Assembly (NCBI RefSeq): GCF_023721795.1
Contig: NZ_JAMQYE010000001.1
Coordinates: forward strand, 868,001-932,000
Length of the DNA stretch: 64,000 bases
Origin: Zeimonas sediminis
GTDB taxonomy: Bacteria; Pseudomonadota; Gammaproteobacteria; Burkholderiales; Burkholderiaceae_E
Reading direction: 5' to 3'
The notes under the pieces: generated by a model
The model's database searches: none
Seen by the model: only the letters and a program-made list of their open reading frames with translations
Told to the model about the DNA's origin: nothing
In this document: positions 1 through 64,000 of the stretch, piece after piece
How the letters are laid out: each line of letters starts with the position of its first letter
Position numbering within the stretch: position 1 is the stretch's first letter
Program-made: the position numbers and the translations under genes

Positions 1-1479
1 GTCGTCGACCCGCTCGACGCCTCGCCCGCCGCCCGCCGCGTGAGCGCTTCGCGTCCCGACCAGTCGCCCGAGACCCTCGCCTTCGTGACCGCGGCGGTTC
101 GCGAGGCCTTCGAGGAACTGGGCGTGCTGCTGGCGCGACCGGCGCGGTCGGGTGTCGACCCGGCCAAGGTCGCGACGACGATGCCCCGCCACGACGATGG
201 CAGCTTCTTCGAACGCGTCGCGGCGGCCGGCCTCACGCTGGCGCTCGACGAGGTCCACTGGCTGAGCCGCTGGATCACCGATCGCGACCTGCCGAAGCGC
301 TTCGACGCGCACTTCTTCGTGGCGAAGATGCCCGAGGGGCAGGAGCCGGTCGCCGACGAAGGCGAGCAGTTCGAGCCGACCTGGGTGCTGCCGGCGCAGG
401 CGCTCGCGCGACACGATCGCGGCGAGTTCGACATGATCTTCCCGACGATCCGCACGCTGCGCGCGCTCACGCGCTTCGAGGACGTCGCCGCGATCCTGCG
501 CCACTGCGAGGAGAACCCCGGCAGGTGGTTCTCCTGCCCTCGGGCGGGGCTTCTGCGCGGTGAGGTCGCCCGCTTCAGCGAGGAGGAACTGCCCTTCGGC
601 GAGCTCGAGCTCGTGAGCCCGGACGGCAGGATCGTCCACGAGCTCGACTGGCAGCACGAGCGGGCGGTGCCGCTGCTGCGACACGTGCAGCGACTGACCG
701 CGCCCAACCCGGGCCGCATGACCGGCCCGGGAACGAACACCTACATCGTCGGCGAGCCGGGCGAATACCTGGTGATCGATCCGGGGCCCGACGAGCCGGA
801 CCACATCGCACGGATCGCGGCGATCGTCGGTGACGGGCTGAAGGCGATCGTCTGCACCCATGCGCACCCCGACCACGCGCCGGGCGCCGCGCCGCTGAAG
901 GCGCTGACCGGCGCGCCAATCCTGGGTCGCCCGACCGGCCCGGACTTCGACCCGCAGTGGGCCTTCGTGCCCGAGCGCACGCTGGAGGACGGCGAGTGCC
1001 TGCGCGTGGGCGACTCCACGCTGCGGGTGCTGCACACGCCCGGCCACGTGTCGAACCACGTCTGCCTGCTGCTCGAGGAGGACGGCCTGCTGTTCTCGGG
1101 CGACCACATCCTGAACGGCTCGACGACGGTGATCACGCCGCCCGATGGCGACATGCGCGACTACGTGGCCCAGCTGCACAGGCTGGCGCACGAGCCCTTC
1201 GACTACATCCTGCCGGCCCACGGCCACGCGATCGCGGCGGGCAAGAGGGAGGTCGCCCGGCTGATCGCGCACCGCATGGCGCGCGAAGCCAAGGTGATCG
1301 ACGCGCTGGGCACTGCCGGCAAGCCGGCGACCGTGGACGAGCTGGTGCTGACCGCCTACGACGACGTGGACCCGGTGATCAGGCCGGTGGCCAAGCGCTC
1401 GCTGACCGCGCACCTGCTGAAGCTTCGCGACGACGGCCTGGCCACGCTCGACGGCGAGCACTGGCAGCTGATCGGCTGA
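1..1479 (+). CDS. Nudix / metallo-beta-lactamase fusion hydrolase (5' partial)
   Basis: The reading frame is open from base 1, so the true start lies outside the window; a GTG at 40 is only the first internal start. The first ~200 residues look like a Nudix domain, with the core REAFEELG near nt 97-120, although the upstream Glu of the full Nudix box is not in its usual place. From ~nt 690 a metallo-beta-lactamase fold follows: THAHPDH (nt ~856-876, metal-binding HxHxDH), SGDH (~nt 1099) and PAHGHA (~nt 1213). The last ~60 residues resemble the winged helix of LACTB2-like proteins. The architecture suggests a two-domain hydrolase acting on nucleotide-linked, CoA or RNA substrates; the substrate is unknown. 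It converges on pnp. Confidence 0.85.
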   Translation, partial: VVDPLDASPAARRVSASRPDQSPETLAFVTAAVREAFEELGVLLARPARSGVDPAKVATTMPRHDDGSFFERVAAAGLTLALDEVHWLSRWITDRDLPKRFDAHFFVAKMPEGQEPVADEGEQFEPTWVLPAQALARHDRGEFDMIFPTIRTLRALTRFEDVAAILRHCEENPGRWFSCPRAGLLRGEVARFSEEELPFGELELVSPDGRIVHELDWQHERAVPLLRHVQRLTAPNPGRMTGPGTNTYIVGEPGEYLVIDPGPDEPDHIARIAAIVGDGLKAIVCTHAHPDHAPGAAPLKALTGAPILGRPTGPDFDPQWAFVPERTLEDGECLRVGDSTLRVLHTPGHVSNHVCLLLEEDGLLFSGDHILNGSTTVITPPDGDMRDYVAQLHRLAHEPFDYILPAHGHAIAAGKREVARLIAHRMAREAKVIDALGTAGKPATVDELVLTAYDDVDPVIRPVAKRSLTAHLLKLRDDGLATLDGEHWQLIG

Positions 1480-1516
1480 CCGCCCTGCCGGCTGTCGATG
1501 CCGGCGGCGCAGCGCG

Positions 1517-1550
1517 AAAAAAATCCCGGCCAGCCCGAAGGCTGCCGGGA
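1517..1550 (-). terminator. Rho-independent terminator of pnp
   Basis: On the minus strand a stem of about 11 bp (one bulged base, four-base loop at 1536-1539) is followed by seven U's (A-run at 1517-1523). It lies 87 nt past the pnp stop codon and before the convergent upstream gene, so it probably ends the rpsO-pnp transcripts. Confidence 0.8.
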
Positions 1551-1636
1551 TTCCCGTTCGATCCGGCGCCGGTCCGTGTCTGGCGGCCCGGCCGGCGAAC
1601 CGGGCGCCTCGGCAGTCGAGGCGCCGCGGCGGCCGA

Positions 1637-3763
1637 TCAGCCTTCCGGCTGGCGGGCCGCGTCGTCGGCGGCGGCGGCCTTCATCGACAGGCGCAGGCGG
1701 CCCTTGTCGTCGGCCTCGATCACCTTGACGCGAACGACCTGGCCTTCCTTGACGTAGTCGGAGACCTGGTTGACGCGCTCGTTGGCGATCTGCGACACGT
1801 GCAGCAGGCCGTCGCGGCCCGGCAGCACCTGCACGATGGCGCCGAAGTCGAGGATCTTCAGGACCGTGCCTTCGTAGATCGCGCCGATCTCGACCTCGGC
1901 GGTGAGGTCCTCGATCATCTTCTGCGCGCGCTTGGCAGCGGCGCTGTCGACCGCGGCGATCGTGATCGAGCCGTCGTCCTGGATGTCGATCTGGGTGCCG
2001 GTGGTCTCGGTGATCTGGCGGATCGTGGCGCCGCCCTTGCCGATCACGTCGCGGATCCGCTCGGGGTTGATCTTCATCGTGTACATGCGCGGCGCGTAGT
2101 CGGAGAGCTCCTCGCGGGCTCCGCCGATCGCCTGCTGCATCAGGCCCAGGATGTGCATGCGGCCTTCGCGCGCCTGCGCCATGGCGACCTGCATGATCTC
2201 CTTGGTGATGCCCTGGATCTTGATGTCCATCTGCAGCGCGGTGATGCCCTGCGCGGTGCCTGCCACCTTGAAGTCCATGTCGCCGAGGTGGTCCTCGTCG
2301 CCCAGGATGTCCGACAGGACGGCGAAGCGGTTGCCTTCCTTGATCAGGCCCATGGCCACGCCGGCCACGTGGCTCTTGACCGGCACGCCGGCGTCCATCA
2401 GCGCCAGGCAGCCGCCGCAGACGGAAGCCATCGACGAGGAGCCGTTCGATTCGGTGATCTCGGAAACCACGCGCAGCGAGTAGGCGAACTCCTCGGCCGT
2501 GGGCAGCAGCGGACGGATCGCGCGCTTGGCCAGGTTGCCGTGGCCGACCTCGCGCCGCTTGGGCGTTCCGAAGCGACCGGTTTCGCCGGTGGCGAACGGC
2601 GGCATGTTGTAGTTGAACATGAAGCGATCGCGGTACTCGCCGTTGATCGCGTCGATGATCTGCTCGTCGCGCGAGGTGCCCAGCGTGGCCACGACCACCG
2701 CCTGCGTCTCGCCGCGGGTGAACAGCGCCGACCCGTGAGCGCGCGGCAGCAGGCCGGTGCGGATCGAGATCGGGCGGATCGTGCGGGTGTCGCGGCCGTC
2801 GATGCGCGGCTGCCCCGACAGGATCTGGTGACGCACCAGCTTGGCCTGCAGATCGAACAGGATGTTGCCGAGCTCGTTCTTGTCCGGGGCGGGCTGCCCC
2901 GCGGCCTCGGCCTCGGCGACGACCTTCTCGATGGCAGCCTGCTCGACCTCGCGAATGCGGGCCACGCGCTGCTGCTTGTTGCGAATGGCGTAGGCCTCGG
3001 CGAACCCGGCTTCGGCCAGCTCGGTCACGCGGGCGATCAGCGCCTCGTTCTTCGCCGGCGGCGTCCACTCCATCTCGGGCTTGCCGCCCATCTCGACCAG
3101 CTCGTTGATCGCGTCGATCGCGACCTGCATCTGCTCGTGACCGAAGGCGATCGCGCCGACCATCACGTCCTCGGGCAGCTCGTGCGCCTCGGACTCGACC
3201 ATCAGCACGGCAGCGTCGGTGCCGGCCACGACCAGGTCGAGCCTGGACGAGGCCATCTGGGTGGCGCTCGGGTTCAGCACGTACTGGCCGTCGACGTAGC
3301 CGACGCGGCAGGCGCCGATCGGGCCGGCGAAGGGCACGCCGGAGATCGCAAGCGCGGCCGAGGTGCCGATCATGGCCGGGATGTCGCTGTCGACTTCCGG
3401 GTTGCTCGACAGCACCTGGGCGATGACCTGGACCTCGTTGTAGAAGCCTTCGGGGAACAGCGGGCGGATCGGCCGGTCGATCAGGCGATCGATCAGGATC
3501 TCGCGCTCGGTGGGCCGGCCCTCGCGCTTGAAGAAGCCGCCCGGGATCCGGCCGGCCGCGTAGAACTTCTCGACGTAGTCGACGGTCAGCGGGAAGAAGT
3601 CCTGGCCCGGCTTGGCGCTCTTGGCGACCGAGACCGCCACCAGCACGACGGTGTCGTCCATCGTGACCAGGACGGCGCCGCTGGCCTGGCGGGCGATCTC
3701 GCCCGTTTCGAGGGTGACGGTGTTGTCACCCCACTTGAATGTCTTTCTTGCGATATCGAACAC
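1637..3763 (-). CDS. pnp: Polyribonucleotide nucleotidyltransferase (PNPase)
   Basis: Phosphorolytic 3'-5' exoribonuclease of RNA turnover and a degradosome component. The 708 residues match the usual ~710. Two RNase PH-like halves are separated by an alpha-helical region; KH and S1 domains follow ([18 protein letters not shown] is the S1 core near the C terminus). I chose a GTG start at 3763, because the frame then reads [11 protein letters not shown] as in family members and an AAGGAA Shine-Dalgarno sits 5 nt upstream. The frame stays open for 22 more codons upstream, but those residues do not resemble PNPase. It is directly downstream of rpsO, the usual order, with a terminator between them. 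E. coli pnp autoregulates through its 5' leader; I cannot show that here. Confidence 0.97.
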
Positions 3764-3885
3764 TTGCGTTCCTTGTAAACATTGCCCGCGCGATCGGCCG
3801 GCGGCGCGGTTCGCCTCTTCAACAACCACTCATGGCGGGCCGCCCGTCCGGCGCGCTGCCCGTGTAATGCAAAAAGCAGTCGTTC

Positions 3886-3918
3886 AAACAAAAAACCCGC
3901 AAGTTTGTCTTGCGGGTT
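3886..3918 (-). terminator. Rho-independent terminator of rpsO
   Basis: A perfect 10-bp stem (arms 3894-3903 and 3909-3918, 5-nt loop) is followed on the minus strand by a U-rich run. It starts 16 nt after the rpsO stop codon. Some rpsO transcripts must stop here, so pnp depends on read-through or on a promoter in the 122 bp before its start. Confidence 0.9.
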
Positions 3919-3933
3919 CTCTGGCGTTTTCGA

Positions 3934-4203
3934 TCAGCCGCGCAGACCGAGTCGGCCGATCAGTGCCTTGTAGCTGTCGGCGTTCGTACGCTTTAGGTAG
4001 TCGAGCAGCTTGCGACGGCGGCTGACCATGCGAAGCAGGCCGCGGCGCGAATGGTGGTCCTTCGCGTGGGCCTTGAAGTGCTCGGTCAGCTCGACGATGC
4101 GGGCGGTGAGCAGCGCGACCTGGACTTCGGGCGAACCGGTGTCCGAAGCGGCACGCTGGTAATCGGCGACGATCTTCGCCTTGTCGATGTTGGCGACAGC
4201 CAT
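3934..4203 (-). CDS. rpsO: 30S ribosomal protein S15
   Basis: Primary 16S rRNA-binding protein of the small-subunit platform. It has 89 residues, the normal length, and contains the family core [17 protein letters not shown] and [20 protein letters not shown]. The ATG at 4203 is preceded by AGGGGA at good spacing; the 10 codons open upstream are not S15-like. It has its own promoter at about 4285 and terminator at 3886-3918. S15 in E. coli represses its own translation through its leader; the ~70-nt leader here leaves room for that, but I did not identify a specific fold. Confidence 0.97.
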
Positions 4204-4280
4204 GGATTTCCCCTGATTGAATCGATGAATCACTTGCGGCGCCGCCGGGTTGCAGCGCCGTGCTGAGGTAAAGCCTTGAG

Positions 4281-4289
4281 AGTATAGCA
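4281..4289 (-). promoter_or_regulatory. Extended -10 promoter of rpsO
   Basis: The minus strand reads TGC-TATACT, an extended -10 element, about 80 nt upstream of the rpsO start and just beyond the stop of the binding-protein gene. No good -35 is visible, as is allowed for extended -10 promoters. The predicted RNA start is near 4275. Confidence 0.6.
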
Positions 4290-4293
4290 GTTT

Positions 4294-5655
4294 TCAGGGC
4301 TGCCGCATCGCGCAGCCGTGCGGCATGGCCGTGTCCGCGGGCTCGAACCGCCGCTCGGTCACGAAGCCGAAGCCGCTTCCCTCCAGGTCGAAGCGCGGAG
4401 CCCCTTCCCCAGCCGACGGCCCGGCCCGGCGCATCACGGAAACCTGCAGCGGGGTCAGGATCTGGTGATCTTCCGCCCGCATCGTGGCCGTGTAGGGGGC
4501 GCCGACATGGGTGCGCCCCTCCAGCGCCCGGGCCACCGCCGCCGCCTCCGGCTTGCCGGCGGCCTCGATCGACGCCGCCAGCATCTCGATCATGACCACA
4601 TGGCGCATGTTGAAGTAGTCGTCGCGAGGGTCGCGCAGCCGGGCCCGGAAGTCCTCGTAGATCGGCTGCGCCGCCCCGATCCCGGCATTCGGGTGCCACT
4701 CGGCGACCGCCCTCACCTTGTCGACGCCGGCCTCGCCGATCGCCGCCGGCGCGCCGAGGCCGTTGCCGTAGAAGGTGTAGAAATCCGCATCGAGCCCGAC
4801 CTCGCGGGCGGCCCGGACCAGCAGGGTCAGGTCGTTGCCCCAGTTGCCGGTGACCACCGCATCGGCCCCGCTGCCGCGGATCTTCGCCGCGTAGGGCACG
4901 AAGTCCCGGATGCGGCCGAGCGGGTGGAGCTCGTCGCCGACGAACTCGATGTCGGGGCGCCGCTCGGCGATCATCTCGCGCGCGAGCCTGGCGACCTGTC
5001 GGCCGAAGCTGTAGTCCTGGTTCAGCAGGTAGACGCGGCGCACCCGCGAATTGCCGGCCAGCGCGTCGACCAGCGCGCGCATCCGCATGCCCGCGTGCGC
5101 GTCGAAGCGGAAATGCCAGAAGCTGCAGCGCTCGTTGGTGAGCACCGGGTCGACCGCCGAGTAGTTCAGTAACAGCATCCGGTTGCCGGGCTCGCGTTCG
5201 TTGTGGCGCTCGAGCGCCTCGACCAGCGCGCCGGCCACCGTGGAGCTGTTGCCCTGCAGGACGAAGGGAATCCGCAGGTCCGCCGCGCGCCGCAGCATCA
5301 CCAGCGCCTCGTCGGCCTGCCCCTTGCTGTCGAGCCGGACCAGCTCGAACGGGCGGCGCGCGTCGCCGACCGGCACTCCCCCTCGGGAATTGACCCGGTC
5401 GACCGCGAACTGCAGGTTGCGCCAGACCGCTTCCCCGGCGTTCGCGAACGGGCCGGAGAAGCCCTCGATCAGGCCGAGGCGGATCGGTGCCGCCGGCGCA
5501 GCCGCGTCGGCCTTGGCCGCACCCGACGGGGCCTGCGCCAGCGCGCCGCCGGCAGCAGCGAGCATGCCGGCGATTGCCAGCGAGAAGGAGAGCGCGGCGC
5601 CCAGCAGCGCCCGGCGCCGCCCGCGTCGGGCGACGCCCGGAACGCTGCAGGACAA
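4294..5655 (-). CDS. Branched-chain amino-acid-type ABC transporter substrate-binding protein
   Basis: Periplasmic type I binding protein of the Leu/Ile/Val or amide family. A basic stretch (RRGRRRALL) and a hydrophobic core ending in GGALAQA form a Sec signal peptide. The mature protein begins IRLGLIEGFSGPFANAG, typical of this family, with FYGNGLGAPAAIGEAGVDKV later on. I propose a TTG start at 5655, two bases after the leuA stop, giving 453 residues; no ATG is available without overlapping leuA. No permease or ATPase genes are adjacent, so it would have to work with a transporter encoded elsewhere. Its position suggests co-transcription with leuA. The ligand is not determined. Confidence 0.85.
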   Translation of the reverse strand: MSCSVPGVARRGRRRALLGAALSFSLAIAGMLAAAGGALAQAPSGAAKADAAAPAAPIRLGLIEGFSGPFANAGEAVWRNLQFAVDRVNSRGGVPVGDARRPFELVRLDSKGQADEALVMLRRAADLRIPFVLQGNSSTVAGALVEALERHNEREPGNRMLLLNYSAVDPVLTNERCSFWHFRFDAHAGMRMRALVDALAGNSRVRRVYLLNQDYSFGRQVARLAREMIAERRPDIEFVGDELHPLGRIRDFVPYAAKIRGSGADAVVTGNWGNDLTLLVRAAREVGLDADFYTFYGNGLGAPAAIGEAGVDKVRAVAEWHPNAGIGAAQPIYEDFRARLRDPRDDYFNMRHVVMIEMLAASIEAAGKPEAAAVARALEGRTHVGAPYTATMRAEDHQILTPLQVSVMRRAGPSAGEGAPRFDLEGSGFGFVTERRFEPADTAMPHGCAMRQP

Positions 5656-5657
5656 GC

Positions 5658-7208
5658 TCAGACCCCGCCGCGCTGAGGGTCCACGCGGACCGTGTCCGAC
5701 TTCAGGCGATTCAGCGCGCTCAGGTAGGCCTTGGCCGACGCGACGATGATGTCGGGATCGGCGCCCACGCCGTTCACGATCCGGCCCGCCTTGGCCAGCC
5801 GCACCGTGACCTCGCCCTGCGACTCGGTCCCGGTCGTGATCGCGTTGACCGAGTAGAGCATCAGCTCGGCGCCGCTGCCCGCCTTGGCCTCGATCGCCTT
5901 GAAGGTGGCGTCGACCGGTCCATTGCCCTCTGCCTCGGACGTGGTCTCTGCCCCGTCGATCGACATCGTGATGCGGGCATGCGGGCGCTCGCCGGTTTCC
6001 GAGCCTTGCGACATCGAGACGAGCTGGTAGTGCTCGTCGACCTGGTGGTGGGCCGCCTGCTCGGACACCAGCGCGTGGATGTCCTCGTCGAAGATCTCGG
6101 CCTTGCGGTCGGCCAGGTCCTTGAAGCGCTGGAAGGCCTCGTTGACCTCCTGCTCGCTGTCGAGCTGGATGCCCAGTTCCTGCAGGCGCTGCTTGAACGC
6201 GTTGCGGCCCGACAGCTTGCCCAGCACGATCTTGTTCGCGCTCCAGCCCACGTCTTCGGCGCGCATGATCTCGTAGGTGTCGCGCTGCTTGAGCACGCCG
6301 TCCTGGTGGATGCCCGAGGCGTGCGCGAAGGCGTTGGCGCCCACCACCGCCTTGTTCGGCTGCACCGGGAAGCCGGTGATGCTCGAGACCAGCTTGGAGG
6401 CCGGCACGATCTGGGTGGTGTCGATGCCCACTTCGAGGTCGAAGTAGTCGCGCCGGGTCTTGACCGCCATGACCACCTCCTCGAGCGAGGTGTTGCCCGC
6501 CCGCTCGCCCAGCCCGTTGATCGTGCACTCGACCTGCCGGGCGCCGCCGATCATCACGCCGGCCAGCGAATTGGCCACCGCCATGCCGAGGTCGTTGTGG
6601 CAGTGGACCGACCAGACCGCCTTGTCCGAGTTCGGGATGCGGGTGCGCAGCGTGAGCACCAGGTTGCCGAACAGCTCGGGCACGCCGTAGCCGACCGTGT
6701 CGGCGATGTTGATCGTGCGCGCGCCTTCCTCGATCGCGGTCTCGAGCACGCGGCACAGGAAGTCCATGTCCGACCGGCTGCCGTCCTCGGGCGAGAACTC
6801 GACGTTGTCGGTGAAGTTGCGGGCGTAGCGCACCGCCTGGCGGATCTGCTCGTGCACCTGGTCCGGCGTCATCCGCAGCTTCTTCTCCATGTGGAGCGCC
6901 GAGGTGGCGATGAAGGTGTGGATCCGCGCCGACTTCGCGCCCTTCAGCGCCTCGGCGGCGCGCGCGATGTCGCGGTCGTTGGCCCGGGCGAGCGAGCAGA
7001 CCGTGGAATCGGTGATCGCGTCGGCGATCGCCCTGACCGCCTCGAAATCGCCGTTCGACGACGCGGCGAAGCCCGCCTCGATCACGTCGACCCGCAGCTT
7101 CTCCAGTTGCTTGGCGATGCGAAGCTTCTCTTCCTTGGTCATCGAGGCGCCGGGGCTCTGCTCGCCGTCGCGCAAGGTCGTGTCGAAGATGATGAGTTTG
7201 TCGGCCAT
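5658..7208 (-). CDS. leuA: 2-isopropylmalate synthase
   Basis: First committed enzyme of leucine biosynthesis: condenses acetyl-CoA with 2-oxoisovalerate. It has 516 residues, the length of the long LeuA form. The catalytic TIM barrel starts with [12 protein letters not shown] (residues 9-20), and metal ligands lie in the HCHNDLG motif near residue 202. The C-terminal third is the leucine-sensing regulatory domain ([20 protein letters not shown] onward), so feedback inhibition is expected. The ATG at 7208 has an AGGAG ribosome site 8 nt upstream. A leucine leader peptide lies 81 nt upstream, giving a second layer of control by transcription or translation attenuation. Confidence 0.97.
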
Positions 7209-7289
7209 GGAAGATGCTCCTATGCTTCGCCGCCCGCCTTGTGGACGGGAGACAGGGTGCTGCTACGGGGGGATGGGGGAAAGGGGGTG
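7209..7289 (-). promoter_or_regulatory. leuA leader: C-rich, G-poor tract after leader peptide
   Basis: The RNA between the leader peptide stop and the leuA ribosome site is very rich in C and poor in G at first (three C-runs of five or six within about 20 nt at 7267-7288), then becomes mixed. No hairpin with a U-run is visible. Such unstructured C-rich RNA resembles a Rho loading site, so leuA attenuation may be Rho-dependent or translational rather than by an intrinsic terminator. This is an inference from composition only. Confidence 0.4.
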
Positions 7290-7403
7290 TCAGCGCGCTA
7301 GGCGCAGTAGCAGGCCGAGCGCGGCTAGCGCGCGCAGGCTGCCGGGCTTCCGATTGCCGGAAACCGGGGAGAGCTGGAAGAAGGGAGCCGAAACGGTCGC
7401 CAT
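7290..7403 (-). CDS. leuL: Leucine leader peptide (leuL-type)
   Basis: A 37-codon frame upstream of leuA encodes a peptide ending LRALAALGLLLRLAR. Seven of its last 15 codons are Leu, and three of them are CTA, a codon that is scarce in the neighbouring genes. This is the hallmark of an attenuator leader peptide: ribosome stalling when charged tRNA-Leu is short. A perfect 9-bp inverted repeat (7293-7301 with 7325-7333) spans these Leu codons, so the stalled ribosome would cover or release it. A promoter (TTGCGA, 17-nt spacer, TATATT) ends 8 nt before the ATG, so the peptide seems to be translated from a leaderless RNA. It is too short for normal gene finding. Confidence 0.75.
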   Translation of the reverse strand: MATVSAPFFQLSPVSGNRKPGSLRALAALGLLLRLAR

Positions 7404-7410
7404 GCACCGC

Positions 7411-7439
7411 AATATATCGGCTTCGGGAACGGTTCGCAA
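7411..7439 (-). promoter_or_regulatory. Promoter of leuL-leuA
   Basis: The -35 TTGCGA (7439-7434) and -10 TATATT (7416-7411) are separated by 17 nt on the minus strand. The predicted RNA start (about 7404) is practically the A of the leader-peptide ATG at 7403, leaving no room for a Shine-Dalgarno. Confidence 0.6.
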
Positions 7440-7461
7440 CACGCCTCGACTCATCGCGCGC

Positions 7462-8028
7462 TCAGGTCCGCGGCAGCGTGACCCCGGTCTGTCCCTGGTA
7501 CTTCCCGCCGCGGTCCTTGTACGAGGTTTCGCAGACCTCGTCGGACTCGAGGAACAGCATCTGCGCGCAGCCCTCGCCGGCGTAGATCTTCGCCGGCAGC
7601 GGCGTGGTGTTCGAGAACTCCAGCGTGACGTGCCCTTCCCATTCCGGCTCGAGCGGCGTCACGTTCACGATGATGCCGCAGCGCGCGTAGGTGGACTTGC
7701 CCAGGCACACGGTGAGCACGTTGCGCGGAATGCGGAAGTACTCGACCGTGCGGGCCAGCGCGAACGAGTTCGGCGGAATGATGCAGATCGGGCCCTTGAA
7801 GTCGACGAAGGACTTCTCGTCGAAGGCCTTGGGGTCGACGATCGTCGAATTGATGTTCGTGAAGATCTTGAACTCGTCGGCGCAGCGCACGTCGTAGCCG
7901 TAGCTCGAGGTGCCGTAGGAAACGATCTTGCGGCCGTCGATCTGGCGGACCTGGCCCGGCTCGAAGGGCTCGATCATCTGCTGCTCGGCCGCCATCCGGC
8001 GGATCCATTTGTCGGCCTTGATCGTCAT
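7462..8028 (-). CDS. dcd: dCTP deaminase
   Basis: Deaminates dCTP to dUTP, feeding dTMP synthesis. It has 188 residues, as expected for the trimeric Dcd family. Recognisable blocks are [20 protein letters not shown], the FVDFKG region, and [20 protein letters not shown], which carries the catalytic Glu. It has its own promoter (-10 TAGAAT at 8076-8071), with a leader of about 36 nt containing CCAGGATT before the ATG. In related genomes it lies near mrp and metG; here the aldehyde oxidoreductase and transporter genes intervene. Confidence 0.96.
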
Positions 8029-8070
8029 GGGGAATCCTGGGGTTCGGCCTGCGCCGCTGCGAAAGCGGGA

Positions 8071-8076
8071 ATTCTA
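8071..8076 (-). promoter_or_regulatory. -10 element of the dcd promoter
   Basis: TAGAAT on the minus strand, 43 nt before the dcd ATG. The -35 region is not clearly consensus. Confidence 0.4.
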
Positions 8077-8121
8077 CCCGCCGCCCGAGCGCGTGGTCCC
8101 CGCCCTGCCCCGGCCCGCGCC

Positions 8122-8427
8122 CTAGCCCCCGCCCCGCTGCGTATGGCGATCGAAGCGGGTGATCCAGCCGCGGGCCTCGGCGGCGCGCTCCTGCGGATAG
8201 TCGAATCGCACGTCGAGCTGTGGCATGCGCAGCAGGGCGACGACCCGCGGCGGCATGACCTCGACCTGCACGCGCATCGGCCAGCCGCCGGCGTCGAGCC
8301 TGAACTCGCCGCCCCCCCCGCCTGCAGGTTCCAGGCGAATGTCCTGCCCGCCCGTGAACTCGCGCAGCCAGCGTTCGATGTCGGCCGGCGTGCAGGCCAT
8401 CACGCGGCGATCGCCGAAGAAGGGCAT
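8122..8427 (-). CDS. Uncharacterised small protein, last gene of the aldehyde oxidoreductase operon
   Basis: A 101-residue protein I do not recognise. It starts MPFFGDRRVMACTPADIERW, has a Gly run near residue 38, no signal peptide and no membrane segment; the middle alternates beta-like segments (MRVQVEVMPPRVVALLRMP) and it ends in a basic, Gly-rich tail. It lies 40 nt downstream of the MoaD-like gene on the same strand, so it probably belongs to the oxidoreductase operon and may help mature or bind the enzyme. That role is inferred from position only. Confidence 0.6.
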   Translation of the reverse strand: MPFFGDRRVMACTPADIERWLREFTGGQDIRLEPAGGGGGEFRLDAGGWPMRVQVEVMPPRVVALLRMPQLDVRFDYPQERAAEARGWITRFDRHTQRGGG

Positions 8428-8467
8428 GGGAGGGGAAACGTCCGGAACGCGGCGGGAAACGGGCAGC

Positions 8468-8734
8468 TCAACCGCCCGCGATCGGCGGCCAGATCGCCAG
8501 CGTCTCGCCGTCGGTGAGCACCCGCGCGGCCCGGGCGTCCTTCTCCACGTAGCGACCGTCGACCAGCACTAGGTGAACGAGCTTGCCCGGCAGGTTGAAA
8601 CGGTCGACGACCTGCTGGACGGTCGTGCCCTCGGGCACCTCGAGCTCGATCTGGTTTCCCTGGCGCCGCCGCCCGTCGAGCTCGTCGGGCAGGTGGTCTG
8701 AGAGCATCGCGAACAGCTTGAAGGTGATGCGCAT
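8468..8734 (-). CDS. MoaD/ThiS-family sulfur carrier protein
   Basis: An 88-residue ubiquitin-like protein with the C-terminal Gly-Gly (WPPIAGG) that is adenylated and thiocarboxylated in sulfur carriers. MoaD supplies the dithiolene sulfur of molybdopterin. Its place between the FAD-subunit gene and the small unknown gene of a tungsten aldehyde oxidoreductase operon suggests a dedicated MoaD for the bis-pterin tungsten cofactor. The residues LFAMLSDHLP and VVDRFNLP match the family pattern. A ThiS-like role is less likely given the neighbours. Confidence 0.85.
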   Translation of the reverse strand: MRITFKLFAMLSDHLPDELDGRRRQGNQIELEVPEGTTVQQVVDRFNLPGKLVHLVLVDGRYVEKDARAARVLTDGETLAIWPPIAGG

Positions 8735-8792
8735 CGGTCTGGCTGAAGAGGTGGCTTCTGGGGGCGGCTGGCTGGCGGGCGGGCGCCGCGTG

Positions 8793-10070
8793 TCAGTGCT
8801 TCATCGTGCCCCGGGCGGGCCCCTGCCACTGCTCCTGGGCCTGGGCGCTGGCCAGGTAGGCCTCCATCAGGCGCGTGGGGTCCTTCAGCAACTCGTCCTT
8901 CCAGGCGCCGAGTTTCACGCCGTTCTCGACCAGGTTGCGCAACACGCCGACGTGCTCGGTCATGCCGAGGCTGTTGGCCCCGACCATCACGTCGCCGTCG
9001 AACTCGAGCCGCAGGTAGCGATAGTTCCTTTCGTCGACCAGTTCGGCGTGGTCGCCGCCGGGCACGCCCTGCCAGTTGCCGAACGAGGTGGAGATCAGCC
9101 CGAGCGTGTCGAGCACGTTGATCTGGGTGACGCCGCGGGACACCGCGCGGCGGCCCGCCATGTTCATCGCCGCAACGTAGGCCTGGTCGACCGCGTTGGG
9201 CTGGATCGCCGACACGATGGTCTTGCCGCTGACCGGGTCGTAGGCCTCGGCGCAGTCGCCCGCCGCGTAGACCCCTTCGACCGAGGTCATCTGGCGCTCA
9301 TCGACCAGCACGCCCTGCAGGCACTTGATCGGCGAGCCCGACAGGAAGCCGATGCTGGGCTTCACGCCGGTGGCCTGGATGACCAGGTCGAATTCCTCGC
9401 TCTTGCCGTTCGAGAAGTTCGCGCGGATCTTGTCGCCGGGCTCGAGCGATTCGACCCGCGTGCCGGTGTAGACGGTCACGCCCTTCTCGACGCACCAGTT
9501 GCGGATCATCGTGCCGGCCGCCGGCCCCATCATCCGCGGGACCATCCGGTCGCCCATCTCGACGACGGTGAGCTTCACGCCGCGCAGCGCGAGCGCCTCC
9601 AGGATGATGCAGCCGATGAAGCCCGCGCCCATCTGCAGCACCCGCGCGCCCTTGCCCGCCAGCTGCGTGATGTTGCGCGCGTCGTGCAGCGTCCAGCAGG
9701 GATGCACGAAGGGAGACTCGAGGCCAGGGATCGGCGGGCTGACCGGGTAGGAGCCGCTCGCGATCAGCGCGCGGTCGTAGTCGAGCTGGGTGCCGTCGGA
9801 AAGCGCGACCTTGCGGGCCTCGGTGTCGATGCCGGTGACCCGCCCGGTGACCTGGCGTATGGCGAGGCGATCGAAGTGGTCTTCGTCCTTTCGCAGCAAG
9901 GTGCCGCGCTCGTCGATGTTGCCGATCAGCAGGTAGGGAATCGCCATCCGCGAATACGGCGGATGCGGTTCGCTGCCGATCATCACGATCTCGTCCTTCG
10001 GCCGGTGCTTGCGCAGGGTCTCGGCGGCCACCACGCCGGCCGGTCCGTTGCCGATGATCACGTGCTTCAT
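8793..10070 (-). CDS. aorC: FAD-dependent NAD(P)H oxidoreductase subunit of aldehyde oxidoreductase (AorC-like)
   Basis: Pyridine-nucleotide-disulfide-type flavoprotein, 425 residues from the ATG at 10070. It begins KHVIIGNGPAGVVAAETLRK (FAD-binding GxGxxG), has an internal NAD site before EMGDRMVPRM, and the second FAD motif YAAGDCAEAYD. In the tungsten aldehyde oxidoreductase of Aromatoleum aromaticum the equivalent AorC carries FAD and passes electrons to NAD+. I prefer the start at 10070 to one 10 codons upstream because the latter falls beside the U-run of a terminator; GAGGA stands 9 nt before 10070. It lies downstream of two hairpins that separate it from aorB. Confidence 0.9.
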   Translation of the reverse strand: MKHVIIGNGPAGVVAAETLRKHRPKDEIVMIGSEPHPPYSRMAIPYLLIGNIDERGTLLRKDEDHFDRLAIRQVTGRVTGIDTEARKVALSDGTQLDYDRALIASGSYPVSPPIPGLESPFVHPCWTLHDARNITQLAGKGARVLQMGAGFIGCIILEALALRGVKLTVVEMGDRMVPRMMGPAAGTMIRNWCVEKGVTVYTGTRVESLEPGDKIRANFSNGKSEEFDLVIQATGVKPSIGFLSGSPIKCLQGVLVDERQMTSVEGVYAAGDCAEAYDPVSGKTIVSAIQPNAVDQAYVAAMNMAGRRAVSRGVTQINVLDTLGLISTSFGNWQGVPGGDHAELVDERNYRYLRLEFDGDVMVGANSLGMTEHVGVLRNLVENGVKLGAWKDELLKDPTRLMEAYLASAQAQEQWQGPARGTMKH

Positions 10071-10104
10071 CTGCGGGGTCCTCGTGCTCGTTCGATCCAT
10101 CAGG

Positions 10105-10130
10105 AAAAAGGGGCGACCCGAGGTCGCCCC
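10105..10130 (-). terminator. Intrinsic terminator between aorB and aorC
   Basis: On the minus strand a perfect 9-bp stem (arms 10122-10130 and 10110-10118) with a 3-nt loop is followed by five U's. It lies 48 nt past the aorB stop codon and 34 nt before the aorC start, inside the operon. It should lower transcription of aorC and the downstream genes relative to aorA and aorB. Confidence 0.8.
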
Positions 10131-10148
10131 TGCATCGGCAATGCCTCG

Positions 10149-10170
10149 CCCCGGGCCTGCCGGCCCGGGG
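10149..10170 (-). terminator. GC-only hairpin directly after aorB
   Basis: A perfect 9-bp stem made only of G and C with a four-base loop, starting 8 nt after the aorB stop codon and without a U-run. It may protect the 3' end of the aorAB message from exonucleases or assist the terminator just downstream. Confidence 0.6.
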
Positions 10171-10178
10171 GGCGCGGC

Positions 10179-12026
10179 TCAGAGGCCGAGGCGCGCGCGG
10201 GTTTCGGGCTTCAGGCGACCTTCGTCGTCCCAGCCGCGAATCGCGTAGTACTCGGGGATCATCTTGTCGATGCCGCTGACCAGGCCCTTGGCGGGTCCGG
10301 TCTTGGCAGGCTCGGTCTTCAGGCGCTTGGGCAGGTCGTCGTCTTTCCGGGTGAAGCCCGCGCGGTTGTTGAAGTCGCGCTCGAGGTTCCAGATCCGCTC
10401 GCCGATGTCGTTCAGGTTCTCCATCGTGAAATCCGGCCCGCAGGCGGCGGCCAGCTGCGGCTGCAGGTCGGCCAGGGTCCACGCGAAAGTGGTGAACACG
10501 CAGGTGCCCGACGAGTCGAACACGGCGGTCGCGTCCTGGAAGGCCTTGACCAGCTCGGGCTTGCCCTCGGTGGTGAGCGGATCGGTCTTGACCGGGATGC
10601 CGAGGATCTCGGAGGCGACCGTGTAGGAGCGCAGGTGGCAGGCACCGCGGTTGGAGGTGGCGTAGGTGAGACCCATGCCCTGGATGCCGCGCGAGTCGTA
10701 GGCCGGGAACTCCTGGCCCTTGACCGACATCGACAGGTCGGGGTGGCCGTACTTGGCGGTGAGCCGCTTGGAGCCCAGCGCGATCTCCTTGCCGAAACCC
10801 TCGCCACGCGCGGTCATCTCGACCAGCTTGCAGAGCGCCTCGGCCGAGCCGAACGGCGCCTCGATGCCGACCTGCTCCTTGGTGAGCACGCCCATCTCGT
10901 AGAGCTCGTAGACCGCGCCGATGGTCGCGCCGAACGAGATCGGGTCCATGCCGTCTTCGTTGCAGATCGTGTTGGCGTACTGCAGGGCCTCCAGGTCGTT
11001 GACGCCGGGCGCGGCGCCGAGTGCCCAGGCGGCTTCGTACTCGAGGCCGCCGGTGGCGCCCCAGTACTCGGGCTTGTTGACCACCGAGAAGTGGGTCTGG
11101 TCGATCTTGGAAATGCGGCCGCAGGCGATAGTGCAGCCGAAGCAGGCCTGGTTGGTGACCAGCTGCGCCTTGCCGTCGCTCGGGCGCTTCTCCATCATCG
11201 CCTCGGCCGAGATGCGGCTGGCGCCCTCGAACTGCGAGTCGCGATGGTTGCGGGTGGGCAACGCGCCGGTCTCGTTGATCACGTTCATCAGGACCTGGGT
11301 GCCGTAGGTGGGCAGGCCCTGGCCGGTGACCGGGTGATCGTGGAGAACCTTCTTCTTCTCCATGGTGACCTTCATGAAGGCCTTCGGGTCGTGGATGTTG
11401 CCCACGCCCTTGGTGCCCCGCACCGCGATCGCCTTCAGGTTCTTGGAGCCCGCCACCGCGCCCACGCCGGAGCGGCCGGCAGCCCGGTGCAGATCGTTGA
11501 CGATGCAGGCGAACAGGACCTGGTTCTCGCCGGCGCGGCCGATCGAGGACACCCGGGTCAGCGGATCCTGCGACTCCTTCTTCAGGATTTCCTCGGTCTG
11601 CCAGACCGTCTTGCCCCACAGGTGCGAGGCGTCCTTCAGCTCGGCCTTGTCGTCGACGATCGACAGGTAGACCGGCTTCGGAGACTTGCCCTCGAAGACG
11701 ATCATGTCCCAGCCGGCCATCTTGAGCTCGGCCCCCCAGTAGCCGCCCGAATTCGAGCAGGCGATCGCGCCGGTGAGCGGGCCCTTGGTGATGACCGAGT
11801 AGCGGCCGCCGGTCGAGGCCATCGTGCCGGTCAGCGGGCCGGTGGCCCAGATGATCTTGTTGTCCGGCGAAAGCGGGTCGACCTTGGGGTCGACCTCTTC
11901 GACGAAATACTTGGTGGCCAGGCCTCGCTGGCCCAGGTACTGACGGGCCCAGTCCATGCGCAGAGGCTCGGACGTGCAGGTGCCCTTGGTGAGATTGACG
12001 CGGAGGATCTTTCCAGCCCAGGTCAT
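10179..12026 (-). CDS. aorB: Tungsten-containing aldehyde ferredoxin oxidoreductase, catalytic subunit (AorB-like)
   Basis: Oxidises aldehydes to acids, and can run in reverse, at a bis-pterin tungsten cofactor. It has 615 residues, as in the AOR family. The N-terminal domain with GGRYSVITKGPLTG binds the pterin, CFGCTIAC (about residues 293-300) gives three ligands of the 4Fe-4S cluster, and Cys in FDSSGTC (about 503) should be the fourth. It is preceded by a four-cluster ferredoxin-like gene and followed by a flavoprotein gene, the arrangement of the A. aromaticum AorABC enzyme, rather than the single-subunit archaeal type. The start at 12026 has AAGGAG upstream. Substrate range (aromatic or aliphatic aldehydes) cannot be read from the sequence. 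Confidence 0.93.
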   Translation of the reverse strand: MTWAGKILRVNLTKGTCTSEPLRMDWARQYLGQRGLATKYFVEEVDPKVDPLSPDNKIIWATGPLTGTMASTGGRYSVITKGPLTGAIACSNSGGYWGAELKMAGWDMIVFEGKSPKPVYLSIVDDKAELKDASHLWGKTVWQTEEILKKESQDPLTRVSSIGRAGENQVLFACIVNDLHRAAGRSGVGAVAGSKNLKAIAVRGTKGVGNIHDPKAFMKVTMEKKKVLHDHPVTGQGLPTYGTQVLMNVINETGALPTRNHRDSQFEGASRISAEAMMEKRPSDGKAQLVTNQACFGCTIACGRISKIDQTHFSVVNKPEYWGATGGLEYEAAWALGAAPGVNDLEALQYANTICNEDGMDPISFGATIGAVYELYEMGVLTKEQVGIEAPFGSAEALCKLVEMTARGEGFGKEIALGSKRLTAKYGHPDLSMSVKGQEFPAYDSRGIQGMGLTYATSNRGACHLRSYTVASEILGIPVKTDPLTTEGKPELVKAFQDATAVFDSSGTCVFTTFAWTLADLQPQLAAACGPDFTMENLNDIGERIWNLERDFNNRAGFTRKDDDLPKRLKTEPAKTGPAKGLVSGIDKMIPEYYAIRGWDDEGRLKPETRARLGL

Positions 12027-12063
12027 CGTTGACTCCTTGTTGGCAGTGTCGGGGCGGGCGGGA

Positions 12064-12537
12064 TCAGGCCGCCGGCTGGTTGCCGAGCTTGTCGGCCCAC
12101 TGCTGCATGCGATCGAGACCGGTCCAGTTGGCGTCGACGTAGGTGATCGCGCCGGTGGGGCAGGCCTCGGCGCAGGCAGGCTCTCCGCCGCAGAGGTCGC
12201 ACTTCTGGACCTTGCCGGTCTCCTGCACGTAGTTCACCGTGCCGAACGGACAGGCGATCGTGCAGACCTTGCAGCCGACGCAGACGTCCTCGAGCACGAC
12301 CTTGGCGCCGGTGCCGGCGTCGAGCTTGATCGCCTCGACCGGACAGGCGTGCAGGCACCAGGCCTCGTCGCACTGGGTACAGGTGTAGGGAACCTTGCGG
12401 CCGGTGTGGTGGAAGTCGAAGACCTTGATCCGCGACTTCGCGGTCGAGAAAGTGCCGTAGTTCTCGTAACTGCAGGCCATCTCGCACTGCAGGCAGCCAG
12501 TGCACTTGTCAGGGTTGATGTGCAGCGATTTCTGCAT
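12064..12537 (-). CDS. aorA: Four-cluster ferredoxin-like subunit of aldehyde oxidoreductase (AorA-like)
   Basis: Electron-transfer subunit of 157 residues with four cysteine clusters: CTGCLQCEMAC, CTQCDEAWCLHAC, CVGCKVCTIAC and CDLCGGEPACAEAC. That is enough for four 4Fe-4S centres, as in DMSO-reductase-B-type polyferredoxins. It would pass electrons from the tungsten subunit to the FAD subunit. The ATG at 12537 has a strong GGAGGA ribosome site; 19 further codons open upstream are not family-like. It is separated from aorB by only 37 nt and is the first gene of the aor operon, with a candidate promoter at 12607-12635. Confidence 0.92.
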   Translation of the reverse strand: MQKSLHINPDKCTGCLQCEMACSYENYGTFSTAKSRIKVFDFHHTGRKVPYTCTQCDEAWCLHACPVEAIKLDAGTGAKVVLEDVCVGCKVCTIACPFGTVNYVQETGKVQKCDLCGGEPACAEACPTGAITYVDANWTGLDRMQQWADKLGNQPAA

Positions 12538-12606
12538 GTCTCCTCCGCGAAGAAACGGGAGCCTCCGGACGCTTGTCGGTCCCAGACCGTACATCCGGGC
12601 AGGCGA

Positions 12607-12635
12607 AACCTATGTCCGTGAAAGCATACCTTCAA
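12607..12635 (-). promoter_or_regulatory. Candidate promoter of the aor operon
   Basis: TTGAAG (12635-12630), 17-nt spacer, TAGGTT (12612-12607) on the minus strand, about 70 nt before the aorA start. The -10 match is weak, so an activator may be needed. Confidence 0.35.
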
Positions 12636-12654
12636 CCGCGGCGCGATGCACCGG

Positions 12655-13452
12655 TCAGGAGCGATCCGCTCGGAATTCGGTACGGCCAAGCGTCAGCACG
12701 CCACGCCCGTCGGCGGTGAAGGCCTGCTCGATCGGCGCGCCGTAGGCCTGCGACAGCACCTGCGGGGCGAGCAACTCGCTGACCGGGCCTGCCAGGATGC
12801 CCCCCCCGGGCTGGTACAGCAGTGCCTTCGAGCCGCAGCGCAGCGCGTGGTTGGGATCGTGCGTCGAGTAGACGATGCCGAGCCCGTCGGCGGCCAGCGC
12901 CGACAGCGTGTCCAGCACCCTGCCCTGGTTGCCGAAGTCCAGGCTGGCGGCCGGCTCGTCGAGGATCAGCGCACGCGACTGCTGTGCCAGCGCGCGGGCG
13001 ATCGCCGCCAGTTGCCGCTCGCCGCCCGACATCCGGGACAGCAGACGGTCGCGGAAGCGGGCCAGGCCGAGCCGGTCCAGGGCCCGCTCCACCGCCTGCC
13101 GGTCGGCGGCGCCGGGCGCCGAGCCGAGCGGCAGGCGGCCGATCCGGCCGAGCAGCACGTAGTGGAAGACGTCGAGGTCGAAGGCGGTGGCCGGCTGCTG
13201 CGGCACCCAGGCCGCCTCGGCCGCCAGCTGGCGCGGCGACAGCGCGTCCAGCGCGCGGCCGCTCCAGCGGACCTGGCCTGCGATCGGCGGCACCGTGCCC
13301 AGCAAGGTACGGAACAGTGTGCTCTTGCCTGCGCCGTTGGGCCCGAGCACGACCAGCACCTCGCCAGCGCCTAGCGTGAAGTCGACCGGCCCGGTCAAGG
13401 CCCTGCCCCGGTAGCCGAAGCGAAGGCCGGCGGCGCGCAGCAGCTCAGTCAT
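12655..13452 (-). CDS. FecCD-type ABC transporter ATP-binding protein (metal chelate / oxoanion uptake)
   Basis: 265-residue ATPase of the iron-siderophore/cobalamin/molybdate family. Walker A GPNGAGKS, Q-loop in VPQQPATAF, signature MSGGERQLAAIARAL, Walker B LILDEPAASLD and the His switch STHDPNHAL are all present. It pairs with the permease gene 29 nt upstream. The family includes BtuD, FepC and the Haemophilus MolC protein, which transports molybdate and tungstate. The tungsten enzyme operon directly downstream on the same strand favours an oxoanion role, but the sequence alone does not decide. Confidence 0.9.
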   Translation of the reverse strand: MTELLRAAGLRFGYRGRALTGPVDFTLGAGEVLVVLGPNGAGKSTLFRTLLGTVPPIAGQVRWSGRALDALSPRQLAAEAAWVPQQPATAFDLDVFHYVLLGRIGRLPLGSAPGAADRQAVERALDRLGLARFRDRLLSRMSGGERQLAAIARALAQQSRALILDEPAASLDFGNQGRVLDTLSALAADGLGIVYSTHDPNHALRCGSKALLYQPGGGILAGPVSELLAPQVLSQAYGAPIEQAFTADGRGVLTLGRTEFRADRS

Positions 13453-13481
13453 CGCGCCCCTCGGTCATCGCACCCCTCGAC

Positions 13482-14489
13482 TCAGTCATCGCGGCGCCTG
13501 AGCATCAGGAAGAACAGGACCGGCGCCCCGATCAGCGCGGTCAGCACGCCCGGCGGCAATTCGGCCTGGCCGACGTTGCGGCCGAGCGTGTCGATCGCCA
13601 GCATCAGCAGCGCACCGAGCAGCATCGAGACCGGCAGCAGCCGCGCGAACGACGCGCCCACCAGCAGCCGTGCCGCATGCGGCACGACCAGGCCGATCCA
13701 GCCGATGATGCCGGCCGCCGCAACCGTGGCCGCGGTCAGCAGCGTGGCGCCGACCACCAAGGCAAGACGAAGCGCCTGCAGGCGGATGCCGAGGGCGCGC
13801 ACCTCGTCGTCGGAAAGCATCAGCGCGTCCGCTCGCCAGCGCATCAACAGCAGCGGCAGGAGCCCGAGCAGGCCGCAGGCGGCAAGCCCGAGGAGATCGG
13901 CCATGCCGATCGACGCAAAGCTTCCCAGAAGCCAGAAGGTGATCGCGGGCAGCTGCGTGTACGGATCGGCGAGCGTCTTGATCAGCGCCACCACCGAGCC
14001 GAGCATGCTGCCGACCGCGATGCCGACCAGCACCAGGCTGAGCGTGCGGTCGCGCAAGGGAACTGCGGAACCGACCGCGTAGACGACTGCCACCGCCGCC
14101 AGGCCGCCGGCGAAGGCCGCGCCCTGGATCGCCCAGGCGGTCCAGCCGAGGAAGATGCCGAGCACCGCGCCCACCGCCGACCCGGCGGACACGCCGAGAA
14201 GGTCGGGCGCCGCAAGCGGATTGCGGAACACCGACTGCAGCGCGACGCCCGAAGCGGCGAGTCCCGCGCCGACCAGCACGGCCGCGAGCACCCGCGGCCC
14301 GCGAATCTGCCAGAGCACCGTGTCGGCCATCGGCGGCAAGTCGGCCGGCGCCCCACCGAGCCGCTCGGCGAGCAGCCGCAGCACGTCGGACAATGAAAGC
14401 GGAAAGCTCCCGCTGCCCAGCGCGAAGAGCGTGGTGGCGGCCAGCGCGAGAGCGAGTCCGGCAGGCAGGAGCCAGGAGGATTGCCTCAT
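13482..14489 (-). CDS. FecCD-family ABC transporter permease
   Basis: Integral membrane permease of 335 residues from the ATG at 14489, the normal FecCD length; the 81 codons open upstream are not hydrophobic and are rejected. The family landmark RGPRVLAAVLVGAGLAASGV is followed by LQSVFRNPLAAPDLLGVSAG, and about ten hydrophobic segments are visible. It ends with GVLTALIGAPVLFFLMLRRR, as usual. No periplasmic binding-protein gene is adjacent, so the ligand partner must be elsewhere. Candidate substrates are ferric siderophore, cobalamin, or molybdate/tungstate as for MolB. Confidence 0.9.
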   Translation of the reverse strand: MRQSSWLLPAGLALALAATTLFALGSGSFPLSLSDVLRLLAERLGGAPADLPPMADTVLWQIRGPRVLAAVLVGAGLAASGVALQSVFRNPLAAPDLLGVSAGSAVGAVLGIFLGWTAWAIQGAAFAGGLAAVAVVYAVGSAVPLRDRTLSLVLVGIAVGSMLGSVVALIKTLADPYTQLPAITFWLLGSFASIGMADLLGLAACGLLGLLPLLLMRWRADALMLSDDEVRALGIRLQALRLALVVGATLLTAATVAAAGIIGWIGLVVPHAARLLVGASFARLLPVSMLLGALLMLAIDTLGRNVGQAELPPGVLTALIGAPVLFFLMLRRRDD

Positions 14490-14730
14490 CGGTCGGGCAA
14501 TCGCGGGCAGGCGTGCGGCCTGGGGGGCTCGAAGCGTGCGCTCATCGCGATGACAAGGGAGACCGGAAAGGCCAGGAGGGTCGAGGAAGGATTCTAGCGA
14601 GCATCCGCGGGCAAGCGCCTGGGCGCCGGCGCAACCTGCGCGCGGGCGATACCGGCCAGAGAGCGGAGCATTCCGTCGCGCAGGCGCCGCCTGGACCAGG
14701 GCCGCCCGGTGCGGGCGCGCCCCGCCAGGC

Positions 14731-14853
14731 AAAAAAAACCGGACGTCGGTAGGCGGGAGCCTTCCTTCGCCCGGCGAGGCGGAGACAACCGATGAAGTCG
14801 CTCTCTATCGCTTCGAAGGGCGTGCCGCTTCGGGCCAGCCCTTACGAACAAAT
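14731..14853 (-). ncRNA. Candidate structured small RNA or leader
   Basis: On the minus strand a possible promoter (TTCCCA, 17-nt spacer, TAGGAT, ending near 14854) is followed by about 115 nt containing an AAGGGC/GCCCTT stem and a CGAT/ATCG stem, and ending in a small stem (ACCG/CGGT) with eight U's at 14738-14731. It does not match any RNA family I can recall with confidence, including 6S, SRP RNA or cobalamin riboswitch. It lies between mrp and the ABC permease and could be a free sRNA or a premature stop in a leader. Confidence 0.35.
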
Positions 14854-14880
14854 CCTACGCCTGCAGCCGGGTCTTGGGAA

Positions 14881-14905
14881 CCGCCCGATCGGGGGATCGG
14901 GGCGG
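14881..14905 (-). terminator. Hairpin after mrp
   Basis: Arms 14881-14890 and 14895-14905 form a 10-bp GC-rich stem with one bulged base and a four-base loop, 56 nt beyond the mrp stop. The U-run is poor, so it is a weak or Rho-assisted terminator at best. Confidence 0.45.
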
Positions 14906-14960
14906 CAAAGGCGGGCGACCGCCGCCGTTCGTCGAAAAACCGGAACGCCCCGCCGGCCGC

Positions 14961-16049
14961 TCAGGTGTTCTGCACGACGATCGACGGGAACTTGAGGCTC
15001 ATGTCGCGGGCCTTCTCGGCGATGCGCACCGCGATCCGGCGCGCGATCTTGCGGTAGATCGCGGCGACCTCGCCGTCCGGATCGGCCACGACCGTCGGCC
15101 TGCCTGAGTCGGCCTGCTCGCGGATCCGGATGTCGAGCGGCAGCCCGCCCAGGTACTCGACGTCGTACTCCTTGGCCATCCGCTCGCCGCCGCCCTGGCC
15201 GAAGATGTGCTCGGCGTGGCCGCAGTTCGAGCAAACGTGGATCGCCATGTTCTCGACGATGCCCAGGATCGGGATGCCGACCTTCTCGAACATCTTCAGG
15301 CCCTTGCGGGCGTCGAGCAGCGCGATGTCCTGCGGCGTGGTCACGATGACCGCGCCGGTCACCGGGATCTTCTGCGCCAGCGTCAGGTGGATGTCGCCGG
15401 TGCCGGGGGGCATGTCGACGAGCAGGTAGTCGAGGTCGCGCCAGTTCGTGTCGCGCAGCAGCTGCTCGAGCGCCTGGGTGACCATCGGCCCGCGCCAGAC
15501 CATCGGCGTGTCGGGATCGATCATGAAGCCGATCGAGCTCGCCTGGATGCCGTGGCCGGTCATCGGCTCGAGCGTCTTGCCGTCGCGCGACTCGGGCCGG
15601 CCGGTGATGCCCAGCATGGTCGGCTGCGACGGGCCGTAGATGTCGGCATCGAGCATGCCGACCGACGCGCCCTCGGCGGCCAGCGCCAGCGCCAGGTTCA
15701 CCGCGGTAGTGCTCTTGCCCACGCCGCCCTTGCCCGAGGCGATCGCAATGATGTTCTTGACGTTGGGCAGCGTCTTCACGCCGCGCTGCACCGAGTGCGC
15801 GACGATCTTCTGGTACACGTTGGCGCTGACGTTGCCGGCGCCCGGCAGCGCGCGCAGCTTGGCGATGACCTCGCGGCGGATCGGATCGATCTGGCTCTTC
15901 GCCGGGTAGCCGAGCTCGACGTCGACGCTGATGTCGGCGCCGTCGACGCGGATGTTGCGGGCCGACTTGCCCGACACCAGGTCCTTGCCGGTGTTGGGAT
16001 CGACGATCTGGGACAGCGCCGACTTCACGTCGGCTTCGGACACGGACAT
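14961..16049 (-). CDS. apbC: Mrp/NBP35-type Fe-S cluster carrier ATPase
   Basis: Cytosolic P-loop ATPase that delivers Fe-S clusters to apo-enzymes. It has 362 residues: an N-terminal MIP18/DUF59 domain (about 1-90), a deviant Walker A GKGGVGKST near residue 110, DMPPGTGD near 210, and the cluster-binding CSNCGH near 275. Its neighbour metG is divergent. Aldehyde oxidoreductase and other Fe-S proteins encoded nearby are possible clients, but this is a housekeeping gene in Burkholderiales. A -10-like TAAACT lies about 85 nt upstream (16136-16131). Confidence 0.95.
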   Translation of the reverse strand: MSVSEADVKSALSQIVDPNTGKDLVSGKSARNIRVDGADISVDVELGYPAKSQIDPIRREVIAKLRALPGAGNVSANVYQKIVAHSVQRGVKTLPNVKNIIAIASGKGGVGKSTTAVNLALALAAEGASVGMLDADIYGPSQPTMLGITGRPESRDGKTLEPMTGHGIQASSIGFMIDPDTPMVWRGPMVTQALEQLLRDTNWRDLDYLLVDMPPGTGDIHLTLAQKIPVTGAVIVTTPQDIALLDARKGLKMFEKVGIPILGIVENMAIHVCSNCGHAEHIFGQGGGERMAKEYDVEYLGGLPLDIRIREQADSGRPTVVADPDGEVAAIYRKIARRIAVRIAEKARDMSLKFPSIVVQNT

Positions 16050-16362
16050 TTCTGCGCGACTCCTTCGGATCCTGGCGCGCCTTCCCGGCGCCCGCGGGAT
16101 CGGGCGACCGGCTGCGCGAATCTGGCGCGGAGTTTAGCCCCTTCGGCCCGCGCCTGCCGCCGGGGCGGCCGAATCACCCGATCCGCTCATGGGATTTGGC
16201 GTCCGGCCCTCGTGGAATTCGCCGTCTGCGCTAACGTGTCGCGCCGCCGGCCCTGACGGGGTCCGCGACCTCGCGAGGGCCGCCGGAACGACCGAGACTC
16301 GACCAGGACGAACCCCGCGCCGCCGGGCCCGTGGAAACCGGCCCGTTTGCTAAGATTTCGCG
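16050..16362. other. 313-bp divergent intergenic region, mrp and metG promoters
   Basis: No gene seen. Toward mrp there is a TAAACT element (minus, 16136-16131). Toward metG there is TAAGAT (16351-16356), whose last base is 7 nt from the metG ATG. The centre is GC-rich without recognisable repeats. Confidence 0.5.
16351..16356 (+). promoter_or_regulatory. -10 element very close to the metG start
   Basis: TAAGAT sits 7 nt before the metG ATG, and no Shine-Dalgarno is present. Transcription would begin at or near the ATG, implying a leaderless message. The -35 region is not consensus. Confidence 0.4.
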
Positions 16363-18534
16363 ATGAATCCGCGCAATCTCTTCGTCACCACCGCCCTTCC
16401 CTACGCCAACGGCGCCTTCCACATCGGCCACATCATGGAGTACATCCAGGCCGACATCTGGGTGAGGTTCCAGCGGATGCGGGGGGCCACCGTGCGCTTC
16501 GTCTGCGCCGACGACGCCCACGGCGCGCCGATCATGATCGCGGCCGAGAAGGCCGGCAAGACGCCGCAGGAGTTCGTGGCCGGCATCGCCGCCGGGCGCC
16601 GCCAGTACCTGGACGGCTTCCACGTCGCCTTCGACCACTGGCACAGCACCGACTCGCCCGAGAACACCGAGCTGTCGCAGTCGATCTACCGCGGCCTGCG
16701 CGACCAGGGCCTGATCGACGTGCGCTCGGTCGAGCAGTTCTTCGACCCGGTCAAGGGCATGTTCCTGCCCGACCGCTACATCAAGGGCGAGTGCCCGAAG
16801 TGCGGGGCGAAGGACCAGTACGGCGACTCCTGCGAGGCATGCGGCGCGGTCTATGCGCCCACCGAACTGAAGAACCCGTTCTCGGCGCTGTCGGGCGCCA
16901 CGCCCGAGCTGCGGACCTCCGACCACTATTTCTTCCGGCTGTCGGACCCGCGCTGCGTGGCCTTCCTGCAGGAGTGGACCCGCTCGGCCGACCGGCACGG
17001 CCAGCCCCGGCTGCAGCCCGAAGTGCTGGCCAAGGCGCAGGAGTGGCTCGGCGAAGGGGCCACGCCCGACGAACCGGGCGGCGCCGCGGTCGGCGGCGGC
17101 AAGCTCGCCGACTGGGACATCTCGCGCGACGCGCCCTACTTCGGCATCGAGATTCCCGACGCGCCGGGCAAGTACTTCTACGTGTGGCTCGACGCGCCGA
17201 TCGGCTACCTGGCCTCGCTGAAGGCATGGTGCGCGAAGAACGGCGTCGACTTCGACGCGCTGATGGCCGACCCGACGCTCGAGCAGGTCCACTTCATCGG
17301 CAAGGACATCATCTACTTCCACGTGCTGTTCTGGCCGGCCACGCTGCACTTCGCCGGCCGCAAGGCGCCCGACCGGGTCAACGTGCACGGCTTCATCACG
17401 GTGAGCGGCGAGAAGATGAGCAAGAGCCGCGGCACCGGCATCTCGCCGCTGCGCTACCTCGAGCTCGGCATGAACCCCGAGTGGCTGCGCTACTACCTGG
17501 CCGCCAAGCTGAACAGCCGGGTCGAGGACGTCGACTTCAATCCCGACGACTTCGTCGCCCGGGTCAATTCCGACCTGGTCGGCAAGCTGATCAACATCGC
17601 GAGCCGCTGCGCCGGCTTCGTGGTCAAGCGTTTCGACGGCCGGCTGGGTCCGGTCGACGACGCCGCGCACCAGGCCTTCGCCGGCGGCTGGGCGGGCGCC
17701 GACGCGGTGGCCGCGCTGTACGACGGCCGCGACTACGGCAAGGCGATCCGCGAGATCATGGCCTGCGCCGACCGGGTCAACGAGTACATCGACGCGCGCA
17801 AGCCCTGGGAGCTGGCCAAGGATCCTGCGCGCGCCAGCGAGCTGCACACCGTCTGCTCGACCGCGCTGCGGGCCTTCGCCGACCTGGCGCTGATGCTCGC
17901 GCCCATCCTGCCGGCCACCGCCGAGCGGGTCGCGGCGATGCTGCGCCTGCCGGCGACCGACTGGTCGGCGATCGGCAAGCCGCTGCCCGAGGGCCACGCG
18001 ATCGAGCCCTACCAGCACCTGATGACCCGGGTCGAGCCGAAGCAGCTCGACGCGCTGTTCGAGCTGCCGGAAGCGGGCGGCGCAGCCGGCGGCGACAAGC
18101 CCGCGGCGGCGAAGGCCGCTGCCGGCGAGAAGAAGGCGGCCGCCGGGAAACCGGCGGCCTCGCAGGCCGGCGCCAGGGCTGCCGTCCCCGAGGGCACGAT
18201 CTCGATCGACGACTTCGGCAAGGTCGACATGCGGATCGCGAAGATCGTCGCCTGCGAGGCGGTCGAGGGCTCGGACAAGCTGCTGCGGCTCACGCTGGAC
18301 GTCGGCGAGGAGCGCACCCGCAACGTGTTCTCCGGGATCCGATCGGCCTACTCGCCCGAGCAACTGGTCGGCCGGTACACGGTCGTGGTCGCCAACCTCG
18401 CCCCGCGCAAGATGAAGTTCGGGGTGTCCGAAGGCATGGTGCTGTCGGCCGGCTGGGACGACCCGGCAAAGGGCCGCGGCCTGTTCCTGCTCGACGTGCA
18501 CGAGGGCGCGCAGCCCGGCATGAAGGTGAAATGA
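16363..18534 (+). CDS. metG: Methionyl-tRNA synthetase
   Basis: Charges tRNA-Met. It has 723 residues with the class I HIGH motif in [12 protein letters not shown] (about 15-26), a zinc knuckle made of CPKCGA and CEACGA (about 145-165), the KMSKS loop EKMSKSRG (about 350), and a C-terminal EMAP II-like tRNA-binding domain (about 610-723, [17 protein letters not shown]). An Ala/Lys-rich linker (about 565-605) joins the catalytic part to this domain. No ribosome site is visible before the ATG. Confidence 0.97.
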
Positions 18535-18562
18535 CCCCCTCCACACCCCGCGCGAGCATGCG

Positions 18563-20233
18563 GTGAAACTGCCCTCGCTGCGCTTCCGCCCCCAGCTCGT
18601 CGACAGCCTGCGCGGCTACACGCGCGACGACCTGCGGGCCGACGTGTCGGCGGGAGTCACGGTGGGGGTGGTCGCGCTGCCGCTGGCCATGGCCTTCGGC
18701 ATCGCGAGCGGGGTCAAGCCGGAGCAGGGGATCTTCACCGCGATCATCGCGGGACTGCTGATCTCGCTGCTGGGCGGCTCGCGAGTGCAGATCGGCGGGC
18801 CGGCCGGCGCCTTCGTCGTCGTGCTGTACGCGATCGTCGAGCGCTACGGCGTGGCGAACCTGCTGATCTCGACCTTCATGGCGGGCATCCTGCTGTTCGC
18901 GATGGGCGCGCTGCGGATGGGCAACCTGATCCGCTACATCCCGGTATCGATCGTCATCGGTTTCACCAACGGCATCGCGGTGATCATCGCGCTGCAGCAG
19001 GTGAAGGACTTCCTCGGGCTGGCGATCCCGAAGATGCCGGCCAATTTCTTCTCGCAGATCGCTGCGATCGTTCAGGCGCTCGGAACGATCAACTGGACCG
19101 CGCTGGCCCTGGGCGCGGTGTCGCTGGTGATCGTGGTGCTGTGGCCGAAGTCGTACAAGCCGAACGACCAGCGCTGGAAGCTGTGGATGGCGCGGGTGCC
19201 GGGAACGATCGTGGTGCTGGTGCTGGGCACGCTGGCGGTCGCGGTCGCCGGCCTGCAGGTCGAGACGATCGGCTCGCGTTTCGGCGGCATCCCGCAGGGC
19301 CTGCCCAGCTTCGAGCTGCCGGCCTTCGAGTGGCGGACCGCGCAGAACCTGGTCATGCCCACGCTGTCGATCGCCCTGCTCGGCGCGATCGAGTCGCTGC
19401 TCTGCGCGCGGGTGGCCGACGGCATCACCGGCGACCGGCACGACCCGAACCAGGAACTGATGGCGCAGGGCGTGGCGAACTTCGTCGCGCCCTTCTTCGG
19501 CGGCATCGCGGCCACCGGCACCGTCGCTCGCACGGTGACCAACATCCGCTCCGGGGCCCGCTCCCCGATCGCCGGCATCGTGCACGCCCTCACGCTGCTG
19601 CTGATCGTGCTGGCGCTGGCGCCGCTGGCCGCCAGCATCCCGCTGGCCTCGCTGGCGGCGATCCTGCTGTTCGTGGCCTGGAACATGGGCGACTGGCACG
19701 AGTTCGCGCGCCTGCGCCAGTTCTCGGTCAACTACCGGGCTGTGCTGCTGACCACCTTCCTGCTGACCGTGGTGTTCGACGTCACGGTGGCGGTGCAGAT
19801 GGGGCTGCTGCTGGCCAGCCTTATGTTCATCTTCAGGATCTCGTCGCTGACCCGCATCGAGGAGATCGCGCTGCCGGCCGACTACGCGCGCACGCCCGAC
19901 GGCCGCAGCATCGTCGCCTACCGTGTGTTCGGCTCGCTGTTCTTCGGCTCGGTGACCAAGCTCGAGCAACTGCTGGATCCGGCCCACCCGCACGAGGTGG
20001 TGGTGCTCGAGATGGACAAGGTGATCAACCTGGACACTACCGGGCTGGACGCGCTGGAGAACCTGCACCGGATGCTCGTGCGGCGCGGCGGCCGGCTGGT
20101 GATCGCCGAGCCGAATCCGCAGCCGCTGTCGCTGCTGCGCCGGTCGGGCTTCCTGGACGAGCTGGGGCCGGATGCGGTGTTCGACGAGCTCGACGAGGCG
20201 CTGGCGGCGCTCAGCGGATCGCCGAAAGACTGA
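18563..20233 (+). CDS. SulP-family inorganic anion transporter with STAS domain
   Basis: Membrane transporter for sulfate, bicarbonate or related anions, 556 residues. The N-terminal half starts VSAGVTVGVVALPLAMAFGI, the SulP landmark, and contains about 12 hydrophobic segments. The C-terminal STAS domain (about 440-545) contains NLDTTGLDALENL. The GTG start at 18563 lies 29 nt after metG; it has no strong ribosome site. The actual anion cannot be read from the sequence. Confidence 0.93.
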   Translation: MKLPSLRFRPQLVDSLRGYTRDDLRADVSAGVTVGVVALPLAMAFGIASGVKPEQGIFTAIIAGLLISLLGGSRVQIGGPAGAFVVVLYAIVERYGVANLLISTFMAGILLFAMGALRMGNLIRYIPVSIVIGFTNGIAVIIALQQVKDFLGLAIPKMPANFFSQIAAIVQALGTINWTALALGAVSLVIVVLWPKSYKPNDQRWKLWMARVPGTIVVLVLGTLAVAVAGLQVETIGSRFGGIPQGLPSFELPAFEWRTAQNLVMPTLSIALLGAIESLLCARVADGITGDRHDPNQELMAQGVANFVAPFFGGIAATGTVARTVTNIRSGARSPIAGIVHALTLLLIVLALAPLAASIPLASLAAILLFVAWNMGDWHEFARLRQFSVNYRAVLLTTFLLTVVFDVTVAVQMGLLLASLMFIFRISSLTRIEEIALPADYARTPDGRSIVAYRVFGSLFFGSVTKLEQLLDPAHPHEVVVLEMDKVINLDTTGLDALENLHRMLVRRGGRLVIAEPNPQPLSLLRRSGFLDELGPDAVFDELDEALAALSGSPKD

Positions 20234-20253
20234 GACCCTTCCCTTCGATCGAC

Positions 20254-20259
20254 TAGAAT
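20254..20259 (+). promoter_or_regulatory. -10 element before the DUF3460-scpA genes
   Basis: TAGAAT lies 43 nt before the ATG of the small DUF3460 gene; the -35 is unclear. Confidence 0.35.
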
Positions 20260-20301
20260 GCCGGCTTGGGACCCCCACCCGAATTCGCTTTCCGAGCCGC
20301 C

Positions 20302-20484
20302 ATGTACGAATCCGACATCACCCGCTTCATTCGCGAGATGAAGGCGCGCAATCCCCAGCTCGAGGAGTCGCAGCGCAAGGGCCGCTCCCTGCTGTGGGAC
20401 CGCCCGCAGGATCCGGAGCTCACCCGCCAGGCGCGCGAGGCCCGGGTGCCCCAGAAACCCTACGTCTACCAGACCGAATCCTGA
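20302..20484 (+). CDS. DUF3460 family small protein
   Basis: A 60-residue protein beginning MYESDITRFIREMKARNPQL and ending KPYVYQTES, the pattern of DUF3460, a short betaproteobacterial family. No signal or membrane segment. It precedes scpA by 59 nt, an arrangement I recall in other Burkholderiales, so a link to chromosome segregation is possible but unproven. Confidence 0.85.
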   Translation: MYESDITRFIREMKARNPQLEESQRKGRSLLWDRPQDPELTRQAREARVPQKPYVYQTES

Positions 20485-20543
20485 GCGCGGGCGCCTCGCC
20501 GCGCCCGGCGCGAGCGCAGGCCCCCACCTCACCGGCCCGGCTA

Positions 20544-21368
20544 GTGATCGACGCCCCCGCCACCGAAGAAGGTCCCGAGCAGCTCGAGCTGAAGGTCGTC
20601 GCGCGGCTGTACGGCGAGCCGCTGGTCAAGCTGCCGCAGGACCTCTACATCCCGCCCGACGCGCTCGAGATCTTCCTCGAGGCCTTCGAGGGGCCGCTCG
20701 ATGTCCTGCTCTACCTGATCCGCAAGCAGAACTTCAACATCCTCGACATCCCGATGGCCGAGGTCACGCGCCAGTACCTGGCCTACGTGGAGGAGCTCCG
20801 CGCGCACAATCTCGAGCTCGCTGCCGAGTACCTGCTGATGGCCGCGATGCTGATCGACATCAAGTCGCGGATGCTGCTGCCGGTGCGCAAGGCCGACAGC
20901 GGCGAGGAGGTCGAGGACCCGCGCGCCGAGCTCGCCCGCAGGCTGATCGAGTACGAGCGGATCAAGCTCGCCGCCCAGCGCATCGACCAGCTGCCGCAGA
21001 TCGGGCGCGACTTCCTGCCCGCCCAGGTCTGGATCGACCACACGGTGGCGGTGCGCCTGCCCGAGGTGGTGGCGCCCGACCTGAAGAGCGCCTGGGCCGA
21101 CATCCTGCGCCGCGCGAAGCTGGTCCAGCACCACCGGATCAGCCGCGAGGAGCTGTCGGTGCGCGAATACATGACGGTGGTGCTGCGCAAGCTGCAGGAT
21201 CGCCGCTTCGCCGAGTTCGAGGAGCTGTTCGAGGTCGACAAGGGCACGCCGGTCGTCGTGGTCACCTTCATCGCGCTGCTCGAGCTGGCCCGCGAATCGC
21301 TGATCGAGATCACCCAGGCCGAAGCCTTCGCGCCGATCTACGTTCGGCTCGCCTACCTGCCGAGCTGA
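20544..21368 (+). CDS. scpA: Segregation and condensation protein A (kleisin)
   Basis: Kleisin subunit of the SMC-ScpAB complex. From a GTG at 20544 it has 274 residues; LEIFLEAFEGPLDVLLYLIR is the N-terminal SMC-neck-binding helix and the C terminus is a winged helix. Other starts further upstream would overlap the DUF3460 gene, and the ribosome site at 20544 is weak, so the exact start is uncertain. Its partner scpB is at 61.2-62.0 kb, separated by 40 kb, rather than adjacent as in many bacteria. Confidence 0.93.
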   Translation: MIDAPATEEGPEQLELKVVARLYGEPLVKLPQDLYIPPDALEIFLEAFEGPLDVLLYLIRKQNFNILDIPMAEVTRQYLAYVEELRAHNLELAAEYLLMAAMLIDIKSRMLLPVRKADSGEEVEDPRAELARRLIEYERIKLAAQRIDQLPQIGRDFLPAQVWIDHTVAVRLPEVVAPDLKSAWADILRRAKLVQHHRISREELSVREYMTVVLRKLQDRRFAEFEELFEVDKGTPVVVVTFIALLELARESLIEITQAEAFAPIYVRLAYLPS

Positions 21369-21378
21369 CCCGCGGCCG

Positions 21379-22500
21379 ATGACCCTGCGCATCGACGAGC
21401 CCGCGTCGCTGCGGCCGTTCAACAGCTTCGGCGTGGACGCCCGCGCGAGCCGGCTGGTCACCCTCGAGGACCCGACCGACGTCGCCGCGGCGCTGGCGCT
21501 GCTGGCCGAGGCGCCGCGCGCGCTGGTGCTGGGCGGCGGCAGCAACCTGCTGCTGGCCGGCGACTTCGACGGCACGGTGCTGCGCGTGGCGCTGCGCGGC
21601 CGGCGCGTCGTGTCGGCCGGCGAGAACGACGCGATCGTCGAGGCCGCCGCCGGCGAGAACTGGCACGACTTCGTCTGCTGGACCCTCGACCAGGGCCTGC
21701 ACGGCCTGGAAAACCTGTCGCTGATCCCCGGCACCGTGGGCGCCAGCCCGATCCAGAACATCGGCGCCTACGGGGTCGAGATGCGCGAGCGCTTCGACTC
21801 GCTCGAGGCGGTCGATCGGCACACCGGCGAGCGGCGCCGGCTCGGCCCGGCGGACTGCCGCTTCGGCTACCGCGACAGCGTGTTCAAGCACCCGGACGGC
21901 GAACGCTGGCTGATCCTGTCGGTGCGCTTCCGGCTGTCGCGAAGCTTCGAGCCGGTGCTCGACTACGGCGAGCTGCGCGCCGAGCTGTCGGCAAGGGCCG
22001 CCGCGCCCCGCAGCGACGGCTCGGGCCACCGTGACACCGACCGCCGGAATGCCCCGGCCACCGCAGACGGCTCGCCGCCTCCGGACGCGCGAGAAGTCGC
22101 CGCGGCGGTCGTCGCGATCCGCCGCCGCAAGCTGCCCGATCCGGCGGTGCTCGGCAATGCCGGCAGCTTCTTCCGCAACCCGGTTGTCGATGCCGCGCAG
22201 GCCGACGCGCTCGCCGCCGCGCATTCCGACATGCCCCGGCATCCGGCCGGGCCCGAGGCCGGCCCAGGCGCCGACGGGCGTCCGAGGGTCAAGCTGTCCG
22301 CCGGCTGGCTGATCGAGCGCTGCGGCTGGAAGGGGCACCGCGAAGGCGACGCCGGCGTGCACGAGCGGCACGCGCTGGTGCTGGTCAACCACGGCAATGC
22401 GACCGGCGCGCAGCTGCTCGCGCTGGCCGAGCGGATCCGGGCCTCGGTGCGGGAGCGCTTCGGCGTCGCGCTGGAGCCCGAGCCGACGATCGTGCGGTGA
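21379..22500 (+). CDS. murB: UDP-N-acetylenolpyruvoylglucosamine reductase
   Basis: FAD enzyme that reduces the enolpyruvyl group to make UDP-MurNAc. It has 373 residues. FAD-binding motifs LVLGGGSNLLLA and GTVGASPIQNIGAYGVE are clear, and the catalytic Ser lies in NAGSFFRNP. It ends EPEPTIV. An insertion of about 30 residues rich in Ala, Ser, Asp and Pro (about residues 205-235) sits before REVAAAVVAIRRRKLPDP and makes the protein longer than the usual ~340. The ATG is 10 nt after scpA. Confidence 0.95.
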   Translation: MTLRIDEPASLRPFNSFGVDARASRLVTLEDPTDVAAALALLAEAPRALVLGGGSNLLLAGDFDGTVLRVALRGRRVVSAGENDAIVEAAAGENWHDFVCWTLDQGLHGLENLSLIPGTVGASPIQNIGAYGVEMRERFDSLEAVDRHTGERRRLGPADCRFGYRDSVFKHPDGERWLILSVRFRLSRSFEPVLDYGELRAELSARAAAPRSDGSGHRDTDRRNAPATADGSPPPDAREVAAAVVAIRRRKLPDPAVLGNAGSFFRNPVVDAAQADALAAAHSDMPRHPAGPEAGPGADGRPRVKLSAGWLIERCGWKGHREGDAGVHERHALVLVNHGNATGAQLLALAERIRASVRERFGVALEPEPTIVR

Positions 22501-22562
22501 AGGCCGCGCCGCGATCCGGCCCGGGGCGTGACGCCGCGGCCGTTGCGCGCCCCGCTGCCGCC

Positions 22563-23336
22563 TCAGGGCGCTTCGCGGCGGAAGTACCAGCGCCGGTCGT
22601 CCGAGGCCTCGGCGTCGAAGCGATAGCCGTCGCGATCGAAGTCCTTGAGCCCTTCGGCATCGTCGATCCGCTCGTCGATCGCGAAGCGGGTCATCGCGCC
22701 GCGCGCGCGCTTGGCCGAGAAGCTGACGATCTTCCAGGCGCCGCCGCGCCGCTCCTGGAACACCGGCTGCACCACCGGATGGCGCAGCGCCTTCGGCGCG
22801 ACCGCCTTGAAGTATTCGTCGGACGCCAGGTTCACCAGCACCGGCCGGTCGTGCGAATCGAGCTCGCCGGAGATGGCCGCGGCGAGCCGATCGCCCCAGA
22901 AGGCATAGAGGTCGCGGCCGCGCTCGTTCGCGACCCGGGTGCCCATCTCGAGCCGGTAGGGCAGCATCAGGTCGAGCGGCCGCAGCAGCCCGTAGAGCCC
23001 GGACAGGATGCGGACGTGGTCCTGCGTCCAGTCGAGCGCGGCAGCGTCGAGGGTCTTCGCGTCCAGCCCGTCGTAGACGTCGCCGGCGAACGCGAGCACC
23101 GCCTGCTTCGCCCTGCCCGGCGCGAACGGCAGCGACCATTCCGCGAAGCGGGCCACGTTCAGCGCGGCGAGCGCGTCGCTGATCGACATCAGCTCGGCCA
23201 GCGCGGCCGGGTCGAACTCGCGCATCCGTTGCGCAAGCTTCTCGGACTGGTCCAGGAAGGCCGGCGTCGTGTGCCGGTCGGTGGTCGGCGGGGTGTCGTA
23301 GTCGAGAGTCTTGGCGGGGGAAAGGACGATCAGCAT
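22563..23336 (-). CDS. yaaA: Peroxide stress protein YaaA family
   Basis: 257-residue DUF328/YaaA protein. It begins MLIVLSPAKTLDYDTPP and contains SDALAALNVARF and FAGDVYDGLDA, both typical. In E. coli YaaA lowers free iron during peroxide stress and binds DNA. It is convergent with murB and divergent from the PIN gene, with only 38 bp between them. Confidence 0.92.
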   Translation of the reverse strand: MLIVLSPAKTLDYDTPPTTDRHTTPAFLDQSEKLAQRMREFDPAALAELMSISDALAALNVARFAEWSLPFAPGRAKQAVLAFAGDVYDGLDAKTLDAAALDWTQDHVRILSGLYGLLRPLDLMLPYRLEMGTRVANERGRDLYAFWGDRLAAAISGELDSHDRPVLVNLASDEYFKAVAPKALRHPVVQPVFQERRGGAWKIVSFSAKRARGAMTRFAIDERIDDAEGLKDFDRDGYRFDAEASDDRRWYFRREAP

Positions 23337-23374
23337 CGGTCGGCAGGCAGGATTTCCAGCGGCCGGATGATGTC

Positions 23375-23899
23375 ATGAAAGCGGTGCTCGACACGAATGT
23401 CTGGCTCGACTGGCTGGTCTTCGACGACCCGTCGGCCCGCGAGCTGGGACTGGTCGCCGAGGCCGGCGCGCTCGCCCTGCTCGCCACGCCGGCCACCCGG
23501 GCCGAGTGGCTCGACGTGATCGGGCGGCCGCAGTTCCGGCTGGATGCGGCCGCCCGGGAAGCGGTCGCGGGGCGCTACGACCTTCACGCGACGCTGGTCG
23601 ATGCCGACCCCCCTGTGGAAGACCTGCCCGGCCAGGCAGTGCCGCCGCCACCCGCGAAGGTGCCGCTGTGCCGCGACCCGGACGACCGGAAGTTCGTCGA
23701 GCTCGCGGTGGCGGCCGGCGCGAGTTTCCTGGTCTCCCGCGACAAGGCGCTGCTGAAGCTCGCCCGGCAGGCGCGCCGCTGGCACGGCCTGGAGATCGTC
23801 CGGCCCGAGGCGCCGGCCTGGCGCGACGCGCTGGCCGCGCTGCTGCAAGGCCGGACGCCCCGCTCTTCCGGGGCGCCGCCGGGCGACGAGCGCCTATAA
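23375..23899 (+). CDS. PIN-domain protein, putative toxin-type ribonuclease
   Basis: 174 residues of the COG1569-like PIN family. The acidic active-site residues are in VLDTNVWLDWL (N terminus), CRDPDDRKFVELA (about 105) and FLVSRDKALL (about 125). Such proteins are often toxins, but no antitoxin gene (small DNA-binding protein) is adjacent on either side, so it may be an orphan or non-toxic nuclease. The C-terminal ~20 residues are low-complexity. Confidence 0.8.
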   Translation: MKAVLDTNVWLDWLVFDDPSARELGLVAEAGALALLATPATRAEWLDVIGRPQFRLDAAAREAVAGRYDLHATLVDADPPVEDLPGQAVPPPPAKVPLCRDPDDRKFVELAVAAGASFLVSRDKALLKLARQARRWHGLEIVRPEAPAWRDALAALLQGRTPRSSGAPPGDERL

Positions 23900-23900
23900 T
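23895..23900 (+). promoter_or_regulatory. Consensus -10 of the aminotransferase gene
   Basis: TATAAT, overlapping the end of the PIN gene and 24 nt before the aminotransferase ATG. No clear -35 at 17 nt. Confidence 0.5.
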
Positions 23901-23924
23901 CCGCGACTTCACCGCAGGCCGACC

Positions 23925-25091
23925 ATGAACGCACCGCAGACCTTCACGCCCCCGTCGATCGACACGAAGATGCCCAAGGTGGGGACGACGATCTTCACCG
24001 TGATGTCGGCGCTGGCCACCGAGCGCGGCGCCGTCAACCTGGGCCAGGGCTTCCCCGACTTCGACTGCGACCCGCTGCTGGTCGACGCGGTGGCCGACGC
24101 GATGCGCAAGGGCCTGAACCAGTACCCGCCGATGGCCGGCATCCCGGCGCTGCGCCAGGTGGTGGCCGACAAGATCGCCGCTATCTACGGCACCCGCTAC
24201 GACTGGAACGAGGAGATCACGATCACCGCCGGCGCCACGCAGGCGATCTTCACCGCGCTGCTCGCGATCGTGCGCCCCGGCGACGAGGTGATCGTGCTCG
24301 AGCCGGTCTACGACAGCTACATCCCGAACATCGAGCTGATCGGCGGCAAGGTGGTCGCGGTGCCGATGACCACCGAGTACCGGGTGCCCTGGGACAAGGT
24401 GCGCGCCGCGGTCGGGCCGCGCACCCGCGCGATCATGGTCAACTCGCCGCACAACCCGAGCGGGATGATCCTGCGCGACGCCGACATGCGCGAGCTGGAG
24501 TCGATCGCGGTCGATGCGAACCTGTTCGTGATCTCCGACGAGGTCTACGAGCACATGGTCTACGACGGCGAGCCGCACCAGTCGGCCTGCCGCTACCCGG
24601 CGCTCGCCTCGCGCAGCTTCGTGATCTCGTCCTTCGGAAAGACCTTCCACGTGACCGGCTGGAAGGTCGCCTACTGCGCGGCGCCCGCCCCGCTGACCGC
24701 CGAGTTCCGCAAGGTCCACCAGTTCAACGTGTTCACCGTGAACACGCCGGTGCAGCACGGGCTGGCCGAGTACATGCGCGAGCCCTCGCGCTACCTGCAG
24801 CTGCCGGCCTTCTACCAGCGCAAGCGCGACCTGTTCCGCGAGGGGCTGGCGAACACCCGGTTCCGCCTGCTGCCCTCCGAGGGCACCTTTTTCCAGCTGG
24901 TCGACTACAGCGCGATCTCGGACATGCCCGAGGCCGATTTCGCCAAGTGGCTGACCACCGAGATCGGCGTGGCGGCGATCCCGCTGTCGGCCTTCTACGA
25001 GCAGCCGGTCGAGAACGGCGTGGTGCGCTTCTGCTTCGCGAAGAAGGAAGAGACGCTGAAGCTCGCGCTGGAGCGGCTCTCGAAGCTCTGA
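23925..25091 (+). CDS. Class I PLP-dependent aminotransferase (methionine aminotransferase type)
   Basis: 388 residues, similar to YbdL/KAT III-like enzymes that transaminate methionine and aromatic amino acids. Conserved parts: VNLGQGFPDFDCD, NQYPPMAGIPALRQ, TAGATQAIF (PLP phosphate), MVNSPHNPSG, ISDEVYEHMVYDG, and the PLP Lys in SSFGKTFHVTGWKVAY. It may close the methionine salvage cycle by making methionine from 2-oxo-4-methylthiobutyrate. The substrate is inferred from family resemblance. Confidence 0.9.
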   Translation: MNAPQTFTPPSIDTKMPKVGTTIFTVMSALATERGAVNLGQGFPDFDCDPLLVDAVADAMRKGLNQYPPMAGIPALRQVVADKIAAIYGTRYDWNEEITITAGATQAIFTALLAIVRPGDEVIVLEPVYDSYIPNIELIGGKVVAVPMTTEYRVPWDKVRAAVGPRTRAIMVNSPHNPSGMILRDADMRELESIAVDANLFVISDEVYEHMVYDGEPHQSACRYPALASRSFVISSFGKTFHVTGWKVAYCAAPAPLTAEFRKVHQFNVFTVNTPVQHGLAEYMREPSRYLQLPAFYQRKRDLFREGLANTRFRLLPSEGTFFQLVDYSAISDMPEADFAKWLTTEIGVAAIPLSAFYEQPVENGVVRFCFAKKEETLKLALERLSKL

Positions 25092-25227
25092 GAGCGGCCG
25101 CGGCGCAAGGCTTCTGCCTGTGCCGCGACGCAGCCGATGGCCGGTTCCCGGCCACGCGACCCGCGCGCGCAGATCGCGGGCGCCCGATTGCTCACGCAAC
25201 CCACGAAGATCCACGAGGAGAACACTA

Positions 25228-26223
25228 ATGTCCCGTTTCGATCGCCGCCGCTTCCTGGAGACCGCCGCCGCCGGCTCCGCGCTGGCCGCCCTGCCCTCGA
25301 TCGCGCTGTCGCAGCAGCACGCGGTCGACACGCTGCGCATCGTCACCGGCTTCACGCCCGGCGGCACGTCCGACACGCTGTGCCGGCGCGTCGCCGAGGC
25401 CCTGAACGGCAGCTATGCCCGCTCGGCAGTGGTCGAGAACAAGGCCGGCGCCGGCGGTCAGATCGCGATCGACCTGATGCGCAGCGCGCCCGCCGACGGC
25501 ACGACCATCGTGCAGACGCCCGCGTCGATGCTGATGATCTATCCGCACATCTACAGCAAGCTGCCCTACGACCCGTTCACCGACGTCACCCCGATCAGCC
25601 TGGCCTGCACCTTCGAGTTCGGCTTCGCGGTCGGCCCGATGGTCCCTGCCTCGGTGAAGTCGATGCCGGACTTCTTCGCCTGGTGCAAGGCCAATCCCAC
25701 GAAGGCCAACTTCGGCTCGCCTGCCGCCGGCTCGGTGCCGCATTTCCTCGGCGTGCTGGCCGGTCGTACCGGCGGCGTGGACCTGCGCCATGTCGCCTTC
25801 CGCGGCACCCAGCCGGCCATCCTCGACATGATCGGCGGCCAGATCGCGGCAGTGTCGGGTCCCGTCGGAGAGTTCACGCAACACGTCGCGGCCGGCAAGT
25901 GCCGGCTGCTCGCCACGTCGGCGCCCCAGCGCTCGCGCTTCGCGCCCGATGTGCCGACTTATGCCGAGCAGGGCCTCACCGACCTGCAGTTCCGCGAGTG
26001 GTTCGGCTTCTTCGCGCCGGGCAAGACGCCGAAGGACATCGTCGATAGAACGAACAAGGCACTGCGCGCTGCGCTGGCCACCAAGGCGGTCGTCGATGGC
26101 CTGGCCGTGATGGGGCTCGAGGCCGCTTCCTCGACGCCCGAGGAGCTCGGTGCGATGCTGCGCGCCGACCACGACCGCTGGGGCCCGATCGTCAAGTCGA
26201 TCGGGTTCCGCGCCGACTCCTGA
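25228..26223 (+). CDS. Bug-family (tripartite tricarboxylate) periplasmic binding protein
   Basis: 331 residues. The start at 25228 has GAGGAG upstream. FDRRRFLETAAAGSALAALP is a likely twin-arginine signal peptide, which is less usual for Bug proteins. The mature part shows the family pattern: RIVTGFTPGGTSDTLCRRVA, VVENKAGAGGQIAID, and the late block TYAEQGLTDLQFREWFGFFA. TctA/TctB membrane genes are absent, as is common for the many Bug proteins of Burkholderiales. The ligand is unknown. It is convergent with the OPT transporter gene. Confidence 0.92.
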   Translation: MSRFDRRRFLETAAAGSALAALPSIALSQQHAVDTLRIVTGFTPGGTSDTLCRRVAEALNGSYARSAVVENKAGAGGQIAIDLMRSAPADGTTIVQTPASMLMIYPHIYSKLPYDPFTDVTPISLACTFEFGFAVGPMVPASVKSMPDFFAWCKANPTKANFGSPAAGSVPHFLGVLAGRTGGVDLRHVAFRGTQPAILDMIGGQIAAVSGPVGEFTQHVAAGKCRLLATSAPQRSRFAPDVPTYAEQGLTDLQFREWFGFFAPGKTPKDIVDRTNKALRAALATKAVVDGLAVMGLEAASSTPEELGAMLRADHDRWGPIVKSIGFRADS

Positions 26224-26256
26224 TCGTCGACCGACGGGCAGGCAAGCGCCCGGGCG

Positions 26257-27972
26257 CTAGGAACCGGGGCTTGCCGCCCACTGCGCGAACGCTGCGAACA
26301 CGCCGACGAAGCTCTCTCCGGCCACCAGGCCCGCCGCGATCGCGACCGTGAAGCGGGCCGCAAGCGACGGTGCGACAGCGCGGAATGCCGCGGCTGCCAG
26401 CGCCCCCAGGGCCATCGTGAACGAGATCGAGGCCGGAATCACGAAGGCCAGCCCGATCGCGGTGGCGCTCGGCAACAGCCTCGCGAAGCGGGCCGGCGCC
26501 GCCGCCTCGAAGAATCCCGCGGCGCAACCGGCGGCGAGCGCGATCAGCATCGCGGCGCGAGCCGACTCGGGCACCGAGTCGATCCCGTGGGCCATCGCCT
26601 CGGCCACCGCCTTCCAGGTCGCGACCGCCGGCGCCGGCCACGCCTCGGTGAGCAGCATGGCCGCCGGGTCGGGAATCAGGGCCAGGTAGGCCGCGGCGCC
26701 CACCAGGCTGCCGGTCAGCACGCCCACGCACTGCGCGATCGCCTGCCGGAACGGCGAAGCGCCGATTCCCTGCCCGACGCGAAAGTCGTTCAACAGGTCG
26801 GCGCACTGCCCCGCCGCGCCGCCCGCGACGTTCGCGGTCATCAGGTTCGCGACCGCCTGCCCGGGCGCGGCCAGGCCGAAGCCGAGCTGGGACACCTTGC
26901 CGATCGCGCCGATCGGCGGGATGCCGGTGTCGCCCACCACGCGCGCCGCCACGACGGCCAGCATGACCGCGACCGGGATCGCCAGCGCCGCGATCCACGG
27001 GGCGATGCCGAAGAGCAGGACCTGCAGCGCGACGGCACAAACGGCCACCGCGATGAACGCCAGCGCGGGGGCTGGCGCCGACAGGCCCGCGCGCAGCGCC
27101 GCGGCCTGCCCGGTTCCCCGCGAGCGGCCGCGCCACAGCCCGACCGCGAAGCTGGCCAGCGTGGCGCCGACCATCAGGCTCACGCCCGGCCAGAGCAGCC
27201 ATTCGACCAGCGGGCCGAACAGCGAGCCGCCGTGCCCGGCCGGCACCGGCACGACGCTTCCGGCGATCCGCGGCGCGATCGCGCCCCAGGCCAGCAGCGC
27301 GCCGAGCAGCAGCGACAAGCCGACCCGAGGGCCGACGATCGCGCCGAAGCCCGCCAGCAGCCACGAGGGCTCGATCGCGAAGGTGAAGCGCGACAGGCTC
27401 TCGGCCGGCGCCCAGCGCGGCAAGGCGAGCACGAAGACGTCGAGTGCGCGCGTGGCCCCGGACAGCAGCGCCGCGGCGCCCAGCGCGGCGACCCGCCGGC
27501 TCGCCTCGGCGCCGCGCGCGAACACGTCCTCGAGCGTCTCGAGCGTGGCGACGCCCTCGGGAAAGCGCAGCGCGGAGGCGGGACCCAGCATCGCCGGCCG
27601 CAGATACCAGGCGATCCAGACCCCGAGCAGGCTGACCGTGGCGACCCAGGCCACCAGCGGCAGCGCGTCGAGCGTGCGGCCGGTGATCAGCGCATAGGCC
27701 GGGATCGGCGCCACGAGGCCGCCCGACACGATCGACGCTGCCGCCGAGGTGGTCGTCTGGCCGATGTTGCTCTCGAGCGCGTTCCAGTCGCGAAGCCCCA
27801 GCGCGCGGGCGAGCGGCCGCCAGACGGCCACGCCGATCAGCAGCGCGATGATCGACATGTTGAACGACCAGCCGATCTTCAGGCCCGAATAGACGTTGCA
27901 GGGCGCGAGCAGCGCGCCGAGGGCGACGCCGGTGAAGAGCGCGCGCCCGGTCAGTTCCGTGTTGCTGGACAT
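26257..27972 (-). CDS. OPT/YSL-family transporter
   Basis: 571-residue integral membrane protein of the oligopeptide transporter superfamily. It starts near FTGVALGALLAPCNVYSGLK, a family landmark, contains DTGIPPIGAIGKVSQLGFGL and about 14 hydrophobic segments. Substrates of bacterial OPT proteins include small peptides and metal complexes; none can be assigned here. A -10-like TAGACT (27987-27982) ends 10 nt before the ATG, so its leader would be nearly absent. Confidence 0.9.
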   Translation of the reverse strand: MSSNTELTGRALFTGVALGALLAPCNVYSGLKIGWSFNMSIIALLIGVAVWRPLARALGLRDWNALESNIGQTTTSAAASIVSGGLVAPIPAYALITGRTLDALPLVAWVATVSLLGVWIAWYLRPAMLGPASALRFPEGVATLETLEDVFARGAEASRRVAALGAAALLSGATRALDVFVLALPRWAPAESLSRFTFAIEPSWLLAGFGAIVGPRVGLSLLLGALLAWGAIAPRIAGSVVPVPAGHGGSLFGPLVEWLLWPGVSLMVGATLASFAVGLWRGRSRGTGQAAALRAGLSAPAPALAFIAVAVCAVALQVLLFGIAPWIAALAIPVAVMLAVVAARVVGDTGIPPIGAIGKVSQLGFGLAAPGQAVANLMTANVAGGAAGQCADLLNDFRVGQGIGASPFRQAIAQCVGVLTGSLVGAAAYLALIPDPAAMLLTEAWPAPAVATWKAVAEAMAHGIDSVPESARAAMLIALAAGCAAGFFEAAAPARFARLLPSATAIGLAFVIPASISFTMALGALAAAAFRAVAPSLAARFTVAIAAGLVAGESFVGVFAAFAQWAASPGS

Positions 27973-28069
27973 GCCCGACCGAGTCTAACCCCTGCGCGTC
28001 CGGCGCCCGGCGCCGGGCTCGGGCGCTCCCGGGATCGCCAGGCGGACGCCCGGCGATCGACCCGCCCCG

Positions 28070-29305
28070 TCAGTCGTCGATCGCCGCGTAGGCCAGCGCG
28101 CGGAACAGCTGGCGCAGGTATTCGCGCCGCCCCGGCGCCTGCGTGAGCAGGATCGCGATCATCCGCTCCCGGGGATCGACCCAGAAGGTGGTGCCGGCGA
28201 TGCCGCTCCAGTAGTACTGGCCCACCGAGCCCGGCGTGAACGCGATTCCCGGCTGCGTGCGCACCGCGAAGCCCAGCCCGAAGCCGTAGCCGGGCGGCAG
28301 CAGCGGCGAGTCGGCTGCGATCGGGCCGAGGTGGTCGGCGGTCATCAGCTCGACGGTCTTGCGGCTCACGAAGCGACGGTCGCCGGCCCGCCCGCCGTCG
28401 AGCAGCATCTGCAGGAAACGCAGGTAGTCGGCGGCGGTCGAAACCAGCCCGCCGCCGCCCATCTCGAGCGCCGGGCGCCGGCGCGCGTCGAGCAGGCGCA
28501 CCGACTCTCCGGTGTCCGGATCGACCGGGAACGGCTCGGCGATCCGGTGGTGGCGATCCGGCTCGGCGTGAAAACCGGTGTCGACCATGCCGAGCGGCCC
28601 GAGGATGCGCTCGCGCAGGAACTCGCCCAGCGGCACGCCGGCCACGATCTCGACGACGCGGCCGAGCACGTCGGTCGAGCGGCCGTAGCCCCAGCGCTCG
28701 CCGGGCGCGTTCAGCAGCGGCAGCGTCGCCAGCAAGTCGCAGAGCTCGGCGTTCGTGCGCCGCGGATCGCCCAGGCGGGCCTGCTGGTACGCGAGGTGGA
28801 CCGGCCCCTCGCCGAGGAACTCGTAGGTCAGTCCCGACGTGTGCCGAAGCAGGTCCTGGATCGTGACCGGCCTGGGCAGCGGCTCGAGACGCATGCCGCC
28901 GGCGGCGGCCGGGTCTTCGCGGCCGACCTTGAGCGAGGCGAAGGCGGGCAGATGGCGCTCGAGCGGATCGTCGAGCATCAGCCTGCCCTCCTCCATCAGC
29001 ATCATCACCGCCAGCGACACGATCGGCTTGGTCATCGAGTAGACGCGGAAGATCGCGTCGCGCGTCATCGGCGCGTCGGCGTCGGGCCGCAAGCGGCCGA
29101 AGGCCTCGAACCAGGCGACGCGGCCGTGCCGCGCCACCAGCGCCACCGCGCCGGGCAGCCGCCCGCGCGCGATCTCGGCCCGCAGCGCGTCGCCGGCCCG
29201 CGCCAGCGCGGCCGACGACATCCCCAGCGCCTCCGGCGGTTCGGCAGGCAGCAACTCGGGCGCCAGCAGCGCCGGCGTCGGCGCGGTCTCGGGTCGGTCG
29301 GACAT
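28070..29305 (-). CDS. Class C beta-lactamase-type serine hydrolase / esterase
   Basis: 411 residues of the beta-lactamase/D-Ala-D-Ala carboxypeptidase/esterase fold. The nucleophile is Ser in VYSMTKPIVS (SxxK, about residue 90), with HTSGLTYEF and RWGYGRSTDVLGRVVE as further family blocks. No signal peptide is evident, so it is probably a cytosolic esterase rather than an antibiotic-inactivating enzyme. It sits 31 nt downstream of the BenE gene on the same strand, so the two may be co-transcribed. Confidence 0.88.
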   Translation of the reverse strand: MSDRPETAPTPALLAPELLPAEPPEALGMSSAALARAGDALRAEIARGRLPGAVALVARHGRVAWFEAFGRLRPDADAPMTRDAIFRVYSMTKPIVSLAVMMLMEEGRLMLDDPLERHLPAFASLKVGREDPAAAGGMRLEPLPRPVTIQDLLRHTSGLTYEFLGEGPVHLAYQQARLGDPRRTNAELCDLLATLPLLNAPGERWGYGRSTDVLGRVVEIVAGVPLGEFLRERILGPLGMVDTGFHAEPDRHHRIAEPFPVDPDTGESVRLLDARRRPALEMGGGGLVSTAADYLRFLQMLLDGGRAGDRRFVSRKTVELMTADHLGPIAADSPLLPPGYGFGLGFAVRTQPGIAFTPGSVGQYYWSGIAGTTFWVDPRERMIAILLTQAPGRREYLRQLFRALAYAAIDD

Positions 29306-29336
29306 CGATGGATCCTCGTTCGAAGCGGCGCGGGCC

Positions 29337-30539
29337 TCAGGCCGCGCGCCGGCGGAAATTCAGCACCAGCAGCGCGAGCAGCCCGGCGACCAGGCCCCAG
29401 AACGCCGAGCCGATGCCCCACAGGGCGAGCCCCGAGGCAGTCACCAGGAAGGTGACCAGCGCCGGCTCGCGCTGGCGCTCGTCCGCGACCGCGGCGGCCA
29501 GGCCGTTGCCGATCGTGCCCAGCAGCGCGAGCCCGGCGATCGCCATGATCAGCTCCCTGGGGAACGCGGCGAACACCGCGGCCACCGTCGCGCCGAACAG
29601 GCCGATCAGCAGGTAGAAGCAGCCCGCGGCCACCGAGGCCACGTAGCGGCGCGACCGGTCCTCGTGCGCCTCGGGCCCCATGCAGATCGCCGCGGTGATC
29701 GCGGCAAGGTTCAGCGCGTAGGCGCCGAAGGGCGCGAGCAGCAGCGTGGCGATGCCGGTCCATCCGATCACCGGCGAGATCGGCACCGGGTAGCCGGAGG
29801 CCCGGATCACCGCCACGCCCGGCATGTTCTGCGAGGCCATCGTGACCACGTAGAGCGGCAGCGCGATGCCGACGACCGCCGCCAGCGACAGCGACGGCGT
29901 GGTCCAGACCGGCGTCGCCAGCTCCAGGCGCAGGCCTTCGGTGCGCAGGTCGCCGCCGAGCGCCGCCAGGCCCACGCCCACCGCCAGCGCGACCACGACC
30001 GCGTAGCGCGGCCACAGCCTGCGCGCGAGCAGCCAGCCGGCGAACATCGCGAAGACCAGGCCGAAGCGGGTCTGCATCGACGCGAAGGCCTCGATGCCGA
30101 AGCGCAGCAGCACGCCGGCCAGCATCGCCGACGCGATCCCGATCGGGATCCGGCTCATCGCCCGCTCGAACCAGCCCGAGAACCCGCTGGCCGCGATCAG
30201 CAGCGCGGACACGATGAACGCGCCGATCGCCTGCTCCAGCGGCACGCCGGCCGCGCCGGTGATCAGCATCGCGGCGCCCGGCGTGGACCAGGCGGTGACC
30301 ACCGGCATGCGCCAGCGCAGCGAGGGCACGATGCAGGTGAGCCCCATGCCGATGCCGAGCGCCCACATCCACGAGGCGACCTGCGCGTCGCTCGCTCCCA
30401 GCGCGCGCGCCGCCTCGAACACGATGACCGCCGAGCTGGTGAAGCCCACCAGCACGGTCACGAAACCGGCGACGACCGCCGGCACCGACAGGTCGCGAAG
30501 GAAGCTCGGAAGGGGACTGGCGGGCGGCGAGGCGCTCAA
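29337..30539 (-). CDS. benE: BenE-family benzoate/H+ symporter
   Basis: 400-residue membrane protein. It starts with a short Pro-rich stretch, then LSVPAVVAGFVTVLVGFTSS, and contains STPGAAMLITGAAG and ASGYPVPISPVIGWTGIATL, all as in BenE. It imports benzoate or related aromatic acids. No benzoate dioxygenase or CoA ligase genes are in the window. An aldehyde oxidoreductase able to produce benzoate is encoded about 18 kb away, but a connection is speculation. Confidence 0.88.
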   Translation of the reverse strand: MSASPPASPLPSFLRDLSVPAVVAGFVTVLVGFTSSAVIVFEAARALGASDAQVASWMWALGIGMGLTCIVPSLRWRMPVVTAWSTPGAAMLITGAAGVPLEQAIGAFIVSALLIAASGFSGWFERAMSRIPIGIASAMLAGVLLRFGIEAFASMQTRFGLVFAMFAGWLLARRLWPRYAVVVALAVGVGLAALGGDLRTEGLRLELATPVWTTPSLSLAAVVGIALPLYVVTMASQNMPGVAVIRASGYPVPISPVIGWTGIATLLLAPFGAYALNLAAITAAICMGPEAHEDRSRRYVASVAAGCFYLLIGLFGATVAAVFAAFPRELIMAIAGLALLGTIGNGLAAAVADERQREPALVTFLVTASGLALWGIGSAFWGLVAGLLALLVLNFRRRAA

Positions 30540-30565
30540 GGACGGCAGCCTGGGAACGATCGGGC

Positions 30566-30590
30566 AAAGAAGCGGCCCGCGCCGGGCCGC
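30566..30590 (-). terminator. Terminator after the pdxA2-like gene
   Basis: A perfect 8-bp GC stem (30583-30590 with 30572-30579, 3-nt loop) followed on the minus strand by UUCUUU, 34 nt past the stop codon of the PdxA-like gene and before BenE. Confidence 0.6.
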
Positions 30591-30624
30591 CGGAGAGCCC
30601 CGATGGTAACCGAGCCGCCCGGGC

Positions 30625-31608
30625 TCAGCCCGCCGTTCGGCCCGGTCCGTGCCGCGAAGCGGCCATCCGGACGTTGATCGCCAGCGCCTGGCGCAGCCCC
30701 TCGACGTTCGCGATCCCCTTGCCGACGATGTCGAAGGCGGTGCCGCTGGCGCAGGTGGTGAACGGCACCGGCAGGCCGCCCAGCACGGTCACGCCGGAGT
30801 CGAAGCCCATCAGCTTCATCGCGATCTGCCCCTGGTCGTGGTACATCGACACGACCGCGTCGTAGTCGCCGCGGCGCGCCGCCACGAATATCGTGTCGGC
30901 CGGCATCGGCCCGCGCGCATCGATCCCTTCGGCGCGCAGCGACGCCACGGCCGGGGCGATCAAGTCGATCTCCTCGCGGCCCATCGTGCCGCCGTCGCCG
31001 GCGTGCGGGTTGAGCGCCGCGACGCCTATCCGCGGGCTCGCGAGCCCGGCCTCGCGCAGGCTGCGATCGATGATGCGCACCGCGTCGCGCACGCCGTCGA
31101 TCGAGATCGATGCGGCCACATCCTTGAGCGGAATGTGCGAGGTGACCCGCGAGGTCCACAATGCGCCGGTCACGTTGAACTCGCAGACGAAGCCGCTCAC
31201 GTCGAGCAGGGACTGCAGCAGTCGCAGCTCGTCTTCGTGCTCCAGGCCGGCGAGCCGCATCGCGCCCTTGTTGAACGGCGCGAACACGATGCCGTCGACC
31301 CGCCCCTGCCGGACTGCCTCGGCGGCGGCGGCAAGGGAGTCGAGCACGTAGGCGCCGCAGGCGCGGCTCATGCTGCCGGGCTCCCAGCCGGCCTCGGGCA
31401 TCTTGACCTCGGCCAGCACGGGGATCCCGGGCAGCGCAACGCGCGCCACGGCGGCACCTTGCGCCAGCACGGCCGGATCGCCGATCAGCGCGAGGCGGGC
31501 CGACCCCGAAGCCTCCGAATCGGCAAGCAGCTTCGCAAGGAGTTCGGGGCCGATGCCGGCCGGATCGCCGGTCAGCAGCGCGATGCGCGGAAGCTCGGCG
31601 GCGATCAT
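30625..31608 (-). CDS. pdxA2: PdxA2-like 4-phospho-hydroxyacid dehydrogenase (4-hydroxythreonine-4-phosphate dehydrogenase family)
   Basis: 327 residues of the PdxA family. Motifs: LLTGDPAGIGPELLAK, the metal-binding NPHAGDGGTMGREEI, and MYHDQGQIAMKLMGF with GGLPVPFTTCASGTAFDI. The GQIAMKLMGF variant is, as I recall, closer to PdxA2 (4-phospho-D-threonate/erythronate dehydrogenase, decarboxylating) than to the vitamin B6 enzyme, which has a GLPVLKY-type sequence. Its ATG overlaps the stop of the Bug gene (ATGA), so the two are translationally coupled. The DUF1537 kinase usually paired with PdxA2 is not in the window. Confidence 0.85.
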   Translation of the reverse strand: MIAAELPRIALLTGDPAGIGPELLAKLLADSEASGSARLALIGDPAVLAQGAAVARVALPGIPVLAEVKMPEAGWEPGSMSRACGAYVLDSLAAAAEAVRQGRVDGIVFAPFNKGAMRLAGLEHEDELRLLQSLLDVSGFVCEFNVTGALWTSRVTSHIPLKDVAASISIDGVRDAVRIIDRSLREAGLASPRIGVAALNPHAGDGGTMGREEIDLIAPAVASLRAEGIDARGPMPADTIFVAARRGDYDAVVSMYHDQGQIAMKLMGFDSGVTVLGGLPVPFTTCASGTAFDIVGKGIANVEGLRQALAINVRMAASRHGPGRTAG

Positions 31609-32606
31609 TTCTCCACCTTCACGCCGGCGTCGCGGATCAGCTTGCCGAAGCGCTCGAACTCGGCGCGGTTGAACGCCGCGAACTGCTCGATGCCCAGGTT
31701 GCCGGGCTCGCCGCCCAGCGAGCGCAGCTTGGCGACGACATCGGGCCTTTGCATCGCGCGCTCGAACTCGGCCCTGAGCTTCGCCACGACCGGTTGCGGC
31801 GTGCCACCGGTGGCGAACAGCCCGTACCAGGTCGTCATCTCGACGCCCGGCAGGCCGGCCTCGGCCAGCGTCGGCACGTCGGGCAGTTCGGGGGAGCGCT
31901 GCGCGGACATCACCGCGAGCGGCTTGAGCTTGCCCGAGCGGATGTGAGGCATCGACGAGGAAGTCGTGTCGAACATCATCTGGACCTGCCCGCCGATCAG
32001 GTCGATGTGGGCCTGGCTGCTGCCCTTGTAGGGCACGTGCACCCCGCGCGTGCCGGCGGCGAGGTCGAAAGCCTCGCCCGCCAGGTGCTGGGTGCTGCCC
32101 ACGCCCGACGACGCGTAGCGGTAGCCGCCCGGGCTCTGCTTCATCAGCCCGACCAGGCCGCGAACGTCGCCGGCGGGCACCGACGGATTCACCAGCAGCA
32201 CGTTCGGCACGACGACGATCAGGCCGATCGGCTGCAGGCTCGCCAGCGGATCGTAGGCCAGCTTGAGCAGGTGCGGTGCGATCGCCTGGCCGGTGTTGGT
32301 GGCCACCAGCAGGGTGTGACCGTCGGCGGGCGCCTTGGCAGTCAGGTCGGCGGCGATCGTGTTGGACGCGCCGGGCCGGTTCTCGACGACGAAGCTCTGT
32401 TTCGTGGCCTCCGAGAACTTCTCGGCGAACATCCGGGCGATCACGTCGGTGCCGCCGCCGGCCGATGCGCCGACCATGATCTTCACCGGCTTGGCCGGCC
32501 AGTCCTGCGCGAGCGCCCCGGGAACGGCGATCGGGAGAAGGCCGGCCGCCACGGCGGTGGTTGCGAGCGCGCGGCCGATTCGCCTGCGGGCGTGGTCCAT
32601 GGGCAT
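31605..32606 (-). CDS. Bug-family periplasmic binding protein coupled to pdxA2
   Basis: 333 residues starting at the ATG at 32606 (AGGAG upstream). Signal peptide: ARRRIGRALATTAVAAGLLP through PGALAQ. Mature Bug motifs: KIMVGASAGGGTDVIARMFA, VVENRPGASNTIAADL, HVPYKGSSQAHIDLIGGQVQ. It very likely captures the substrate degraded with the PdxA2-like enzyme, a sugar acid or hydroxy acid by inference. A LysR regulator is divergent 135 bp upstream. No TctA/B genes are nearby. Confidence 0.93.
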   Translation of the reverse strand: MPMDHARRRIGRALATTAVAAGLLPIAVPGALAQDWPAKPVKIMVGASAGGGTDVIARMFAEKFSEATKQSFVVENRPGASNTIAADLTAKAPADGHTLLVATNTGQAIAPHLLKLAYDPLASLQPIGLIVVVPNVLLVNPSVPAGDVRGLVGLMKQSPGGYRYASSGVGSTQHLAGEAFDLAAGTRGVHVPYKGSSQAHIDLIGGQVQMMFDTTSSSMPHIRSGKLKPLAVMSAQRSPELPDVPTLAEAGLPGVEMTTWYGLFATGGTPQPVVAKLRAEFERAMQRPDVVAKLRSLGGEPGNLGIEQFAAFNRAEFERFGKLIRDAGVKVEK

Positions 32607-32741
32607 CGAGGTCTCCTGAATTTTCGGGGGCGTTTCCGCGAACGAGCTGTCGACGACCGACGCGGCTCCGAATCCTAGGACACCGTTCGTATAACCTCCA
32701 ATGATATGTTTTGATACCGTGAATACCTGAGGGAATATGCC
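32607..32741. promoter_or_regulatory. Divergent LysR-type control region
   Basis: This 135-bp gap is distinctly AT-rich in its centre (about 32686-32735). Toward the Bug gene there is TTGGAG (32701-32696), 18-nt spacer, TAGGAT (32677-32672). Between this and the LysR start are several ATAC/GTAT half-sites (for example the direct repeat ATAC-N5-ATAC at 32714-32726), plausible LysR binding sites. The exact operator is not proven. Confidence 0.5.
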
Positions 32742-33707
32742 TTGGACGCCCCCGCATCGCTGCCGCCGGACTGGAAGCTGCGCCGCCAGATCAGGATGAA
32801 TCACCTGCTGCTGCTGCAGGCGCTCGACGAGCACGGCAGCCTGCGCAGGGCGGCCGAGTCGCTGTCGGTCACGCAGCCGGCGGCCACCAAGCTGCTCGCG
32901 CAGCTCGAATCGCTGCTCGGGCTGGCGCTGTTCGAGCGGGGCTCGCGCGGCCTCACGCCCACCGAATACGGACGGATCATGATCCGCCATGCCCAGGCGG
33001 CGCTGGGCGAGATCTCGGCGGCGCGCGAGTCGCTGGCCCTGTCGGCGCTCGGGGCCCAAGGCAAGGTGGCGATCGGCGCGGTGGTCGGCTCGATCCCCAG
33101 CCTGACCGGTCCGGCGGTCGCCGACCTGCTCGGCCGCCATCCCCGGGTGGCGATCTCGGTGCTCGCCGAGACCAGCGCGACCCTGGTCCCGATGCTGCTG
33201 CGCGGCGAGCTCGACTTCGTCGTCGGCCAGATCCCGCCGGGGGTCGACGCGGACCGGCTCGAGTTCGAGGTGCTCGGACCCGAGCCGATCGACGTGGTGG
33301 CCCGCCCGGGTCACCCGCTCGCTTCGGTTCGCCGGCTCACCCTGCGCCGGCTGGCCGACCTGCCATGGATCCTGCCGCCGCCCGGAAGCCCGTTGCGGAT
33401 CCGGATCGACTCGGCCTTCAGGGCCGCGGGGCTGGACGCGCCGAGGCGCGTCGTCGAATCCGCCTCCACGCTTCTGGCAGTCACCGTGGCGCGCGAGACC
33501 GACATGCTCGCCGCGCTCTCGCGCGACGTGGCGAGGCACTACGCGGCATCGGGCTTCGTCGAAGTGCTGCCATTCCGGATGCGCGACGACGCCGGCACGC
33601 TGGGCATCGTCAGCCGGCGCCGCGCGCGATCGACGGCCGCGGCGGCGCTGCTGGTCGACGCGCTGCGCGCTCGCGCGCGGCGGGCCCCCGCGGCTTTCGG
33701 GCGCTGA
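32742..33707 (+). CDS. LysR-family transcriptional regulator
   Basis: 321 residues. The winged helix-turn-helix is at the N terminus: LDEHGSLRRAAESLSVTQPA and ATKLLAQLESLLGLALFERG. An inducer-binding domain follows. No ATG is in frame; the TTG at 32742 has GAGGGA 7 nt upstream and gives the expected length. Divergent from the Bug-pdxA2 pair, so it probably activates that operon in response to the transported acid. Confidence 0.9.
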   Translation: MDAPASLPPDWKLRRQIRMNHLLLLQALDEHGSLRRAAESLSVTQPAATKLLAQLESLLGLALFERGSRGLTPTEYGRIMIRHAQAALGEISAARESLALSALGAQGKVAIGAVVGSIPSLTGPAVADLLGRHPRVAISVLAETSATLVPMLLRGELDFVVGQIPPGVDADRLEFEVLGPEPIDVVARPGHPLASVRRLTLRRLADLPWILPPPGSPLRIRIDSAFRAAGLDAPRRVVESASTLLAVTVARETDMLAALSRDVARHYAASGFVEVLPFRMRDDAGTLGIVSRRRARSTAAAALLVDALRARARRAPAAFGR

Positions 33708-33772
33708 GACCAGCGGGGTTCCGCCGGAGCCCGCCGGAGCGGCTGGGCCCGCCCGGGGGCCCGCTGGGCCGA

Positions 33773-35119
33773 TCAGGCCTGCTGGACCTCCTCGAGCCCT
33801 TTGGCCAGCCAGACCGCCAGCGCGGCCATCGCCGCGAACACCAGCAGCACCGCGATCTCGCCGACGGCCTGGGCGAGCAGGCCGAAGACACCGGCGCCCA
33901 GCGTCAGCACGCCAGTGATCGTGTTCGACAGCGCGGTGTAGGCGGCCCGCCGCGACTGGCCGGCCATGTCGACCACGTGGGTGGTGCGGCCGAGCCGGAC
34001 GCCCTGCTCGGCGATCGCCAGCGCGAAGACCAGCGCGGGCAGCGCCAGCGGCGACGCGACGTCCAGGCCGATCGGCCGGCCCAGCCCGGCGCCCACTGCG
34101 GCCGAGGCCAGCAGCGCAACGGTGCCGATCAGCCCGGCGGAGACGATCACGCGCCGGCTGGACACGTCGGACAGCCTGCCCCACACGTAGCTGCTCGCGA
34201 TGGCCGCGAGCGCCGACGCGATCACGAAGGCGCCGAGCCCGACCGCCTGCGCGCCGATGTTCCGCGCTTCCATCGCCACCAGGAACGGCGGCGCAAGCGT
34301 GGTGGCGAGCAACAGGCAGCGGATCGTGACGAAGCGCGCCAGTTGCGGATCGTCGCGAAGCAGCCCGAACTGCGCCACCGCGACCGCGAGCGGATTGCCG
34401 CCGCCCTCGGTGGCCCCGGGCGCCTCGGCCAGCGACGCGAACAGCAGCGCGCCGCCGATCCACAGCAGCCCCGCGACGAACAAGGCGCCGGCGATGACCC
34501 CGACCGAGCGCTCGAGTAGGCCGGTGCCGAGCAGCACGCCGAAGCCGAGCAGCAGGATCGCCGACGCGGTGCCGGCCGTGCCGGTGACCGTGCCCCGGGT
34601 GGACTTGGACACCGTCTTGCCGAGCACGTCCTTGTGCGCGATCGAGCAGGCACTGCGGGCGAGCGCCAGCGCGGCCAGCAGCGCGAGCATCGTCCAGCCG
34701 GCAGCCGCGCCTTCGAGCAGCAGCGCGGCGAGCCCCACGCCGATCGCGGCGATGCCCTGCACGACGCTGCCGATCGCCCACACCCGCTTGCGGATCGGCA
34801 GCGCGCGGATCGACGCCGCGATCACCAGCTGCGGCAGCAGTGCGCCGGCCTCGCGGATCGGCACCAGCAGGCCGGTCATGAAGGCCGGCGCGCCGACCGC
34901 GCCGAGAAGCCAGGCCAGCACCAGCTTCGGGTCGGCGAGGCCGTCGGCGGTCTTGGTGGCGGCCAGGCTCGCGACATGCGTCAGGAAGTTGCGCGGCTGC
35001 TCGCGGCAGGCCGCGTCGGGGATGTCCCGGCACACCCGGCCCTGGTCCTCGCCGGTCAGGATTTCGTAGACGCGCTGGTGAGTGTCGATCTGCGGCGTGG
35101 CGTCGGGCTCGGGTGGCAA
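33773..35119 (-). CDS. Major facilitator superfamily transporter
   Basis: 448 residues: a cytosolic N-terminal stretch of about 55 residues containing three Cys (CRDIPDAACREQPRNF), then about 12 hydrophobic segments with an MFS-like cytosolic loop YVWGRLSDVSSRRVIV. LVPIREAGALLPQLVIA is the other recognisable block. The substrate is unknown. It converges with the LysR gene; a GC-rich 65-bp gap with short repeats separates them. Confidence 0.8.
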   Translation of the reverse strand: MPPEPDATPQIDTHQRVYEILTGEDQGRVCRDIPDAACREQPRNFLTHVASLAATKTADGLADPKLVLAWLLGAVGAPAFMTGLLVPIREAGALLPQLVIAASIRALPIRKRVWAIGSVVQGIAAIGVGLAALLLEGAAAGWTMLALLAALALARSACSIAHKDVLGKTVSKSTRGTVTGTAGTASAILLLGFGVLLGTGLLERSVGVIAGALFVAGLLWIGGALLFASLAEAPGATEGGGNPLAVAVAQFGLLRDDPQLARFVTIRCLLLATTLAPPFLVAMEARNIGAQAVGLGAFVIASALAAIASSYVWGRLSDVSSRRVIVSAGLIGTVALLASAAVGAGLGRPIGLDVASPLALPALVFALAIAEQGVRLGRTTHVVDMAGQSRRAAYTALSNTITGVLTLGAGVFGLLAQAVGEIAVLLVFAAMAALAVWLAKGLEEVQQA

Positions 35120-35166
35120 GCGGCTTCTCCGTTGGATTCGGCTTTCCGGCTCGACGGGCGGATCGC

Positions 35167-35790
35167 TCAGCGCTGCGCCAGCGCCAGCCGCGCGGCGAGC
35201 GCCGCGAAGACCGTGCCCGCCGCGAGGTTGAGCAGCCTGCGCGTGGCGCGCGACCGCTTCAGCAGCCCGCCCAGCGAGCCTGCGAACCAGGCGACCGCCC
35301 CGAACACCAGCAGGGTCGCGACGATGAACACCGCGCCCAGCAGCGCGATCTGCCCCGCCAGCGCGCCGCGCGCGGGGTCGGCGAACTGCGGCAGGAAGGC
35401 CAGGAAGAAGATCGAGACCTTCGGGTTGGTCAGGTTCATCAGCACGCCGCGGCGGTACAGGGCCCAGCCTTCGAGCGCCGGCGCCGCCGCTTCGGCCGGG
35501 GCATCGACCGGCGCCCGGAAGGCCTGCCAGGCCAGCCAGAGCAGGTAGAGCGCACCGGCGATCTTCAGCGCCTGGAAGGCGAGCTCCGAGGCTGCGAACA
35601 CCGCGGCCAGGCCCGCGGCGACCGCTGCCGTGTGGACCAGCAGGCCGGTGCAGAGCCCCAACACGACGCGCATGCCAGCCGGGCGTCCGTGCATCGCCGA
35701 CTGCATCATCACGAACAGGTTGTCCGGACCGGGCGAAAGCCCGAGCAGCACGGACGCCAGGAAGAAGGCGGACAGGTTCTCGACGGACAT
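35167..35790 (-). CDS. LysE/RhtB-family amino acid exporter
   Basis: 207 residues from the ATG at 35790. SVLLGLSPGPDNLFVMMQSA and GVLMNLTNPKVSIFFLAFLP are the two family signatures, with six hydrophobic segments. It exports amino acids such as lysine, threonine or homoserine lactone analogues. It lies 47 nt downstream of the MFS gene... in reading order it precedes nothing on its own strand for 35 kb upstream, and is divergent from the dehydrogenase gene at 35945. The start at 35790 excludes 22 codons that are not family-like. Confidence 0.9.
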   Translation of the reverse strand: MSVENLSAFFLASVLLGLSPGPDNLFVMMQSAMHGRPAGMRVVLGLCTGLLVHTAAVAAGLAAVFAASELAFQALKIAGALYLLWLAWQAFRAPVDAPAEAAAPALEGWALYRRGVLMNLTNPKVSIFFLAFLPQFADPARGALAGQIALLGAVFIVATLLVFGAVAWFAGSLGGLLKRSRATRRLLNLAAGTVFAALAARLALAQR

Positions 35791-35944
35791 GGGATGGAGG
35801 CTGGCGCGCGGATCCCGATTATCGCCGGAAGCGGACCCGCGCCAGCCGGCCGGCATTCCGGGTGGCGTTAAAGTGCGTGCTTCACGTGCCCCCTTGCCGG
35901 GCGGCGCGGCCAGTCGAGCGCAGACGAATCGGAGGAACCGGAAG

Positions 35945-36850
35945 ATGAGCGCAGGTCAAAGGCGTATCGGGATGATCGGCATCGGGATGATGGGTCACGG
36001 CATCGCGACCAACGTCGTCAAGCACGGGCACCCGCTTGCCTTCCTGGAGCATCCGGGCAACCAGCCGGTCGACGCGCTGGTGTCCGCAGGCGCGAGGGGC
36101 GTGCCGACGATCGCCGCGCTGGCGGCCGAGGCAGACGTGGTGATCCTGTGCGTGACCGGCTCGCCCGAGGTCGAGAGCGTGCTGTTCCAGGCCGGCGGCC
36201 TGCTCGAGTCGATGCGCCCGGGCACCACGATCGTCGACTGCTCGACCGCGATCCCTTCGTCGACGCTGCGCATCGCCGAGGCCGTCGCGAAGGCCGGCGG
36301 GCGCTTCCTCGATGCGCCGATGACGCGCACGCCGAAGGAGGCCGCCGAGGGCCGGCTGAACCTGCTGGTGGGCGGCGAGGCGGCGCTGTTCGACGAGTGC
36401 CGCCCCCTGCTCGCCTGCTTCGCCGAGAACATCGTGCACGCCGGCCCGGTCGGCGCCGGCCACCGGATGAAGCTGCTGCACAACTACGTGTCGCTCGGCT
36501 TCTCGGCGGTGCTGGCGGAAGCGGCCGCCTGCGCGCAGCGGGCCGACGTGGACCCGCACGTGTTCATGGAGGTGCTCGCCAAGGGCGGCGGCGGCGGCGT
36601 GGTGCTCGAGCGGCTGCGGCCCTACATCGAGGCGAAGCAGATCGCCGCCTTCCGGTTCTCGATCTCCAATGCGCTGAAGGACATCGGCTACTACACGACG
36701 ATGGCCGGCGAGATCGGCGCAAGCGTGACCGCGGCCGAGGGCATCCGGCGCACGCTCGAGGACGCGGTGGCCGCCGGCCGCGGCGGCGCGGCGGTGCCCG
36801 AGCTGATCGACCTGCTGGCGGCCGGAAACGCCCTCAGGGCGTCAGCGTGA
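35945..36850 (+). CDS. NAD(P)-dependent beta-hydroxyacid dehydrogenase (3-hydroxyisobutyrate / tartronate semialdehyde type)
   Basis: 301 residues. Rossmann motif RIGMIGIGMMGHGIATNVVK at the N terminus, substrate motif FLDAPMTRTPKEAAEGRL, and the catalytic Lys in GAGHRMKLLHNY. These match the 3-hydroxyisobutyrate/2-hydroxy-3-oxopropionate reductase family; the specific substrate is undetermined. Its end overlaps the 3' end of the convergent EthD gene by 17 bp. Confidence 0.9.
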   Translation: MSAGQRRIGMIGIGMMGHGIATNVVKHGHPLAFLEHPGNQPVDALVSAGARGVPTIAALAAEADVVILCVTGSPEVESVLFQAGGLLESMRPGTTIVDCSTAIPSSTLRIAEAVAKAGGRFLDAPMTRTPKEAAEGRLNLLVGGEAALFDECRPLLACFAENIVHAGPVGAGHRMKLLHNYVSLGFSAVLAEAAACAQRADVDPHVFMEVLAKGGGGGVVLERLRPYIEAKQIAAFRFSISNALKDIGYYTTMAGEIGASVTAAEGIRRTLEDAVAAGRGGAAVPELIDLLAAGNALRASA

Positions 36851-37154
36851 CGACCTTGCTGATCTGCACGCTGGGCCTGATCGTGGTGTAGTTCGCCACG
36901 TCGGCCATGATCTCGCGCGCGTGAGGGTTGAACGCCGCGGCGAAGGCCTCGATCGAGTCGAACATCATGTGCGCGACGGCGACGTACGGGGCCGGCTCGC
37001 CGGGCAGCCCGCCGGCGAGCCCCTCGTCGATCGCGGCGCCCTTGCAGGCGTCGCCCACCCGCTGCAGCACCATCGGCATGTGGCTGTTGCGGTAGTAGTC
37101 CATGTCGAAGCCGGCGCCTTCGGTGCGCGGATACAAGACCGATACCCTGATCAT
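36834..37154 (-). CDS. EthD-domain protein
   Basis: 106 residues starting MIRVSVLYPRTEGAGFDMDY followed by YRNSHMPMVLQRVGD, the dimeric alpha-beta barrel EthD pattern. Some EthD proteins assist ether or quinone degradation; many are of unknown role. It is downstream of the SMP-30 gene on the same strand (66 nt), so the two may act together on the same compound. Confidence 0.85.
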   Translation of the reverse strand: MIRVSVLYPRTEGAGFDMDYYRNSHMPMVLQRVGDACKGAAIDEGLAGGLPGEPAPYVAVAHMMFDSIEAFAAAFNPHAREIMADVANYTTIRPSVQISKVVTLTP

Positions 37155-37220
37155 CGCGAGCTCCTTCTCGGGGTGGTGGCCGGTTTCTCCGGCTGATGGG
37201 CAATCGCCGGCTCGTCCGGC

Positions 37221-38150
37221 TCAGGCATTGAAGTTCAGGCGCAGCCCGGGAACCGGCCAGTCGTCGATCGCGACCAGCTTGCCCACGCCGGACAGCGTCA
37301 CGTAGACGGTGCGCATGTCCTTGCCGCCGAAGCACAGGTTCGTGGTGTAGCGGTCGGGCATCGGCACGTGGGTGGCGAGGCTGCCGTCGGGCGAGATCAC
37401 GGTGATGCCGCCGTGCAGCAGCGTGGCCACGCAGACGTTGCCGAAGGCGTCGACCGCCATCGAATCGAAGCGCTGGTAGTGGCCGCCCGGCGCGGCCGCG
37501 ACCTGCCGGCCGCCGTGCGGCGAGGGCCAGGGATCGCGGCGCACCTGCCCGGGCCCGGTCACGTCGAAGGCCCACAGGCGGGCGCCCTCGGTCTCGGCGT
37601 AGTAGAGCGTGCGGCCGTCCGGGGACAGCGCGATGCCGTTGGGCGTCATCGCCGGCCTCGCCACCGCGACGGCACCGCTGCCGTCGGCCTTCGTGTAGTA
37701 GACGCCGCCACGGTCCATCTCGCGCTCGCGGACCTTGCCCAGGTCGGTGAACCACAGGCCGCCCTGCGCGTCGAAGACCAGGTCGTTCGGGCCGCGCAGC
37801 GGCGCGCCGTCGACCGTGTCGAGCACGCGCTCGCCGCGGCCGGTGGAGAGGCTCACCCGCTCGATGCGCCCGCCCGAGTAGTCTTCGGCCTGCGCCACCG
37901 GCCGCAGGTAGCCGTCGGGCCCGGTGTGGAAGCGGAACCCTCCGTTGTTGCAGACGTAGACCGCGCCGTCCGGGCCGATCGCGGCGCCGTTCGGGCCGCC
38001 GCCCAGGTCTGCGACCACCGAGACCTTGCCGTCGGCGGCCACCCGGGTAAGCGTGCCGCGCGCGATCTCGACCAGCAGCACCGAGCCGTCGTCCATGGCC
38101 ACAGGCCCCTCGGGGAACTGCAACCCGGAGGCAATCTCGCGAATCCTCAT
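37221..38150 (-). CDS. SMP-30/gluconolactonase family hydrolase
   Basis: 309-residue six-bladed beta-propeller lactonase. The metal-binding pattern is visible in GLQFPEGPVAMDDGS (Glu), NNGG, and GPNDLVFDAQGGLWFTDLG, with TPNGIALSPDGRTLYYAET near residue 170. It hydrolyses sugar lactones or organophosphates; the substrate is not evident. It follows the DUF3147 gene by 49 nt and precedes the EthD gene, all on the minus strand. Confidence 0.9.
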   Translation of the reverse strand: MRIREIASGLQFPEGPVAMDDGSVLLVEIARGTLTRVAADGKVSVVADLGGGPNGAAIGPDGAVYVCNNGGFRFHTGPDGYLRPVAQAEDYSGGRIERVSLSTGRGERVLDTVDGAPLRGPNDLVFDAQGGLWFTDLGKVREREMDRGGVYYTKADGSGAVAVARPAMTPNGIALSPDGRTLYYAETEGARLWAFDVTGPGQVRRDPWPSPHGGRQVAAAPGGHYQRFDSMAVDAFGNVCVATLLHGGITVISPDGSLATHVPMPDRYTTNLCFGGKDMRTVYVTLSGVGKLVAIDDWPVPGLRLNFNA

Positions 38151-38199
38151 TCCTTCCTCTCCTCGTCGCGCCGCGTCGGACGCGATGTTCTTCGAACGG

Positions 38200-38550
38200 C
38201 TAGAGCAGCTCGATCCCGAAGCGCCGCAGCGCCAGCCCGAACAGGCCGAAGCAGGCCAGCGTCAGCACGATGCACGCCCCCATCGTCGGCCAGAAACCGA
38301 TCCGCGGCAACAGCGCCGGGAAGGCCAGGAACATCGGCAGCGTCGGGATCACGTACCAGAACGTATACCAGGCGTGATTGGCGATCTTCTCGACGGGCTG
38401 TTTCTCGAAATGCAGCCAGACGAGCGCGAGCACCGTGACGAGCGGCAGCGCCGCGATGAAGGCGCCGAGCCGGTCGCTGCGCCGCGCGATCTCGGACACC
38501 GCGACCACCACCGCGGCGCTGAGCAGGTACTTGGTGACGAGCCAGCCCAT
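38200..38550 (-). CDS. DUF3147 family small membrane protein
   Basis: 116 residues with four hydrophobic helices: MGWLVTKYLLSAAVVVAVSE, LGAFIAALPLVTVLALVWLH, a Trp/Pro-rich third (WYTFWYVIPTLPMFLAFPAL) and IVLTLACFGLFGLALRR. This is the DUF3147 pattern. Role unknown. It starts 23 nt after the sodium symporter gene. Confidence 0.85.
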   Translation of the reverse strand: MGWLVTKYLLSAAVVVAVSEIARRSDRLGAFIAALPLVTVLALVWLHFEKQPVEKIANHAWYTFWYVIPTLPMFLAFPALLPRIGFWPTMGACIVLTLACFGLFGLALRRFGIELL

Positions 38551-38573
38551 CTTGTCCCCTCGTATCCGGTCGT

Positions 38574-39986
38574 TCAGCCGAGCAAGGCCGACGCGGTGAC
38601 CGCGACGATCGCCGCAGGCGCGATCCAGCGCAGCAGCGCGCGCAGCAGGCTCGCCCCGCCCTTCCCGAGCCGCAACTCCTCGACCAGCAGCTGCCGCGGC
38701 GCGGCCCAGCCGGCGAACAGCGCGATCAGCAGCCCGCCGATCGGCAGCAACAGGTCGGAGGTCAGCATGTCCAGCAGGTCGAAGAAGCTGGCGTCGGCGA
38801 GCCGGTCGATGCCGCCGAGCGGTCGCCAGTCGGCCCACAGGTTGAACGACAGCACCGTGGCGATGCCGGCGGCGAAGCAGGCCGAAGCCGCGATCGCGGT
38901 CGCCGCGAGCCTGCCAAGGCCGAGACGCCGCGTCAGCATCGCGACGATCAGCTCGAGCATCGAGATCGCCGAGGCGAGCGCCGCCACGAAGAGCAGCACG
39001 AAGAAGGCGCCGGCCGCCAGCGTGCCGTAGGGCATCTGCGCGAAGGCGAGCGGCAGCGTGACGAAGACCAGACCCGGGCCGCTGGCCGGATCGAGCCCGT
39101 GGGCGAACACGATCGGGAAGACCGCGAACCCGGCGAGGAAGGAGATCGCGGTGTCGGCGAGCACGGAGCCCACGGCCACTTCCTTCAGGCTGATCTCGGC
39201 GCCGCTGTAGGCCGCATAGGTGATCATCAGCCCCAGGCCCACGCCGATCGAGAAGAAGCCCAGGCCCAGCGCCTCGAGCGCGGTGCCTGCGTCGAGGTGG
39301 GATGTGTCGAGCCGGAACAGGAACGAGAGCGTGGCGGGCAGGTCGCCGACCGCGACCGAGTAGCCGGCCAGCAGGACCATCAGCACCAGCAGCAGCGGCA
39401 TCAGCACCTTGACCGCGCTCTCGATGCCGCCGCTGACGCCGCGCGCCACGATCGCTGCGGTCGCGCCCATGAAGACCGCGTGCAGCAGGGCCAGACGCCA
39501 CGGCGATGCGAGGAAGGCGTCGAAGCGCGCGGCCACCGCGCGCGGATCGACGCCGGGCAGGCCGTCGTGCACCATCTGGATCGCGTAGCCGAGCGTCCAG
39601 CCGCCGATCACCGAATAGAAGCTCAGCACGAGGAAGCCGGTCACCACGCCCAGCACGCCGACCAGCGTCCAGCGCCGGCTCGCGCCGCAAGCGGCCGCGA
39701 CCGCGGCGATGCTGCCCGACGGGTCGCTGCGACCGCGCCGGCCGATCGCGAACTCGGCGAACATCAGCGGCACCACGATCAGCGCGAGCCCCAGCAGGTA
39801 GAAGAGCAGGAAGGCGCTGCCGCCGTTGGACCCGACCTCGTACGGGAACTTCCAGATGCTGCCGATGCCGACCGCCGACCCGATCGTCGCCAGCATGAAG
39901 CCGAGGCGGCCGGTCCAGCCGTCGGGACGCGCGCCGCCCGAACGCGCGCCGCGGCCGGTCGATTCCGCGCCCGGTTGCCGGCTCAT
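38574..39986 (-). CDS. Sodium-dependent transporter of the neurotransmitter symporter (SNF) family
   Basis: 470 residues with a LeuT fold. RLGFMLATIGSAVGIGSIWK followed by FPYEVGSNGGSAFLL forms helix 1 with the Na+ and substrate site. About 12 hydrophobic helices. Bacterial members carry amino acids with sodium. The ATG overlaps the stop of the DUF4824 gene (ATGA), so its translation is coupled to it. Substrate unknown. Confidence 0.92.
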   Translation of the reverse strand: MSRQPGAESTGRGARSGGARPDGWTGRLGFMLATIGSAVGIGSIWKFPYEVGSNGGSAFLLFYLLGLALIVVPLMFAEFAIGRRGRSDPSGSIAAVAAACGASRRWTLVGVLGVVTGFLVLSFYSVIGGWTLGYAIQMVHDGLPGVDPRAVAARFDAFLASPWRLALLHAVFMGATAAIVARGVSGGIESAVKVLMPLLLVLMVLLAGYSVAVGDLPATLSFLFRLDTSHLDAGTALEALGLGFFSIGVGLGLMITYAAYSGAEISLKEVAVGSVLADTAISFLAGFAVFPIVFAHGLDPASGPGLVFVTLPLAFAQMPYGTLAAGAFFVLLFVAALASAISMLELIVAMLTRRLGLGRLAATAIAASACFAAGIATVLSFNLWADWRPLGGIDRLADASFFDLLDMLTSDLLLPIGGLLIALFAGWAAPRQLLVEELRLGKGGASLLRALLRWIAPAAIVAVTASALLG

Positions 39987-40918
39987 CGCGCGCCCTCCGG
40001 CGAGTCCGCGCCCGACCGCCCGCCCGGCGCGCTCGCGCCCCCCGTTCCCGCCGAAGTGACCGACCGGATCCAGGGTTCGAAACGTCGCCCGAACGCGACC
40101 TCGATCTCGAGCCCCGGGACGATCGGCTGGCCCGCTTTCCGTCGCGCGCCCGAAGCGGCGAGCGCGCGCTCGAGCGCCGCTCGGGCGCCCGAGGGAACGT
40201 TGATCGCGGGCACGTTCAGGCCGGACACGTAGCCGCCGACCCGCGCGGTCTCGTCGGGCCCGACGAGCGCGGCGCGGACCCGGCCTTCGACGATCGCATG
40301 GCGGGACGCATCGGGCCAGACGGCCCGCAGCGCGGCCGCATCGAGTCCGGCGTCGACGACGAACAGTCGGCTGTCGATCGTCTCGGCGCGGCGCAGGCGA
40401 TTCGCCGCCCACTCGGCGCGCCGCTTCAGGTCGGCCGCCCCGGGCTCGGCCCGGCTGCGCGCCTCGGCCAGCTCGGCCTGCTGGCGAGCGTGATCGACGG
40501 CTCGGCGGTACGCCGGGCCGTCGAACTCGAGCACGAGCAGCACATCGCGCGACAGCTGGCGCGCGAGCGCGAGCCGCCGCGCTGCGACATCGCCTTCCCG
40601 TGGAATCTCGAAGCCCAGGGCGGCGATCCGGTCCTCGTCGAGCCAGGCCGGCGACGCGCCGATGCCGTCGGCGGCGGATCCGCGTGCGTCGGCAGCCGGT
40701 GTGGTCGGCACGCGCCACTGGAGCCTGAGCAGCATGCCGCTGTTCTCGACCCGCGCCGCCTGGCTGTAGGGCACCCGCAGCTCGCGGGTGCCCAGCCGGA
40801 GCACCGCCTCCGGGGCGCCGCTGCGGTTCCAGGCCACGCCCGCGAGCACCACCGCATTGGCGACCAGGATCAGCAGCACCCCTGCGAGCAGGGTCCAGCG
40901 CGCGCCGCGGGCGTTCAT
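39983..40918 (-). CDS. DUF4824 family membrane-anchored protein
   Basis: 311 residues. An N-terminal helix (WTLLAGVLLILVANAVVLAG) anchors it, and the rest is soluble, probably periplasmic; ELRVPYSQAARVENSGMLLR and WLDEDRIAALGFEIP are typical of DUF4824. It overlaps the DUF2157 gene by 4 nt, a pairing I recall from other genomes. Function unknown. Confidence 0.8.
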   Translation of the reverse strand: MNARGARWTLLAGVLLILVANAVVLAGVAWNRSGAPEAVLRLGTRELRVPYSQAARVENSGMLLRLQWRVPTTPAADARGSAADGIGASPAWLDEDRIAALGFEIPREGDVAARRLALARQLSRDVLLVLEFDGPAYRRAVDHARQQAELAEARSRAEPGAADLKRRAEWAANRLRRAETIDSRLFVVDAGLDAAALRAVWPDASRHAIVEGRVRAALVGPDETARVGGYVSGLNVPAINVPSGARAALERALAASGARRKAGQPIVPGLEIEVAFGRRFEPWIRSVTSAGTGGASAPGGRSGADSPEGAR

Positions 40919-42030
40919 CGCGCGTCTCCGCCGGGCGCGCCCGCCCGGTCGCCGGCGGGCTCTCGCCGCCCCGAACGCAGCCGGCGCAGTACTGCCAGGA
41001 TCGCCACCGAGATCGCGCCGATCAGCAGGAAGAACAGGTACTTCGGCAGGAGCTCCCACCACCAGTCGAAGAACTTCGTGTACAGGAACAGCACGAAGAA
41101 CGCGACGCCGGTGTTGACCACGTGGGCCCAGTCGCGGCGCGCGCCGAGCCAGATCGCCGCAGCGCTGGCGGCGAAGCCGAGCACCTGGTAGAGCCCCTCG
41201 ACGACCGCCGGGGCGATCGCCAGGTAGCTCGCACTTCCCCAGTGCGAAAGCACCAGCACCGGCAGGAAGAAGGCCAGCATGCCGACGATGCGCCAGGTGG
41301 CCGCGAAACCCGCGCGACGCTCCTGCGACAGCCACTGCGGCAGCACGAACATCGCGATCGCCGCCGGCAGGAAGTTCTCGGGCCGCTCGCCGAAGTGCAG
41401 CCAGTACAGGCCGCCCCAGCTCCCGGCGCGTGCCGAGCTGAACGCCACCAGGCACAGCAGCCCGGCCGCCAGCAGGAGCCGCAGCTCGCACGCATAGGCC
41501 AGCAGCAGCGCCAGCGCCGCCCACGCGAGCAGCGCCCGGTCGGACGGCGTGACGTTGAAGATCTGGCCCAGCATGACCAGGTTCAGCACGAAGCAGGCGA
41601 AGGCGATCATCGCGGCCAGCTTCGTGAAGTAGCCCGACGCGTCCCTGCCCCGCAGCCACAGCGTGAACGCGAAGCTGCCGAGCGAAGCGATCGCGAGGAT
41701 CGCGACCTGCGCCGTCTCGTCGAAGAATCCCCAGAACTGGTAGAAGAGGAAGAAGACGCCGGCGGCCAGCGCCAGCGCGCCGAGGAAGGAGGCGATCTTC
41801 ATGCCGAGCGACAGCCGGCTCGCGCGGCTGTCGCGGTCGATGTCGAACTCCGCCGCGAGGCGCGAGAGCAGGCCTTCGTGGTGCGCGTCGACCGCGGCGC
41901 GCTGCCCTTCCGAAAGCGCCAGCACGCCCTCGCGCTCGAGCTCGACGAGCTCCGCCCGGAAGGCCCGGATCGCGTCGCCCCGCCGCTGGGCTTCGGCCCG
42001 GGACATCGGAGGCGTCGGGCGACCGGCCAC
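40915..42030 (-). CDS. DUF2157 family membrane protein
   Basis: 371 residues. A charged N-terminal region of about 85 residues (GVLALSEGQRAAVDAHHEGL) precedes about nine hydrophobic segments beginning FLGALALAAGVFFLFYQFWG. This is the DUF2157 organisation. It ends in a basic, disordered tail. It starts 3 nt after the GNAT gene and its stop overlaps the next start. Function unknown. Confidence 0.82.
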   Translation of the reverse strand: MAGRPTPPMSRAEAQRRGDAIRAFRAELVELEREGVLALSEGQRAAVDAHHEGLLSRLAAEFDIDRDSRASRLSLGMKIASFLGALALAAGVFFLFYQFWGFFDETAQVAILAIASLGSFAFTLWLRGRDASGYFTKLAAMIAFACFVLNLVMLGQIFNVTPSDRALLAWAALALLLAYACELRLLLAAGLLCLVAFSSARAGSWGGLYWLHFGERPENFLPAAIAMFVLPQWLSQERRAGFAATWRIVGMLAFFLPVLVLSHWGSASYLAIAPAVVEGLYQVLGFAASAAAIWLGARRDWAHVVNTGVAFFVLFLYTKFFDWWWELLPKYLFFLLIGAISVAILAVLRRLRSGRREPAGDRAGAPGGDAR

Positions 42031-42033
42031 GCC

Positions 42034-42537
42034 TCAGGCCTCCAGCCGCAGGTCGAAGCGCTGCTCGTCGACTTCCACGCCCCACTGCGCGCCGCGCGCC
42101 TGCCGGGTGAGCCTGAAGCCGTTGCGTTCGTACAGGTGCCGCGCGGCATCCAGCCCCGCGAAGGTCCACAGGTGGCAGTCGCGGTAGCCGCGGGCCCGGC
42201 AGAAGTCCAGCGCGGCGCCGATCAGCGCCTTGCCGGCACCCCGGCCCCGGAGCCGGTCGGACACGATGAACCAGCGAAGATGCGCGCCCTCGCCCCGGGC
42301 GTCGATGCCGTCGATGACGATCGAGCCCTCGACCCGGCCGTCGGACACCGCCAGCCACAGGCCGTCGCGCGCGTCGTCGTGCCGGCACGCGAACTCGGCC
42401 AGCTCGCGCGCGACCTTGGTTTCGAAGTACAGGCCGAAGCCGGCCTTGCGGTGGTAGTACTCGCCGTGCAGCGCGACGATGCCGCCGATGGCGCCGGGCA
42501 GCCAGCCGCGGACGATCTCGAAGCGCATCGCCGGCAC
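42034..42537 (-). CDS. GNAT-family N-acetyltransferase
   Basis: 167 residues. The acetyl-CoA binding motif is in RLRGRGAGKALIGAALDFCR; AARHLYERNGFRLTRQARG is the fourth GNAT block. EYYHRKAGFGLYFETKVARE near residue 25 resembles MarR-linked acetyltransferases. Acceptor unknown. It sits 4 nt after the cupin gene in the same string. Confidence 0.87.
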   Translation of the reverse strand: MPAMRFEIVRGWLPGAIGGIVALHGEYYHRKAGFGLYFETKVARELAEFACRHDDARDGLWLAVSDGRVEGSIVIDGIDARGEGAHLRWFIVSDRLRGRGAGKALIGAALDFCRARGYRDCHLWTFAGLDAARHLYERNGFRLTRQARGAQWGVEVDEQRFDLRLEA

Positions 42538-42541
42538 CGCC

Positions 42542-42832
42542 TCAGCGGACCTCGATCTCCACGAACACCACCTCGTGCGGGCTGGCGTTGACCACGTTGT
42601 GCTCGACGCCCGCGGCCCGCGAATAGCTGCTGCCCGCCACCAGCGGCGCGTCGAAGTCGCCGTCCTTCGTCTCGAGGCGCAGCGTGCCGTTGGTCATCGG
42701 CACGACGACGTAGTCCATCTGGTGCGTGTGCCAGCCGGTTTCCGCGCCGGGCGCGAAGCGCCACTCGGTCACCACGACCCGCTCGTTGGACACCTGCACC
42801 GTGGGAACCGCCTGCGCTCTGCGTTCGCTCAT
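42542..42832 (-). CDS. Cupin-domain protein
   Basis: 96 residues, a single cupin barrel. FAPGAETGWHTHQMDYVVVP carries the first metal-binding His pair and AGVEHNVVNAS the second. Likely a small metal-binding regulator or isomerase; no substrate assignable. First gene of the minus-strand string that runs to about 36.8 kb. A promoter candidate (CTGTCA, 17-nt spacer, TATGCT) is at 42871-42899. Confidence 0.85.
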   Translation of the reverse strand: MSERRAQAVPTVQVSNERVVVTEWRFAPGAETGWHTHQMDYVVVPMTNGTLRLETKDGDFDAPLVAGSSYSRAAGVEHNVVNASPHEVVFVEIEVR

Positions 42833-42870
42833 CGAGATCTCCGACTTCAGTCAATTTCCGTGTCGAAAGC

Positions 42871-42899
42871 AGCATAAGCCATCCGGGACGCCGTGACAG
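42871..42899 (-). promoter_or_regulatory. Candidate promoter of the cupin-GNAT-DUF2157-SNF string
   Basis: CTGTCA (42899-42894), 17-nt spacer, TATGCT (42876-42871), about 40 nt before the cupin start. Both hexamers match the consensus in about four of six positions. Confidence 0.4.
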
Positions 42900-42972
42900 A
42901 ATCCGGCGGTCCGGTTCGAATGCCGCGGCCGCCGCGCCGCCGGCCGCGATCGGCGCCGCCGAAGACTCCGCC

Positions 42973-43629
42973 ATGGCCGAGATGCCCCAGCCCCACGCTC
43001 CTCGCCCGCCAGGCCTCGACCAGCCGCCGCCGGGATCCTTGCGCCACACGCCGCTCGAGGACGCGATCGCCTTCCTGTCGGCAGCGGTGCTGGTGGGCCT
43101 GGGCGTCGCGCTCTTCGAGAAGGCCGGGCTGGTGACCGGCGGCACCGCCGGCCTCGCGCTGCTGCTGTCCTACCGCTTCGGGATCGGCTTCGGACCGGCC
43201 TTCGTGCTGGTCAACCTGCCCTTCTTCGCGCTGGCGGTCTTCCGGATGGGCTGGCGCTTCACGATGAAGACGATCGCCGCGGTCGGGCTGCTGGCCGCGA
43301 TCAGCGAGCTGCAGCGCCCGCTGCTCGGCCTGGGCGCGATCCACGCCGGCTACGCGGCGCCGGTCGGCGGCCTGCTGGTCGGCGTGGGGCTGCTGATCCT
43401 GTTCCGCCATCGCGGCAGCCTGGGCGGCTTCAACGTGCTGGCGCTCTACCTGCAGGAGCGGACCGGTTGGCGGGCGGGCTGGCTCCAGTTGGGCCTCGAC
43501 GCCGCCGTCGTGCTGCTGTCGCTGGCGGTGGTCGCGCCGGAGGTCGTCGCGGTCTCGCTGGTCGGCGCGCTGACGCTGAACCTGACGCTGGCGATCAACC
43601 ACCGCCCGGGCCGCTACGTGGGCATGTAG
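42973..43629 (+). CDS. YitT-family membrane protein
   Basis: 218 residues with five hydrophobic segments. After a Pro-rich N terminus it shows AGLVTGGTAGLALLLSYRFG and LFRHRGSLGGFNVLALYLQE, as in the DUF161/YitT family. Function unknown; some members are proposed transporters. Convergent with the RidA gene; an inverted repeat (43642-43660) separates them. Confidence 0.87.
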   Translation: MAEMPQPHAPRPPGLDQPPPGSLRHTPLEDAIAFLSAAVLVGLGVALFEKAGLVTGGTAGLALLLSYRFGIGFGPAFVLVNLPFFALAVFRMGWRFTMKTIAAVGLLAAISELQRPLLGLGAIHAGYAAPVGGLLVGVGLLILFRHRGSLGGFNVLALYLQERTGWRAGWLQLGLDAAVVLLSLAVVAPEVVAVSLVGALTLNLTLAINHRPGRYVGM

Positions 43630-43641
43630 GGCCGTGAGCCG

Positions 43642-43660
43642 GGGCGGCGCAGCGCCGCCC
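43642..43660. terminator. Hairpin between convergent YitT and RidA genes
   Basis: A 7-bp all-GC stem (43642-43648 with 43654-43660) and 5-nt loop, 13 nt after one stop codon and 10 nt from the other. No U-run on either side, so termination strength is uncertain. Confidence 0.4.
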
Positions 43661-43669
43661 GGACCGTCG

Positions 43670-44056
43670 CTAAGCCTCGCGCCGGCGCGCGGTGACCTCG
43701 ATCTCGATCCGCATCCGCGCATCGGCCAGGCCCGCGGAGATCATCGTCGCGGCGGGCCGGATCTCGCCGAACCATCGCCGCAGCACCGGCCAGCAGCGCG
43801 GGAACTCGGCCGCGTCGGGAAGGATGTAGGTCACGCGCACGACGTCGCGCATTTCCGCCCCGGCCTGCCCCAGCGCCGCCTGGATGTTCTTCAGGCACTG
43901 CTCGGCCTGTTCGACGACGTCGTCGGCGATCGTCATCGTCGCGTAGTCGAAGCCGGTGGTGCCCGACACGAACACCCAGTCGCCGTCGACGACGGCGCGC
44001 GAGTAGCCGATCTCGCGCTCGAAGGTGGAGCCCGAGCCGATCAGTGTTCGCGACAT
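43670..44056 (-). CDS. RidA-family enamine/imine deaminase
   Basis: 128 residues of the YjgF/YER057c/UK114 family. DWVFVSGTTGFDYATMTIAD and MRDVVRVTYILPDA match; the Arg that binds the carboxylate in true RidA is in MRDVVRVTY. Probably hydrolyses reactive 2-aminoacrylate-like intermediates or a related molecule. Last gene of a minus-strand group with DUF488, a cyclotransferase and an OGFr-like gene. Confidence 0.88.
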   Translation of the reverse strand: MSRTLIGSGSTFEREIGYSRAVVDGDWVFVSGTTGFDYATMTIADDVVEQAEQCLKNIQAALGQAGAEMRDVVRVTYILPDAAEFPRCWPVLRRWFGEIRPAATMISAGLADARMRIEIEVTARRREA

Positions 44057-44080
44057 CTTCCCTCTCCTTCGAGCTGCCGG

Positions 44081-44470
44081 TCAGCCGGCGATCTCGGCGC
44101 CGCGCTCCGCGAGCAGCTCGCGCAGCACCGAGCGGTGGCAGCGGGCCTCGCTCTCGCAGTAGCAGCCCACCGAGAAGCTCGCATGGTGCGACAGCGCGGC
44201 AAGCAGGTCGAGCTCGCGGCTGGCCTCCGGCGCGGACATCTCGGCGCGGAACTTCCTGCGAAAGCCCGCCCAGTCGCGGTCGCTCTGCGCAGCCTGCGCC
44301 TCGGCGACCAGGGCGGCGCTGGGCGAGAGGTTCGGGAACCAGACGTCGTAGTAGTCCCGGGCCGCGAATTCCGCCTTCGGCACGCCGCGCGGCGGCCTGC
44401 GCACCGTGCCGATCCGCAGGCCCTCGCCGTCGGCCCGCGGCGAGCCCAGTCGAACGATCCTGACCGCCAT
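44081..44470 (-). CDS. DUF488 family protein
   Basis: 129 residues from the ATG at 44470. Family signature: RIGTVRRPPRGVPKAEFAAR near residue 20, DYYDVWFPNLSPS, and the Cys pair in CYCESEARCHRSVLRELLAE. Function unknown. Located 24 nt before RidA and 50 nt after the cyclotransferase gene. Confidence 0.85.
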   Translation of the reverse strand: MAVRIVRLGSPRADGEGLRIGTVRRPPRGVPKAEFAARDYYDVWFPNLSPSAALVAEAQAAQSDRDWAGFRRKFRAEMSAPEASRELDLLAALSHHASFSVGCYCESEARCHRSVLRELLAERGAEIAG

Positions 44471-44520
44471 GCTTCCTCCCGTGCGCCGCCCGTCCGCCGG
44501 CACTCGAATGCGTCGCCGCC

Positions 44521-44949
44521 TCAGAAGTCCCCGTCGCGATAGCTGCGGGCGAGGTCCTCGGTGTACTCGGCGATCGGCCCCAGATGCACTGCGATGCTTT
44601 CCAGTCGGTCCGCGCAGCCGAAGTAGACGAAGGCCGTCGCGGTTTCGCCGCCTGCGGCGCCGCGCGGCCCGACCTCGATCTCGCGGCGGCTGTACCACCC
44701 CGGCTCGTCGATCTGCTCGAGTTCGTCCATCAGCGCGAGCGCCTGCGCGTCGACCCGGTACAACTCGCCGGCCACCGGGTGGCCGCTGCCGGGCCGGTCG
44801 ACCAGCCAGGGCACGCGGATGTCGCCGACCACGTAGAGCGGATAGGGCCGCAGGGTCACGAACTCGCCGGCAACTCGGGTGCCGCGATTGACGCGGAAAT
44901 TCGGAAAGCCCTGCTTAAGGGTGCCGTAGACGAACACCAGGTCGGTCAT
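44521..44949 (-). CDS. Gamma-glutamylcyclotransferase family protein
   Basis: 142 residues from the ATG at 44949. It begins TDLVFVYGTLKQGFPNFRVN, the GGCT fold signature (YGTLKxG), and the proposed catalytic Glu lies in ELEQIDEPGWYSRREIEV. It may form 5-oxoproline from gamma-glutamyl compounds. Its start overlaps the end of the OGFr-like gene (ATGA). Confidence 0.88.
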   Translation of the reverse strand: MTDLVFVYGTLKQGFPNFRVNRGTRVAGEFVTLRPYPLYVVGDIRVPWLVDRPGSGHPVAGELYRVDAQALALMDELEQIDEPGWYSRREIEVGPRGAAGGETATAFVYFGCADRLESIAVHLGPIAEYTEDLARSYRDGDF

Positions 44950-45470
44950 TTTCGCTCGGGAGGAGGACGGCGCAGCGCATCGCGCCAGTAGCCGAAGGCG
45001 GTGGCGCCGATGCCGCAATCGGGTTCGGCGACCCGCAGCGTCTCGAGGCAGCCGAGCAGCCGCTCGGCGTACTCGCGCAGGCCGAGGATCGCCAGGCTCT
45101 TCAGGATCCGGGTGATCCGCAGGTCGTTGTGCGTGTCGGCCAGGAACCAATCGAGCTTGCGTTCCGGCCAGTCGGGAGACTTCACGATGCCGTCGGCGCT
45201 GCGCGCGAGCCCGTAGAACGCGAGCATCCGGTCCAGGCTCGCGAGCAGCCGCGCGCGAAGTTCCGGGTCGGCATCGAAGGCGTCGCGGACCTCGTCGTCG
45301 ACCAGCGGCGCGAACGGATTGACGCCGCTCGGCTCGCGCAGCGGAAAGAGCCACTGGATGAAGTCGTGCGTGTGCTCGAGCCAGTCGTCGTCGCGGGCGA
45401 GGATCTCGTCGACCCGGCGCCCGCGATGGTCGGCGCCGGTGCCGCGGTAGAAGGCGAGCAGCGGGTTCAT
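44946..45470 (-). CDS. Opioid growth factor receptor-like (OGFr_N) domain protein
   Basis: 174 residues. LAFYRGTGADHRGRRVDEIL, DDDWLEHTHDFIQWLFPLRE and the downstream NPFAPLV are the conserved N-terminal OGFr block found in some bacteria as well as animals. The role in bacteria is unknown. No signal peptide. It is the first gene of a four-gene minus-strand group and overlaps the next gene by 4 nt. Confidence 0.85.
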   Translation of the reverse strand: MNPLLAFYRGTGADHRGRRVDEILARDDDWLEHTHDFIQWLFPLREPSGVNPFAPLVDDEVRDAFDADPELRARLLASLDRMLAFYGLARSADGIVKSPDWPERKLDWFLADTHNDLRITRILKSLAILGLREYAERLLGCLETLRVAEPDCGIGATAFGYWRDALRRPPPERK

Positions 45471-45511
45471 CGCGCCGAGTTTAGTGAGCTCGCCGGCAAG
45501 GCGCCAGAGGC

Positions 45512-45517
45512 GATAAT
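45512..45517 (+). promoter_or_regulatory. -10 element close to the second LysR start
   Basis: GATAAT, with its last base 7 nt from the ATG at 45524, and no ribosome site between them, so the message may be leaderless. No consensus -35. Confidence 0.35.
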
Positions 45518-45523
45518 CGCTCG

Positions 45524-46435
45524 ATGGACCGCTTCAAGCAGATCGAGACCTTCGTCGCCGTGGCCACCCGCGGCAGCCTTTCCGCCGCCGCCCAGGCCGA
45601 GGGCGTGGCGCCCGCCGTGATCGGCCGCCGGATCGACGCGCTCGAGGAGCGCCTCGGCGTCAAGCTGCTGGTGCGAACCACCCGCCGCATCACGCTGACC
45701 TTCGAGGGCAGCGCCTTCCTCGAGGACTGCCAGCGGATCCTGCACGACTTCCACAACGCCGAGGCCTCGGTCTCGCTCGGCGGCATCAAGGCGAGCGGCC
45801 ACCTCAGGGTGACGGCGCCGGCCGGCTTCGGCCGCGCCCACGTCTCGCCGCTGCTGCCCGGCTTCCTGGACGCCCACCCCGACGTGACGATCTCGCTGGA
45901 CCTCACCGACCGGCTCGCGGACATCGTCAACGAAGGCATCGACGTGGCGATCCGGATCGGCGTGCTCGACGACTCCAGCCTGGTCGGCGTGAAGCTGGCC
46001 GACAATCGCAGGGTCGTCGTGGCCAGCCCCGCTTACCTGGGGCGGCGCGGCACGCCGCTGGCGCCGTCCGACCTGGCGCGGCACGACTGCCTGACCTTCG
46101 GCACCTACGGCAACCAGGCGCGCGGCTGGCAGTTCACGATCGACGGCGAGCTCGTGTCGATGCGGGTGTCGGGCTCGATGGAGTGCAACGACGGCGCGGT
46201 GCTGCGCGACTGGGCGCTGGCCGGACGCGGGCTCGCCTGGCGCTCGATGTGGGAGGTCGGAGAGGACCTGAAGGCGGGCAGGCTGGTCGCCGTGCTCGAG
46301 CCCTTCGCTGCGCCCGACAACGCGATCTACGCGGTATTCCCGCAGCGCCGCCACCTGCCGCTGCGGGTGCGGATGTTCATCGACCACCTGAAGAACACCT
46401 ACGGCAACGCCGCCTACTGGCTCGGCGCCGCCTGA
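45524..46435 (+). CDS. LysR-family transcriptional regulator
   Basis: 303 residues. N-terminal HTH: FKQIETFVAVATRGSLSAAA and RIDALEERLGVKLLVRTTRR; the body resembles the DmlR/AaeR-like group (SGHLRVTAPAGFGRAHVSPL). Divergent from the OGFr-GGCT-DUF488-RidA group, separated by 53 bp, so it may control that group. Inducer unknown. Confidence 0.9.
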   Translation: MDRFKQIETFVAVATRGSLSAAAQAEGVAPAVIGRRIDALEERLGVKLLVRTTRRITLTFEGSAFLEDCQRILHDFHNAEASVSLGGIKASGHLRVTAPAGFGRAHVSPLLPGFLDAHPDVTISLDLTDRLADIVNEGIDVAIRIGVLDDSSLVGVKLADNRRVVVASPAYLGRRGTPLAPSDLARHDCLTFGTYGNQARGWQFTIDGELVSMRVSGSMECNDGAVLRDWALAGRGLAWRSMWEVGEDLKAGRLVAVLEPFAAPDNAIYAVFPQRRHLPLRVRMFIDHLKNTYGNAAYWLGAA

Positions 46436-46436
46436 A

Positions 46437-46475
46437 CCGGGCTTCCGGGGCCGCCGACCCGGGCTTCCGGGGCCG
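46437..46475. repeat. 17-bp direct repeat after the LysR gene
   Basis: Two identical 17-bp copies (46437-46453 and 46459-46475), 22-bp period, directly behind the LysR stop codon. Too short and too few for a CRISPR; likely a local duplication. Confidence 0.7.
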
Positions 46476-46500
46476 GGCCCCGGTGAACGGCGCCGGAACG

Positions 46501-46527
46501 AAAAAAGGGGCGACCCTCGGCCGCCCC
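46501..46527 (-). terminator. Terminator of the SWIB gene
   Basis: A 6-bp GC stem (46522-46527 with 46507-46512, 9-nt loop that can pair further) followed on the minus strand by six U's (46506-46501), 39 nt past the SWIB stop codon. Confidence 0.75.
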
Positions 46528-46565
46528 TCGCGCGATCGGGCGGCCTTCGCCGCCCGGCATCGCGA

Positions 46566-47024
46566 TCACGACAGGTGCTTGCCCACCAGGCCGGTCATCT
46601 CGAACATGCTGACCTGCGCCTTGCCGAAGATCTTCTTCAGCTTGTCGTCGGCGTTGATCATCCGCTTGTTCTTGGCGTCCTGCAGGTTGCCCTTCTTGAT
46701 GTAGTCCCACATCTTCTTGACGACTTCGGTGCGCGGCAGCGGCTTGCTGCCGACGATCGCGGCGAGGTCGGCGCTCGGGGTCATCGCCTTCATGAAGGCG
46801 GCGTTCGGCTTGCGGGCGGCCTTCTTCGCCGGCGCCTTCGCGGCGGCCTTCTTGGCCGGCGCCTTGGCCGCGGCCTTCTTCGCCGGGGCCTTCGCAGCCG
46901 CTTTCTTGGCCGGGGCCTTGGCCGCGGGCTTCTTGGCCGGCGCCTTGGCAGCCGCTTTCGCGGCCGGTTTCTTCGCCGGCGCCTTCGCGGCGGGTTTCTT
47001 CGCAGCCTTGCTGGCAGTCGCCAT
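46566..47024 (-). CDS. SWIB/MDM2-domain protein with histone H1-like Lys/Ala tail
   Basis: 152 residues from the ATG at 47024. Residues about 1-70 are tandem units of the type KAPAKKAAA, a lysine/alanine tail like histone H1 or bacterial HctB/BpH proteins. Residues about 75-152 form a SWIB domain: MTPSADLAAIVGSKPLPRTE and VVKKMWDYIKKGNLQDAKN. Probably a nucleoid-binding protein that compacts DNA. The repeat is also visible in the DNA (about 46813-46996), so unit number may vary between strains. Function inferred. Confidence 0.9.
   Translation of the reverse strand: MATASKAAKKPAAKAPAKKPAAKAAAKAPAKKPAAKAPAKKAAAKAPAKKAAAKAPAKKAAAKAPAKKAARKPNAAFMKAMTPSADLAAIVGSKPLPRTEVVKKMWDYIKKGNLQDAKNKRMINADDKLKKIFGKAQVSMFEMTGLVGKHLS
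46813..46996 (-). repeat. Tandem repeat encoding KAPAKK-type units
   Basis: Imperfect tandem units of about 24-36 bp inside the SWIB gene, encoding the Lys/Ala/Pro tail. Codon choice differs between units (GCC/GCG/GCA and AAG throughout), so they are not recent identical copies. Confidence 0.7.
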
Positions 47025-47194
47025 GCTCGAATCTCCTTTGATTGGGAATGCCTGGTTCGCTTCGAAAACGCCCGCCTCGACTGGCTTTGCGAGGCGTTTC
47101 TCCACAGTCGCAGAGCATGACGCTTCTTCGCAGCGCCGCCAATATCCGGAACGATGCGGCAAGCGCTACAGGCGCCGACTGTTGTATTTCCGAA

Positions 47195-48205
47195 TCACGA
47201 CGGCTCGAGAAACGTGCTCCGCACGTCGATCGACGAGCGCTTCCCGACGTGCCTGAGGCTCGCCTCGATCCAGGCGGAGGCGGTCTCCCGCCCTCTCTCG
47301 CGCAGGTCGAGCAGGAAGGGCGTTGCCGTCGTGAACTTCGATTCGCTGCCCAGGCCGGACAGCACGCCGTCGGCCCGCACCGCGTGGACCAGCATGTTCT
47401 TGAGCCTGGGCTCGAACTCGGGCTTCAGCCAGCCCTCGCCGAGCAGCTTCTGGACGAAGGCGATCGCCCGCATCTCGGAGATCAGCGAGGCGTTGAAGGT
47501 GATCTCGTTGAGCCGGTCGAGGATCTCGCCCGGGTTGCGGGGAACGCGATCGCGGGCGAGCGGGTTGACCATCACCACCAGCAGGTCGCGCGACTCGCAT
47601 TCGTAGAAGAACGGGAACAGCGGCGGATCGGCCAGGTAGCCGCCGTCCCAGAAGGCCTCGCCGTCGATCGTGACCGTGTGGAAGACAGTCGGCAGGCAGG
47701 ACGACGCCAGCAGCACGTCGACCGTCAGCTCGTTCGTGTCGAAGACCCGAACGTGACTGGTCCGCACGTTGGTCGCCGAAACGAACAGCCTGAACGGGCT
47801 GTCCGCGCGCAGCCGCTCGAAGTCGACCTGCGTGTCCAGGATGCCGCGCAGCGGATTGAGGTTGGCCGGGTTCAGGTGGTAGGGCGAGAACGTGCGCACC
47901 AGCAGGTCGGCCCAGGCCCCCAGCATCTCGGTGCCGAAGATGCCCGAACCGCCGCCGACCGTGCGCCAGAACCGGTCGAGCGCCTCGCGGGCGCCGTCGC
48001 GCCCGCCTTCCATCCAGCCCTGGGCCAGCACGACGGCATTCATCGCGCCGGCGCTCGCGCCCGACACGCCCTCGAAGTCGAGGCGACCGTCCTCGAGCAG
48101 CCGGTCGAGCACGCCCCAGGTGAACGCGCCGTGCGAACCGCCGCCCTGCAGGGCGAGGTTGACTGTGGGCCGGGTGCGCCGCCGGGAACCTGAAGACTCG
48201 TTCAT
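47195..48205 (-). CDS. Patatin-like phospholipase
   Basis: 336 residues. LALQGGGSHGAFTWGVLDRL is the oxyanion-hole block, GVSGASAGAMNAVVLAQG the GxSxG nucleophile (Ser about residue 55), and DGGYLADPPLFPFF the catalytic Asp (DG/A) near residue 190. A cytosolic lipid acyl hydrolase. No signal peptide. The protein ends just before the divergent... more exactly, its stop lies 170 bp from the SWIB start, on the same strand. Confidence 0.9.
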   Translation of the reverse strand: MNESSGSRRRTRPTVNLALQGGGSHGAFTWGVLDRLLEDGRLDFEGVSGASAGAMNAVVLAQGWMEGGRDGAREALDRFWRTVGGGSGIFGTEMLGAWADLLVRTFSPYHLNPANLNPLRGILDTQVDFERLRADSPFRLFVSATNVRTSHVRVFDTNELTVDVLLASSCLPTVFHTVTIDGEAFWDGGYLADPPLFPFFYECESRDLLVVMVNPLARDRVPRNPGEILDRLNEITFNASLISEMRAIAFVQKLLGEGWLKPEFEPRLKNMLVHAVRADGVLSGLGSESKFTTATPFLLDLRERGRETASAWIEASLRHVGKRSSIDVRSTFLEPS

Positions 48206-48319
48206 CGGAACGGGACACTAACACGCCTGCGGGCGGCCGGTCTTCGCCCTCCGTTACCATCGGCAGCCCGGCCCGCGCGAACGGCGCGCCCGCCGGCCTC
48301 GAGCCCGACAAGACCGACG

Positions 48320-49147
48320 ATGACCCAGCCCGCCCTGCCCGACTCCGACGCGCCCGGCCAAGCCGGGCCCCATCCCTTCGACGCCGCGATCCGCCTGTCG
48401 CCGCTCGGCGGTGGCCGCTTCGCCGGCCGCACCTCGGACGCCTACCGGAACATGGTCGGCCCCTACGGGGGCATCACGGCCGCAGTGATGCTGCAGGCGC
48501 TGCTGCGGCGGCCGGAGCGGCTGGGCGACCCGGTCGCGCTCACCGTGAACTACGCGGGCCCGGTGCGCGACGGCGAGTTCGAGATCGCAACCCGGGAGAT
48601 CCGCACCAGCCGCTCGACGCAACACTGGTTCGCCGAGCTGGTCCAGGGCCCGGAACGGGAGGTTTCCACGACCGCGACCGCGGTCTTCGGCACCCGCCGG
48701 GAGACCTGGGCGCACGTCGAGGCCATGCCGCCCGCCCTGCCGCCGCGCGAGTCGCTCGTTCCCTCGCGCGGCACCTCCGTGGCCCCCTGGTCGGCGCGCT
48801 ACGAGCGGCGCACGCTCGACGACCTCGACGCCGGCGAGGCGCGCAGCTGGCTGGCCGACGTCCCGCCCAGGCCGATCGACTTCCCCGGGCTCGCCTCGCT
48901 GTGCGACGCGTTCCGGCCGTGGCTGTTCGCGCGCCGGCCGCAGCGCACCCCGATCGGCACGGTCACGATGAACGTCTATTTCCACGCCGCGGCCGACGAG
49001 CTCGCCGCGATCGGCGCCACGCCGCTGCAGGGCGTGGCCCGCACCAACGCGATCCATCGCGGCTTCTTCGACCAGGAGGCCCAGCTGTGGACGCCGGACG
49101 GCAGGCTGCTCGCGACCACGCAGCAGGTCGTCTGGTTCAAGGAGTGA
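48320..49147 (+). CDS. Acyl-CoA thioesterase, TesB-like double hotdog
   Basis: 275 residues with two hotdog halves. TSDAYRNMVGPYGGITAAVM begins the first and GTVTMNVYFHAAADELAAIG the second; TTQQVVWFKE at the end is typical. Probably hydrolyses medium or branched acyl-CoAs. Divergent from the patatin gene and convergent with the hydroxylase gene. Substrate unknown. Confidence 0.85.
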   Translation: MTQPALPDSDAPGQAGPHPFDAAIRLSPLGGGRFAGRTSDAYRNMVGPYGGITAAVMLQALLRRPERLGDPVALTVNYAGPVRDGEFEIATREIRTSRSTQHWFAELVQGPEREVSTTATAVFGTRRETWAHVEAMPPALPPRESLVPSRGTSVAPWSARYERRTLDDLDAGEARSWLADVPPRPIDFPGLASLCDAFRPWLFARRPQRTPIGTVTMNVYFHAAADELAAIGATPLQGVARTNAIHRGFFDQEAQLWTPDGRLLATTQQVVWFKE

Positions 49148-49172
49148 GCCCGGCACCGCGCCGGCGGGTCGC

Positions 49173-50324
49173 TCAGCGCGGCGCGGGGCGCCGCCTGAAC
49201 GGGTGCCACTGCTGGCGCAGGAAACCCCGCGGCAGCGTCTCGCCGAGCACGCCGTAGCGCTCGGGCAAGGCGCCGGGTGCCCGGTGCAGGGTGCCGAACA
49301 CGCGATCGAGGAAGGCGAAGTGCGCCGCGAAGTTGCGGTCGAGCGCCGCGCGGTCCGAAGCGTGATGCCAGTGATGGAACTCGGGCGTGACCAGCAGGTG
49401 CCGCAGCGGCCCCCACGGCAGCCGCGCGTTCGAGTGGTTGAGCACCGCGTGGAAGGCCACGATCACGATGTAGGCGTCGATCGCCCAGCGCGAGAAGCCG
49501 AGCACGAAGACGATGCCGAGCACGAGCACCCGCGTGGCCAGCATGTCGAGCAGGTGCATCCGCGAGCCGGCCAGCCAGTCCAGCGTGTCGATGCTGTGAT
49601 GGATGGCGTGGACGCGCCAGAGCGCCGGGACACGGTGCCAGGCGCGGTGCAGCCAGTACTGCGCGAAGTCGGCCACGAGGGCCAGCAGCAGCAGCTCGGC
49701 CCATCCGGGAAGCGAGCGGACCGCCTGCTGCAGCGGCGGGTGCACGGCCCATCCGAAGAAGGCGTGAACCAGTGCGTTGGTGGCCAGCAGCAACAGACCC
49801 ACGGCCAGGTGGTTGGCGGCGAAGTAGCCGAGGTCGGTCTGCCAGTCGGGCCGGAAGACCGGCTGGCCGGGCCGCAGCGGGAACAGCTTCTCGAGCAGCA
49901 CGAACACGAACGCCGAGCCCAGCAGGTCCAGCACGAACCAGTCGACACCCAGGTAGGGCGTGCCGTCGGCGAAGTCGCCGACCGGCACCCGATGCCCGCC
50001 CAGCGCGACCGACAGCAGCACCAGCGCGAATGCCGACAGGCTGAGCCAGCGCGTGCGCCCGAGCGCCGCGTTGACCAGCGACACCGACCCGGCGAGCACC
50101 AGCGCGCCGAGCAGCAGCTGTCGCAGCAGCTCGACCGGATATCGCCGCCGCAGCTCGGGGGTGGTCAGGTACTCGGGAAAGTGGAAGGCCAGCACCGCGA
50201 GCAGCGAGAGCGCCGCCAGCGCGAAGGCGAGCACGCCGCTGGCCAGCCCGCGGCCGGGCGCGAGCGGGCCGCTGCCCGCCAGCAGCCGGGCGAATCGGTC
50301 GACGAGCCCGCGCAGCGCATCCAT
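49173..50324 (-). CDS. Sterol desaturase / fatty acid hydroxylase family protein
   Basis: 383 residues. Several membrane segments in the first half, then the histidine motifs of the di-iron family: YWLHRAWHRVP, WRVHAIHHSIDT and, later, TPEFHHWHHASD. It may hydroxylate or desaturate a membrane lipid. An N-terminal region of about 200 residues containing extra membrane segments precedes the catalytic part, longer than the minimal family member. Product unknown. Confidence 0.9.
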   Translation of the reverse strand: MDALRGLVDRFARLLAGSGPLAPGRGLASGVLAFALAALSLLAVLAFHFPEYLTTPELRRRYPVELLRQLLLGALVLAGSVSLVNAALGRTRWLSLSAFALVLLSVALGGHRVPVGDFADGTPYLGVDWFVLDLLGSAFVFVLLEKLFPLRPGQPVFRPDWQTDLGYFAANHLAVGLLLLATNALVHAFFGWAVHPPLQQAVRSLPGWAELLLLALVADFAQYWLHRAWHRVPALWRVHAIHHSIDTLDWLAGSRMHLLDMLATRVLVLGIVFVLGFSRWAIDAYIVIVAFHAVLNHSNARLPWGPLRHLLVTPEFHHWHHASDRAALDRNFAAHFAFLDRVFGTLHRAPGALPERYGVLGETLPRGFLRQQWHPFRRRPAPR

Positions 50325-50412
50325 CGAACGATCATCGCACGGCCCGGGCCGCGCTCGGCAGGCCTGCCGCCCGCCCCGGCGCCCGGCGGCCGCGCCAGCC
50401 GCCGAACGGGCC

Positions 50413-52278
50413 TCAGGCCGTCTCGGCCTCGCGCGCCGCGCGCTTGCGCTCGTGCTCCTTCAGGAAGCGCTTGCGCAGCCGGATGCTCTTCGGCGTCAGC
50501 TCGACCAGCTCGTCGTCGCCGATGAACTCGACCGCCTTCTCGAGCGTCAGCTGGATAGGCGGGGTCAGCACGATCGCCTCGTCCTTGCCCGAGGCGCGGA
50601 CGTTGGTGAGCTTCTTCTCCTTGACCGGGTTCACGACCAGGTCGTTGTCGCGGGTGTGGATGCCGATGATCATGCCCTCGTACAGCGGATCGCCCGGCTT
50701 CACGAACATCCGGCCCCGCTCCTGCAGCTTCCACAGCGCGTAGGCCACCGCGTCGCCGTCGTCCTGAGAGATCAGCACGCCGTTGCGGCGATCCTCGATC
50801 TCGCCGGCCCAGGGGCCGTAGTCGTCGAACACATGGCTGATGATGCCGGTGCCGCGGGTCAGGTTCAGGAACTCGTTGTGGAAGCCGATCAGCCCGCGCG
50901 CCGGCACCCGGTACTCGAGGCGCACCCGGCCCTTGCCGTCCGGCTCCATGTTCTGCAGCTCGCCGCGCCGGCGGCCGAGCAGCTCCATCACCGGGCCCTG
51001 GTGGTTCTCCTCGAGGTCCATCGTCAGCAGCTCGTAGGGCTCCTCGCGCACGCCGTCCACGGTGCGGATCTTCGGCTTGGGCCGCGACACCGCCAGCTCG
51101 TAGCCCTCGCGCCGCATGTTCTCGAGCAGGATGGTCAGGTGCAGCTCGCCGCGGCCGGACACGATGAAGGTGTCGGAGTCGGCGGAGAAGTCCACGCGCA
51201 GCGCCACGTTGGCCTTCAGCTCGCGCTCGAGGCGCTCGCGGATCTGGCGGCTGGTCACGAACTTGCCTTCGCGGCCCGCCATCGGCGAGGTGTTCACCAG
51301 GAACTCCATCGTCATCGTCGGCTCGTCGACCTTCAGCACCGGCAGCGCCTCGAGGGCGGCCGGATCGCAGACCGTGGAGCCGATGTCGAGCTGCTCGATG
51401 CCGGTGATCGCCACGATGTCGCCGGCCTCGGCCTCGTCGACAGCGACCCGCTCGAGCCCGCGGAAGCGCAGCACCTGGTTGACCTTCGCGTTGACCGGCG
51501 CCACGCCGGTCTCGGCCTGGTCGCCGTACAGCACCACGACCTGCTGGCCGGTGCGCACCCGGCCGCGGTTGACCCGGCCGATGCCGATCTTGCCCACGTA
51601 GCTCGAGTAGTCGAGCGCCGAGATCTGGAACTGCAGCGGGCCCTCGACGTCGTCCTCGCGCTTGGGCACGTGGCGAAGGATCGCCTCGAACAGCGGCTTC
51701 ATCGACAGTCCGCCCGCGCCGGCTTCCAGCACGCCCTCGGGCAGGTCCTTCAGGTTCTCGACCGCGATGCCGTTGATCGCCGATGCGTACACGACCGGGA
51801 AGTCGAGCTGCTCCTCGGTGGCGCCCAGCTTGTCGAACAGGTCGAAGGTCTGGCTGACCACCCAGTCGGGCCGCGCGCCCGGCCGGTCGATCTTGTTGAC
51901 GACCACGATCGGCTTCAGGCCGAGGCCCAGCGCCTTGCGGGTCACGAAGCGGGTCTGCGGCATCGGTCCCTCGACCGCGTCGACCAGCAGCAGCACGCCG
52001 TCGACCATCGACAGCGCGCGCTCGACCTCGCCGCCGAAGTCTGCGTGCCCCGGGGTGTCCACGACGTTGATGCGGGTGCCCTCGTACTCGACCGCGCAGT
52101 TCTTGGCGAGGATCGTGATGCCGCGCTCGCGCTCGAGGTCGTTGCTGTCCATCACGCGCTCGGCCACCTGCTGGTTGGCGCGGAAGGTGCCGGACTGGCG
52201 CAGCAGCTGGTCGACCAGCGAGGTCTTGCCGTGGTCGACGTGCGCGATGATCGCGATGTTGCGAATGGCCTGGGTCAT
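50413..52278 (-). CDS. typA: GTP-binding ribosomal factor TypA/BipA
   Basis: Translational GTPase needed for large-subunit assembly and growth under stress. It has 621 residues from the ATG at 52278 (usual ~605). G1 is [15 protein letters not shown], the switch region [17 protein letters not shown]3 [14 protein letters not shown] and G4 [11 protein letters not shown]-like domains III and V follow. It ends in an Arg/Lys/Glu-rich tail. It lies 175 bp downstream of truB at the end of the nusA block, with room for its own promoter. Confidence 0.96.
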
Positions 52279-52453
52279 GTTCGTGTCCTGGTTCGGAGGA
52301 TGTGGTGTTCGGGTCCCGGATCGGGCCGGGGCGCGTCGTTCGTATCGGGGGGCCGGGGCAGGATCGCGGCCCCGGCGGGTTGCGGCATCGAGGGCCGGCG
52401 GCGAGCCGAGATCCGCGGGCCCGCCGGCGAGGCCCGGCTTGCGCCGGACCGGA

Positions 52454-53521
52454 TCAGCCCTGGCGGGAGCCGGCGGCGCAGGCGCCGTCCGGAACCGGCT
52501 CGCGGGCCGCCTCGGCGACCGCGTCCGGAACGGGCTCGGCACCCGACTCGACGGCGACGAGCCTCAGCGGCGCGAGCACCCGGTTGCGCCAGAGCGCGAG
52601 TCCGAGCAGGCGCGTGTCGGCGTAGACGCGCACCCTGCCCTCGCGGGCACTGCCGGCGCCCCCGGCGTCCTGGGCACCGCAGGCGTCCAGCGCCTCCCGC
52701 TGGGCGGGCCCGAGCGCGTGGGCCGGCAAGCGCTGGCCGTTGCGGAAGCGGGCGGCCGCCTGCGGGTCGAGATCGACCCGCGGCAGCCCCGCGAGCAGCG
52801 CGTCGACCGGCGCGAGCCGGGCGCGCCGCTGCGGCAGGTCGAGCGCCTCGAGGGCCTCGAGCCCGAGCGCATCGACCAGCGAAAGCATCCCGACCCGCTC
52901 GCGGCGAAGCATGCTCAGGTGCGCGCCGCAACCGAGCCGCTCGCCGATGTCCTCGGCCAGCGTGCGGATGTAGGTGCCCTTGCTGCAGGCCACGCGGATC
53001 GTGGCGCGAGGCGCGTCGCCGTCGAGCGCGCAGTCGATCACGTCGATCGAATGGATCGTCACGCGGCGCGCCGCGCGCTCGAGCTCGATGCCGGCGCGCG
53101 CGTATTCGTACAGCGGCTTGCCCTCGCGCTTGAGCGCCGAGTGCATCGGCGGCACCTGGTCGATCGGGCCCACGAAGGCGGCGCAGGCGGCGCGCAAGGC
53201 CTCTTCGCTCACGGCGACCTGCCGGCGCTCGCGCACCTGTCCTTCGGCGTCGCCGGTGTCGGTGGTCACGCCCAGCGTCAGGTCGGCGAGGTAGGTCTTG
53301 TCGGCGTCGAGCGCGTCGGCCGCGAACTTGGTCGCCTCGCCGAACATCAGCGGCAGCAGCCCGCTCGCCATCGGGTCGAGGGTGCCGCCGTGGCCGGCCT
53401 TCAGCGCGTTCAGCAGCCGGCGCGCGCGCACCAGCGCGTCGTTGGAGCTGAGCCCCTTCGGCTTGTCGAGCAGCAGGATGCCGTCGACCCGCTCGCGGGG
53501 CGCTCTACGAGTTTGCGTCAC
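52454..53521 (-). CDS. truB: tRNA pseudouridine(55) synthase
   Basis: Modifies U55 in the T-loop of tRNAs. 355 residues; [20 protein letters not shown] and [20 protein letters not shown] (catalytic Asp at about 49) are the TruB signature. The C-terminal ~60 residues (rich in Ala, Gly and Arg, [20 protein letters not shown]) are longer than in E. coli (314 residues). It starts 12 nt after rbfA. Confidence 0.95.
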
Positions 53522-53533
53522 GACCGGCCTGCG

Positions 53534-53911
53534 TCAGTCGTCCGCGTGCCGGCGGACTGCCTCGTCGATCAGCTTCGACATCTCGATGCCCTGCGAGGTG
53601 GACCGGTCGTGGACGAAACGCAGCTCGGGCGTCGTGTGGATCCGCACCCGGCGGCCGAGCTGGCCGCGCAGGAAGCCGGCCGCCCGCTCGAGCCCGGCCC
53701 TGGTCTTCGCGACCGTGTCCGGGTCGTCGGGCAGCACCGTGAAGTACACGGTGGCATAGGCGTAGTCGGGCGTGAGCTCCACGCCGGTCAGCGTGACCAT
53801 GCCGACCCGCGGGTCCTTCACTTCGGCGCGGATCAGCTCGGCCAGTTCGTGGTGGACCTGTTCCGCCACCCTGACCGAGCGTCCGCCGCCGCCTGGCTGA
53901 TGCCTGCTCAT
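53534..53911 (-). CDS. rbfA: 30S ribosome-binding factor A
   Basis: Maturation factor binding 16S rRNA helix 1 in the late 30S precursor. 125 residues from the ATG at 53911; [20 protein letters not shown] and [20 protein letters not shown] are the KH-fold landmarks. It starts 17 nt after infB and precedes truB, the conserved order. Confidence 0.95.
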
Positions 53912-53928
53912 CGCGATGCGCGCCGCCC

Positions 53929-56778
<2,850 letters not shown>

Positions 56779-56852
56779 GCTCTTCCTTTCCAGATCGCTC
56801 CGGATTTTCTGTACGTCCGGCGCGCCCTTCGGCGCGCCCCGCCAACGACCGA

Positions 56853-58340
56853 TCAGGCCTGCTCTTCGTCCTCGAACCAGTGCGCCCGGGCCTTCATGAT
56901 CAGGTCCTTCGCGCGCTCCTCGTCGATCCCGGTCGCCTCGGTCAGTTCGTCGACCGCCAGCTCGGCCAGCTCGTCGCGCGTGTGCACGCCGGCGTCGGCC
57001 AGCCTGGCCGCCAGGTCCCGGTCCATGCCTTCGAGGCTCAACAGGTCCTCGGAGGTCGTGCCGATCTTCTCCTCGGTCGCGATCGCCTCGGTCAGCAGCA
57101 CGTTGCGCGCGCGATCGCGCAGCTCGTTGACCGTGTCCTCGTCGAAGGCCTCGATCTCGAGCATCTCGTTGATCGGCACGTAGGCCACTTCCTCGAGGGT
57201 GGTGAAGCCCTCGTCGATCAGGATGTCGGCGACGTCCTGGTCGACGTCGAGCTTGTGCATGAACAGCTCGCGGATCATCTGCCGCTCGCTCTCAGCCTTC
57301 GCCTGCGACTCCTCGGCCGACATGATGTTGATCTGCCAGCCGGTCAGCTCGGAGGCCAGGCGCACGTTGCGCCCGCCGGTGCCGATGGCCAGCGCGAGGT
57401 TGTCCTCGTCGACGACCACGTCCATGCTGTGCTTGTCCTCGTCGACGACGATCGACGACACGTTGGCCGGCGCCAGCGCGCCGATCACGAACTGCGCCGG
57501 GTCCTCGGACCACAGCACGATGTCGACGCGCTCGCCGCCAAGCTCGCCGGTGACCGCCTGCACGCGCGAGCCGCGCACGCCCACGCAGGTGCCGATCGGG
57601 TCGACGCGACGGTCGTTCGAGTGCACCGCGATCTTCGCGCGCACGCCCGGGTCGCGGGCCGCGGCCTTGATCTCGAGCAGGCCCTGCTCGATCTCGGGAA
57701 CCTCGTTGGCGAACAGGTGCTTGATGAACTCGGGGGAGGTGCGCGACAGGAACAGCTGCGGGCCGCGGCCCTCGCGGTTGACCCGGTCCACGTAGGCGCG
57801 CACGCGATCGCCGACCCGCAGGTTCTCCTTGGGGATCATCTGGTCGCGCGGCAGCCTGGCCTCGACCTTGCCCGACTCGATGATCGCGCCCTCGCGATCG
57901 ACCCGCTTCACGGTGCCCGACAGGATCGGCTCGCCGCGGGCGAGGAAGTCGTCGATGATCTGCTCGCGCTCGGCGTCGCGGATCCGCTGCAGGATGACCT
58001 GCTTGGCCGCCTGGGCGCCGATCCGGCCGAGCTCGACCGGTTCGAGCTCTTCCTCGATGTAGTCGCCGACCTGGGCGTCGGCCACCTGCTTGCGCGCCTC
58101 GGTCAGGATGATCTGGATGTCGTGATCCTCGAGCTCGCCGTCGGGCACGACCAGCCAGCGGCGGAACGCCTCGTAGTCGCCGGTCATCCGGTCGATCGAG
58201 ACGCGCACGTCGCTGTCTTCCTTGAAACGCTTCTTCGTGGCCGAGGCCAGCGCGCTCTCGAGCGCACCGAACACGACCTCGCGGCCGACGTTCTTCTCGC
58301 GCGCCAGCGCATCGACCAGCAACAACACTTCGCGGCTCAT
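56853..58340 (-). CDS. nusA: Transcription termination/antitermination factor NusA
   Basis: 495 residues. N-terminal RNA polymerase-binding domain ([20 protein letters not shown]), S1 domain (about 135-200), two KH domains with [20 protein letters not shown] and [20 protein letters not shown], and two C-terminal acidic repeats, as in the long E. coli-type NusA. It starts 10 nt after rimP and ends 74 nt before infB, so it sits in the classical rimP-nusA-infB operon. Confidence 0.97.
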
Positions 58341-58350
58341 TCAGCCTCTC

Positions 58351-59028
58351 CTAGAACCTGTAATCCGGCACCAGCCGAGCCCGCTCGATCTCGTCGAGCG
58401 TAAAAACCAGTTTCCTGACCGGCGCCTGCGCGCCGGCACTGCGCGGCGCCACGGCCTCGCCCGCCTCGCCGCCCGTGGCCGCCTCGGCCGCCCCGGCGAC
58501 CGCGGCCCTCGCTGCCGGCTCAGCGCCTTCCGTCATGCCCTCGGCCGCCATCACCGGCTGGCCCGACGACTTCGCGTTCGACTTCTTTCCGCCCTTCGAA
58601 CCGCCCTTCGCGCCGCCCTTGCGCCCCTTGCCCGGCGCGGGCTCGGGCTCGATCAGCTCGAGCCCGAAGCGCCCCTCGGGCTCGACGGTGATCAGCCCCT
58701 CGAAGTTGCGCCGCCCCTGGAAGGGCAGGCGCAGCCTCAGGCTCGCGCGAGCCCCGGCGAAGCGTTCGAAGTCGGCGGGCTTCTTCAGCGGCCGGTCCAT
58801 CCCCGGCGACGACACCTCGAGCCTGGAGTAGTCGATGTCCTCGACCGTGAGCAGGTGCGACAGCTGCCGGCTGACCTTCTCGCAATCGTCGATCGTGATC
58901 CCGGCCGGCGAATCGATGTACACGCGCAGCAGACCCTGCTGCGCATGCTCGACATCGACCGGCTCGTAGCCCATGCCGGCCACGGCCCTCTCGATGATCG
59001 CCTGCACTGTCGAAACACGACTGGACAC
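58351..59028 (-). CDS. rimP: Ribosome maturation factor RimP with an internal insertion
   Basis: 30S assembly factor. The N-terminal part ([20 protein letters not shown]) and [20 protein letters not shown] are canonical, and the C-terminal SH3 part ends [20 protein letters not shown]. Between them is an inserted segment of about 70 residues ([20 protein letters not shown] and a following Ala/Glu-rich stretch), so the protein is 225 residues instead of ~155. I chose the GTG at 59028: an upstream frame would run into the terminator at 59098. A second GTG at 59007 is possible. Confidence 0.88.
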
Positions 59029-59097
59029 TTTCGCGCCAACTCCAGCGCCAACCGGCGCGTCGAACCTTACGGGCCCTTGGCGGTAAAACCTGGCGGT

Positions 59098-59127
59098 AAA
59101 AAAAAATGGGCTACTCGAGCCCATTTT
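59098..59127 (-). terminator. Intrinsic terminator in the rimP leader
   Basis: A perfect 10-bp stem (59118-59127 with 59103-59112) and a 5-nt loop, followed on the minus strand by a nine-base U run (59106-59098, overlapping the stem base). It lies 70 nt before the rimP start and about 125 nt downstream of a strong promoter. The other strand also carries a U-rich run, so it could act both ways. Confidence 0.9.
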
Positions 59128-59249
59128 CTTTGAGCACACCGACCGTCCGGACACGGCGCCCCCCGGATATCGGGCAAGCCGAAAACCAAGCCTGCCGACC
59201 CGACGATTGCGGTCGCCGTTGAGCCGCCGGTCAGGCGGTTTCCATCAAG
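59098..59249 (-). ncRNA. Structured leader or small RNA between rluB and rimP
   Basis: From the promoter at 59256-59285 to the terminator at 59098 the minus-strand RNA of about 150 nt can form: a CCGCC/GGCGG hairpin, a longer stem with arms GGCAGGC and GCTTGCC (extended by TCGGG/CCCGA), a CCGT/ACGG stem, and the terminator. An inverted repeat (59249-59257 with 59206-59214, nine bases identical) overlaps the -10/+1 region. No protein frame is convincing. It is either an attenuated leader of rimP-nusA-infB-rbfA-truB or an independent sRNA. Confidence 0.55.
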
Positions 59250-59255
59250 ACCGCA

Positions 59256-59285
59256 ATTATAGCCTGATCCGGGGCGTATCGACAA
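59256..59285 (-). promoter_or_regulatory. Strong promoter upstream of rimP-nusA operon
   Basis: TTGTCG (59285-59280), 18-nt spacer, consensus TATAAT (59261-59256). It is the best sigma-70 promoter I see in the window. It lies within the rluB-rimP gap. Confidence 0.75.
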
Positions 59286-59316
59286 CGCTTGCCGGGCGTG
59301 CCGGCAACGATCGTGC

Positions 59317-61200
59317 TCAGCCGCCGTTCGCGCCGCCGGCGCCGCCCGGCCCGCCCCGCTTGCCGCCGCGCCTGCCGCCGCGCCGCTGGCCGCCCGGTTG
59401 CCCGCCCGGCTGGCCGCCGCGTGGCTGGCCCGATGAAGCGCGATTGCCCGGCTGGCCGCCGCCCGCGCCGCCACGCGCGCCGCCCCGGCCCGGCTTGCCG
59501 CCGCCCGGCGCTGCCGCCTTGCCGCCCCGCCCTGCCTGCCCGCCGCGGGGCTTGCCCTTGGGGCCCTTGCCACCACCGGGCCTGCCCGCCCCGGGCTGGT
59601 CGAAGCCCCCGCCGAAGCCCGGACGGCCGTGATCCATCGGGCCGGTGAAGCCGCCCACCGGGCCGCGCCCGCGGACACCGCGAACGCGCTTGCCGCGGGC
59701 CGGTCCCGGAAGCCCGTCGCCGCTGCGCACCTGCCGGGTGATCCCCTCCTGGTGCGCGTTGCTGGAGCTGGGCTGCCAGTCGTCGTCGATCTCGTGCGGC
59801 GCGAGCTCGCGCTCTTCCTCGGGTTCGGCGCGGTTGCCGATCGCGTCCGCGGGATCCTCGTAGCCCTCGTCCCAGTCCATCTCTTCGCCGGGAGCCGGCA
59901 TTTCGTCCTCGTCGCGCTCGGCCTCGGCGTCGGTTTCACCCCCGGCGGCCCGGATCAGCCTGAGCAACTCGGCCACGTCGACCGGCGCGAGCTCGACCCA
60001 CCGTCCGCGCGCCAGCCCGCGCGGCAGCGCGACCGGACCGAAGCGGATCCGGGCCAGGCGGCTGACCGTCAGGCCCACCGCGTCGAACATCCTCCGCACC
60101 TCGCGGTTGCGGCCCTCGGCGATCACCACGCGGTACCAGGCGTTGGCGCCGTCGCCGCCGAGGTCCTCGATCGCGGAGAAGGCGGCCGGGCCGTCCTCGA
60201 GCTCGACGCCCTCGAGCAGCCGGGCGCGGGCCTCCTCGTCGATGCGGCCGAGCACCCGGACCGCATATTCGCGCTGCCAGCCGTAGCGCGGGTGCATCAA
60301 CCGGTTGGCGATGTCGCCCGACGTGGTGAAGATCAGCAGGCCCTCGGTGTTGAAGTCGAGCCGGCCGACCGCGACCCAGCGCGAGCCCTTCAGCTTGGGG
60401 AGGCGCTCGAAGACCGTGGCGCGATGCTCGGGGTCGTCGCGGGTGCAGATCTCGCCGGCCGGCTTGTGATACAGGAGGACCCTGGGCGGCTTCGACACGT
60501 TGCGGCGCTGGATCGGCCGGCCGTTGACCCGGACCAGGTCGTTCGGGCCGATCCGCTGGCCGATGTGCGCAGGCTGCCCGTTGACCGACACGCGGCCGGC
60601 GACGATCAGCTCTTCCATGTCGCGACGCGAGCCGAGGCCGGCGTCGGCCAGCACCTTGTGCAGTTTGGGATGATCCTCGTCGGCCAGCACGACCGTGCGG
60701 TCCTGCTTCGGGCGGCGACGGCCCTCGACCGCGTCGAGACCGACGGTTTCGCCCGAAGCCGAAACCGGCAGCGGCTCGGCGTCGGCCGGCGCGCGCGGCG
60801 CACGCTCCTCGTCGGGACGGCGGCCACGGCCGCGGCGCTGGCGGCGCTGGCCCGGTTCGCGCGGGCCGCCCGACTGCTCGCCGCCGGCTCGGGCCGGCTG
60901 TCCGGCCTCCGCCTGCCGGTCGCCCTCTGCCGGTGCCCGCGCCTCGCCGGCCTGCGGCGGCGCGGCCGACGCGTCGCCGCCCTCGGCCGCGCCGGCTTGC
61001 TCGCCCTCGCGGGGCTTGCCGGCCCGCCCGCGCCGACGCGGGCCGCGGCGGCGGTTGAACGGCGAACGGGGCGGCCTGCCGCCGCGATCGCCGCCTTCGG
61101 CGCCTGCCGCGGAATCCGCGCCGCCGGCCTCGCCGGAGCGGGCGTCGACGTCTGCGGCCTGACCGGCCTGGAAATCGTCGCGGGGTCGTTCTGTATTCAA
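59317..61200 (-). CDS. rluB: 23S rRNA pseudouridine synthase, RluB type, with long low-complexity tails
   Basis: 627 residues; E. coli RluB has about 290. The core (about 165-400) is normal: an S4 domain ([20 protein letters not shown]), catalytic Asp in [19 protein letters not shown], and [20 protein letters not shown]. The first ~165 residues are a Glu/Arg/Gly-rich region with RNRRRG-type patches; the last ~160 are a disordered tail ending in Gly/Arg/Pro/Gln repeats (for example [20 protein letters not shown]), like RGG RNA-binding tails. It overlaps scpB by 4 nt. It precedes the promoter of the rimP operon. Confidence 0.92.
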
Positions 61201-62018
61201 GTTTCCCTCTTGGGTTCGTTCGGCCCGGCGTCGTCGTCGGGTCGAAGTTCGGCGCCGCCGGCCTGGCCGGCAGCCCCTGACTGATCGGCGTGATCCGCTC
61301 GCGCCCGGGCGGGGTCGGTCGCCTCGGCCGCAACCGCGGCCAGCGCCTCGGCGAGCACTTCGTCGCCGTCGGCGGCCGGCTGCTGCTGGCCGGTGGCCGC
61401 CTGCTCCGCGCCCTCGGCCTGCCCTTCGGCAGCGGGCTCAGGCTCGCCGAGGTCGATCAGCCGCTGTTCGAGCGCGCCGGCCGCCTCGGTCGCCGCCGCC
61501 GAGGCGTCGGCCGACTCGAGCGGCGGCAGCTCGGACAGCGCGCGAAGGCCGAGGTCGTCGAGAAAGCGGCGGGTCGTGCCGAACAGCGCCGGCCTGCCGA
61601 TCACGTCCTTGTGGCCGATCACCTCGATCCAGCCGCGCTCCTCGAGCGTCTTGACGATCTGCGCGGACACGGTCACGCCGCGGATCTCCTCGATGTCGCC
61701 GCGCGTGACCGGCTGCCGGTAGGCGATGATCGCCAGCGTTTCGAGCACGGCCCGCGAGTACTTCGGCGGCTTTTCCGGATGGAGCCGGTCGAGAAAGGGC
61801 GCCATCGCGGGCACGGTCTGGAAGCGCCAACCGGTCGCCAAGGGCACCAGCGCGACGCCGCGGCCCTGCCAGTCGTTGCGCAGGTCGTCGAGCAGCGCCC
61901 GGATCGTGTCGGTGCCGAGCTCGTCGGCGAACAGCCGGCGCATCTCGGCCACGGTCAGCGGCTGCTGCGCGCAAAGCAGCGCAGTTTCGATCACGATCTT
62001 GGCTTCGTGAGTGTTCAT
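61197..62018 (-). CDS. scpB: Segregation and condensation protein B
   Basis: 273 residues from the ATG at 62018. Two winged helices: [20 protein letters not shown] and [20 protein letters not shown] followed by EEIRGVTVS, the family signature. The C-terminal ~80 residues are an Ala/Gln/Asp-rich tail. Partner of ScpA (20.5 kb). Its stop overlaps the rluB start (ATGA), so the two are coupled. Confidence 0.95.
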
Positions 62019-62396
62019 CGACGGGATCGCCCGTGCGCGAGAATCGGAAATGCCTGACCCGGCTGCGGGGCGCGACCGTGCGCGACTCCGGATTCGGCAC
62101 CACGGCGCCGGAACCGCTCGGCAAGGCTTGGCTGGTCGCCGCCCGGAGACTCGGGACCGAACGCCAGCGGCGATCGGCGAAAGGCGTGGTCGGTGGCCCG
62201 ACCGAGGAACGGCTGCCGACGCCCGAAAAGCGCGGGGCGGCGCGCCGCCTGTGGCGGAGCCTGATGCGCAAGGATACACGAACGGGCCGGGCGGCGCATC
62301 CGCCCGGCCCGTCGCGTCGACCCGTCGGGCCGCCCGTCGCGTCGGGTGGGGTCGCCCCCCCTCGCCGGCCGGCCCAGCCCGGCCGCGTCCGCTCCG
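62019..62396. other. 378-bp gap between the copper ATPase and scpB
   Basis: No gene seen. It contains the perfect hairpin at 62283-62311; the rest is GC-rich without a recognisable promoter or RNA. Confidence 0.6.
62283..62311 (-). terminator. Perfect 12-bp hairpin downstream of the copper ATPase
   Basis: Arms 62283-62294 and 62300-62311 are perfectly complementary, with a 5-nt loop, 86 nt after the copA stop. Only two U's follow on the minus strand, so it resembles an I-shaped terminator or a 3'-end stabiliser. Confidence 0.55.
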
Positions 62397-64000
62397 CTAA
62401 CGCGCCTTGTCGACCGGCCGCCAGCGGGACAACAGCAGCGCGTTGGTCATCACGCTGACCGAGCTCATCGCCATGGCCGCCCCCGCGATCACCGGGCTCA
62501 GCAGGCCGATCGCCGCGAGCGGGATCCCGACTGCGTTGTAGAAGAAGGCCCAGAAGAGGTTCTGCCTGATCTTGGCGTAGGTGCGGTCCGAGATCTCCAG
62601 GGCCGCCGGCACCAGCCGCGGGTCGCCGCGCATCAGCGTCAGGCCGGCCGTGTGCATCGCGACGTCGGTGCCGTTGCCCATCGCGATGCCCACGTCGGCC
62701 GCCGCCAGAGCCGGCGCGTCGTTGACGCCGTCGCCGACCATCGCGACCGTGTGCCCGCCCTGCTGAAGGCGGCGCACGTGGCCGGCCTTGTCGGCGGGCA
62801 GGACCTCGGAGATCACCTCGTCGATGCCGAGCGAGCGGGCGACCGCCTCGGCGGCGCCACGGTTGTCGCCGGAGATCATCACGGTGCGCACGCCGCGCGC
62901 GCGCAGCAGCTCGATCGCCTCGGCCGCGCCCTCCTTCGGGGCGTCGCCGAACGCGAGCAACGCGAGCACGCGCGCGCCCCCCTGGTTGCCCGCGTGCTCC
63001 AGCAGCCAGGAGACGGTCGCCCCCTCGCTCTGCAATGCCTCCGCGCGTGCCCCGAGCGCGCCGGGCTCCGCCCCCTGCTCGTCGAGCCAGCGGCGACTGC
63101 CGATCGACACGCTCCGGCCGTCGACCCGGCCGCCGACCCCCTTGCCGGGAATCGCCTTGACGTCCTGCGCCTCGGCGAGCGCGAGCCCCCGCTCGCGGGC
63201 GGCGTCGACCACGGCGCGCGCCAGCGGATGCTCGCTGCCAGCTTGCAGGCTGGCCGCCAGCGCGAGCGCTTCGGCGGTCGGCGCATCCGGCCCGCCGCTC
63301 GCCTTGCCCGCCGCCTGGCCCGCGGCTTCAACCGCCGCCTCGAAGGCCAGCAGCTTCGGCTTGCCCACGGTCAGCGTCCCGGTCTTGTCGAAGGCGACCG
63401 TGTCGACCCGATGGGCAATCTCGAGAGCCTGCGCGTCCTTGATCAGCACGCCGTGGCCGGCGGCCACGCCGGTGCCGGCCATGATCGCCGCCGGCGTGGC
63501 CAGGCCCAGCGCACAGGGGCAGGCGATCACGAGGACCGACACGGCCGCGATCAGCGCCGGCTCGATGCCCTGGCCGGCCAGCAGCCAGCCGGCCAGCGTG
63601 AGCGCGGCGATGCCGATCACCACCGGCACGAACACCGCCGAGACCTTGTCGACGATCCGCTGGATCGGCGCCTTCGCGGCCTGCGCGTCGCCGACCATCC
63701 TGATGATCCGCGCGAGCACCGTCTCGGTGCCCACGGCGGTGACCTGCATCACGATCCGGCCCTCGCCGTTGATCGAGCCGCCGGTCAGCCGGTCGCCGGC
63801 CGAGCGGCTGACCGGCAGGGGCTCGCCGGTCAGCATCGATTCGTCGACCTGGGTGTGGCCGTCGACCAGTTCGCCGTCGACCGGTATCCGCTCGCCGGGG
63901 CGCACGACCACCCGGTCTCCGACGATCACCTGCGCGAGCGGCACCTCGACCTCGGCGCCGTCGCGAAGCAGCCTGGCCACGTCGGGGCGCAGCGCCTGCA
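62397..64000 (-). CDS. copA: Copper-translocating P-type ATPase (5' partial)
   Basis: Exports Cu+ from the cytosol. Only the C-terminal part is present; the frame is open to the window edge and continues beyond it. Visible: actuator domain TGEP ([10 protein letters not shown]), the CPC metal motif in [20 protein letters not shown], phosphorylation site [11 protein letters not shown], nucleotide-binding HPLA motif ([13 protein letters not shown]), [16 protein letters not shown], and the last two helices ending in [13 protein letters not shown]. The [16 protein letters not shown] ending is typical of CopA. N-terminal metal-binding domains, if any, are outside. Confidence 0.93.

Follow-up and report, generated by a model that had tools for sequence, protein, structure and literature searches.

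A recurrent hairpin between the filament and cap genes of aldehyde oxidoreductase operons as a candidate step in expression

Filaments of aldehyde oxidoreductase (AOR) conduct electrons as wires do and are each nucleated by one AorC. The A. aromaticum enzyme is a filament of AorAB protomers with one AorC as its cap; there are up to four AorAB per AorC in the purified enzyme, and the masses seen fit AorAB, AorABC and Aor(AB)2-4C, besides large amounts of free AorAB (PMC10413684; this and the other papers are cited for the parts of their text that were available). The preliminary description of the DNA studied here had given the same architecture, an AorAB filament with a single AorC, in agreement with that paper. 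The free AorAB was obtained with an AorA-tagged construct (PMC9295118), a point that weighs against the explanation favoured below.

The class of mechanism that we consider is already known, in the form of ratio-setting internal terminators and of decay hairpins. Thus, in clostridial ABC importers internal terminators with efficiencies of 20.7-96.1% set the subunit ratios (PMC9045158), and in puf and malEFG strong intercistronic hairpins, of which one operon may have several, leave the upstream segment more abundant through differential decay (PMC5927463). For aor operons, we found no description of a junction terminator in the open-licence literature; the word 'terminator' is absent from the main text of PMC10413684, PMC6365974 and PMC13328260, and the available part of PMC9765128 reports no aor expression.

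The window, by which we mean the whole 64,000-nucleotide stretch of DNA analysed, carries on its minus strand, in this order, aorA, aorB, aorC, aorD, a gene at the aorE position and a dCTP deaminase gene (Table 1). In PDB 8c0z, the structure of the A. aromaticum enzyme, chain C is the counterpart of AorA, chain A that of AorB and chain E that of AorC, and the AorA of the window has the C-terminal filament helix, with the stretch WTGLxxMxxWA; the three homologues in this order, together with the helix, identify the operon as class III (NAD-linked) WOR / AOR. Gene order and filament helix are shared with EbN1 AorABC(DE) (PDB 8c0z; PMC10413684, PMC6365974), as is a hairpin in the same gap, seen in locus L100, which must be EbN1 or a near strain because over 417 residues its AorC shows 100% identity with the 8c0z chain. 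Unlike the window's, the L100 hairpin, at -34 kcal/mol, has no U-tract, and EbN1 AorC is 58% identical to that of the window. With the family-consistent start of aorC (MKHVI...) at the ATG at 10070 and the end of aorB at 10179, the aorB-aorC gap of the window is 108 nt. No AorC match at E 1e-80 was obtained in the 17 same-genus genomes searched, and matches are present in several other genera of the family, which makes the distribution of the operon patchy, through loss or transfer. Directly upstream of aorA (12655-14492, minus strand) lie genes for an ABC ATPase and a FecCD-type permease, which matched corrinoid/hydroxamate-type importer models below cut-off only. The ORFs of at least 180 aa in 14200-18500 include no substrate-binding protein, and a putative tungstate role of this pair is conceivable.

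Table 1. Features of the aor operon and of its aorB-aorC gap (window coordinates)
Feature	Coordinates	Strand	Remarks
aorA, polyferredoxin-like subunit	12064..12537	-	Fer4 Pfam domains; PDB 8c0z_C, E 4e-82
aorB, tungsten-containing catalytic subunit	10179..12026	-	AFOR_N + AFOR_C; best PDB match 8c0z_A
Hairpin I, 9 G-C pairs, GGCA loop, no U-tract	10149..10170	-	8 nt past the aorB stop
Hairpin II, complete intrinsic-terminator motif, 9-10 bp, TCG loop, UUUUU	10105..10131	-	consensus scan and own definition
Shine-Dalgarno-like GAGGA of aorC	10079..10083	-	between U-tract and ATG; read from the sequence
aorC, FAD/NAD cap subunit	8793..10070	-	Pyr_redox_2; PDB 8c0z_E, E 9e-150
aorD, ThiS/MoaD-like putative maturation factor	8468..8734	-	Pfam ThiS; order as in PMC6365974 (available part)
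aorE-position gene	8122..8427	-	same-place homologues in many panel loci; no Pfam or NCBIfam match

Two hairpins in this gap, one of them a complete terminator whose U-run ends 34 nt before the aorC ATG, had been described beforehand, and the description proves correct to the base (10149-10170 and 10105-10131). Hairpin I consists of the arms CCCCGGGCC-GGCA-GGCCCGGGG (10170-10149). Hairpin II, with which it does not overlap in the fold of the window, has the stem GGGGCGACC-TCG-GGTCGCCCC (10130-10110; -18.2 kcal/mol, or -19.8 kcal/mol for 10 bp with the outer A-U pair), followed by TTTTT at 10109-10105; a stable G+C-rich hairpin followed by a U-run is the structure of an intrinsic (Rho-independent) terminator. 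The 34 nt that remain before the ATG include the ribosome-binding site. As a whole, the 108-nt gap folds with -58 kcal/mol (z = -2.32), which was equalled by 5 of 200 shuffles. A consensus scan of 9.5 kb ranked hairpin II, with the longest stem, first among 6 terminator-like sites, against a shuffle mean of 3.0, a count that is weak evidence by itself. By our own definition, hairpin II is the only coding-strand terminator in 7401-13500, and under stricter limits it is among six terminator sites in the whole 64 kb, all on the minus strand. Its exact stem has a single copy in the 3.86-Mb genome, which rules out a genome-wide repeat, and the wider motif GGGCGRCC/GGYCGCCC shows no enrichment (4 places vs 3 for the reversed control).

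For comparison, a panel of AorC-encoding loci was assembled from one scan of genome contigs (37 loci, of which L048 is not an aor operon) and from searches of relatives, the order, the family, the family of the genome nearest EbN1 and the phylum, several of these being samples of genomes. From these, 130 regions were extracted; 86 of the 95 genomes matched in one search are represented, the other 9 having been left out. The 180 sequences gave 177 usable aorB-aorC junctions, 157 of them distinct and 155 with a gap below 500 nt, nearly all from the window's order. Kept apart from these counts were L180 (206-nt gap, -24 kcal/mol hairpin, no U-tract) and L181 (8-nt gap), both from outside the order, and 16 plasmid-borne AOR relatives, all less than 60% identical. 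A compact hairpin in the long gaps was required to reach -12 kcal/mol or better; this definition and the larger panel supersede an early, looser terminator rule that gave 43 of 79 junctions.

In the panel, the aorB-aorC gap is bimodal in length, at most 31 nt and hairpin-free in 29 of the 155 operons and at least 43 nt in the other 126; its median is 84 nt, and the medians for A-B, C-D and D-E are 14, 11 and 20 nt. A compact hairpin stands in 124 of the 126 long gaps (124 of all 155 junctions), so that the hairpin which the preliminary description proposed to look for in the same gap of related operons, and whose absence it would have taken as contrary evidence, is there. U-tract terminators were found at 66 of 155 B-C junctions, where shuffles predict 10.5, as opposed to 0/149 at A-B (0.1 expected), 3/145 at C-D (1.3) and 1/86 at D-E (0.7), and the antisense strand of the B-C junctions has 14 against the 66 on the sense strand. 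It is mainly the excess of 66 over 10.5 that excludes a chance origin. Among gaps of 40-300 nt, terminators were counted in 65/125 B-C gaps vs 21/115 other codirectional gaps of the same loci (Fisher 5e-8), and hairpins of -18 kcal/mol or lower in 110/125 vs 36/115 (Fisher 3e-20); both P values ignore kinship among the loci and are inflated by it, and the control gaps, whose genes were called with a rough rule based on length and GC, may comprise some true operon ends. Hairpins of -18 or better occur in long gaps elsewhere too (C-D 10/28, D-E 7/13, A-B 2/11). With one operon per 90% AorB cluster (n = 72), 30 have a U-tract terminator, 26 a U-less hairpin, 15 none and 1 another arrangement, i.e., 56 of 72 carry a hairpin. 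A hairpin or terminator is kept at the same B-C junction in related operons, as would be expected of an internal terminator that sets stoichiometry. Some stems in other genomes, GAAGGCGGTT and CCCTCCCC, resemble what are presumably common terminator or repeat types, and one might regard the element as an inert GC-rich spacer or leftover of a repeat. Such inertness is scarcely credible given the large surplus relative to shuffles and to other gaps, the specificity of the U-tract terminators for one junction and the single occurrence of the exact window stem in its genome.

Given the structure, place, recurrence and junction specificity of the element, we consider it probable that in the window partial intrinsic termination in the aorB-aorC gap gives more aorAB mRNA than aorCDE mRNA; termination itself, the mRNA ratio and the protein ratio are what we infer. 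Transcription would begin upstream of aorA, and past aorB the RNA polymerase would encounter hairpin II and its UUUUU, where a fraction of the complexes would terminate. The released aorAB mRNA would have its 3' end shielded by hairpins I and II, while the remaining complexes would read through into aorCDE. The outcome, an excess of aorAB over aorCDE mRNA, would fit the several AorAB per AorC, and the gene order would serve this by parting AorA and AorB, which are needed in excess, from AorC, the cap, and from the maturation factors. Among described systems, the terminators of the ABC importers of cellulolytic Clostridia come close (PMC9045158): there, too, a stem-loop stands in the gap after the gene of the abundant subunit, variants with a full, a poor or almost no U-tract exist, and downstream genes of the same operon are lowered. 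Unlike here, they serve other genes in another phylum, and termination was measured there whereas we infer it.

Whether aorC could be transcribed separately bears directly on this. The element lies between co-directional genes of the operon with no sigma-70-like promoter behind it (by that consensus only), and across the panel the same consensus found a site in 0 of 125 junction regions, each beginning 60 nt within aorB and ending at the start of aorC, with 1.0 expected; the separate aorC promoter considered in the preliminary description thus did not appear in its sigma-70 form. Since there are only 34 nt before aorC, including the ribosome-binding site, and no such site, almost all aorC transcripts should run through the hairpin, unless a promoter of another type is used. 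The same facts speak against an ordinary full terminator that would make aorAB one unit and leave aorCDE to its own promoter, as does the description of the aor genes as one operon by the authors of PMC6365974. We regard this arrangement as very unlikely, even though the window terminator scores strong rather than weak (d score 21-31) and a near-identical stem with a U-run, GGGGCGGCC-GAG-GGTCGCCCC and TTTTTT at 46505-46529 on the minus strand, ends another gene in the window. That stem sits just behind the ORF 47162-46566, whose product resembles, below cut-offs, the C-terminal part of two topoisomerase/SWI-domain models; the aor stem type therefore stands at an ordinary gene end as well. Nor are the junction terminators in general weaker than gene-end ones (median d 4.8 vs -11, p = 0.09), so that a tuning of the former to weakness is unsupported by this comparison, which has only 16 gene-end terminators. 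With partial termination as the preferred reading, read-through might accordingly be small. Because the hairpin would lower aorD and aorE too, its purpose could also lie with those genes.

The U-tract is the less constant part of the element. Behind the stem, T is enriched in the 124 gaps (0.40-0.52 at +1 to +4 and 0.30-0.52 at +1 to +8, against a gap mean of 0.19), much more than A at the mirror-image positions upstream of the stem (0.19-0.28 at the equivalents of +1 to +4, 0.12-0.28 over eight). A U-tract is nevertheless absent from 59 of 125 hairpin-bearing junctions, EbN1 included, and 16 of 18 loci with an AorC at 80-100% identity to the 8c0z chain (L100-L117) lack a U-tract terminator by our own rule. 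The U-less hairpins are as stable as those with a U-tract (mean -24.8 vs -23.7 kcal/mol), reach p up to 0.05 against shuffles about as often (42/60 vs 49/65), and stand at a similar distance from the start codon (median from the 3' end of the stem 30 nt, lower quartile 19, vs 31 nt, lower quartile 23, in 65 U-tract gaps). On an AorB tree (FastTree, 154 rows), parsimony requires a minimum of 15 gains or losses of the hairpin (27.3 with shuffled labels) and of 23 for the U-tract (41.4 with shuffled labels). In a MAFFT alignment of 11 close hairpins the two arms are out of register. The conserved feature is a strong hairpin that separates the cap gene from the filament genes; the U-tract is optional.

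As the U-tract is not conserved, partial termination is not the general mechanism. The hairpins could instead act without terminating, by blocking 3'-5' exonucleases after cleavage in aorC so that aorAB outlives aorCDE, as in puf and malEFG. Nearly half of the junction hairpins, being U-less yet equally stable, suit such a decay barrier, and U-less differential-decay hairpins are common in E. coli operons (PMC5927463). The puf and malEFG hairpins lack a U-tract, and EbN1-type junctions are closer to them than is the window, where hairpin I alone would fit and hairpin II carries five U's; the T enrichment on the downstream side, too, would be needless for a pure barrier. We therefore judge a decay barrier unlikely as the explanation for the window, where partial termination is likeliest, and regard protection of the aorAB mRNA as the better guess for the U-less relatives, in which the hairpin would produce the same step. 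The direction of the step is the same by both mechanisms. The partial terminator proposed beforehand thus stands as regards its specificity for the B-C junction and the drop to be expected on the aorC side; it does not extend to the U-less EbN1 or to the 29 hairpin-free operons, and it would lower more than aorC and by a terminator that is not weak.

A further possibility is that read-through is regulated, for instance by tungsten supply, aldehyde or translation of the end of aorB. A second hairpin lies upstream in the window, and two non-overlapping hairpins are found in 50 of 115 B-C gaps of 60-250 nt, with 27.3 expected. The separate folding of hairpins I and II speaks against such a conditional attenuator, as does Rfam, which matched nothing in 7000-13500 of the window at E up to 1 and hence gave no known riboswitch or RNA family; we hold it to be highly improbable.

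Having proposed partial termination for the window, we would note that the hairpin is common but not obligatory, for the 29 gapless operons do without it and 28 of them still have the filament helix. Indeed, the AorA helix motif W(T/A)GxxxMxxW is equally frequent in gapped (115/119) and gapless (28/29) operons with a readable aorA, which rejects a link between hairpin and helix; the misses are L039, L080, L141, L146 and L073, of which L141 and L146 are seemingly out of frame and L073 has a disrupted reading. Translation may add to the step, since aorC forms a weaker anti-SD duplex than aorB does in operons with a U-tract (median -5.9 vs -8.8 kcal/mol), with a U-less hairpin (-5.9 vs -9.5) and with none (-3.7 vs -8.6); in the window itself it is -5.9 vs -8.0. 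A weak aorC ribosome-binding site marks 24 of 29 gapless operons vs 12 of 125 gapped ones, and among 13 independent pairs on average 10.3 agree with a weaker site in the gapless member, 0.1 oppose and 2.6 show no difference. The weakness may be a mere consequence of the loss of the gap and hence is no proof of compensation. In the short junctions (e.g., L015, L075, L093 and L162) aorC begins close to the aorB stop or inside it, in many of the 29 within 4 nt of it; together with the weak site, this is consistent with translational coupling.

Some bacterial group II introns favour sites behind terminators. Two junctions exceed 500 nt (L089 and L178), and in both, too, aorB is followed first by such a stem. 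That of L178 is a U-tract terminator (AAAGGGGATCGGCCAAGCCGGTCCCCTTT, TT), immediately after which comes a group II intron that contains a long ORF, at about 1590-3490 (Rfam RF02001, RF01998 and RF00029 above gathering scores); this suggests that the element is at least terminator-shaped. In L089, the strong stem precedes a first aorC-like ORF of about 418 codons, which takes up the 1369 nt that separate aorB from the aorC copy used in the counts. Tandem adjacent aorC-like genes occur in G358, G518, G540, G583, G460, G568 and G629 (the fetched ones being represented by L089, L167, L161, L156 and L152), the weaker copy being 48-55% identical to the query.

These comparisons permit a broader proposal, which we put forward tentatively and with some doubt. 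At one junction, interchangeable devices, namely a U-tract terminator, a U-less protective hairpin or, where the gap is lost, a poor aorC ribosome-binding site coupled to the aorB stop, might be kept by selection to hold AorAB above AorC and the maturation factors; the device would have switched many times across the tree, the step always keeping its direction, and the cap-to-body ratio, hence the length of the wire, would be encoded in the RNA. The point of interest is the recurrence of the element at the body-cap boundary of a redox filament. If the explanation is true, a changed or deleted hairpin should alter AorAB:AorC and, as a result, the length of the filament and its NAD coupling, and recombinant AOR production may unknowingly keep or lose the junction element.
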